A DNA stretch of 35,097 bases. Origin: Singulisphaera sp. GP187 (GTDB taxonomy: Bacteria; Planctomycetota; Planctomycetia; Gemmatales; Gemmataceae). Below the pieces are notes generated by a model. It was not told the DNA's origin. It did not search any database and worked only from the letters and a program-made list of their open reading frames with translations. Both the position numbers and the translations under genes were made by a program. Positions 1 through 35,097 of the stretch are shown here, one piece after another. How positions within the stretch are numbered: the first letter of the stretch is position 1; each line of letters begins with the position of its first letter. Location of the stretch: NCBI GenBank assembly GCA_945905925.1, contig CAMDQN010000068.1, forward strand, positions 1 to 35,097, in the 5' to 3' direction.

Positions 1-83
1 CTGAGTTCCTGCAAGACCACCAACTGCTTTTCACTGACTCGGACTTTCGCCGCCGTCCCTGGCATCTGTTCGCCTCGCAATGG

Positions 84-3053
84 GTGTTTGGGAGACATAC
101 ACAAATCCCCGATTTCATGAAACCCCGTTTCCGAGTTGTGGCACTAGCCACCGCCAACAGAGGTTCGAACGATGTGTCGGTGCTGCTGAACACGACGGCC
201 CCTGGCGCCACCACGCCCAGTTTCGCTACCCAACAGACCTTCGCCACCGGCACCAACTCCCGTTCCGTGGGGTGGGGGGACGTGAACGGGGACGGACTCC
301 TCGACCTCGCCGTCGCCAACCAGGGTTCGGCCAATGTGTCGGTGCTGCTGAACACGACGGCCCCGGGCGCCACCGCACCCAGTTTCGCCGCCCAGCAGAC
401 CTTCGCCACCGGCAACAGCCCACGTTCCGTGGCGTTGGGTGACGTGAACGGGGACGGGCTCCTCGACCTCGTCGTCGCCAACACCGGTTCGAACGATGTG
501 TCGGTGCTGCTGAACACGACGGCCCCTGGCGCCACCACACTCTCCTTCACCACCCAACAGACCTTCGCCACCGGCAGCAGCCCCATTTCCGTGGCGTTTG
601 GCGACGTGAACGGGGACGGACTCCTCGACCTCGCCGTCGCCAATCTGAGTTCGGACAATGTGTCGGTGTTGCTGAACACGACGACCCCGGGCGCCACCAC
701 ACCCACCTTCGCTCCCCGGCAGAACTTCGCCACCGGCGACGGCCCTCTTTCCGTGGCGTTGGGTGACGTGAACGGGGACGGGCTCCTCGACCTCGTCGTC
801 GCCAACACCGGTTCGAACACGGTGTCGGTGCTGCTGAACACGACGGCCCCGGGCGCCACCACGCCCACCTTCGCCACCCAGCAGACCTTCGCCACCGGCA
901 GCGCCCCCCGTGCCGTGGCGTTTGGCGACGTGAACGGAGATGGGTTGCTCGACCTCGCCGTCGCCAACCAGAACTCGAACACGGTGTCGGTGCTGCTGAA
1001 CACAACGGTCCCAGGCGCCACCACGCCCACCTTCGCCCCCCAGCAGAGTTTCACCGCCGGCACCGACGCCAATTTTGTGGCGTTGGGTGATGTGAACGGG
1101 GACGGACTCCTCGACCTCGCCGTCGCCAACTATGGTTCGAACACGGTGTCGGTGTTGCTGAACACGGGTGTGAAGGTGACGCTGAGCGACGCGTCCGCTA
1201 CCGGCACCATCGCCGATGACGACGTTCCGCCGTCGATCTCGGTGAACAGCCCGAGCGTGACCGAGGGGAACACCGGCGCCCAGACCCTGACGTTCACCAT
1301 CAGCCTGGACGCGATCAGCGGTCAGACGGTCAGCGGTCAGGCGGTCACGGCGAACGGGTCGGCGACCGCCGGGTCCGACTACGTTGCGATCGCCAGCACC
1401 CCGTTCACGATCGCGGCTGGCTCGCTGAGCACGACCGTGGACGTGACCGTCAACGGTGACACCACGGACGAGCCGAACGAGACGTTCACGCTGAACCTGT
1501 CCGGTGTGACGAACACGTCCAACGCGACCGCCAGCGGCACCGGCACCATCGTCAACGACGACGTTCCGCCGGCGATCTCGGTGGACAGCCCGCCGAGCGT
1601 GACCGAGGGGAACACCGGCACCCAGACCCTGACGTTCACCATCAGCCTGGACGCGATCAGCGGTCAGGCGGTCACGGGGAACTTCGCCACGGCGAACGGG
1701 TCGGCGAGTGCCGGGTCCGACTACGTTGCGATCGCCAGCACCCCGTTCACGATCGCGGCTGGCTCGCTGAGCACGACTGTGGCCGTGACCGTCAACGGTG
1801 ACACCACGGACGAGCCGAACGAGACGTTCACGCTGAACCTGTCCGGTGTGACGAACACGTCCAACGCGACCGCCAGCGGCACCGGCACCATCACCGATGA
1901 CGACGTTCCGCCGGTGTCGCCTCCGACTGTCGATCTGTCGCCGGTATCGACGACTCCGGGCACATCGGCGTTGGTGAACGTGCTCAACGCGGACGGTTCG
2001 CTCCGGTTCGCGATCCAGCCGTTCGATGCCTACCTCGGTGGCACGACCACCTCGGCCGGCGACGTGAACGCAGACGGCGTTCCCGACATCCTGATCGGGG
2101 CGGGGCCAGGCGCCATGGGCGGCCACGTGAAGGTGTTCGACGGCGTGACTGGCGTGGAGATCCGCAGTTTCCTCGCGTTCGACGGGTTCGCGGGGGGCGT
2201 CACAGTCGAGGCTGGGGATGTGAACAGAGACGGCGTCGACGACATCATCGTCGGGGCCGGACCGGGCGCCCCAGGCGGACACGTGAAGGTGTTCGACGGC
2301 GTGACCGGCGCCGAGATCCGCAGTTTCTTCGCCTTCGATGCCGGATTCATCGGCGGCGTCACGGTCGATGCCGGGGACGTGACCGGAGACGGCGTCGATG
2401 ACATCCTTGTCGGGAGCGCGCCGCGGCGAGGTCGTAGGGAGGATTTTCCGGATGTGTACTTCGAGGAACCCCTTTTCCGGGCTGGGCCGGGCGCCCCAGG
2501 CGGACACGTGAAGGTGTTCGACGGCGTGACCGGCGTGGAGATTCGCAGTTTCTTCCCGTTCGACGGGTTTGCGGGCGGGGTCACGGTCAGGTCCGGCGAC
2601 GTGAACGCAGACGGCGTCGATGACATCCTCGTCGGGGCCGGGTTGGGCGCCGCGGGCGGACACGTGAAGGTGTTCGACGGGGTGACTGGCGAAGAACTCC
2701 GGAGTTTCTTCGTGTTCGACGGGTTTACGGGTGGTGTCACGGTCGGGGCCGGGGACGTGAACGGAGACGGCTTCGTCGATATCCTGGTTGGGGCGGGGCC
2801 GGGCGCCGGTCCGCACGTGAAGGTATTCGACGGCGCGAGCGGCGAGGAGACCCTCAGTTTCTTGGCCTTCGATGCCGGGTTCTTGGGCGGTGTCACAGTC
2901 GAGGCCGGGGACGTGAACGCGGACGGCATCGACGACATCCTGGTCAGTACCACGACCGGCCCCTCACACGTGAAGGGGTTCAGCGGCCTGGACGGGAGTT
3001 TGCTGCTGAGCGAACTCGCATCGGACCTGACGCTCGGAGTGTTCGTCGGGTGA
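84..3053 (+). CDS. FG-GAP / Calx-beta repeat protein, probably 5'-partial
   Basis: Large repeat protein, probably extracellular. Residues ~20-370 hold six units of about 54 residues around the calcium-binding-like core [15 protein letters not shown], with unit starts near 279, 441, 603, 768, 927 and 1089. Two nearly identical Calx-beta domains follow (about 1225-1560 and 1570-1910). A second FG-GAP-like series of about 52-residue units comes last, with core [16 protein letters not shown] and a shared [10 protein letters not shown] segment, running to the C-terminus. GTG at 84 and ATG at 117 are possible starts, but the frame is open to the left edge of the window, neither start has a signal peptide, and repeat 1 begins half-way through a unit. 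The real start may therefore lie outside the window. A 22-residue insertion at about 2416-2481 breaks one unit. Repeat domains of this kind usually act in surface adhesion; the partner here is unknown. Confidence 0.8.
2416..2481 (+). repeat. 66-bp in-frame insertion inside an FG-GAP unit
   Basis: The spacing between GDVN cores is 156 bp in this series but 222 bp here, exactly 66 bp more. The extra 22 residues (ending [10 protein letters not shown]) are basic and aromatic and resemble nothing in the neighbouring repeats. The flanking unit resumes perfectly at AGPGAPGG. It looks like a small inserted segment that kept the frame. Confidence 0.55.
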
Positions 3054-3082
3054 GTGGCCGACGAAAGAACGGGGACTGACGC

Positions 3083-3110
3083 TTGACGCGTACTCACTCC
3101 GGGGGACAAT
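3083..3110 (+). promoter_or_regulatory. Putative sigma70-like promoter of the aldehyde dehydrogenase gene
   Basis: TTGACG at 3083-3088 and GACAAT at 3105-3110 are separated by 16 bp, between the stop at 3053 and the gene start at 3157. The -10 box is a partial match (4 of 6). Its last bases enter the inverted repeat at 3108-3134. Confidence 0.4.
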
Positions 3111-3134
3111 GACGGCTGATCAACGGCCGTCATT
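3108..3134 (+). promoter_or_regulatory. Inverted repeat at the expected transcription start (operator or 5' hairpin)
   Basis: Perfect 9-bp arms (AATGACGGC at 3108-3116 and GCCGTCATT at 3126-3134) flank a 9-nt centre. The site overlaps the -10 box and lies just upstream of the ribosome binding site, a position that suits a repressor site or an mRNA 5' hairpin. No regulator is encoded next to it. Confidence 0.4.
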
Positions 3135-3156
3135 CCTCTCTCGGAGTTCCACTCTC

Positions 3157-4650
3157 ATGGCCACTGCTACTGCACCCGCGCAGACCGCGAAGCCCCAACA
3201 CGCCAAGCCCAAAGTCGCCGATCAGAAAATGCTCATCGGCGGCAAGTGGGTGCATAGCGTCAGCGGTAAGACGTTCGCCACCACCGACCCCACCGACGGC
3301 TCGGTCATCTGCAACGTCGCGGAAGGCGACAAGGCAGATGTGGACCTCGCGGTGAAGGCCGCACGCGTGGCGTTCGAGGACGGGCCGTGGGCACGCATGA
3401 CCCCGGCCGAACGCGGACTCCTGCTGTACCGGCTCGCGGACAAACTCGACACGCACAAAACGGAACTCGCGGCCCTCGAATCGCTCGACAACGGCAAGCC
3501 CATCAACGACGCGCTCGCCGCCGACTTGCCGCTCACCATTGCGTGCTATCGCTACTACGCGGGCTGGGCCGACAAGGTGTTCGGTCAGACGGTCCCCATC
3601 AACGGCCCGTACTTCTGCTACACCCGGCACGAACCGCTCGGCGTCGTCGGCCAGATCATCCCGTGGAACTTCCCGCTGCTCATGCAGGCGTGGAAGTGGG
3701 GACCGGCGCTGGCGTGCGGTAACACCGTCGTGCTCAAACCGGCGGAACAGACGCCGCTCACGGCGCTTCGCGTCGCACAACTCGCACAGGAAGTAGGCTT
3801 CCCCGACGGCGTGATTAACGTCGTGCCGGGTTACGGCCCCACCGCGGGCGCGGCGCTGTCCGGGCACATGGACGTGGACAAGATCGCGTTCACCGGCGAA
3901 ACCGGCACCGGCAAAATCGTGATGACCGCCGCGGCGCAGTCCAATCTCAAGCGAGTCTCGCTCGAACTCGGCGGCAAGTCACCGAACATCGTCTTCGCGG
4001 ACGCGGACCTCGACGCGGCGGTCGAAGGTGCGTACTTCGGGCTGTTCTTCAACCAGGGACAGTGCTGCTGCGCCGGCAGTCGGCTATTCGTGCAGGAATC
4101 CGCTTACGACGCGTTCGTCCACAAGATCGTGGAGAAAGCAAAGGGGCGCAAGGTCGGCGACCCGTTCAGCACGGAGACGGAGCAAGGTCCCCAGGTGTCG
4201 CAGGAACAGTTCGATCGCGTGTTGAGTTACATCGCGGCGGGTCAGAAAGACGGCGCGAAGATGCTGGTCGGCGGCGGGCGCGTCGGCGACAAGGGCTACT
4301 TCATCCAACCGACCGTGTTCGCGGACGTGAAGGATGACATGAAAATCGCGCAAGAGGAAATCTTCGGGCCAGTGATGAGCATCTTGAAATTCAAAGACGC
4401 GGACGAGGTGATCGCGCGTGGCAACCGCACGCACTACGGTCTGGCGGCGGCCGTGTGGACGAAGGACGTGAAGAAGGCGCTGCGGTTGGCGAACGGTCTG
4501 CGGGCCGGCACCGTTTGGGTGAACTGCTACGACGTGTTCGACGCGGGCGCGCCCTTTGGTGGATTCAAGATGTCGGGCGTGGGCCGCGAGTTGGGGCAGT
4601 ACGCACTGCAACACTACACCGAAGTGAAGACCGTCACGATGGCGATGTGA
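3157..4650 (+). CDS. NAD(P)-dependent aldehyde dehydrogenase (ALDH class 1/2 type)
   Basis: Oxidises aldehydes to carboxylic acids with NAD(P)+; the natural substrate cannot be read from sequence. The protein is 497 aa, the usual family length, and closely resembles the ALDH1/2 branch. It has the [18 protein letters not shown] cofactor-fold segment, the [10 protein letters not shown] motif with the general base Glu270, and [13 protein letters not shown] with the catalytic Cys being the middle of three (Cys304). The C-terminus has the usual [18 protein letters not shown] 3157 is preferred because CGGAG lies 10 nt upstream. An in-frame ATG at 3109 falls inside the inverted repeat and would add 16 poorly conserved residues. 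It stands alone, with its own putative promoter and a strong hairpin after the stop. A short Ala/Pro/Lys-rich N-terminus precedes the domain. Confidence 0.95.
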
Positions 4651-4656
4651 TTGAGG

Positions 4657-4713
4657 CGACCCGCGAAGCCGCAAGCGGCGGAAAGTGTTTGCCGCTTGCG
4701 GCTTCGCGGGTCG
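4657..4713. terminator. Perfect 23-bp inverted repeat after the aldehyde dehydrogenase gene
   Basis: Arms 4657-4679 and 4691-4713 are perfectly complementary with an 11-nt loop, seven bases after the stop. There is no T-run. It may end transcription or protect the 3' end. The inner core GCCGCTTGCGGCTTCGCG also occurs near 6357-6413 and 14192-14225, so it is a dispersed element rather than a unique terminator. Confidence 0.55.
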
Positions 4714-4752
4714 GTACCGCCCACGCCCGTTAACAGATTGTTCATTTGTGTC

Positions 4753-4782
4753 TTGCCCCCAGCACGAGCCGCGGGGTATCGT
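4753..4782 (+). promoter_or_regulatory. Putative promoter of the DUF1559 gene
   Basis: TTGCCC at 4753-4758 and TATCGT at 4777-4782 are 18 bp apart, about 70 bp before the start codon at 4853. This is a pattern match only. Confidence 0.3.
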
Positions 4783-4852
4783 TGGGTGAGTTGGTTTCAT
4801 TGTCGTTCGCTATTTGCGTTCTCAATCAAACTTCCATTTCCGAGGTATTGTC

Positions 4853-5770
4853 ATGCGGTTACCGCCCCCGCGTCGGCGGGCATTCACACTCATTGAATTG
4901 CTCGTCGTCATCGCCATCATCGCCATCTTGATCGGGTTACTGCTGCCCGCGGTACAGAAGGTGCGAGAGGCCGCCGCACGCATGAAGTGCCAGAACCACC
5001 TCAAGCAGTGGGGGCTGGCCATGCACGGAATGCACGACGCGACCGGGCAGTTCCCGTTCGGCGCCCGCAACAACCCGCGGCAGACGTGGGTCATGTACCT
5101 GTGGCCCTACGTCGAGCAAACCGCGCTGGCTACGCAGAACAACCTCAACGAGCAATTCTACAACCCACCCGGCACGGTCGCCGGCACGATGAACGGACTG
5201 TGCGGCCAGAAGGTTCCGATTTATTTCTGCCCGAGCGACAACGGGAGACCCGAGCAGAACGTCGGCACCTACCAGCGGATCCGCGGGAACTACGCGGTGA
5301 ACTGGGGGAACGCGACCTACGACACCGCCCCGCCGGCCGCGACCTCGCCGTTCTTCCACATCGGCGGCAGCCGGAGTACACCCGGCGCTGTCAAGATCGC
5401 GTCCATCACCGACGGAACCTCCAGCACGCTGATGATGTCAGAGACCCTGATGGCGCGAAGCCCGGACGACAACGACTGGCGCGGCGACATCCACAATGAC
5501 GACGGCATCTTCCGGTTCCACACGACACTCACCCCGAACACCACCTCCCCGGACCTCATCCTCAACGGGTGGTTCCAGACGACGGGCGATCCCCTGATGC
5601 CCGCCGCGGTGGGCACCGCGCAACAAAACGCGGCCCGCAGTCGACACAGCGGCGGGGTGAACGCCGCGCTGTGCGACGGCAGCATCCGGTTCTACCGGAA
5701 CTCGATCCCGCTCTCCACCTGGCAGCCACTGGGCACCATGAACGGTGGCGAAGTTGTTACCAACGACTGA
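4853..5770 (+). CDS. DUF1559 domain protein with type IV pilin-like N-terminus
   Basis: A 305-aa member of the DUF1559 family, which is greatly expanded in planctomycetes and has no established biochemical role. The N-terminus [20 protein letters not shown] is a class III (prepilin) signal: a basic leader, cleavage before FTLIE, then a hydrophobic helix that would remain as the pseudopilin stem. The C-terminal part holds the family signature H-x9-DG ([13 protein letters not shown], about residues 264-276), followed by an aromatic strand. ATG 4853 is chosen because GAGG lies 7 nt upstream and the leader then has normal length; an upstream TTG at 4814 would add 13 unlikely residues. The lipoprotein gene follows 19 bp later, a pairing common in this phylum that suggests one transcription unit. 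Confidence 0.9.
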
Positions 5771-5789
5771 CACCACCCGGAGAAACGCG

Positions 5790-6203
5790 ATGCGAATACG
5801 ATACGCCGGGCGGGTTGCCGCTCTCGCCGCCGCACTGGCTATTCTGGCCGGGTGCGGCGGTGACGCCGAGATGGCCGATGTCAGCGGGACCGTTTCGGTC
5901 GATGGCACGCCGGCCGCGAAAGGGTCGGTGGCGTTCATCCCCGCCGACGGGAAAGGCCCGACCGCCGGTTGCGAGATCGTCAACGGACAATACTCAGCAA
6001 AGGTGCCGCTTGGCACCGCGAAGGTTCAAATCCGCGTGCCGAAGGTGATCGGAAAGCGGAAACTGTACAACACCCCGGACAGCCCGGTTCAGGAGACTCT
6101 CGCCGAGGTGCTGCCCGCGAAATACCACAACAAGACCGAACTCACGTTCGACGTGAAACCGGGCAAGAACGAGAAGAACTGGGAACTCACGCTCACGAAG
6201 TAG
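5790..6203 (+). CDS. Small lipoprotein with carboxypeptidase-regulatory/transthyretin-like fold
   Basis: A 137-aa exported lipoprotein. The signal peptide RIRYAGRVAALAAALAILAGC ends in a lipobox with the lipidated Cys at residue 22. The mature part begins with VSGTVSVDGTPAAKGSVAF, the typical start of the CarboxypepD_reg/transthyretin-like beta-sandwich found in many planctomycete lipoproteins. It ends in a Lys-rich strand. GGAG 7 nt before ATG 5790 fixes the start. It lies 19 bp after the DUF1559 gene and is likely cotranscribed. The function is unknown; small proteins of this type are often found beside DUF1559 genes. Confidence 0.85.
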   Translation: MRIRYAGRVAALAAALAILAGCGGDAEMADVSGTVSVDGTPAAKGSVAFIPADGKGPTAGCEIVNGQYSAKVPLGTAKVQIRVPKVIGKRKLYNTPDSPVQETLAEVLPAKYHNKTELTFDVKPGKNEKNWELTLTK

Positions 6204-6221
6204 CCGGGCCCGCAACCCACG

Positions 6222-6302
6222 TCACAGCCGTGGGTCGATCGGTTCGCTCTCCAGCGCCAGCACCGCGAACACGCACTCATGGACTTCGCGCAGTGCCGCG
6301 CC
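6222..6302 (-). pseudogene. C-terminal stub of a Pnkp-type RNA ligase domain
   Basis: The minus strand encodes a peptide ending ALESEPIDPRL followed by a stop at 6222. It resembles, from memory of the family, the extreme C-terminus of full-length bacterial polynucleotide kinase-phosphatase-ligases. It lies just downstream of the kinase-phosphatase gene on the same strand but in a different frame, beyond the paired palindromic element at 6321-6461. The simplest reading is that the ligase module between them was deleted. Confidence 0.45.
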
Positions 6303-6320
6303 TGGCAAAGCGCTCCAACT

Positions 6321-6461
6321 TTCCCCCCAACCCCCTCTCCTAAGAAGGGAGAAGCTCCGCCGCTTGCGGCTTCGCCCGGCGCGCCAGGGGGCGCTCGCGA
6401 AGCCGCAAGCGGCTTCAAACTCTCCCCCCTCCCTTCTTAGGGGAGGGGGGTTGGGGGGAGA
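6321..6461. repeat. Nested palindromic element (C-rich outer arms, GCCGCTTGCGGC inner arms)
   Basis: Outer arms 6321-6350 and 6430-6461 are inverted copies built around CCTAAGAAGGGA and TCCCTTCTTAGG with runs of C or G. Inner arms near 6357-6374 and 6396-6413 are inverted copies of CCGCTTGCGGCTTCG. The outer family recurs at 16242-16379 and the inner one at 4657-4713 and 14192-14225. The end of the kinase-phosphatase gene reads into it and stops at 6437. It contains no open reading frame of its own. Confidence 0.7.
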
Positions 6462-7750
6462 GATTCCGCCCCCCCTAGCGGGCGTTTCGGCTCCGCATAC
6501 TGCCTCTCTGCGGGCACGCTCACCAACTCCTGCTCCGGGTAGCGAAGCGCGGTCAGCGCGCCGCCGAACACGCACCCCGTGTCGATGCAGATACACCGGT
6601 TCACCCACTCCGGCGTGAGCGTCGGCACGTGGCCGTACACCACGTTCGCACGCGCGCGGTAGTTCTCGGACCAGTTCAGGCGCACCGGTAGGCCGAACTC
6701 GTCGCTCTTGCCGGTCGTGTCGCCGTAGGTCGCGAACGCGCGCACCTTCCCGGACACGCGTCCGTGCATGTCCGCGGTCAACCCCGCGTGCGCCACCACG
6801 AGCCGTCCGGCGTCGAGAACCAGGTGCGACGGCAGTTTCGTGATAAACTCCTGAGCGCGAGCGCGCAACTCCGGCGGTTCCTTCTCGAACTGCTCCACCG
6901 ACTGCGCGAGGCCGTGACTCAACTTCACGCGCGCCGGATCTTTGAACCATCGCAGCAGTTTGTCTTCGTGGTTGCCGAGTACGCAGAACGCGACCCCGCG
7001 TGCGACCGCGTTCATTACCAGGCGGTAGACGCCGGGCGTGTCCGGTCCGCGATCGCACAGGTCGCCCACGAACACCAACCGCCGCCCCTCTGGCGGCGTT
7101 ACCTTCCAGCACTGTTCTTTCGTCAGCGTGTAGCCGAGTTTCGCGAGCAGCGCGAGCAGTTCGTTCAGGCAGCCGTGAACGTCGCCGATGATGTCGAACG
7201 GGCCGCGTTCCTCTTGCTTGTTCACCGGGAGCCGGTAGCGCTCGAACGTGACCGCACCAACTTCTTCCTCGCTGTTGAGGACGTGAACGCGGCGGAAGCC
7301 CTCTTCGTTGAGCCGGGCCAGCGAGCGCCGCAGTTCTTCGGCGTGGCGCAGGGTCACGTGTGGGCCGAACGGGCGCTCCGCGGCGCGCTTCTGGTTCCGC
7401 TCGTGGCAGAACTCCGCCGCGAAGTTGAACACCACCGCGACCGTCTGCGCGTGGTACTTCCGCGCCATCTCCAGGAACGGTTTACGCGATTCCGAGCGAA
7501 CGTTGGTCGCGTCGATCACCGTGAGCTTGCCGCGTTCGAGCCGCTTCCCGCAAATCAGGTGCAGCACCTCGAACGCGTCGGACGACGCGGCCTGATTCAT
7601 CTCGTCGTCGCAGAGCAGTCCGCGGAAGAAGTCAGAGGAGAGGATTTCGGTCGGCTTGAAATGTTTGCGGGCGAACGTGGACTTACCGGACCCCGACGGG
7701 CCAACCATCAGCACGAGCGCGAACTCTGGGATGTGAATCGTCGTGGGCAA
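6437..7750 (-). CDS. Polynucleotide kinase-phosphatase lacking its ligase domain (Pnkp-like)
   Basis: Predicted to phosphorylate 5'-OH and remove 2',3'-cyclic or 3'-phosphate ends of broken RNA. Residues 1-~180 are a P-loop kinase, with GPSGSGKST at 17-25 and an SSDFFRGLL acceptor-site segment. Residues ~185-420 are a calcineurin-type phosphatase with metal motifs GDVHGC (Asp190, His192), GDLCDRGPD and GNHED. Characterised bacterial Pnkp proteins carry a C-terminal adenylyltransferase/ligase of about 400 residues, which is absent. The last ~15 residues (RPLGGAESLPPTPLP) are translated from the palindromic element. TTG 7750 is preferred (437 aa): AGGAG lies 6-7 nt upstream and the protein then starts right before the kinase strand. 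A GTG at 7792 has no ribosome binding site. No Hen1-type methyltransferase partner is present. Confidence 0.85.
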   Translation of the reverse strand: MPTTIHIPEFALVLMVGPSGSGKSTFARKHFKPTEILSSDFFRGLLCDDEMNQAASSDAFEVLHLICGKRLERGKLTVIDATNVRSESRKPFLEMARKYHAQTVAVVFNFAAEFCHERNQKRAAERPFGPHVTLRHAEELRRSLARLNEEGFRRVHVLNSEEEVGAVTFERYRLPVNKQEERGPFDIIGDVHGCLNELLALLAKLGYTLTKEQCWKVTPPEGRRLVFVGDLCDRGPDTPGVYRLVMNAVARGVAFCVLGNHEDKLLRWFKDPARVKLSHGLAQSVEQFEKEPPELRARAQEFITKLPSHLVLDAGRLVVAHAGLTADMHGRVSGKVRAFATYGDTTGKSDEFGLPVRLNWSENYRARANVVYGHVPTLTPEWVNRCICIDTGCVFGGALTALRYPEQELVSVPAERQYAEPKRPLGGAESLPPTPLP

Positions 7751-8180
7751 CGCGGTCTCCTGGTCCGGCCCGCGCCGGTGGCCTTCCCACACGAAGCGAT
7801 TGTAGGGGAAGATGGATTAACCTGCGTCCGGTCACACGGGTTCGCGGAGCGGATTTCAGGCGGCAGAGTAATCGATACGATACGTCACACACTTCTCCCA
7901 ACTGTACTCAGCCCCCGCAACTGTAAGACTCTGTACGCGCTGCGCAAACCGGCAGAACGGTAAACTCGAGACAGCCAGCGCCCGTCCCGTCCCGCGTCAC
8001 CCTAATAAATCCTTGTTGTCGCGTGTGTTGTGCCGTTGCTCGGTTGGTCGAGCCGAAATCGTGATCGGGATGGCATCACATGTGCTGTTCTGGAGAGCGG
8101 GAAGAATCGGCTCTATCAGTACTATCGGTATCAACCGGCCCTCCACGCCGGTCACCGATTCACACCGAGGAGTTTCAGCC
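7751..8180. other. Divergent intergenic region with no gene recognised
   Basis: About 430 bp separate the minus-strand kinase-phosphatase from the plus-strand PEP-CTERM-like gene, so promoters for both should lie here. I find no convincing open reading frame, hairpin or well-spaced promoter boxes. Open stretches of both strands show no recognisable protein. Confidence 0.4.
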
Positions 8181-8909
8181 ATGTCGTCCCGCCCCATTAG
8201 CCTTATCCGCTCACATGTTGTGGCGGTCGCGGGGTTCGCCCTGCTCGCTTCGGCCGGGTCTGCCCGTGCGGACATCGTGTACATCGGCGAAAACACAGTC
8301 CCTGGCCAGTTCAGCGGGTCGGTCGAAGTGAGGAGCCAGACTACCACCTCGGCGGTCATCGAGGTCAAACTCACGAACATCAGCACGCCCCTGTCGAACG
8401 GTGGGTACCTCACCGGGTTCGCGTTCAACGATCCGAACACGGCCTCGAAGGGCAACATCAGCGGTGTCACCTCATACACCACCACCTACTCTCCACCGAC
8501 GGGGCAAGCATTCACCCTGCTGGGTGCGCCGACTTTCACCAACACCGTCTCGACCTCGCCGTATGGCAACTTTGACATCGGTGCCGCCGTGGGTGGGGAC
8601 TGGCTCGGCGGCGGGATGCCGCAGGATGGCTTGGCGATCGGCGAAACGGGCACGTTCACATTCGTGGTGTCCGGCTATAACCTGACCAACCTGTCGGCCG
8701 CGAACCTGTTGGCCGCCACGAGTAGCAACTACACCGCCGGGTTCGTCGTTCGGTTCCGCGGGTTTACTGACGGGTCGAGCGACAAGGATATCGCCGGCAT
8801 CATTTGCCCGCCGCCCCCGCCCCCGGGCGCGGTACCGGCTCCTCCGGGTCTGGTGCTCGCGGGCATGGGCTTTGGGTGCCTCCTGCTGGGCCGCCTCCGA
8901 CGCAAGTAA
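8181..8909 (+). CDS. Secreted protein with PEP-CTERM-like C-terminal sorting signal
   Basis: A 242-aa exported protein. An N-terminal signal peptide (VVAVAGFALLASAGSARA, with cleavage after ARA) is followed by a Thr/Ser/Gly-rich body predicted to be beta-stranded, then a proline run. The C-terminus has a PEP-CTERM-like tripartite signal: PAPPG motif, hydrophobic LVLAGMGFGCLLLG helix and basic RLRRK tail (residues ~218-242). The canonical motif is Pro-Glu-Pro; here it reads Pro-Ala-Pro. In known systems exosortase recognises such tails, but none is encoded in this window. GAGGAG lies 9 nt before ATG 8181. A 32-bp-arm hairpin follows the stop. The function of the body domain is not recognised. 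Confidence 0.75.
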   Translation: MSSRPISLIRSHVVAVAGFALLASAGSARADIVYIGENTVPGQFSGSVEVRSQTTTSAVIEVKLTNISTPLSNGGYLTGFAFNDPNTASKGNISGVTSYTTTYSPPTGQAFTLLGAPTFTNTVSTSPYGNFDIGAAVGGDWLGGGMPQDGLAIGETGTFTFVVSGYNLTNLSAANLLAATSSNYTAGFVVRFRGFTDGSSDKDIAGIICPPPPPPGAVPAPPGLVLAGMGFGCLLLGRLRRK

Positions 8910-8912
8910 GCC

Positions 8913-8989
8913 AGTCTCAAGTCGCAAAGTCTCAAGGCGAAGACCTCAACAACGAGTGTCTTCGCCTTGAGACTTTACGACTTGAGACT
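8913..8989. terminator. Long inverted repeat with 32-bp arms after the PEP-CTERM-like gene
   Basis: Arms 8913-8944 and 8958-8989 pair at 31 of 32 positions with a 13-nt loop, four bases after the stop. Each arm contains the word AGTCTCAAG twice or nearly so, giving it an internal repeat structure. It could act as a terminator for the upstream gene, but its length is closer to a palindromic mobile element. Confidence 0.55.
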
Positions 8990-9051
8990 TTCAAAAGTGG
9001 CCGCCTATCGGCGCCCCGCGATAATAGGCTCACACCACGGAGTCTGGAGAC

Positions 9052-10434
9052 ATGAACGGCGACACGATCAACATTGCCCTCGTCGGGTGCGGCACTGTGG
9101 GCGGTGGGGTGGCGCACGTGCTACTTGCGCACGCGGACCGCGTCGCCCGGCGCGCCGGGCGCCCGCTCGCGTTGCGGCGGGTGGTCGTGAACGACCCCGC
9201 GAAACCGCGCGACCCACTCATCCCGCGCGAGATCATTTCCACCGACATCGAAGCGGCGATCCGCGACCCGAACGTTCACATCGTCGTCGAACTCGTGGGC
9301 GGACTCGGCGTCGCGAAGAAGGTCGTGCTCGATTCGCTCGCGGCCGGCAAGCACGTCGTGACCGCGAACAAGGCGCTGCTCGCGGACGCGGGCGCGGAGG
9401 TGTTCGAGGCCGCGCGCAAGGCCGAACGCACCGTGTGCTTTGAAGCGGCCGTGGCCGGCGGCGTGCCCGTGATTCGCGCTCTTGGTGAGAGCCTGGCGGC
9501 GAACCAAGTGACCGCGATTCAGGCGATTCTGAACGGCACATCGAACTTCATTCTGACCGCGATGGCCGAACACGGGATGAGCTACTCGCGGGCGCTCGCG
9601 GAAGCGCAGCGCCTGGGGTACGCGGAAGCCGACCCGACGCTCGATGTGGACGGCAGTGACGCGGCGCACAAGTTGGCGATCCTGGCGCAGATTTCGTTCG
9701 GGGTGGCCGCGAAGCCACACGAAATCGCGCGCCAGGGGATCGACACCATCGACGCGATGGACATCCGGTTTGCGAATGAACTCGGCTACACGATCAAACT
9801 GCTCGCGGAAGCGTGGACCGGGGGCCACACCCACAGCACGAACGGGGCGAAGTTGAGTCGCGGCGGTGCGGCGAGCGCGGCCCACGCGAACGGCGGCCCG
9901 CCGACGGTGGCGCTGCACGTCGCCCCGGTTCTGCTGCGCCACACGGATTTGCTTGCACAGGTGCGCGGTGCGTACAACGCGGTGTTGGTGTACGGCGATA
10001 TCGTGGGCGAGACGTTGTACCAGGGACCGGGCGCCGGCCAGATGCCGACCGCAAGTTCGGTGGTCGCGGACCTGATCGATTTGGGCGTGGGGCGAGCGCA
10101 GCGGACGTTCGCGGCAGCGAAGTTGTGGAGCCGCGAGGGTCGCGGGTTCACAGTGGAACCGCCGGAGCGAGTGCGGAGCCGGTTCTACCTGCGGTTGCAG
10201 GTTGTGGACAAACCCGGCGTGTTGGCCGACATCACGCGCATCTTGGCGGACGAGGAGATCAGCATTTCGAGTTTAGTGCAGCACGAAGCGGAAGAGGACG
10301 GCGCCGGCGGTCCGGTGCCGCTGGTGATCGTGACGCACTACGCCGCGACCGGGAAGTTCCGCAAGGCGCTGGAGCGGATCAACGCGTTAAGCACGACCGC
10401 CGCGCCCGCCGTGTTCTTCAGCATGGGTGATTGA
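9052..10434 (+). CDS. hom: Homoserine dehydrogenase with C-terminal ACT domain
   Basis: Reduces aspartate semialdehyde to homoserine with NAD(P)H, the branch point to threonine and methionine. The 460-aa protein has the Rossmann motif GCGTVGGGV (residues 12-20), ELVGG and KHVVTANKALLA in the nucleotide domain. The catalytic-domain signature NGTSNFILTAM is followed by GYAEADPTLDVDGSDAAHK, which holds the catalytic Asp/Lys. An ACT domain (RLQVVDKPGVLADITRIL, about residue 380 onward) is typical for feedback regulation by threonine. A His/Ala/Gly-rich stretch near residues 258-280 (HSTNGAKLSRGGAASAAHAN) is longer than in most homologues. GGAG precedes ATG 9052. Its stop overlaps the GTG of the next reading frame by 8 bp. 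Confidence 0.95.
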   Translation: MNGDTINIALVGCGTVGGGVAHVLLAHADRVARRAGRPLALRRVVVNDPAKPRDPLIPREIISTDIEAAIRDPNVHIVVELVGGLGVAKKVVLDSLAAGKHVVTANKALLADAGAEVFEAARKAERTVCFEAAVAGGVPVIRALGESLAANQVTAIQAILNGTSNFILTAMAEHGMSYSRALAEAQRLGYAEADPTLDVDGSDAAHKLAILAQISFGVAAKPHEIARQGIDTIDAMDIRFANELGYTIKLLAEAWTGGHTHSTNGAKLSRGGAASAAHANGGPPTVALHVAPVLLRHTDLLAQVRGAYNAVLVYGDIVGETLYQGPGAGQMPTASSVVADLIDLGVGRAQRTFAAAKLWSREGRGFTVEPPERVRSRFYLRLQVVDKPGVLADITRILADEEISISSLVQHEAEEDGAGGPVPLVIVTHYAATGKFRKALERINALSTTAAPAVFFSMGD

Positions 10435-10750
10435 CGCGAACCCGAACCCGTGGCACGAACTCCTGCAGCGCGAGCCGTTCGTGCAGTCCACCGACGCTGA
10501 CGCGGTCGCGGAGTTCAACGCGAAGCCCAAGCGGAAAAGCAAGCACGTCGTTCACCTCGATCTCTTACCGGAGCCGTTCGTCGGATCGCTGGAAGCGCCG
10601 GTTCTCCTCCTGAGCAACAACTCCGGCTCGGAGACTTCGGCGGGCGCGGCCGGGCACCGCGGGGCGGCCACCCGGCTTCGTGGAGGAGGTCTCGCACCTT
10701 TTCGAGCGTTTTTCGGGTCGCGGCGGTCATTGTTCAAACCTTCTCAATGA
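10427..10750 (+). pseudogene. Truncated conserved hypothetical gene overlapping the hom stop
   Basis: From GTG 10427 the frame gives 107 aa. The first ~65 residues look like the N-terminus of a real protein: NPWHELLQREPF, then HLDLLPEPFVGSLEAPVLLL and SNN. After about 10625 the sequence turns to low-complexity Gly/Ala/Arg and shows no protein character. I recall hypothetical proteins with this N-terminal pattern that continue much further, but cannot name the family with certainty. The 8-bp overlap with hom suggests the intact gene was translationally coupled to it. Confidence 0.4.
10515..10730 (-). pseudogene. Possible remnant of a small gene (MTAATRKTLEKVRDLL start)
   Basis: ATG 10730 with GAGAAGG upstream starts a plausible amphipathic helix (RKTLEKVRDLLHEAGWP). 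After ~22 residues the frame becomes Arg/Pro-rich noise, while a neighbouring frame reads EVSEPELLLRRRT. It lies 48 bp downstream of the frameshifted gene on the same strand and overlaps the truncated plus-strand gene. It may be a decayed small protein or chance. Confidence 0.25.
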
Positions 10751-10778
10751 GTTTCTTGACGAACTGCGCGGGGGCGTG

Positions 10779-11034
10779 TCATTGCGCACGGCTCCTTGCC
10801 CAAAGCTCCTCGAAGTATTGCTCCGTAATTGGCTCCGCGGCTTCGTCGGAATCATTCCACTCCGGCTGGTCGGTCAGCGCGTACCACTGGTCCGCTTGTG
10901 CGCTCATCAGCCCACAGAAGCCGATTGCCGAAAACGAATATCTGCCGGGTGATGAGGTCATCGACCACCTCGACGAAGTAGTCCCCAGTCTCACCTTCAC
11001 GGGAGTCCGCGTCGAATCTGTAGAACCTCTTCAT
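10779..11034 (-). pseudogene. Small conserved hypothetical gene with a single-base frameshift
   Basis: The first frame from ATG 11034 (GGAG 5-6 nt upstream) gives MKRFYRFDADSREGE, then VVDDLITRQIFVFGN and WADE. The second frame continues with AQADQWYALTDQPEWND and ends EELWARSRAQ at the TGA at 10779. Removing one base at about 10902 joins WADE to AQADQW and yields an 84-residue acidic protein that reads smoothly from end to end. The total span (256 bp) is one base over a multiple of three. It lies 23 bp downstream of the acyl ligase fusion gene. The shift could be a real mutation or a sequencing error. The function is unknown. Confidence 0.6.
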
Positions 11035-11056
11035 CACGGCTCCTCTCAACCGTTGC

Positions 11057-13696
11057 TCACTTCCCGTCGGTAATCATCGCGCGCAGCACCTTGTAGTCCG
11101 TCTTGCCGGTGCCGAGCACGGGGAGTTGCTCCAACTGCTTCACGTCGTCGAGGCGCATCACGCCGCGGTGACCTTCTCCTTGAAGGATCGCGTTCGCGTC
11201 GCGCAGTGTGAGCGATTCCGTCGTGAACAGCACGATGCGCCGACCGTCCGGCGTTTCGATGCCCTCTACCGCGACCCGCGGCCCGAGGTCCGTCGGCGGG
11301 TACTTCTTCGCAAACGGTTCTTCCAGCGCCGGCAGCGAGATCATCTCGCCGCCCGCTTTCAGGAAGCGTTTCAACCGCCCGTGGAACACCACTTCGCCCA
11401 TTTCATCAACGGCCGCGAGGTCGCCGGTGACGTACCACTTCTTCCCGTCGATCTCCACGAACGGCAAGGGGCCGTCATACCCGATGTACCCCGGGAACAC
11501 GTTCGGCCCCGCGACGTGCAGCATTCCCATCTGCCCCGGCGGAAGCACCGCGTGCGTTTCCAGATCGGTGACGCACAACGAAACACCCGTGATCGGCGGC
11601 CCGATGGTGCCGCGATTCGGTTTGCCTGGGCGCGTGACCGACACCACCGGCGAACACTCCGTGATGCCGTAACCCTCGATCACCTCGGAGTTCGGTGCGG
11701 TTTGTTTCGCCTTCGCGAAGAGCGCCGGCGATGCTTTCTCTGCGCCCACCACGATGAACTTGAGCGAGTCGAGTTCGCCCGGTTTTGCGCGCTCGAAGAT
11801 GTAGCTCATGAACGTCGGCGTGCCGGCCGCGAGCGTGGGCTTGTAGGTCGCGATCTTGCGCGCGAGCGCGCCGGAGTCCGTTGGGTCCGGGTGGTGCACG
11901 ACGCGCACCCCAACGAACAGCGGCAAGAGGCCGGTGATCGTGAGACCGAAACTGTGGAACATCGGTAGAAACCCAAGCACCGAGTTGTTCCGGTCGAGTT
12001 GGAGTGCGTCGAGACAACCGCGCTGGTCGGAGATGATATTCGCGTGCGTGAGCGGCACCGCCTTCGGCGCCTTCTCGCTTCCGCTGGTAAACAGGATCAC
12101 CGCCGGTTGGTTCGGATCGTTCGGGATGCGTTTCAGGAGAGAAGATTTGACCGCACCCCCAAAGGCGCGCACCGAAAGCAAACGCCGGAGCAAACCGAGT
12201 TTGCCCATCGAAGCGCGAAGGTCTTCGAGGAAGACGAATTGCGTGCCAGGAACCTCCACCCGCGTTCGATCGACGAACGCCTTCGACGTGACGACGTGCG
12301 TGAGGCCCATCAACTTCGCGGCGTGCGTGAGGTTGCCGGGGCCGGTCGTCCAGTTGAGCATGACGGGCAGTTTGCCCGCGAGGTGTAGCCCGAGGAACGC
12401 AAGGTCGCACGCGACCGCAGCGGGGAGCATCAGGCCAACGTTCGGCGCATCGATGTTTCGGAACTTCGCGGACATTGCCCACGCGCCGACGATGAACTTC
12501 TCGTAGGTCACTCCGCCCGCGAGGTCGTCGGCCGCCGCGACTTGCTTGTGCCGCGCGAAGGCCTGATTCAAGAACGCGGCACTGATCGTTTCACCGAGAA
12601 TGGTGAGCGGCATGTTGTCGGAAGATTGGTCGAACCAGCCCGACGGCGGCGGCTTCGGCGGCGCGTTCTGCGCCAGTCCCGCGGCGAGCGCCCACAGTCC
12701 TCCGAGCGTGGTGGGCACGGTGTCGGTGCCGAACCCGAACCGCTGTTCGACCGCGAGCGCCACGTCCATCGCGTCGAGGCTGTCCATCCCGAGTTGGTTG
12801 AAGGTTACTTCGCCGGTGTTCTCGTCGGGCGCGAGCGGGCGTTTCAGTTTCTCTTCGACGATGTGCGCGACGGCGGCTTTTGTTTCCGGCTTCACCTTCG
12901 AGAGATCGAACTCCTGCACCACCACGACCGGCGGCGGGAACTCGTGCGTTCGCGGGCCGAACAGGAAGTGGTGCGGCACGAACGTCGGCGCTTCGCGCGG
13001 CGTGTCCGCGTTGTACCACGCTTCGAGCCACTTGTTCACCAGGTCGCGCTTCGGTTCCGGGCGCTGGTTGGGGGTGAACGCTTCGAGCGTGACCGTGACG
13101 CGGCGACGCGGGGCGAAGACGAAGAGGTTCGCGGCCCAGAGCCACAGCCCGCGCAAGAAGCCGTGCATGAGCGACGGCTTGCCGTCGGCCCAACTGTACA
13201 TGCTGCCCCACAGACCGCGCGTGCGGGCGAGAACCACGGTCACGTTCGGCACAGCGGCGAGCACGTCGGCCGCGGTGCGCGCCCCGCCGAGGCGCTCGGT
13301 GCCGTCGCGCGTGAGCCGGCCGCTGGGCCAGAGGATCACGTTCCCGCCGGCGCGGAGCGTCGCGATCACTTCGCCCACGGCCTCTTCCGCGCGCTGCTTG
13401 CTTTCCTCGCTGGACCTTGTGATGTCCGGCATCCGGATGCCGCGCAACAGCCACGCGAGCGGCGCGAAGAGCGGGTTCTGGAAGTTCGTTTCGAGCAGCA
13501 GCGGGCGCGTCTTGAAGATCGACCACATCCGCACGAGGAGGTTCGGCGGGTCGGCATAGGCCGGATGGTTGGGCATGACGAGGAACGGCCCGGGGCGTTT
13601 GAACACCTCTTCGGTTCCCACGACCGTCACCTTGTAGCGCATCGAGAGAACGAGCCGCATCACCGTCCACATCGCCCACCGCATCGCCCAGAGCAT
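11057..13696 (-). CDS. Acyltransferase - acyl carrier - acyl-CoA/ACP ligase fusion (Aas-like)
   Basis: An 879-aa protein with three modules. Residues 1-~250 form a PlsC-type lysophospholipid acyltransferase with the NHPAYADP box (H-x4-D, His44/Asp49) and hydrophobic N-terminal helices, so it is membrane-associated. Residues ~275-350 form an acyl carrier domain with the phosphopantetheine site GMDSLD (Ser306). Residues ~380-879 form an AMP-binding ligase with the P-loop ILFTSGSEKAPKAVPLTH (about residue 535), EGYGITECSPVVS and a YVTGDLAAVDEMGEVVFHGR segment. E. coli Aas joins the first and last modules to re-acylate lysophosphatidylethanolamine using ACP; here the carrier is built in. ATG 13696 has AGGAGA 5 nt upstream. 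Likely role: fatty acid activation, carriage and esterification in membrane lipid repair or remodelling. Confidence 0.88.
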   Translation of the reverse strand: MLWAMRWAMWTVMRLVLSMRYKVTVVGTEEVFKRPGPFLVMPNHPAYADPPNLLVRMWSIFKTRPLLLETNFQNPLFAPLAWLLRGIRMPDITRSSEESKQRAEEAVGEVIATLRAGGNVILWPSGRLTRDGTERLGGARTAADVLAAVPNVTVVLARTRGLWGSMYSWADGKPSLMHGFLRGLWLWAANLFVFAPRRRVTVTLEAFTPNQRPEPKRDLVNKWLEAWYNADTPREAPTFVPHHFLFGPRTHEFPPPVVVVQEFDLSKVKPETKAAVAHIVEEKLKRPLAPDENTGEVTFNQLGMDSLDAMDVALAVEQRFGFGTDTVPTTLGGLWALAAGLAQNAPPKPPPSGWFDQSSDNMPLTILGETISAAFLNQAFARHKQVAAADDLAGGVTYEKFIVGAWAMSAKFRNIDAPNVGLMLPAAVACDLAFLGLHLAGKLPVMLNWTTGPGNLTHAAKLMGLTHVVTSKAFVDRTRVEVPGTQFVFLEDLRASMGKLGLLRRLLSVRAFGGAVKSSLLKRIPNDPNQPAVILFTSGSEKAPKAVPLTHANIISDQRGCLDALQLDRNNSVLGFLPMFHSFGLTITGLLPLFVGVRVVHHPDPTDSGALARKIATYKPTLAAGTPTFMSYIFERAKPGELDSLKFIVVGAEKASPALFAKAKQTAPNSEVIEGYGITECSPVVSVTRPGKPNRGTIGPPITGVSLCVTDLETHAVLPPGQMGMLHVAGPNVFPGYIGYDGPLPFVEIDGKKWYVTGDLAAVDEMGEVVFHGRLKRFLKAGGEMISLPALEEPFAKKYPPTDLGPRVAVEGIETPDGRRIVLFTTESLTLRDANAILQGEGHRGVMRLDDVKQLEQLPVLGTGKTDYKVLRAMITDGK

Positions 13697-13742
13697 GGCA
13701 TTCTCCTCGCCTCGCGTTCAGGTTTGCGTTAAGGATAGGCTA

Positions 13743-13771
13743 TTGACACTTCGCGTTGTGGGTGGGAACGT
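13743..13771 (+). promoter_or_regulatory. Possible promoter of the small secreted protein gene
   Basis: A perfect TTGACA at 13743-13748 lies in the divergent gap. The best -10 at 17 bp spacing is GAACGT, a poor match, so this is tentative. Confidence 0.25.
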
Positions 13772-13811
13772 GAGCCAGACGTGGATTTGCCCAACTGAGG
13801 GAGGCGGTGTC

Positions 13812-14186
13812 ATGCGTGCGGTCGCGGTTGCACTCGCGGCGGTCGGGCTGCTCGCGACCGCGTGCGCCGGGCACGCGGCCGACGACAACAAGGAACTCAT
13901 CGTCGGAACCTGGGAGATCGTGTACAGCGACGCGAAGGACGTGCCCGTCGGCACGAAGTTGGAGTTCACGAAGGACGGCAAGATGAAACTGAGCGCGAAG
14001 GTGGACGGCCGGGAAGTGACCGCGAACGGCGGCTACAAGGTGGACAAGGACACGCTCACGCTCACCGGCCCGGACGGCACCAAGAACGACAAGAGCCGCA
14101 TCTGCCTGCTCAACAAGACGTCGTTCATCATCAACGACGAGATCGAGGACAAGGTGATGGTTTTCAAGCGCGTGAAGGCGAAGTAG
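13812..14186 (+). CDS. Small secreted protein, Gemmata paralogous-family type
   Basis: A 124-aa protein with a signal peptide (MRAVAVALAAVGLLATACAGHA; the Cys could be a lipobox or just precede the cleavage site). A compact lipocalin-like domain follows, starting ELIVGTWEIVYSDAKD and continuing with alternating strands such as KLEFTKDGKMKLSAKVDG and YKVDKDTLTL. The GTWE start and strand pattern match the small paralogous families described from Gemmata (TIGR03066/TIGR03067 type). GGAGG lies about 7 nt before ATG 13812. An upstream in-frame ATG at 13695 overlaps the divergent gene and would put 39 residues before the signal peptide, so it is not used. The function is unknown. Confidence 0.8.
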   Translation: MRAVAVALAAVGLLATACAGHAADDNKELIVGTWEIVYSDAKDVPVGTKLEFTKDGKMKLSAKVDGREVTANGGYKVDKDTLTLTGPDGTKNDKSRICLLNKTSFIINDEIEDKVMVFKRVKAK

Positions 14187-14191
14187 CCACA

Positions 14192-14225
14192 GGTAAGCCG
14201 CTTGCGGCTTCGCGAGCGGCTTACC
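14192..14225. repeat. Palindrome with the shared GCCGCTTGCGGCTTCGCG core
   Basis: Arms GGTAAGCCGCT (14192-14202) and AGCGGCTTACC (14215-14225) are perfect, with a 12-nt loop. The core matches the elements at 4657-4713 and 6357-6413. It lies between the small secreted protein stop (14186) and the hydrolase start (14256), so it may serve as an intergenic hairpin. Confidence 0.6.
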
Positions 14226-14255
14226 CTCCCCATCCTCTCACCCAGACGGCACACC

Positions 14256-16232
14256 ATGAACCGCCGCGACCTCTTCCGCGCCTCCGCTGTTGCTGCTCTA
14301 TCAGGGGGCTTACGCCCCCCGCTCGCCTGGAGTGCCGATCCGCCTTCGGCCGATGAGATGATTCGCAAATACCTCGCCGCCGAAACCAAGCGCGTCTCCG
14401 CGAAGTTCCTCGACGGCGCCACCACGAAAGCCGAGTGGGAGAAGGCGCGCGAGCGGTTGAAGGGCGAGTTCCTCGACATGCTCGGCATCGACCCGCTGAT
14501 GATGAAGATGACACGCACGCCGCTGAAGGCGACCGTGACCGGCACGCTGAACCGCGGCGATGTGGTTATCGAGAACCTGCACTACCAGAGCAACCCGGGA
14601 CTGTACGTCACCGCGAACCTGTACAAACCGAAGACGATCGCGAAGGACGCGAAGCTCCCCGCGATCCTTTACGTGTGCGGCCATTCCAACAAGGGGCGCG
14701 ACGGCAACAAGACCGCGTTCCAGGACCACGGGATGTGGTTCGCTTCAAACGGTTACGTTTGTTTGGTGGTGGACACGCTGCAACTCGGCGAGATCGCGGG
14801 GAAACACCACGGCACATACAACCTGAACCGCTGGTGGTGGCACAGCCGAGGCTACACACCGGCCGGCGTCGAGTGCTGGAACGGCGTCCGCGGCATCGAC
14901 CACCTTCGCTCGCTCCCCTACGTCGATGGCGAAAAGATCGGCGTGACCGGCATCAGCGGCGGTGGTGCGGTCACCAACTGGATCATTGCGGTGGACGATC
15001 GCGTGAAGGTCGCGGTGCCCGTGTCCGGTGTCAGCGATCTGGAGAGTTACGTGACCGATCAGGTCATCAACGGGCACTGCGACTGCATGTTCTACCACAA
15101 CCTCTATCAGTGGGAATGGACGACCGCGCTCGCGCTGTTCGCGCCGAAGCCGCTGCTGTTCGCGAATAGCGACAACGACCCGATTTTCCCGATGTCCGGC
15201 AACAAGCGGATCATCGAGCGGTTGCGGAAGTGTTACGACCTCTTCAGGGCGAAGGATCAAGTGGATGAGCACGTGTCGAAGGGCGGGCACGCGTACCGCG
15301 CGGACCTGCGAATCGCGATCTTCAGTTTCTTCCACAAACACCTGAAGGGCGATAACACGCCGGTGAAGGACGCGGATTTCGTCGCGATTGAGGGCAAGGA
15401 ACTGCGCGTGTTCCCGGAGGACAAGGACATCCCGAAGGACGCGATCAACGCGACCGCGGACGCGACGTTCGTGCCGGTCGCGAAGGTGGAACTGCCCACC
15501 GAGAAGACCTTCGCGGAGTGGAAGCGTGATCTGAAAGACCGCGTTTACAAGCGACTGTTCAAGAACAGGGATCTGCCGCGTAACGAGGCGGACTACGTCG
15601 ATCTCGGAGAAGGTCGCCAAGGAATCACGACGGAAGCGGGAATCGTGCTAGCGCTGGGGCCGAAGACGAAATTCGACTTCGACAAGAAAGGACCGTTCGT
15701 CCAGGTAGTTCTCAATCCCGACGACGACGCGGACGCGGAGTTCAAACGCTGGTCGGCGCGATTTGCGGATGTGAAAGCACTCTACACCGTGTTCCCGCGA
15801 GGCGGTGGCCCACTCCGGTGGACCGACAAGAATCCGCCGAACACCGTCGCCCGGTCCTTCGCTCTGCTCGGCCGAACGGTCGATACGGATCGCGTGTGGG
15901 ACGTGTTCCGCCCGCTCATGGCGCGCGACCCGCGTTTACCGGCGCGGACGCTCGGCGGCCGCGGTCAGGCTGGCATCATCGCCGCGTATGCCGCGGTGTT
16001 CGAGTCGTCGGCCGTGAACGAGGTGATCATCCTCGATCCGCCCACGTCGCATCGCGATGGGCCGCATTTCCTCGGTATCATGCGCATCCTCGACATCCCC
16101 GAAGCGCTCGGGTTGCTCGCACCGAACGTCAAGCTCACGCTCGTGGGCAAGAACGCGAAGGACAAGGCGTTCGACCGCACTGCGGCCATCTACGAAGCCG
16201 CCGGCGCGAAGGACAAGTTCAAGAGGGAGTAG
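14256..16232 (+). CDS. Tat-exported alpha/beta hydrolase (acetyl xylan esterase/dienelactone hydrolase type)
   Basis: A 658-aa predicted periplasmic esterase. The N-terminus MNRRDLFRASAVAAL carries a twin-arginine motif and a hydrophobic stretch. The catalytic domain (about residues 100-390) shows the nucleophile elbow GVTGISGGGAV, the acid in ANSDNDPIFP and the histidine in KGGHAYRAD, in the order expected for a Ser-Asp-His triad. The remaining ~270 residues look like a second, degenerate hydrolase-like half (ARTLGGRGQAGIIAAYAAV). Relatives in planctomycetes act on acetylated or sulfated polysaccharides; the substrate here is unknown. ATG 14256 is chosen because it places the Tat motif at the very N-terminus. 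A palindromic element at 14301-14330 encodes residues ~16-25 (SGGLRPPLAW) inside the signal peptide. Confidence 0.85.
   Translation: MNRRDLFRASAVAALSGGLRPPLAWSADPPSADEMIRKYLAAETKRVSAKFLDGATTKAEWEKARERLKGEFLDMLGIDPLMMKMTRTPLKATVTGTLNRGDVVIENLHYQSNPGLYVTANLYKPKTIAKDAKLPAILYVCGHSNKGRDGNKTAFQDHGMWFASNGYVCLVVDTLQLGEIAGKHHGTYNLNRWWWHSRGYTPAGVECWNGVRGIDHLRSLPYVDGEKIGVTGISGGGAVTNWIIAVDDRVKVAVPVSGVSDLESYVTDQVINGHCDCMFYHNLYQWEWTTALALFAPKPLLFANSDNDPIFPMSGNKRIIERLRKCYDLFRAKDQVDEHVSKGGHAYRADLRIAIFSFFHKHLKGDNTPVKDADFVAIEGKELRVFPEDKDIPKDAINATADATFVPVAKVELPTEKTFAEWKRDLKDRVYKRLFKNRDLPRNEADYVDLGEGRQGITTEAGIVLALGPKTKFDFDKKGPFVQVVLNPDDDADAEFKRWSARFADVKALYTVFPRGGGPLRWTDKNPPNTVARSFALLGRTVDTDRVWDVFRPLMARDPRLPARTLGGRGQAGIIAAYAAVFESSAVNEVIILDPPTSHRDGPHFLGIMRILDIPEALGLLAPNVKLTLVGKNAKDKAFDRTAAIYEAAGAKDKFKRE
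14301..14330 (+). repeat. GGGGGCT-TAC-GCCCCCC palindromic element inside a Tat signal peptide
   Basis: Begins TCAGGGGGCTTACG, pairs GGGGGC with GCCCCC across a short loop and ends CCGCTCGCCTGG. Related copies are at 20558-20594 (+), around 20829-20862 (- orientation) and 26927-26955 (+). It is translated in frame near the c-region of the hydrolase signal peptide. Confidence 0.6.
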
Positions 16233-16241
16233 GTCGCGAAG

Positions 16242-16379
16242 AAACCTACCCGCCGCCCCCTCCCCTAAGAAGGGAGGGGGGTACCGCTCGCTGTGCTCGC
16301 GGACTCAGAAGGCACGGCGCCAGCCGCGCTCTCTGTCTCCCCCTCCCTTCTTAGGGGAGGGGGTTGGGGGGAGAGGTTC
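16242..16379. repeat. Paired CCTAAGAAGGGAGG / CCTCCCTTCTTAGG palindromic element
   Basis: Arms at 16242-16281 (starting AAACCTACC) and 16338-16379 (ending GAGAGGTTCT) are inverted copies of C/G-run sequence. Each arm is also nearly self-palindromic around TTCTTAG. About 55 bp lie between them. It begins ten bases after the hydrolase stop. It is the same outer family as 6321-6461 and shares its AAACCTACC end with the elements at 18703 and 22463. Confidence 0.65.
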
Positions 16380-16402
16380 TTTTAATTTTCGCTCAAGTTC
16401 CC

Positions 16403-16430
16403 TTGCGGCAGCGGCGCGCGGTGTTATAAG
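16403..16430 (+). promoter_or_regulatory. Putative promoter of the foldase gene
   Basis: TTGCGG at 16403-16408 and TATAAG at 16425-16430 are 16 bp apart, about 40 bp before ATG 16469 and just after the palindromic element. Confidence 0.45.
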
Positions 16431-16468
16431 CCGCGTCGATCACGCCGACTTAACCGGAGGGAACGAAA

Positions 16469-17587
16469 ATGGCATCGAGCCGTCGGAATCGACTGGTACG
16501 CGGGCTGGCGTTCGCCGGCGTCGCCACCGCGGGATACGCCTTCGGCATCAGCGGCGATCGCGCGTTGGCTCAACCCACGCTGCGCCCGGCACCACCGGCT
16601 GCGCTGCCGGGCACGCCGATGCTGCAACCGCCGGGCGCGCAGCCGAAGGCCGAAGTGGACCGCCGCGTCACCGCGTACATCTACGGCAACGTGCCGGTCA
16701 CCCGCGAAGAGCTGGGCGAGTTCCTTATCGCCCGCGGCGGGCACGAGAAGCTCGAACTGCTCGTGAACAAGCGGATCATCGAGATCGAGGCGCATCGGCG
16801 CCAGATCACCGTCACGTCGATCGAGGTTCAGGCCGCGCTCGAAGACGAGATGCGCGGGCTGGGCATCAGCAAGGGCGACTTCGTCAAGCACATCCTCCCG
16901 AAGTACGGCAAGACGCTGTACGAGTGGGTCGAGGACGTGGTGAAGCCGCGCCTGTACCTGACCAAGATGTGTCAGGACCGCGTGAAGATCACGGATGACG
17001 ACCTGAAAAAGGCGTTCGAGAACCGCTACGGCGAACAGCGCGAAGCGAAGGTGATTTGCTGGAGCAAGGACGATGGCGGCCCAACGCTGCGCACGGCTCA
17101 GAGGCAGTGGGCCGAGGCCCGCAAGGGGGACGCCGAGTTCGACGCAGTCGCGCGACAGCAGGCCGATCCGGCACTGGCCGCGGTAGCCGGGCTGGTGAAG
17201 CCCGTGGGCCGGTATTCGGTGGTCGCCTCCGACGAGGTCGAGAAGGTACTGTTCAACCTCAAGGTGGGCGAGATCAGCCAGTTGTTCGATACGCAGTCGG
17301 GCCTCATGTGCATGAAACTGGTGCGGATCATCCCGCCGAACGACAAGGTGCAGTTCGACGACACGATGAAGAAGGCGCTTCTGAAGGAACTGTTCGAGGC
17401 GCGGATGAATCTGGAGATTCCGAAGTTCTTCGTCGACTTGAAGCTCGCGGCCAAACCGGTCTTGTACTTGAAGGGGCCGCCGAGCGTGGCCGAGTTCCGC
17501 GAGGGCGTGGACCACATCATCAACCAGGCCGGCGGCGTGCCCCCGGCGCCTGGTACGCCGGTGCCGCCCACACCGATGAAACCCTAG
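16469..17587 (+). CDS. Exported SurA/PrsA-like peptidylprolyl isomerase
   Basis: A 372-aa predicted envelope foldase. The N-terminus has basic residues and a hydrophobic stretch (LVRGLAFAGVATAGYAFGIS), then a Pro/Ala linker. Residues ~70-185 form the helical SurA_N-like chaperone part (EELGEFLIARGGHEKLELLVNK, then DEMRGLGISKGDFVKHIL). Residues ~190-300 form a divergent parvulin (rotamase) domain ending in NLKVGEISQLFDTQSGLMCM, the typical LKxGEIS...f.T.xG strand. The C-terminus is Pro-rich. GGAGGG about 7 nt before ATG 16469 fixes the start. Whether the rotamase is catalytically active is unclear. It has its own promoter and is followed by an intergenic element. Confidence 0.85.
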   Translation: MASSRRNRLVRGLAFAGVATAGYAFGISGDRALAQPTLRPAPPAALPGTPMLQPPGAQPKAEVDRRVTAYIYGNVPVTREELGEFLIARGGHEKLELLVNKRIIEIEAHRRQITVTSIEVQAALEDEMRGLGISKGDFVKHILPKYGKTLYEWVEDVVKPRLYLTKMCQDRVKITDDDLKKAFENRYGEQREAKVICWSKDDGGPTLRTAQRQWAEARKGDAEFDAVARQQADPALAAVAGLVKPVGRYSVVASDEVEKVLFNLKVGEISQLFDTQSGLMCMKLVRIIPPNDKVQFDDTMKKALLKELFEARMNLEIPKFFVDLKLAAKPVLYLKGPPSVAEFREGVDHIINQAGGVPPAPGTPVPPTPMKP

Positions 17588-17612
17588 AATCCCAAGGGCG
17601 CTGTGTGTACTG

Positions 17613-17709
17613 GTATTAGCCCCGAAGGGGCGTGAGATAATAGCCCAGGGTGAAGCTCGGCTCTGCGATCGCAACCCTGGGCGGTGGGATACAACCCTTC
17701 GGGTGAAAC
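17613..17709. repeat. Composite intergenic palindrome (CCCCGAAGGGGC / GCCCAGGGT / ACCCTTCGGGT)
   Basis: Three nested hairpin pieces: CCCCGAAGGGGC near 17630-17641, arms GCCCAGGGT (17643-17651) and ACCCTGGGC (17674-17682), then ACCCTTCGGGT near 17695-17705. It fills the gap between two convergent genes. I recall similar CCCAGGGT...ACCCTGGG modules as dispersed repeats in planctomycete genomes. It could also help terminate transcription in both directions. Confidence 0.55.
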
Positions 17710-17721
17710 AAATCCAACGAG

Positions 17722-18153
17722 CTACTTCGGCTTCACTTCCTTCGGTGCCGGCGCGACGGGTAGCCCGCTCGGCTTCTTGTAGCTCGCGGCATCCTTCAGG
17801 TTCTTGCGCACGGCCTCGATGGCCACGTGTAGCAGGAACGCCTTGCGCGCCACGTCAGTTTCCTTGTCCGCGTCCGCGAACCCGGTGTCGATGATCTTCT
17901 GCGCGTCCGGCCGGTGCGCGAGTAGCGGCCGGATGGTGATGAGCGCGCCCTGGTAGATGCGGTACGCGCCCGCGAAGTCCTTCTTCTCGTTGTAAAGGTC
18001 CGCGCCGGTGTTGTGAACGGCGCGAAGCGTGTCGATCACGAGTTTGTCGAACGCCTTCACGTCGGGCAACTTTGGCTCGTCGACCGCGGACGCACTCGCG
18101 TTCGCCACCAACACCACCGCAATCGTAATCGCGGCCACTCTCCGAATGGTCAT
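17722..18153 (-). CDS. Small exported protein of unknown function
   Basis: A 143-aa protein: signal peptide MTIRRVAAITIAVVLVANASASA, then a mostly helical mature part (VKAFDKLVIDTLRAVHNTGA, then DLYNEKKDFAGAYRIYQGAL). The helix pairs look TPR-like (DFAGAYRIYQGALITI). The tail is Pro/Lys-rich. ATG 18153 is chosen over 18174 because GGAG lies 7 nt before it and the signal peptide then starts properly. It is convergent with the foldase gene and divergent from the winged-helix gene. I do not recognise a named family. Confidence 0.7.
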   Translation of the reverse strand: MTIRRVAAITIAVVLVANASASAVDEPKLPDVKAFDKLVIDTLRAVHNTGADLYNEKKDFAGAYRIYQGALITIRPLLAHRPDAQKIIDTGFADADKETDVARKAFLLHVAIEAVRKNLKDAASYKKPSGLPVAPAPKEVKPK

Positions 18154-18286
18154 GAGCCTTCTCCTTCGCTTCATGTTGAAATTCGTGCCTCATCATGACG
18201 CGCCCGAGTCGGGGTTGCAACGCGACTCCGGGTCCGCGTAGCATCTTCGCGAATACCTTCAGCCTACCCGCACGGAAGCGGAACCC

Positions 18287-19087
18287 GTGGCCGACAAACT
18301 CACGCAGCAAATCCTGGACGCACTCAGTCGCATCGCCGCCGAGCCGAACGGCCTGCCGCTGTACTCGGGGAAAACCGATGCCGGGTTGTTCCCCAATGTC
18401 GCGAGCGCCAAACTCGCCGCGCAGAAGTGTCTCGCGGACGACCTGCTGCGCGTGACCGGCACCGACGCGAAAGGCAAAACACCGCGAGACCTCTACGCAC
18501 TTTCGGAGAAGGGGTGGGAGTTCCTGCTCGCGGCCGTGAGCCCGAAACAGGTGCTCGAAGACTTCGTTCGCGTACTCGAATCGCGGCAGGGCGAAGTCGG
18601 TGAACTGCTTTCGACCGCGCGCCGGATGTCCGACAGCCTGCAAGGGCTGAAGGACGCGGTGACACGCGTGCTGCCCGGTGTGACCGCGGCGAAGATTGAA
18701 AAACCCACCCCCCAACCCCCTCCCTGCAGGGGGGGGCCAGACACGGACGACTCTCTCAACGCTTCCGAATTGCGAAGCTCTTGCTCCCCCTCCCTGCAGG
18801 GAGGGGGTTGGGGGGTAGGTCTGCTTTGCGACCTCGCACCGGCGGTCGTCGCGTACCTCGCGGACCACTCCGGCCCCACGGACTGCCCGCTCCCGGAGTT
18901 ATTCCGCGCGCTCTCGCTGACGGAATCGCTCACGATCGGTGCGTTCCACGATTGTCTGCGGCAACTGCACGCGGACGGAACCGTTTCGCTCCCCGCGTGG
19001 ACCGGGCCGCTCTACGCGCTGCCGGAACCGCAATACGCTTTGCTCATCGGCCACGGTATCGCCTACTACGCTTCGCTCCGCGGTTGA
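18287..19087 (+). CDS. Tandem winged-helix protein, first gene of an ATPase cassette
   Basis: A 266-aa soluble protein. Residues 1-~85 look like a winged helix: ILDALSRIAAEPNGLPLY, then AKLAAQKCLADDLLRV and a wing ending LYALSEKGWEFLLAA. Residues ~85-135 are a helical, possibly coiled segment (DFVRVLESRQGEVGELLSTA). Residues ~180-266 look like a second winged helix. Between them, residues ~140-179 are encoded by a palindromic element and are Pro/Gly/Cys-rich. The start is GTG 18287 with GGAAG upstream. The AAA ATPase starts 16 bp after its stop, so the two are surely cotranscribed and probably work together. DNA binding or use as an adaptor for the ATPase is inferred from the fold pattern only. 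Confidence 0.7.
   Translation: MADKLTQQILDALSRIAAEPNGLPLYSGKTDAGLFPNVASAKLAAQKCLADDLLRVTGTDAKGKTPRDLYALSEKGWEFLLAAVSPKQVLEDFVRVLESRQGEVGELLSTARRMSDSLQGLKDAVTRVLPGVTAAKIEKPTPQPPPCRGGPDTDDSLNASELRSSCSPSLQGGGWGVGLLCDLAPAVVAYLADHSGPTDCPLPELFRALSLTESLTIGAFHDCLRQLHADGTVSLPAWTGPLYALPEPQYALLIGHGIAYYASLRG
18703..18822. repeat. In-frame palindromic element inside the winged-helix gene
   Basis: Arms 18703-18735 (ACCCACC, C-runs, CCCTGCAGGG) and 18786-18822 (CCCTGCAGGG, G-runs, GGTAGGTCT) are inverted copies, separated by 50 bp. It stays open in the coding frame and adds about 40 residues between the two winged helices. It shares its outer ends with the elements at 16242 and 22463. Confidence 0.7.
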
Positions 19088-19103
19088 ACACTGGAGGTTC
19101 ACC

Positions 19104-21662
19104 ATGACTGCGACGACTCCGGTTCCCGAACAAACCCTGACTGGGCGCACGCGTGACGTACTCAAGCGCGCCGGGAACCCGTTCCGCAACTACTTCGCCC
19201 GCAACCCCGACGACGAGGTGTGCGCCAGGTTCCACGTGCCCGAACTATTCGCGGCCGAACGCGACCTGCTCCACGCAATCATCGACCTGTACCGCTACGA
19301 CCCGCAAACGCACAGCGAGGTCGTGCCGATCCTCGGCAACAAGGGCGCCGGCAAAACGCACCTGTTGCACAGCATCAAGCACGGCATGACCGGGCAGTGG
19401 CAACTGCTCGTCACGCCGGGCACCTACCAGCGCGATTCGGACTTCCTCGAATACCTGCTGTTCCAGATCATCGACACGCTTCTCGGTGGCGGAAAGCAGA
19501 AAGGCGTGCGACCCCTCGACTACGTCGGCGACCAACTGGTGCGCCGGCAACTCGGGATCGCGCTGCGCGAACTCACCGACGACGAGAAGGTCGAACTGTT
19601 CCCGCCCGCAGGCCTCGGCCGGTGGGCGCGGCGCCTCGGTCTCGGTTCGCAACAAGCGCGCGAGCGAGCCGAGTGGCTCGCGGAGAACCTGAGCGGCTAC
19701 TCGAACTTCGCGAGGATGCCCGCGCCCATCGCGCAGGCGCTTGCCGACGCCGGGCTAACGCCACAGAAGGCATTTGATCTGGTCAGCGCGCACGTGCAGA
19801 AGAACGAGGCCCACAACGCGACTGGCCTGATGCGCCGGCACATCTTTCAGGGGTTCGCGAAAGCGGCCCTCATGCGCGACGAATCGGACCTCGCGAACTT
19901 CCTCACCTATGGCTTCGCGGAGTTGGAGTTCCACGTCCGCCCGACGCGACAAGACCTTGTGCTCGCGCTCTTCAAGGTACTGACGGATGTGTTCCGCAGC
20001 TTAAAGACGCCGGTCGTCGTGGCGTTCGACCAACTCGAAGACCTGCTCCTCGCTCGCCGCACCGACGACGCCCACAAGACCGCGGAAGCGTTCTTCGCGG
20101 GCATCGTTCAGGTGATGCACCAGATCGACGGACTGTGCTTCTTAATCTTCGCCGAACGCGGATTGTGGAACCGGTTCGTGCCGTCGCTCGACGGGTACAT
20201 TCAGGACCGACTGAACAACCCGGTTCACGTTCCGAGGCACGGCACAGTGAAAGCCATCCGCCTCGAATCGCCGCCGGCGGACCTCGTCCGTCGTGTCGTC
20301 GAAGCGCGATTGCGGCCGTGCCTCGCCGAACTGCCACAAGGCGAGCCGGTGCCGGAAATCTTCCCGTTCGCGGATGAGCAGATCGCGCGCATCGCGCGCA
20401 CCGAGCCGACGCTACGCGACATGCTCCAGCAGTTCCGTCACCTGTTCGACCACGTCGTGTACGGACCGGAAGATTCCCCCACTCCGGGGCAAGCGGGGGT
20501 GGGAAGCAGGGGGAGTCCCCTGATCGAACCGACGATGGCTCCCGACCTCCTCGACAATCAGGGGGCTCCCCCTGCTTCCCACCCCCGCTCGCCTGAAATC
20601 CCTTCGCGGTTCGACGTGTCCGCGGAACTGATCGCGCTGTCGGAGATGCCGTTCGCGCCTTCGACCGAACCCGTAAGCCGCATCACGGAGTTGCTCGGGC
20701 GTGACGAGGACGAACTTCCCCCACCGCTTCCGACGATGACGTTCAAGCACGTGGAGGTGTTCGAAACACCGGCCGACGCGCCGATGATGACGACGGACGA
20801 CGTGCCGATGGCGGTTGCGGTGGACGACTCCGGGCGAGGGGGGGGCGCCAGCCCCCCGTTAGAAGAACATTCCACCCTGCTCGCAGAAGAGCCCACTTCG
20901 CCTATTGCGATTGAACTGGTGGCCGACGCCATCCGCTCGCCTCAAGCAATCGCCGCCCCGGAGGTGCCGGCGGTCGCGGTTCCGTTTCCGCCGCCGCTAC
21001 CAGCGAGCGTACAAGCCGCCGCTGTGGTGAAACTGGACGGCGTAGCGCTCGTCGAACTGTGGGAACAGGAACAGCGCGCGGCACGGCGGAAGCTCGAACC
21101 CGAAGGCGCGCTCACCGGCGCGACGCGTGAGCTTCAAGCTGGCTTGGGCGCATTCCTCAGTGTGTGCCACGAACATGGCGTGAAGGTCGGCCCGTGGCGG
21201 CTTCAGCATGTCGTCAACGAGTGGTCGTACGGCGAACACCCAACTTACGGCATTGTCACGATCGCGCACTGGGCGTGCAAGGATGGCCAGCCGTGGCGCA
21301 TGGGTCTGGGGCTGTTTCTCGCTCGGGGCGCCGGTAAGCCGAAAGATCTGGAAGTGAAGATCGCGGTCCTGAACACCGAACCGGCGGTGGTCGATTTGCT
21401 CGTGCTGCTTCGCCCCGAAGACGACATCACCACGACCGGCAAGAGCAAGACCCTGCTGGCCGACACAGAGCGCCGTGGCCGGCACGCTCGCCTCGAACCG
21501 GTGTCGCTCGACGGGTTCGCGCAGATGTACGCGTTCCCTCGCTGGCTCGCGGCGGTGCGCGAGTCGCTGCCCGAAGGCACGCCACTGCCGAACCTCGCGG
21601 ACATCATTCAGGAGAAGTGCGAGAAACTGCTCGAACAGGTGTGCATGCCGGTTCAGGGATAG
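19104..21662 (+). CDS. Large AAA/ORC-like P-loop ATPase, second gene of the cassette
   Basis: An 852-aa soluble ATPase. Residues ~1-450 form the AAA module: Walker A GNKGAGKT at 78-85, Walker B VVVAFDQLED (Asp309, Glu312) and downstream helices; the overall look is ORC/KAP/STAND-like. Residues ~450-660 are a Pro/Ala-rich linker containing two palindromic elements (464-495 and about 575-587). Residues ~660-852 form a compact alpha/beta domain I cannot name (EWSYGEHPTYGIVTIAHW, MGLGLFLARGAGKPKDLEVK, LLVLLRPEDD). GGAGG 6-7 nt before ATG 19104 fixes the start. It lies 16 bp after the winged-helix gene. The arrangement resembles defence or chromosome-maintenance ATPase pairs, but no nuclease, methylase or other effector is adjacent. 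Confidence 0.75.
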   Translation: MTATTPVPEQTLTGRTRDVLKRAGNPFRNYFARNPDDEVCARFHVPELFAAERDLLHAIIDLYRYDPQTHSEVVPILGNKGAGKTHLLHSIKHGMTGQWQLLVTPGTYQRDSDFLEYLLFQIIDTLLGGGKQKGVRPLDYVGDQLVRRQLGIALRELTDDEKVELFPPAGLGRWARRLGLGSQQARERAEWLAENLSGYSNFARMPAPIAQALADAGLTPQKAFDLVSAHVQKNEAHNATGLMRRHIFQGFAKAALMRDESDLANFLTYGFAELEFHVRPTRQDLVLALFKVLTDVFRSLKTPVVVAFDQLEDLLLARRTDDAHKTAEAFFAGIVQVMHQIDGLCFLIFAERGLWNRFVPSLDGYIQDRLNNPVHVPRHGTVKAIRLESPPADLVRRVVEARLRPCLAELPQGEPVPEIFPFADEQIARIARTEPTLRDMLQQFRHLFDHVVYGPEDSPTPGQAGVGSRGSPLIEPTMAPDLLDNQGAPPASHPRSPEIPSRFDVSAELIALSEMPFAPSTEPVSRITELLGRDEDELPPPLPTMTFKHVEVFETPADAPMMTTDDVPMAVAVDDSGRGGGASPPLEEHSTLLAEEPTSPIAIELVADAIRSPQAIAAPEVPAVAVPFPPPLPASVQAAAVVKLDGVALVELWEQEQRAARRKLEPEGALTGATRELQAGLGAFLSVCHEHGVKVGPWRLQHVVNEWSYGEHPTYGIVTIAHWACKDGQPWRMGLGLFLARGAGKPKDLEVKIAVLNTEPAVVDLLVLLRPEDDITTTGKSKTLLADTERRGRHARLEPVSLDGFAQMYAFPRWLAAVRESLPEGTPLPNLADIIQEKCEKLLEQVCMPVQG
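20493..20588. repeat. In-frame palindromic element with 31-bp arms in the ATPase gene
   Basis: Arms 20493-20523 and 20558-20588 pair at 30 of 31 positions around a 34-bp centre. It is read as Gly/Ser/Pro-rich residues 464-495 of the ATPase linker. The right end (CCCCCGCTCGCCTG) matches the end of the element at 14301-14330, so this may be a longer relative. Confidence 0.7.
20829..20862 (-). repeat. Short GGGGGGC-GCCA-GCCCCCC palindrome in the ATPase gene
   Basis: Stem GGGGGGC (20840-20846) and GCCCCCC (20851-20857) with GCGAG on the left. Read on the minus strand it has the same layout as 14301-14330 (AACGGGGGGCT ... CCCCCCTCGCCC). It encodes SGRGGGASPPLE in frame. Confidence 0.5.
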
Positions 21663-21770
21663 TGTTTGGTGTTTGGTGTTTCAGGTTAGCGGCAAGCCGA
21701 AGGCGAGCGTCCGCGCACCCCGAAGGGCTGCGGCTAACCTGTAAACACCAAACACGAAACACTAAACATC
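21663..21770. repeat. GTTTGGTGTTT-flanked palindrome between the ATPase and folC genes
   Basis: The left side has tandem GTGTTTGGTGTTTGGTGTTT-like words, then CAGGTTAGC; the right side has GCTAACCTG, then AAACACCAAACACGAAACAC. About 42 bp lie between the arms. It starts right at the ATPase stop and ends six bases before the folC start codon, leaving no Shine-Dalgarno sequence for folC. Confidence 0.6.
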
Positions 21771-21775
21771 TCTTC

Positions 21776-23068
21776 ATGACTTATGAGGAAGCAACTCGCT
21801 TCTGGTACACCCGCGTCAACTACGAGGTACGGTCGGCCGGGCCGCTCGACCTGAAGTTGGAGCGGATGCGGTCGCTGCTGCGTCGGCTCGGCGACCCGCA
21901 GGACCGGTTGCGCCTCGTTCACGTCACCGGCACGAAGGGGAAAGGTTCGACGTGCGCGATGCTCGCGTCGGTGCTCTGCGCCGCGGGGTATCGCGTCGGG
22001 CTGTTCACGTCGCCGCACCTCGAACACGTTGAAGAGCGGATGCAAGTCAACGGCGTTCCCATTTCGCACGCCGAACTCGCATCGTGCATGGCGGAAGTCG
22101 CGCCTGCGGTTCGCGCGATGGAAGAGGAAACGCAGTTCCCGTCGCCCACGTTCTTCGAGATCGGAACCGCGCTTGGCTTCCTTCATTTCGTGCGCCGGCG
22201 GTCGGACATCGCGATTCTGGAAGTGGGTCTCGGCGGTCGGTTCGACAGCACGAACGTGTGTCGGCCGCTGGTGTCGGTCATCACGAACATCGGCTTCGAC
22301 CACACCGCGCAACTCGGGAACACGCTGGAAGCGATCGCGTATCAGAAAGCCGGCATCATCAAGCGCCGCGTGCCGGTCGTGAGCGGCGTGACGCAGGACG
22401 GCCCGCGCGAGGTGGTGCGACAGGTGGCCGAAGAGGGGGGGGCGCCGCTGTGGGAAGTGAAGAAACCTACCCCCCCGGCCCCCTTCCCTTCAGGGAGGGG
22501 GGCCGGGGGGGTAGGTCTCCTCGGCGCGCACCAACTCCAGAACGCGGCGGTCGCGGTCGCGGCCCTCGATCGCCTTCGCTCGACTGGAATGCACATCCCC
22601 CCTGCCGCAGTTGCTCGCGGCCTGTCCGAAGTGAAGTGGCCGGCTCGCGTCGAAGTGGTCCGCGAGCGCCCGGTGATCATCCTCGACACCGCGCACAACG
22701 TGCCGAGCGCGGAATCGCTGGTGTCCACACTTCGCGAGTCGTTCCCCGCGATCGGCGTAAAACGGGTGGTGTTCGCGGTGTCGTCGGACAAGCAGTTCGC
22801 GGACATCCTTCGCATCTTGGCGAGTTACTTCGACCACTTCCATTTGACGAAGTACGGGAACAACCCGCGATGCGTGCCGCCGGAGAAGCTGGCCGCGACG
22901 CTCGCCGCCGTCGCGCCGGGGAAGCCGTTCAGCGTCCACGCGACTGCGTCAGATGCGTGGTTCGCGGCCCGCGGCGCCGCAGGCCACAGCGATCTGGTGT
23001 GCGTGACCGGAAGCGTGTTCCTCGCGGGCGAACTGCGCCCGCTCCTCAACGCCACGTTCGCAACTTGA
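21776..23068 (+). CDS. folC: Bifunctional folylpolyglutamate synthase / dihydrofolate synthase
   Basis: Adds glutamate to dihydropteroate or folates using ATP, a cytoplasmic Mur-ligase-like enzyme. The 430-aa protein shows the P-loop TGTKGKGST (about 51-59), LFTSPHLEHVEERMQVNG, the NIGFDHTAQLGNTLEAIAYQ block with QKAGIIK, GAHQLQNAAVA and the C-terminal DTAHNVPSAE. All core motifs are intact. Residues ~230-248 (PTPPAPFPSGRGAGG) come from a palindromic element inserted just before the GAHQ motif, in frame. ATG 21776 is chosen because it gives the normal N-terminus (MTYEEATRFW). No ribosome binding site is visible, since the preceding element reaches almost to the start codon. Expression may depend on leaderless or non-SD initiation. 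Confidence 0.93.
   Translation: MTYEEATRFWYTRVNYEVRSAGPLDLKLERMRSLLRRLGDPQDRLRLVHVTGTKGKGSTCAMLASVLCAAGYRVGLFTSPHLEHVEERMQVNGVPISHAELASCMAEVAPAVRAMEEETQFPSPTFFEIGTALGFLHFVRRRSDIAILEVGLGGRFDSTNVCRPLVSVITNIGFDHTAQLGNTLEAIAYQKAGIIKRRVPVVSGVTQDGPREVVRQVAEEGGAPLWEVKKPTPPAPFPSGRGAGGVGLLGAHQLQNAAVAVAALDRLRSTGMHIPPAAVARGLSEVKWPARVEVVRERPVIILDTAHNVPSAESLVSTLRESFPAIGVKRVVFAVSSDKQFADILRILASYFDHFHLTKYGNNPRCVPPEKLAATLAAVAPGKPFSVHATASDAWFAARGAAGHSDLVCVTGSVFLAGELRPLLNATFAT
22463..22518. repeat. In-frame hairpin element with 27-bp arms in folC
   Basis: Arms 22463-22489 (AAACCTACCCCCCCGGCC start) and 22492-22518 (ending GGGTAGGTCT) pair at 25 of 27 positions with a 2-nt loop. It stays in the folC frame and falls between two conserved motifs, in what should be a surface loop. 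The AAACCTACC...GGTAGGTCT termini are shared with 18703-18822. Confidence 0.75.
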
Positions 23069-23204
23069 ACCCTTCCCCCGACATTTCCGGTCGGTGTCGT
23101 AATCTGCTCCAGTTGGAATGCTAGAATGGGCAGTGCCTCTCCGACTGGTTGTAGGGTCGAGCGAAACGGTTCACGCTCGCCCCGTTGTGTGGTGTAATAC
23201 TTTC

Positions 23205-25007
23205 ATGAAGTTGCTCACCTCAGTCTTCCGCGGGAACGTGCGCGTCCTACCGGCCGGGAGCTGGTTCACGCTCGCCGTCGTCGTGTTCCTCGTCGGCCTC
23301 GAAATCGCTGGCCGCTACACCACATCAGACCTCCACGACGGTCTCGCCGCGTTCATCCTCATCGGCGCCGGACTACTTGTCGCGGTGCGGCACCGGCGCG
23401 AACCGCTGCCCTGGGTCGTTCGGCTCGCGGCAGTTGGGCGAAAGTTAGTCAAGTCCGCGGCGTGGCTCCGCTACGATCACGGCATCGACCTGCGCGGCGT
23501 TCCGCCACTGCCGCGACGCACCCCGCCGGTCGTGTTCGCCGTTATCGCGATGCTCTTCGCGTGGGGCGCGGTCGCGGCGGGGTTGTGGGTCGCGTTCCCG
23601 ACCGGCTGGCGCGTCGTAGGGTTCTACTCGTCGTACACGCTCTACCTCGTGTTCATGCTCGCGCTCTGGGGCACGCTGCTCGCGGTCACGTTCGTCGGCG
23701 TGTTCGTCCCGGTCGCGGTGCTCGACAAGCGTCTGAAGAACTGGGTTGGTGACACCGATCGCCGCGGGGCCGAACTCGCGGCCGTCGTTGGCTACGCGGT
23801 GCTCGTATCGGCCATCGCGTGGGTCGTGCCGCCGGCCGCGGTGCTTGTACTGTGCCTCGTCGTGGCCGTGATCGCGTGGTTCGCGTACCTGCCCAAAGGC
23901 AACGACGGTGCGGCGATCCTCTGGCGAAGCGCGACCGACAAGCCGGTGTATGCCGTGCCGCTGCGCCGCGCGCTCGCGGTGATTGTGGGACTGACCACAC
24001 TGCTCGCGTTTGACGTGCTCCTCACCTCCTGCGGCGGGCGCCTCTTCGACGCACCGCGAAGCGACGACACGATGCCCTTAACCGCACTGATCGGCACCGT
24101 GACCGCGTGGCTCATGCCTGGGTTGCTGTGTGTGGTCGTGGTGAAGCTCTACGGCGCGCGAAGCGGTGACCCGGCCCGGCGCACGCTGCCCACGCTGCAC
24201 GTCTCCGGTGCGGACGCCGCTGCCGTTCGGCACGCGGCACGGATCGCGCGACGGTGGGGCTGGTCGGTTCGCACCGCGCCCGCGCCGCGCGAAACCGGAC
24301 AAGTCGGAATCGAAGTGGTGGATGGGGCGTGTTCCGAGGCGACCGAGTTCAACCCGCGCTGGCCGCTGAAGGTGAGTGTTGCGGACCTCGAAGCCGGTGC
24401 GGTGAAAGAGCGCCTGACTCGGCGCGACGAGATTGCGGTGCGGCGGCAACTGTTCCGTGGTTTGCAAAAGTTGTTCAAGCGCGCGAGCGTATTCAAAGGT
24501 CCGGCCGGCGGCGGGTTCTGGCTCGCGCCGCACTGGTGGTTCGTGGAGGGCGTCGGCCGCGAGGACGCGGATTCGGCCGGCGAGGACGCGCCACCGCTGG
24601 TCGGCCCCGCGTACCACCGCATCCTGCCGGCCCGCGCGCGCCAACACGCGCACGCGGTGCTGCGCGCCACGCAGGTGGACATGATCTTCATCGAGGACGG
24701 CGTGACGTTCCGCAACCTGGAGCGAGCGCTGCGCGTGCTGACCGAACTGTACGACGTTCACGGCGGAAAGCGGCGCGCCGAAGAGATGCACTTCCGCGGA
24801 GTGCCGAAAGTCAAAGTGATGATGCACGAGTACGAGCCCAGCAACCCGTTCCGCTCGGATCTCTATCCGGAGCCGAAGTTCGACGACCTGTCGCGTGTAC
24901 GCGTGCTGCACATCTTCCGCGATCGCGGCGCGAGCGAGGAGTTGATCGACCAGCCGTTCGACTTCTCCTCGACCCCGGCTCCCGCGCCGGTTGGCGCGGC
25001 GTGGTGA
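23205..25007 (+). CDS. Multi-pass membrane protein with C-terminal soluble domain, unknown function
   Basis: A 600-aa protein. The N-terminal ~310 residues hold about seven or eight membrane helices (e.g. WFTLAVVVFLVGLEIAG, LAAFILIGAGLLVAV, VLVLCLVVAVIAWFAYL). The C-terminal ~280 residues are soluble and mixed alpha/beta, with HRILPARARQHAHAVLRATQ, then VDMIFIEDGVTFRNLERALR and a final VLHIFRDRGASEELIDQPFD. I do not recognise a family. ATG 23205 is preferred because membrane segment 1 follows closely; ATG 23118 would add 29 residues (ending ARPVVWCNTF) of weaker character. Neither start has a clear ribosome binding site. It follows folC by 136 bp in the same direction. Confidence 0.7.
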   Translation: MKLLTSVFRGNVRVLPAGSWFTLAVVVFLVGLEIAGRYTTSDLHDGLAAFILIGAGLLVAVRHRREPLPWVVRLAAVGRKLVKSAAWLRYDHGIDLRGVPPLPRRTPPVVFAVIAMLFAWGAVAAGLWVAFPTGWRVVGFYSSYTLYLVFMLALWGTLLAVTFVGVFVPVAVLDKRLKNWVGDTDRRGAELAAVVGYAVLVSAIAWVVPPAAVLVLCLVVAVIAWFAYLPKGNDGAAILWRSATDKPVYAVPLRRALAVIVGLTTLLAFDVLLTSCGGRLFDAPRSDDTMPLTALIGTVTAWLMPGLLCVVVVKLYGARSGDPARRTLPTLHVSGADAAAVRHAARIARRWGWSVRTAPAPRETGQVGIEVVDGACSEATEFNPRWPLKVSVADLEAGAVKERLTRRDEIAVRRQLFRGLQKLFKRASVFKGPAGGGFWLAPHWWFVEGVGREDADSAGEDAPPLVGPAYHRILPARARQHAHAVLRATQVDMIFIEDGVTFRNLERALRVLTELYDVHGGKRRAEEMHFRGVPKVKVMMHEYEPSNPFRSDLYPEPKFDDLSRVRVLHIFRDRGASEELIDQPFDFSSTPAPAPVGAAW

Positions 25008-25090
25008 GTGGCAGAGGTCCGTGAATTCTGACCGCGTGTCGGGGCAAGCACTGGCACCACCGCGAGAACGATTCCGCATGACGGTCGTCA

Positions 25091-25118
25091 GCAAACGAAA
25101 AACCGGCTTTCGCCGGTT
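25091..25118 (-). terminator. Intrinsic terminator of the Y-family polymerase gene
   Basis: On the minus strand, AACCGGC-GAAA-GCCGGTT (25118-25101) forms a 7-bp stem with a GNRA loop, followed at once by TTTCGTTTGC. It lies 26 bp beyond the stop at 25144, the expected place for a Rho-independent terminator. Confidence 0.65.
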
Positions 25119-25143
25119 CGCGTTGTCCAGGTTATTTCGCTCC

Positions 25144-26382
25144 TCAATTCACGCGGCGGTCGAAGTCGGGGATCTGCGTGAACGCGATCCGCGATGGCGC
25201 CGCGTCGCGCATCCCGAACATCGCGCCCAGGTACACCACGCTCGCGCCGAACTCCGCGTTGATCGTGTCCATCGCGGCCGAGATGTTTTCCGCCTGGCGG
25301 TCTTCGTCGAATAAGGACGGCGTTGCGCTCCGCGCCGGCACAAGTTCGCTCAGGACCGTGCCCACCTTGAACGGCACGCGCCCGCGAATGCGCATTTCCC
25401 ACAACTTCGCCGCCGCCGCAACCAGCGCCGGCGTGTCTTGACATCGCGGCACGCGAACGCTCTCTTCCCACCACACCGAATCGCCGCGATCAGCACCCAA
25501 GAAGCTCGCGCCTACCGATATCGAACCGCACCAGTAGTCGATTTTCCGCAACCGCGCCGCGGCCTTGTGAACCAGTCGCATGAGCACGCCATAAGCGCCT
25601 TCGTCGGTGCGCAACTCCGGCGGTAAAATGTGCGAATGGCTCACGGTCTGGCGCCGCGTGGGCGCGTCCGCGACCTCTTCGCCGTGCAGCAGCCGATACC
25701 AGCGCTCGCCGTGAATCTTGCTGCCCCATACCTCCGCAAGCGTCTTCGCGGGCGCGGCGCAGAACTGCGATACGGTGAAGATGCCGTACAGCTTCAGCCG
25801 CCGTTCCATGCGCGGCCCGACACCGGGAAAGTCGGTCAACTGTAATCGGTGAAGCGCGTGCGGAACATCAGTGTCTGTGAGTGTGGTTAAGCCGTCTGGT
25901 TTCTTCATGTCGGCTGCGACCTTCGCCAGCAGCACGCTCGGGCCGGCGCCAATCGAACACCGCATGTAGTCGCCGGCCAGTTCGCGAATCGCTCTTTTGA
26001 TTTGCTTCGCGATCGTTATGACCTTTTCGGGCGTGCGTTCGTCGCCGACGAGCCGGCACGACATCTCGTCGATGGACATGACGCTCTCGATCGGAATGAC
26101 GCTTCGCACGGCCGCGAGAATGCGGTTGTGCATCGTGACGTACCGCCGGTGGTCCGCGACTACGAACACGACCGTCCCTTTGGAAAGCTTCCGTGCTTCC
26201 CACACCGGCGTGCCGGTCTTGATGCCGAACGCTTTCGCCTCGTAGCTCGCCGCGATGCACGCGGTGGTCTCCGCGTCGGTGGGGATCACCGCGACTGGGC
26301 GGTATCGCAGTTTCGGATCGTCTTGTTGTTCGACAGACGCGAAGAACGAGTTCATGTCGATGAACAGGTGTCGGATCGGCAC
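25144..26382 (-). CDS. Y-family (DinB/UmuC-like) translesion DNA polymerase
   Basis: Copies past damaged bases. The 412-aa protein has the palm motif LFIDMNSFFASVEQQ at the N-terminus, the YEAKAFGIKTG finger segment, the second acidic motif SIDEMSCRL, the GAGPSVLLAKVAADMKKP segment and an HhH-like TDFPGVGPRMERRLKLYGI. A little-finger domain follows. Near the C-terminus TPSLFDE resembles a beta-clamp-binding peptide. GTG 26382 is chosen because GGAGGT lies 6 nt upstream and the protein then begins MPIRHLFIDMN, as in the family. Starts further upstream (ATG 26403, or 26583 inside the palindromic element) add unrelated residues. No ImuA/ImuB/DnaE2 partners and no obvious LexA box are visible. 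Confidence 0.9.
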   Translation of the reverse strand: MPIRHLFIDMNSFFASVEQQDDPKLRYRPVAVIPTDAETTACIAASYEAKAFGIKTGTPVWEARKLSKGTVVFVVADHRRYVTMHNRILAAVRSVIPIESVMSIDEMSCRLVGDERTPEKVITIAKQIKRAIRELAGDYMRCSIGAGPSVLLAKVAADMKKPDGLTTLTDTDVPHALHRLQLTDFPGVGPRMERRLKLYGIFTVSQFCAAPAKTLAEVWGSKIHGERWYRLLHGEEVADAPTRRQTVSHSHILPPELRTDEGAYGVLMRLVHKAAARLRKIDYWCGSISVGASFLGADRGDSVWWEESVRVPRCQDTPALVAAAAKLWEMRIRGRVPFKVGTVLSELVPARSATPSLFDEDRQAENISAAMDTINAEFGASVVYLGAMFGMRDAAPSRIAFTQIPDFDRRVN

Positions 26383-26474
26383 GGCACGACCTCCACGGAT
26401 CATCCGTTCACCACGAGCAGATGTAGTGTATATCTGTGCGCTATGTTTCTCCGAACGCAACCGCGGGCCGGTTT

Positions 26475-26592
26475 TTTTGGTAGGTGCCGCTTGCCGAGAG
26501 GCACGGTTGTGCGACTCAGATCGCTTATCGAACGTCCGTGTTGCGATTCGCCATGCGAAAGCGTGCCGCTCGGCGAGCGACACCTACCAAAA
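26475..26592. repeat. Palindromic element with 30-bp arms upstream of the polymerase gene
   Basis: Arms 26475-26504 (TTTTGGTAGGTGCCGCTTGC start) and 26563-26592 (ending CACCTACCAAAA) pair at 27 of 30 positions with a 58-bp centre. It occupies most of the 290-bp gap between the polymerase start and the kinase remnant. It has no coding capacity of its own. Confidence 0.6.
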
Positions 26593-26674
26593 CCTTCGCG
26601 CAGTGCCCGCTTGCGTTTGGGCCGTGCGCGCCGAAAATACGCAGGTGCTTTGTAACGAGCTGGTAGAGGTTCCG

Positions 26675-26926
26675 ATGCACCAGTCCGACCCGTACGCGTC
26701 CGCCCGACGACCCGCACCGTACCCACAACCTGGCCGCCGAATTGGCCAGCGGGCGCTGCTCACGCACGAGGCACGGCTCGCGGCGCAAGCGATGGACCGC
26801 AACCCGCACCCTGGCCTTGTGCCGCTCGTCGATACCGAACTCAGCGGCGAAACCCCGTGGTTCATGTACGAGTTCGGCGGCGGCGACCTCGCCGAACTCG
26901 TTCTCGCGCTGGGCGTGCGAAAGTTT
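26675..26926 (+). pseudogene. Remnant of a Ser/Thr protein kinase N-lobe
   Basis: ATG 26675 with GAGG upstream begins MHQSDPYASARRP, a typical start. The segment THEARLAAQAMDRNPHPGLV, then PLVDTELSGETPWFMYEF and GGGDLAELVLALG, matches the alpha-C to hinge part of planctomycete Ser/Thr kinases. The glycine-rich loop and the catalytic Lys are missing between PGRRIGQ and ALLTHEA. The catalytic loop (HRD) and everything beyond are also missing: the frame runs into a palindromic element at 26927. It is a non-functional fragment with both an internal and a 3' deletion. Confidence 0.6.
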
Positions 26927-26955
26927 AACAGGGATTACGCCCCCGCTCGCCTCGG
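26927..26955 (+). repeat. Degenerate GGGATTACGCCCCCGCTCGCC element at the kinase remnant edge
   Basis: Begins AACAGGGATTACG and continues CCCCCGCTCGCCTCGG. It matches the second half of 14301-14330 (TTACGCCCCCCGCTCGCCTGG), while the first G-run is shortened. It lies exactly where kinase similarity ends. Confidence 0.5.
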
Positions 26956-27006
26956 ATTCAGCCGTACAATCAACGCGTCGCGTTCACGTCTCCGGGTACC
27001 CGCTGC

Positions 27007-29352
27007 ATGGCGATCCTCACGCAGGCTGAAATTGTCGCCCACCTCGCAGGCCGAGCCGCGCCGCCCGGCGGGCTGGGCGAACTTCATCCGCTCGCCGTGC
27101 GGCTGTGCTTGCTTCAGCAAACGCTCAAACCGGTCACGTCCCCGCGGCGAGTCGTGCTGTTCGCGGCCGACCACGGGCCGGACGCCGAGAGCCGCGTCGG
27201 AACCGCGATCCACCATACCGCCGAAGGCGGCTCCGCGACCGCGGTTCTCGCGAAGACCACGCATACTGATTACGTGCTGATCGATGTCGGGTCGCGCACC
27301 GACTCGCTACCGGAATCGCTGCATTATCGCTGTCGCAAGGTACGCGCGGGTTCGCACGACTTCACACACCAGCCGGCACTGACCGCCGATGAGTTCCGCG
27401 CCGCGTTCGTCGTCGGCCAGAAAGAAGCGGAACAGGCGCGCGACGTCGGGATGAAGTTGGTCGCGACCGATGCAATTGGTGCCGAGAGTGCGGCTGTCGC
27501 GGCACGCGTGCTCGCGCAGACCGACCCGTCCGACGACCCCATGAGCGCGTTTGGCGCGGTAGGCGGAACCGATGTCGCGGCTGTTGCCGGGTTCATCGCG
27601 AAGGCCGTCGAACTCGGCCTCGTGGTGCTGATCGAGGGCCGGGTCGCGTTCGCGGGACTGCACGTCGCGGAGCGACTGTACCCCGGCACTGCGGCGAAGG
27701 TGATCGAAAGGCAACTGCCGCCCCCGCCGCCCATCCCGTTGTCGCCTGCGTTCCGCGCCTCTCTAGTGGGACAATCTCGACTGGCTCCAGCGGAAGTGAA
27801 GGGAGACAAAGAGGACGTTTGCTTTCTTCCAACCGCCAGGGGCGGAGCGTTCTCCTCCGAAGGCCTCGGTGCGCTGCTCGCGTTCCCGCTGCTCGACGCG
27901 GCGGCGACCGTTGTTGCGCGAACGGTCCGCCGCGACACCACCGGCCGCGAAGCCGCGCGCGCGAAGCCGGCGCGCAAAGTGGCCGTGTTCACCGGTAGCT
28001 TCGACCCGCCCACGACGTACCACCGCCGGGCCGCGATGGCGCTTCGCGGGCACGGGTTCGACGAGGTCATCGTGCGCCCGGCCGGACCGCGGTGCGACAG
28101 CCCGGACATCGAACACGCGAAGCCGATTCACCGCGCGGTGATGGCCGACCTCGCGTTCCGCGACCTCCCCGGCGTGATCGTCGATCTGTCCGATGTCGAT
28201 GACGCGGTGTTCACGCCGCACTTCTCGTTCGACGACTTACTAGCGAACCGCGGCGAGGTGTGGCACGTCGTACCCGCGGAGTTCCTCATCGGCGGACGCA
28301 ACGGCGATTCCGCCATTCACACGAAATGGGAACTCGGCACGGACGCCTGGAACAACCGTAAGTTCGTCGTACTGCACGCGTCGGACGCGCCACCGGACCC
28401 GTCCGACCGTCCGCCGGTGTGTCAACTCGTTGCGGTCGATGGGCGCGTCCCCACGGAAGACATCCGGTTGCGCGTGTTCCAGGGCGGCAAGTCGAAGCCC
28501 GACGTGACCGACGACGTGGAAGAGTACATCCGCCGGTACAAGTTATTCAGCGGCATGTCGGCGCCACGCGAGACTCGCGTGCGGCTCAACGACATCCGTC
28601 TGAAAATCGTCCATGCGGACAAGAGCGAGAAGGCGCTGCGGGCCGCGGAACCGTACCGCAGGTTCGAGTCGAGTGAGCCAACACATATTTTGGTGCTTGG
28701 CGGTGACGGCACGATGCTCCAAGCAATTCGCGACCACTGGCGGTTGCGGCTCCCGTTCCTGGGCTTGAACGCGGGCACGCTCGGCTTTCTACTGAACGAG
28801 TCGCTGCCAACGGAACTACCCAACACCGAGGTGGTGCTGTACCGGATGCCGATGATGCGCGTGGACGCCGAACTGCCGGATGGGAAGCGGGTGGAATCGT
28901 TCGCGTTCGCGGACGCGTGGGTGGAGCGCGACAGCGGCCAGGCGGCGTGGCTGAAGATCGACGTGGACGGCAAGACGCAGGTGCCGCGCGTGGTCGGTGA
29001 CGGCTTGCTCGTCGCGACGCCGGCCGGTTCGAGCGCCTACGCACGTGCGATGGGCGCGACCTCTGTTCCGCTGACCGCGCCGGTGTTCACGCTGGCGGGG
29101 TCGAACGTGTTCCGACCGCGATTCTGGAAGCCGGTCGCGCTGCCCGAAACGACGCGGGTGTCGCTGACGAGTCTGGACTTTAACGGCAAGCGCCCGATCC
29201 GCGGGTTCATCGACGGCCAGCCGATCGGCGCGGTGAAGTCGATGCACGTGCGCGTGAGTACGGTCGCGATGGTGGAACTCGGCTTCACGCCGGAGTTCGA
29301 CCTCTCGGCACGCCTGTTGCGATCGATGTTCCCGCCGTCGGACGCTCTGTAG
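27007..29352 (+). CDS. Trifunctional-type fusion: CobT-like - NMN adenylyltransferase-like - NAD kinase
   Basis: One 781-aa frame with three pyridine-nucleotide modules. Residues 1-~310 resemble CobT (nicotinate mononucleotide:dimethylbenzimidazole phosphoribosyltransferase): PPGGLGELHPLAVRL, FAADHG (55-57), GAVGGTDVAAVAG (from about 184) and SSEGLGALLAFPLLDAA, where Glu285 aligns with the catalytic base. The usual GEMGIGNTT and SHRSAEPGH blocks are degenerate. Residues ~324-515 resemble NadD: VAVFTGSFDPPTTYH (T336/H339 in place of HxGH), then TEDIR (483-487) and VEEYIRRYKLF. Residues ~520-781 are an NAD kinase with GGDGT (565-569), LNAGTLGFLLNE (Asn588) and TPAGSSAYA. ATG 27007 gives the CobT N-terminus; no strong ribosome binding site is visible. 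An internal ATG at 28555 could start a separate kinase. Likely role in NAD(P) formation, inferred. Confidence 0.85.
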   Translation: MAILTQAEIVAHLAGRAAPPGGLGELHPLAVRLCLLQQTLKPVTSPRRVVLFAADHGPDAESRVGTAIHHTAEGGSATAVLAKTTHTDYVLIDVGSRTDSLPESLHYRCRKVRAGSHDFTHQPALTADEFRAAFVVGQKEAEQARDVGMKLVATDAIGAESAAVAARVLAQTDPSDDPMSAFGAVGGTDVAAVAGFIAKAVELGLVVLIEGRVAFAGLHVAERLYPGTAAKVIERQLPPPPPIPLSPAFRASLVGQSRLAPAEVKGDKEDVCFLPTARGGAFSSEGLGALLAFPLLDAAATVVARTVRRDTTGREAARAKPARKVAVFTGSFDPPTTYHRRAAMALRGHGFDEVIVRPAGPRCDSPDIEHAKPIHRAVMADLAFRDLPGVIVDLSDVDDAVFTPHFSFDDLLANRGEVWHVVPAEFLIGGRNGDSAIHTKWELGTDAWNNRKFVVLHASDAPPDPSDRPPVCQLVAVDGRVPTEDIRLRVFQGGKSKPDVTDDVEEYIRRYKLFSGMSAPRETRVRLNDIRLKIVHADKSEKALRAAEPYRRFESSEPTHILVLGGDGTMLQAIRDHWRLRLPFLGLNAGTLGFLLNESLPTELPNTEVVLYRMPMMRVDAELPDGKRVESFAFADAWVERDSGQAAWLKIDVDGKTQVPRVVGDGLLVATPAGSSAYARAMGATSVPLTAPVFTLAGSNVFRPRFWKPVALPETTRVSLTSLDFNGKRPIRGFIDGQPIGAVKSMHVRVSTVAMVELGFTPEFDLSARLLRSMFPPSDAL

Positions 29353-29360
29353 AAATGCGG

Positions 29361-29439
29361 AGCGCGGAATGCGGAATGGAAGACCGAAAACAGGCGTCCC
29401 TCTGCCATGTTTTCGGTCTTCCATTCCGCATTCCGCGCT
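29361..29439. terminator. Perfect 32-bp inverted repeat between convergent genes
   Basis: Arms 29361-29392 and 29408-29439 are perfectly complementary with a 15-nt loop. The arm contains GCGGAATGCGGAATGG-type internal repetition. It starts nine bases after one stop codon and ends three bases before the other, so it can act as a bidirectional terminator. Confidence 0.65.
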
Positions 29440-29441
29440 GT

Positions 29442-30854
29442 TTAGCTGATCTTCCAGCCGCCGCGGCGCTCGCGAGAGAGCATCTTGTTCGCCTCCTCGT
29501 CGGCGAAGGTGTACTTCTTCGCGTCCCACGCCAGCGGCTTGCTCTTGCCCAGGCGCAGCGCGACCGTACCCAGGTGACACACAATCACCGAACCGGCGCC
29601 GACTTCCACGCCGCAGATTGGCGTCTCGCGGGTCTTCACGCAGTCGAGGAAGTTACCCATGTGGTTCGTCGGGACCGACGGATACAGCTTCGGCTTGTCG
29701 GCACCCAGTTCGGCGAAGATCGCTTTGTCGCTCGCGAGCAGCAACCCGCGACTCACAAACAACGTGCCCTTGTCGCCCTTCACCAGCACGCCGTTCTCGC
29801 CGCCGGTCAGGTCGCCCTTACGCGCGTTGCCGTTCGTTTCGACCAACCCCTTCACGGTCGAACCGGCCCCGTGACTCACTTCGACCTGCACGTTGTTGGC
29901 GTAGGTGTGGAGCACCTTGAACGTCTCGTGGCAGTTGTACCCGTCGCCCTTGCTGTAGGGCTTGGACGCGTCCACGACCGACACGCTCGACGGGCCGCTG
30001 CCGTCCATGTTCAGCATCCACTGCGCGATGTCGATGTGGTGCGCGCCCCAGTCGGTCATCTTCCCGCCGCTGTACTCGTACCACCAGCGGAACTCGTAGT
30101 GGCAGTTCGTCTTCCCACCGTCGAGGCGGAACGGAACTTTCGCGGTCGGCCCGAGCCACATGTCCCAGTCGAGTTCCTTCGGCGGCTCGACTTCCTTGAT
30201 CGGCCCGCTCTGCGGGCTGCCACCGATGCGGCACTCGATCGTCTGAACTTTGCCCACGCGCCCGGCGCGGACGAGTTCGGTCGCGAGCCGGAACCGGCCG
30301 GCCATCTCGGTGCGCTGCTGGCTACCGGTCTGAAGCACGCGTTTGGTGTCGGCGGTCACCTTCTTCATCGCGAGGGCTTCTTCGATTGTCAGCGTCAGCG
30401 GCTTCTCGCAATACACGTCCTTGCCGGCCTTCATCGCGGCGATGGCAATGATCGCGTGCCAGTGGTCCGGCGTCGCGACGATGACCGCGTCCACGTCCTT
30501 GCTGGCGATGAGTTCGCGGAAGTCTTTGTGCCCCTTCACCTCGTAGCCATCGGCCTTGTACTGCTTGACCGCGTGATCGACGTGCCGGCTATCCACGTCG
30601 CACACCGCGGTGAAGTTCACCTTGTCCTTGAACTTCTTGGCTTCGCCGTAGAGCGCGTTGGATCGCCGCGGGTTCGGGCCGACGCCGATGACGCCGATGT
30701 TGATCTTGCCGTTGGCGCCGGGCGCCCTGTCCTGGGCGCGAGCGGCGGCGCCGAAGAAGTCGCGAGCGTGCCACGCCGGCAGGCCGGCGAGCGTGAGAGC
30801 GGCCACCGAGCGGTTCATGAACCCCCGGCGGGAGAGGTTTCCGCGGTCCAACAT
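29442..30854 (-). CDS. Tat-exported Gfo/Idh/MocA family oxidoreductase
   Basis: A 470-aa predicted NAD(P)-dependent sugar or sugar-derivative oxidoreductase, exported by the Tat path. The N-terminus NLSRRGFMNRSVAALTLAGL holds the twin-arginine motif. The Rossmann strand INIGVIGVGPNPRRSN is followed by VDAVIVATPDHWHAIIA and the signature CEKPLTLTIEEA. The catalytic-domain block KMTDWGAHHIDIAQWML holds the usual His residues. The C-terminal part contains the family beta-sheet. ATG 30854 is chosen because the Tat motif then sits at the N-terminus and a GGGG stretch lies about 8 nt upstream. Such exported members are numerous in planctomycetes; substrates are mostly unknown. It is divergent from the DUF4261 gene. 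Confidence 0.9.
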   Translation of the reverse strand: MLDRGNLSRRGFMNRSVAALTLAGLPAWHARDFFGAAARAQDRAPGANGKINIGVIGVGPNPRRSNALYGEAKKFKDKVNFTAVCDVDSRHVDHAVKQYKADGYEVKGHKDFRELIASKDVDAVIVATPDHWHAIIAIAAMKAGKDVYCEKPLTLTIEEALAMKKVTADTKRVLQTGSQQRTEMAGRFRLATELVRAGRVGKVQTIECRIGGSPQSGPIKEVEPPKELDWDMWLGPTAKVPFRLDGGKTNCHYEFRWWYEYSGGKMTDWGAHHIDIAQWMLNMDGSGPSSVSVVDASKPYSKGDGYNCHETFKVLHTYANNVQVEVSHGAGSTVKGLVETNGNARKGDLTGGENGVLVKGDKGTLFVSRGLLLASDKAIFAELGADKPKLYPSVPTNHMGNFLDCVKTRETPICGVEVGAGSVIVCHLGTVALRLGKSKPLAWDAKKYTFADEEANKMLSRERRGGWKIS

Positions 30855-30986
30855 GACGAAGCCCCTTTGCGAAACAACTGGAGTGGTGAGGAGAGTGGTA
30901 GAGCGAAGGAATATGATAAACGAGACGGCGCGCGGTGTGGAAAAGAAACTGATGTTTAGCTGCGACCCGGAGGGGAGCGTCACACG

Positions 30987-31910
30987 ATGGCCGACGATTT
31001 GTTGGACCGGTTCTTCGGGAAGGGCGTGCCGCGAATCGGCGGGCCAGCGGTCGCGAACCCGCGCCTCGCCGACCCGGTGGGGCTTCAGTGCCTCTTCGAT
31101 ATTCCGCTCGACCTCGACGCGGAATCGCTGGCGCTCGCGGTCCGCGACTACCACCCAGACCTCGCGCAAGCAACCGTTGAGTTGTACCACGTTCCGCCGC
31201 CCGCGAAGCCGACCTCGCTCGAACCCGCGATCATGGGTCTGGTCGCGTGGGGCGCGAACGTCATCAAGTTGGTGGCGTTCGCAAACGCAATGCCCGCGAA
31301 CGCGGTGAAAGCGTGCGTCCAACCGGCGCACTTCGACCCGGAGTACAAGGAGATCGCGTATCGGCATCAGGCGCACGTGATGCTGTACTACAACGGGTAC
31401 GACCACGATCCACTGGAACAGTACGTTGCGCTCGCGGCGGTCGCGGGCGTGCTGACGATGTTCGGTGCGGTGTTCACGCTGAACGAGAACGCCCGCACCG
31501 CGATCCCGGCCCCGGTGCTGATGCCGCACGAAGAAGACGACGGCAACATGCTCGCGGCGCTCCGAGGTTTGCCGCTGACGCTACTCTATTGCGGGTTTGT
31601 GAAGCTCGAAGTGGAGGGGCAACCGGGCGTCTGGATGCGCACTTACGGCTGCCACCGGTTCGGTCTACCGGACCTCGCGCTGCACGCGAGCGACCACAAT
31701 TCGGCGCGGTTCACGTTCGAGTTGTTCAGCAACGCGCTCGCGTACTTGCGCACGGCGGGCCAAACGTTCGCGCCGGGCCACACGATGCAAGTGGGTGACG
31801 GCATGTTCTTGCGATTGCGCTCTCGCACACCGGACGAATGGTATCTGGACAGTGAGGGCGAAATGCTTGTCGCGGATCGCGTCGCGGGGCTTTCCGATAA
31901 GGTCGAGTGA
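30987..31910 (+). CDS. DUF4261-type protein
   Basis: A 307-aa cytoplasmic protein without signal peptide. The N-terminal half shows a DLLDRFFGKG start, then the strand GLQCLFDIPLDLDAESLALA, consistent with a DUF4261 body. The C-terminal segment MRTYGCHRFGLPDLALHA, then SARFTFELFSNALAYLR and GQTFAPGHTM, matches my memory of the DUF4261 C-terminal domain (YG...FG.PD...). GGAGG is present about 10 nt before ATG 30987. No biochemical role is established for the family. It precedes the ABC-2 permease by 120 bp and is divergent from the oxidoreductase. Confidence 0.7.
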   Translation: MADDLLDRFFGKGVPRIGGPAVANPRLADPVGLQCLFDIPLDLDAESLALAVRDYHPDLAQATVELYHVPPPAKPTSLEPAIMGLVAWGANVIKLVAFANAMPANAVKACVQPAHFDPEYKEIAYRHQAHVMLYYNGYDHDPLEQYVALAAVAGVLTMFGAVFTLNENARTAIPAPVLMPHEEDDGNMLAALRGLPLTLLYCGFVKLEVEGQPGVWMRTYGCHRFGLPDLALHASDHNSARFTFELFSNALAYLRTAGQTFAPGHTMQVGDGMFLRLRSRTPDEWYLDSEGEMLVADRVAGLSDKVE

Positions 31911-31985
31911 ATTGGCGACCCCGTCCGCAAGGCCGTGGGTGCGAAGACCCGACTACCCCCGCACCAACTACCTCGCACCGAACAC

Positions 31986-32005
31986 CCCCGGCCTTGCGGC
32001 CGGGG
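31986..32005. terminator. Short GC hairpin between the DUF4261 gene and the permease
   Basis: CCCCGGCC-TTGC-GGCCGGGG is a perfect 8-bp stem with a 4-nt loop, 75 bp after the DUF4261 stop and 25 bp before the permease start. Without a T-run it may be a weak terminator or a dispersed element. Confidence 0.4.
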
Positions 32006-32030
32006 TTCGCCTCTCGCGTATCATTCCTTC

Positions 32031-32903
32031 ATGCTCGCACACCTCCGTACACTTCGGTTGGCCGCGTGGCTCGGCTGGCAACTCGAAACCAACTGGGCCA
32101 GTCCGTGGCTGTTCACGCTGTACATGCTGGTGAAACCGGTGTGCGGGTCGCTCATGCTGGTGGGCATGTTCTACGCCGCGAACGCTGCCGCGGTCGGCGT
32201 CGGGCGCACCGGCATCCCGCCGCAGTTCCTGCCGTACATGTACGTCTCCAACGCGTGCTACGGGCTGGTCGGCACGGTGATGTTCGGCCTGAGCTACGCC
32301 GTCGTTCGCGACCGCGAACACTACCGCATGTTGAAGTACATCTACATCAGCCCGGCACAGTTCCAAACGTACTTCCTCGGTCGCGGCGCGTCTCGCGCAT
32401 TGGAGGGCACCATCGGCGGCGTGCTGAACCTCACAGTGGGTTTAATCCTGTTCGCGCAACTGCGTAACGCGGTCGAAATTGATGTGCCGTGGCTGCTCGT
32501 CTACTTGCTCATTGGTGGCATGATGCTGTGGGCGTGCGGGATGCTGCTCGCCGCCGCGTGCTTAAACATGTCGCGCAATGGCATGTTCTTGAGCGAAGGC
32601 GTCGCGGGGATCGTTTACCTGTTGAGCGGTGTGGTGTTCCCGCTCCGCGCGCTCCCGGAGTGGGTGCAGCCGATCAGCCTGAGCCTACCGACAACGTACT
32701 GGCTCGAAGGGATGCGCCGCGCGCTGATGGGCGACGTGCCAGATAAACTCCGCGGTCCGCTGTCGGACTGGTCGAAATCCGAGTTGGCGCTGATGCTGCT
32801 TGCGACGACGGCGGTGCTGGTGGTCGCGGCGCAGTTGTTTTGGCGGTGGAGCGAGCGCCGTGCCTGGCGGCTCGGGAAGCTCGAAGAGAACGCCGGGGTG
32901 TGA
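32031..32903 (+). CDS. ABC-2 type transporter permease
   Basis: A 290-aa membrane protein with about six helices in ABC-2 order. It has a first segment LYMLVKPVCGSLMLVGMFYA, then YVSNACYGLVGTVMFGLSYA. The coupling region RDREHYRMLKYIYISP is typical for ABC-2 exporters. The late re-entrant block EGVAGIVYLLSGVVFPLRAL follows, with PLRALPEWVQPISLSLPTTY. ATG 32031 is preferred over starts upstream because they would read through the GC hairpin. It needs an ATPase subunit, and none is encoded in the window. The substrate is unknown. Confidence 0.85.
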   Translation: MLAHLRTLRLAAWLGWQLETNWASPWLFTLYMLVKPVCGSLMLVGMFYAANAAAVGVGRTGIPPQFLPYMYVSNACYGLVGTVMFGLSYAVVRDREHYRMLKYIYISPAQFQTYFLGRGASRALEGTIGGVLNLTVGLILFAQLRNAVEIDVPWLLVYLLIGGMMLWACGMLLAAACLNMSRNGMFLSEGVAGIVYLLSGVVFPLRALPEWVQPISLSLPTTYWLEGMRRALMGDVPDKLRGPLSDWSKSELALMLLATTAVLVVAAQLFWRWSERRAWRLGKLEENAGV

Positions 32904-32910
32904 AGGCTCT

Positions 32911-33270
32911 CTACCATTCGTCCAAATCAGTCACCGCTGCCGCGGGTTCGATCTGAATACGCTTGCCGCGAAGATCGATCGCTAGCCACCGAGTCACGTT
33001 CTCCGGCGGGAGTAACGTTGTCCAATCGATTCCGCCTTGTGAGCGGAGAGCGGGTGGCAGAAAAAGGGTGAACTCCCATTCCTCCTGTCGCTGGCCGCTG
33101 CAGATCCACACCTGCCCCGTGATACACAGCGGATCGTCATCCAACGCGTACCGCTGCGGTGTGAACCCGTCGCACCACAGGAAACGCAAATGGTTGTTGC
33201 GCATCCCCGCGAACTCGCTGCCGAGGCGAAACTCTAAACGCAGCCAGAACTCCGACTCGTTAATCGTCAC
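32911..33270 (-). CDS. Small hypothetical protein, translationally coupled to the gene upstream
   Basis: A 119-aa protein (FWLRLEFRLGSEFAGMRNNH, RFLWCDGFTPQRY, VWICSGQRQEEWEFTLFLPP) with strands and aromatics but no named family. The GTG start at 33270 lies within the end of the preceding gene (11-bp overlap), with AGGAGG directly before it, which suggests coupled translation. It ends 8 bp from the convergent permease gene. No signal peptide or membrane helix. Confidence 0.65.
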   Translation of the reverse strand: MTINESEFWLRLEFRLGSEFAGMRNNHLRFLWCDGFTPQRYALDDDPLCITGQVWICSGQRQEEWEFTLFLPPALRSQGGIDWTTLLPPENVTRWLAIDLRGKRIQIEPAAAVTDLDEW

Positions 33271-33487
33271 CCTCCTTTTTCTCCTCGTCTTTCTTCTTGC
33301 GAGTGCTGTCGTTGTCGAGCTTGTTGAGCGTGTCGGAACGGTGACGGCCCAGGTCTTCCTCCGCGTGCGCGGCCTCTTCCGGGTTGTCCGTTAAACTTTT
33401 CTTCAACCCGGCGCGGCGGTGCTTGTTGCCGCGTTTCTTCAGCGCACGTTTCAGGTCGCGCAGCATCCGTTTGTCGGGATCGGGCAT
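33260..33487 (-). CDS. Small, highly charged hypothetical protein
   Basis: A 75-aa protein with a basic N-terminal half (RMLRDLKRALKKRGNKHRR) and an acidic/Lys-rich tail (RKKKDEEKKEGDD). It may bind nucleic acid or ribosomes, by composition only. GAGGTGA is present before ATG 33487. It is first in a two-gene unit with the 119-aa protein and only 16 bp divergent from the glycosyltransferase, so the two promoters must overlap each other's coding DNA. Confidence 0.6.
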   Translation of the reverse strand: MPDPDKRMLRDLKRALKKRGNKHRRAGLKKSLTDNPEEAAHAEEDLGRHRSDTLNKLDNDSTRKKKDEEKKEGDD

Positions 33488-33503
33488 ATCATTCACCTCG
33501 CCT

Positions 33504-34508
33504 ATGGCACGAATACTCATCGCTACCGACGCGTGGCACCCACAGGTCAGCGGCGTTGTTCGCACGCTAGATACCACCACGCGTGTCTTGCGCGAACAGG
33601 GGAACGCGGTCGAGGTCGTCGAACCGACCGCGTTCCCGCAGTTCGCGGTGCCGTTCTACCCGGAGATTCCGCTGTGCGTCATGCGCCCCGGGCGCGTGTA
33701 CGAGCGCATCGACAAGTTCAAACCGGATCACGTGCATATCTCCACAGAGGGGCCACTCGGCTTCTGGGTTCGCCGGTATTGTCGGCGCATGGGATGGCGG
33801 TTCAGCACATCGTACCACACGCGGTTCCCGGAGTACCTCAAGAAGCTCGCACGCGTACCCGAAAGCGTGACCTACACGTTCCTCAAGTGGTTCCATGGGC
33901 GGTCGTCGTGCATGATGGTCGCGACACCGAGTTTGGAGAAGGAGTTGGTCGGTCGCGGGTTCACGGCCCCCATTAGCTGGTGGTCGCGCGGGGTTGATCT
34001 GGACACGTTTCGCCCGCGGCCGAAGCTCGCGACCGCGCTTCCGCGACCCATCCTACTTTACGCCGGACGCATTTCACACGAGAAGGGCATCGGCGACTTT
34101 TTATCGCTGAAAACAGCCGGCACGAAACTCGTCGTTGGCGACGGTCCAGCACGCGCGGAACTGGAACGTAAGCACCCGGACGCGGTGTTCTTGGGCTACC
34201 GCAAGGGCGAGGCACTCGGCGAAGTGTACGCGAGCGCGGATCTATTCGTGTTTCCGAGCCGCACGGACACGTTCGGGATCGTACTCATCGAAGCGCTCGC
34301 GAGTGGGCTGCCGGTGGCAGCGTACCCGGTCACCGGACCGGTGGACATCGTGACGCGCGACGAACTGGGCACACTCGATGATGATTTGGGAAGAGCGGTG
34401 TCACGCGCGCTTGTGAGCGGAAACCCGACCGCGTGTGCGGAAGAGGGATCGCGGTACACGTGGGCGAACTGCACCGCGCAGTTTTTGGGGAATCTCGTGA
34501 CGGTGTAG
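33504..34508 (+). CDS. GT4-family glycosyltransferase (MgtA-like mannosyltransferase type)
   Basis: A 334-aa GT-B fold enzyme that transfers a sugar from a nucleotide donor to a lipid or glycan. The N-terminal domain starts MARILIATDAWHPQVSGVVR, typical of GDP-mannose-dependent alpha-mannosyltransferases, with HISTEGPLGFWVRRYCRR and FSTSYHTRFPEYL. The C-terminal donor domain shows LLYAGRISHEKGIGDFL, LVVGDGPARAEL and the EX7E-like SRTDTFGIVLIEALASGLPV. The C-terminus is somewhat short after this motif. ATG 33504 gives the canonical start; upstream codons overlap the divergent small gene. The stop lies inside the stem of a hairpin at 34505. The acceptor is unknown. Confidence 0.9.
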   Translation: MARILIATDAWHPQVSGVVRTLDTTTRVLREQGNAVEVVEPTAFPQFAVPFYPEIPLCVMRPGRVYERIDKFKPDHVHISTEGPLGFWVRRYCRRMGWRFSTSYHTRFPEYLKKLARVPESVTYTFLKWFHGRSSCMMVATPSLEKELVGRGFTAPISWWSRGVDLDTFRPRPKLATALPRPILLYAGRISHEKGIGDFLSLKTAGTKLVVGDGPARAELERKHPDAVFLGYRKGEALGEVYASADLFVFPSRTDTFGIVLIEALASGLPVAAYPVTGPVDIVTRDELGTLDDDLGRAVSRALVSGNPTACAEEGSRYTWANCTAQFLGNLVTV

Positions 34509-34531
34509 GACAGGCTTCCAGTTTGTCCTAC
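34505..34531. repeat. GTAGGACA...TGTCCTAC hairpin at the glycosyltransferase stop
   Basis: Perfect 8-bp arms 34505-34512 and 34524-34531 around GGCTTCCAGTT. The stop codon TAG is part of the left arm. I recall similar GGACAGGCTTCCAG words as dispersed repeats in planctomycetes. Confidence 0.5.
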
Positions 34532-34925
34532 TCTCGCGTGTTCGTGCCGCTCATCCTTATTCGCCTTGCGAACCAGCTCCACGAACTCCTTGCGGCGGCC
34601 TTCGGGTCGGAGCCGAACACGCCGCTCACACGTTCGATGACGCGGTCGTAATTCGCGTCGGACGTGGTGTTCACCTCGGAGGAGAACGCCGATCGCGGTT
34701 CCACTTGCGGCGACCGGAATTCGTTTTCGATGATCGCCCCGTAGCTCTCCGCGTTCTGCTTGTTGGGGTCGTTCGGCGCCGGCTCACCGCGTTTGGCCAT
34801 CATCGCTTCGTCCGGCCGTATCCGGCGCCATGGCCCGCTTCGCATCAACACCGCAGCCGACGGTGAAACCCACCGCGCTCGCGAGGAATGTGAACGCGGC
34901 CACGCGTGCGTACCGCTTCCGCCAC
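34528..34925 (-). pseudogene. Gutted YfbK-type VWA lipoprotein gene
   Basis: Reading the minus strand, about 34925-34850 encodes a lipoprotein signal peptide (YARVAAFTFLASAVGFTVGC, Cys codon at 34855). After a frameshift between 34855 and 34786, another frame reads NKQNAESYGAIIENEFRSP and AFSSEVNTTSD, the segment just before the VWA domain in YfbK-like proteins (ENPF...STFS.DV.TAS). At about 34656 it jumps to ANYDRVIERVSGVFGSDP and, after a second shift near 34606, RRKEFVELVRKANK, which resembles the C-terminal end of the same family. The VWA core of several hundred residues is missing. No start codon is present in the signal-peptide frame. Confidence 0.55.
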
Positions 34926-34958
34926 CCGGCAGCGGGGGAATTAGAGCGCTTTCAGTTA

Positions 34959-35097
34959 ATGCGTAGCGTCTGGTCCGAGCCGCGACCGTCAGGGCTGACA
35001 GTTCATGACATCTTTGGAGTTGACATAGCAAGTGCAATGTGGGGAATGGTTTGTGACTCAGGCGACCGAATAGTTTCAGCCATCAACCCGCATCCCA
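34959..35097 (+). other. Possible 5' end of a gene running off the right edge
   Basis: From ATG 34959 the frame stays open to the window end (RSVWSEPRPSGLTVHDIFGV, then DIASAMWGMVCDSGD). A perfect TTGACA lies at 35020-35025, with no good -10 box. I do not recognise the protein, and a repeat element is also possible. Confidence 0.2.

Follow-up and report, generated by a model that had tools for sequence, protein, structure and literature searches.

The window, the whole stretch of 35,097 nucleotides analyzed here, contains on its forward strand a stop-free reading frame (27007-29352 in the ORF list) that begins with an ATG and encodes a protein of 781 residues. It combines a CobT-like, a NadD-like and an NAD kinase (NADK) domain in a single chain. 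This three-domain frame is real: the CobT-like part runs into the NadD-like part as one open frame in 10 of the 14 genomes with the layout, and an assembly artefact was rejected on that ground. The parts of the frame are:

27007..29352, + strand: whole frame, CobT-like, NadD-like and NAD kinase domains, 781 aa (ORF, Pfam, NCBIfam, related genomes)
27007..27918, + strand: CobT-like domain, residues 1-304 (core 1-236, C-terminal tail 276-304), without the catalytic segments, a predicted pseudo-CobT (PF02277 126.5 bits, motif table, core dN/dS)
27472..27474, + strand: Ala156 codon, at the Glu174 position of S. enterica CobT (alignments)
27715..27831, + strand: proline-rich variable stretch, residues 237-275, replacing the AHxSxEPGH segment (alignments)
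27859..27861, + strand: Glu285 codon, at the Glu317 position of S. enterica CobT; Asp in 4/10 complete fused rows (alignment)
27919..27972, + strand: linker from the CobT-like tail to the NadD-like domain, residues 305-322 (alignment)
27973..28554, + strand: NadD-like domain, residues 323-516, with a NadD fold in the model and a degenerate active site (NCBIfam, motif alignments, structure model)
28012..28023, + strand: TTYH, residues 336-339, replacing the T/HxGH motif (alignments)
28447..28467, + strand: VPTEDIR, residues 481-487, replacing the SSTxxR motif (alignments)
28564..29349, + strand: NAD kinase domain, residues 520-781 (Pfam, NCBIfam, PDB sequence matches, structure matches)
28699..28713, + strand: GGDGT motif of NAD kinase, residues 565-569 (alignment, 32/32 rows)
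28909..28914, + strand: Ala635-Asp636, where other NADKs have Asn-Glu/Asp (alignments)

Upstream of the fusion, on the opposite strand, lies a gene for a Y-family DNA polymerase (impB/mucB; 25144-26583, - strand), which is kept nearby in genomes G009, G010, G012 and G013. A long reverse frame (29442-31529, - strand) encodes a Gfo/Idh/MocA oxidoreductase in its later part, and its first stretch may be a mere open frame in G+C-rich DNA. The genes flanking the fusion are common to the same four genomes, and partly to G020, but not to the four fusion-less members of the genus.

Domain architecture and active sites

A preliminary description had proposed CobT-, NadD- and NADK-type domains in one frame, and its domain order and approximate borders hold (CobT-like 1-304, NadD-like 323-516, NADK 520-781), as does the fusion itself according to the ORF, Pfam, NCBIfam and the NadD fold. 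Profile searches recover the three domains to different degrees: the CobT and NADK parts exceed the Pfam cut-offs of DBI_PRT and NAD_kinase, and the NadD part falls short of its NCBIfam cut-off. The CobT-like part scores 126.5 bits with DBI_PRT (PF02277; cut-off 22.6), with partial coverage and its best stretch at residues 7-170, and 103-107 bits with the NCBIfam CobT models, TIGR03160 giving 103.1 against an equivalog cut-off of 319.3. The kinase part scores 34.9 bits with NAD_kinase (PF01513; gathering score 25.5), 15.5-18.8 bits with the C-terminal NADK domain PF20143, below its gathering score of 23.7, and 151.4 bits over residues 532-775 with PRK04761, which lies below the equivalog cut-off of 211 yet is the top-scoring NADK model. 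The NadD model TIGR00482 gives 27.9 bits (E 2e-6) over residues 327-513, against an equivalog cut-off of 112.45. PDB sequence matches of the 781-residue protein include T. thermophilus CobT, several NADKs, and mycobacterial and B. subtilis NadD. In a model of the full-length structure, confidence is mostly good from residue 321 onwards (ten-residue block means of pLDDT 60-96 up to residue 780), but pLDDT stays under 50 for residues 1-192, a region that few sequences cover; among the structure matches listed for this model (Foldseek, VIA), all are NADKs.

The kinase domain has an NADK fold, with Z 24.9-27.1 among the 50 matches listed to NADK structures (7qvs_B: Z 27.1, rmsd 3.1, 250 aligned). 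GGDGT is present in 32/32 aligned NADK rows. In the 13 tri-fusion rows, A, S, G or C takes the place of the Asn in NE/D, a characteristic NADK motif; the bi-fusions of G015, G016, G019, G023, G072 and G073 show a replacement of this kind too, and the remaining aligned rows, deeper relatives included, keep Asn. The window has Ala-Asp. In 18 of the 19 genomes of the genus there is a single NADK over cut-off, and it is the bi- or tri-fusion itself, the exception being G018 (82% complete), which has none; matches below cut-off occur in all genomes of the genus but one. A case that speaks against the reading proposed below is G094, which encodes a second, ordinary NADK. Since NADK is essential and no other copy in the genome exceeds the cut-off, the fused domain is probably active, even though the Asn of NE/D is Ala in the window.

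An isolated model of the NadD-like domain (mean pLDDT 87.9) has the NadD fold: its top ten matches to NadD structures show Z 20.1-20.8 and rmsd 2.3-2.7 over 170-183 aligned residues, the best being 4ymi_A (Z 20.8, rmsd 2.3, 173 aligned). The active site is another matter. SSTxxR, a motif of NadD, reads VPTEDIR in the window, and T/HxGH reads TTYH, with Gly replaced by Tyr and the second His retained; the Asp of GxD is Glu, and the pyridine-stacking His has no counterpart in the alignment. For comparison, the active site of E. coli NadD is described as comprising His19, His45, Arg46 and Asp109 (PMC1249556). Copies at the loci L064, L065, L067 and L068 keep GxD and SSxxIR though not the T/HxGH glycine, and that of L064 reaches 61 bits with the NadD model.

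A separate NadD over cut-off is encoded in all 19 genomes of the genus, including that of the window (G000:C232:379-960, 164 bits), and, across the order, in 31 of the 33 genomes that carry a bi- or tri-fusion, so that in those genomes the fused domain is not needed as the NadD of the cell. The remaining two, G034 (93% complete, 7% contamination) and G089 (84% complete), both carriers of NadD-NADK, gave no NadD match at E 1e-15. For the genus, the suggested search for separate genes showed a separate nadD throughout and no second NADK over cut-off. A further NadD-like match of the window genome, on G000:C36, was rejected as NadD, as it has an intact GTFDPVHYGH and SST and resembles CoaD, which we take it to be.

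The match of the CobT-like domain is incomplete in comparison with free CobT, as it lacks some 30 residues beyond position 170 as well as the segment that precedes the C-terminal tail. By the numbering of an alignment with S. enterica CobT, the Glu174 position holds A, L or G in 13/13 fused rows (Ala156 in the window), and the segment with Lys213, presumably a functional CobT residue, is gone in 12/12 fused rows that reach the region, the G017 row ending before it at a contig end and so not being counted. The GVSxxP loop is missing in 12 of the 13 rows and unrelated in the remaining one, and the AHxSxEPGH segment is replaced in all ten complete rows. The Glu317 position is retained as Glu in six of these ten rows, among them that of the window (Glu285), and is Asp in four. 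Free CobTs, in an alignment of all but one of the order's 16 full-length loci, keep G(V/I)(S/T)xxP, G(E/D)MGI(G/A)N, the Lys of the 213 segment, AxHxSxE(P/A)GH (with A, AG or AS as its first residues) and LGEG(T/S)GA in 15/15 cases; the 174 position is Glu in them, with Asp in one.

E317 is described as the general base of CobT and E174 as a contact of the ribose 2'-OH, and the base of M. jannaschii CobT as a different one (PMC9561151). The alignments show that the fused CobT has lost its catalytic segments, and a loss of activity is predicted. Missing motifs do not prove that the domain is inactive, because in the window Glu285 stands at the Glu317 position and the M. jannaschii enzyme uses a different base. 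The Gemmata proteins are an annotation trap in this respect, since they exceed the Pfam cut-off for CobT though their genomes show neither CobS nor CobU.

Phyletic distribution and the cobalamin pathway

The preliminary description had asked whether other Gemmataceae keep the fusion. The complete CobT-NadD-NADK layout is found in 14 of 102 genomes of the order, all of them in the genus of the window (Gemmata): in ten it is one open frame, in two it is frameshifted in the CobT part (G009, G026), and in two it is split (G017, G021), the joining in the latter being inferred because contigs end between the parts. In a further member of the genus, G018, nothing but a CobT-type piece was seen, at the edge of a contig. 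The NadD-like domain and NADK are joined without CobT in 19 further genomes of the order, spread over eight genera, while in G045 and G047 (genus g20) an NADK of this kind is encoded by itself, unfused. In a search of 392 genomes of the phylum, NadD-NADK was found in two other families, and 22 further matches comprised the kinase part only. Among the best 80 loci of a further scan, the pair also occurs on three Verrucomicrobia contigs (L064, L065, L068) and on a contig labelled Candidatus Doudnabacteria (L067), which is possibly mis-binned.

In a tree of NadD-NADK, in which G025 was not included, one branch (93/94) separates the 13 tri-fusion rows from the rest, and the 13 fused CobTs form one clade (100/100); these trees point to an apparent single origin of the tri-fusion. 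A profile of the fused CobT was run against the ORFs of 39 loci. Apart from L061 and L062, it picked up nothing more than short stretches next to the NadD border in four genomes and a weak match in L024 (16 bits), so that no hidden CobT part was found at these loci. A list of 50 pattern matches to CobT relatives in viral contigs contained none that was confirmed. As a separate observation, three short CobT pieces from other members of the family (G088:C509, G088:C511 and G091:C1193) are 45-63% identical to the fused CobT; two of them contain TGA, and they may be the remains of a second, diverged CobT.

The two kinds of CobT differ sharply in the company they keep. CobS is encoded in 17 of the 102 genomes of the order, and is present in 15/15 genomes with a full-length CobT versus 0/15 with a fused-type CobT. 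Outside this two-way comparison stand G037, which has CobS and a piece of CobT next to a contig end; G091, whose CobT piece contains a stop and which has no CobS; and G074, which has CobS but no listed match to CobT. CobU, over cut-off in 12/102 genomes, has no match in the same 15 fused-type genomes, and the window genome (96.6% complete) has neither CobS nor CobU at E 0.001. CbiB was found in none of the 19 genomes of the genus, and hence even those members that have both CobT and CobS seem unable to make the whole cofactor.

Selection and the role of the added domains

Despite the state of its active site, the CobT core is under purifying selection. By the NG86 method, dN/dS is 0.19-0.34 for the CobT core (8 pairs), 0.07-0.26 for the NadD part and 0.05-0.13 for the NADK part. 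In four of the CobT-core pairs the values are 0.19-0.25, with bootstrap upper limits of 0.27-0.38, and over half of the changes fall at third positions (p<1e-7), while shifted-frame controls on the same DNA give 1.28-2.68. A free CobT pair of the genus stands at 0.30 (0.21-0.41), and three of the eight fused pairs are slightly above it (0.30, 0.33, 0.34). The low values together with the frame controls indicate that the domain is constrained despite its lost active site, which is the main surprise of this protein.

These observations lead us to propose, with a probability of about two in three, that the protein is the sole recognisable NADK of the cell, to which a pseudo-NadD and then a pseudo-CobT were added as non-catalytic modules. 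The simplest history would run from NADK through NadD-NADK to CobT-NadD-NADK. A NadD-like domain would first have joined an NADK of the PRK04761 type, giving the pair now seen in many Gemmataceae and some Verrucomicrobia; in one lineage of Gemmata a CobT would then have been placed in front of it; and the fused CobT would subsequently have lost its catalytic segments while being retained in genomes in which no CobS or CobU is found. Both added domains would descend from enzymes acting on nicotinate mononucleotide. The CobT and NadD parts probably steer or hold the kinase, because their chemistry looks lost and yet selection keeps them: as non-catalytic domains they may hold an oligomer, bind a pyridine nucleotide, or both, and so tune the kinase. 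A feedback by NADP through the NadD-like domain is conceivable, given that structures of NadD with bound NADP, by their titles (4ymi, 4s1o, 4ybr), are among its closest matches.

A non-catalytic control or sensing role for the added domains is close to this best reading. Its more specific form, a tandem sensor of pyridine nucleotides that gates NADP formation, in which the pseudo-NadD would read a dinucleotide (e.g. in NADP feedback) and the pseudo-CobT would read a mononucleotide or set the oligomer, is a tentative proposal to which we give about a third of the weight of the more general one.

Somewhat more doubtful still is the opposite view, which sees in the CobT part a relic in decay, kept open only since a stop would cut off the kinase. 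Its catalytic residues are lost, it changes faster than the NadD and NADK parts and has frameshifts in 2 of the 14 genomes, and the linker is highly variable. Against this stand the dN/dS of 0.19-0.25 in four pairs, when shifted frames of the same DNA give at least 1.28 and a free CobT pair 0.30, and the conservation of the core residues across nine aligned proteins. In Gemmata sp. IIL30 (G009; L061 3569-3671), a single base is missing from a G-rich run within the CobT part, as compared with the close relative G010, where this part is intact; in G026 the frame changes twice. These frameshifts may be sequencing errors, or the CobT part may be dispensable there; if real, these two genomes would make NadD-NADK alone.

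We consider it improbable that the protein is an active multifunctional enzyme whose CobT-like and NadD-like domains act on NaMN and feed the kinase. The ancestral enzymes do use NaMN or its products, the NadD-like domain has a NadD fold, and the window has Glu at the 317 position. However, the catalytic segments of the fused CobT are deleted or replaced, the glycine of T/HxGH is replaced and SSTxxR is lost. The catalytic flow from NaMN through NaAD to NADP that the preliminary description envisaged finds no support, given these losses and the separate NadD in 19/19 genomes. Its suggestion of a CobT running in reverse fares no better: the fused CobT lacks residues that free CobTs keep, CobS and CobU were not found, and the reaction would require alpha-ribazole phosphate, which is normally made by CobT itself.

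Equally improbable is that the frame gives rise to two proteins, in which translation of NadD-NADK begins internally while the CobT part is separate or untranslated. NadD-NADK is indeed a gene of its own in relatives outside the tri-fusion lineage, and the frameshifts of G009 and G026 would require an internal start if real. Each of the nine aligned proteins has a Met at residue 1 of the window's protein, to which they were trimmed; no clear Shine-Dalgarno sequence was seen before 27007, which is not decisive. In the 70 codons before GSFDPP no start codon position is common to all nine proteins, and between -66 and -5 the window lacks ATG, GTG and TTG altogether. A GTG at -5, present in 6/9, would as a start cut into the first strand, and the internal start at 28555 (M517) that had been put forward is a Met in only 4/9. 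Least probable of all is a new catalytic activity of the CobT-like domain: a conserved core with a changed active site would fit it, but the deletions on the active-site side are large, and the alignment shows by eye no new invariant cluster of catalytic type in place of the old segments.

Among known systems, the protein shares with NADK (NADK/PpnK; PRK04761, PF01513) the kinase fold, GGDGT and its standing as the genome's sole NADK over cut-off, but has two extra N-terminal domains, Ala for the Asn of NE/D and a score below the PRK04761 cut-off. It shares with NadD (TIGR00482) the fold (Z ~20) and a weak sequence match, but differs in TTYH, VPTEDIR, the Glu for the active-site Asp and a score of 27.9 versus 112.45 bits. 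With CobT (PF02277, TIGR03160; NaMN:DMB phosphoribosyltransferase) it has in common the N-terminal core and part of the C-terminal tail, but lacks Glu174, the Lys213 segment, the GVSxxP loop and AHxSxEPGH, in a genome without CobS. PRK14076, a bifunctional NADP phosphatase/NAD kinase by its name, likewise fuses NADK to another domain, but one named as a phosphatase, unlike here. The BluB/CobT2 fusion of Propionibacterium freudenreichii, described as having enzyme activity in vitamin B12 synthesis (PMC4657239), likewise joins a CobT to another enzyme, whereas the CobT of the present protein has degenerated and its partner is a kinase that serves NADP synthesis. In agreement with the preliminary description, which knew of no enzyme with this layout, no description of a CobT-NadD-NADK or NadD-NADK protein was found in the open-access literature by title or the beginning of the abstract.

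How large the NADP pool becomes is determined by NADK. If the proposed reading as non-catalytic modules is borne out, these proteins would form a series provided by nature in which to test how regulators arise from dead enzymes: the free NADK of G045 and G047, NadD-NADK with near-normal SSxxIR and GxD in Verrucomicrobia, NadD-NADK with degraded motifs in Gemmataceae, and CobT-NadD-NADK in Gemmata.

As a minor observation on the linker, that of L005 and L061 contains LSPSPFRGGVGE, which resembles a translated dispersed repeat, and these relatives differ there by 51 bases.
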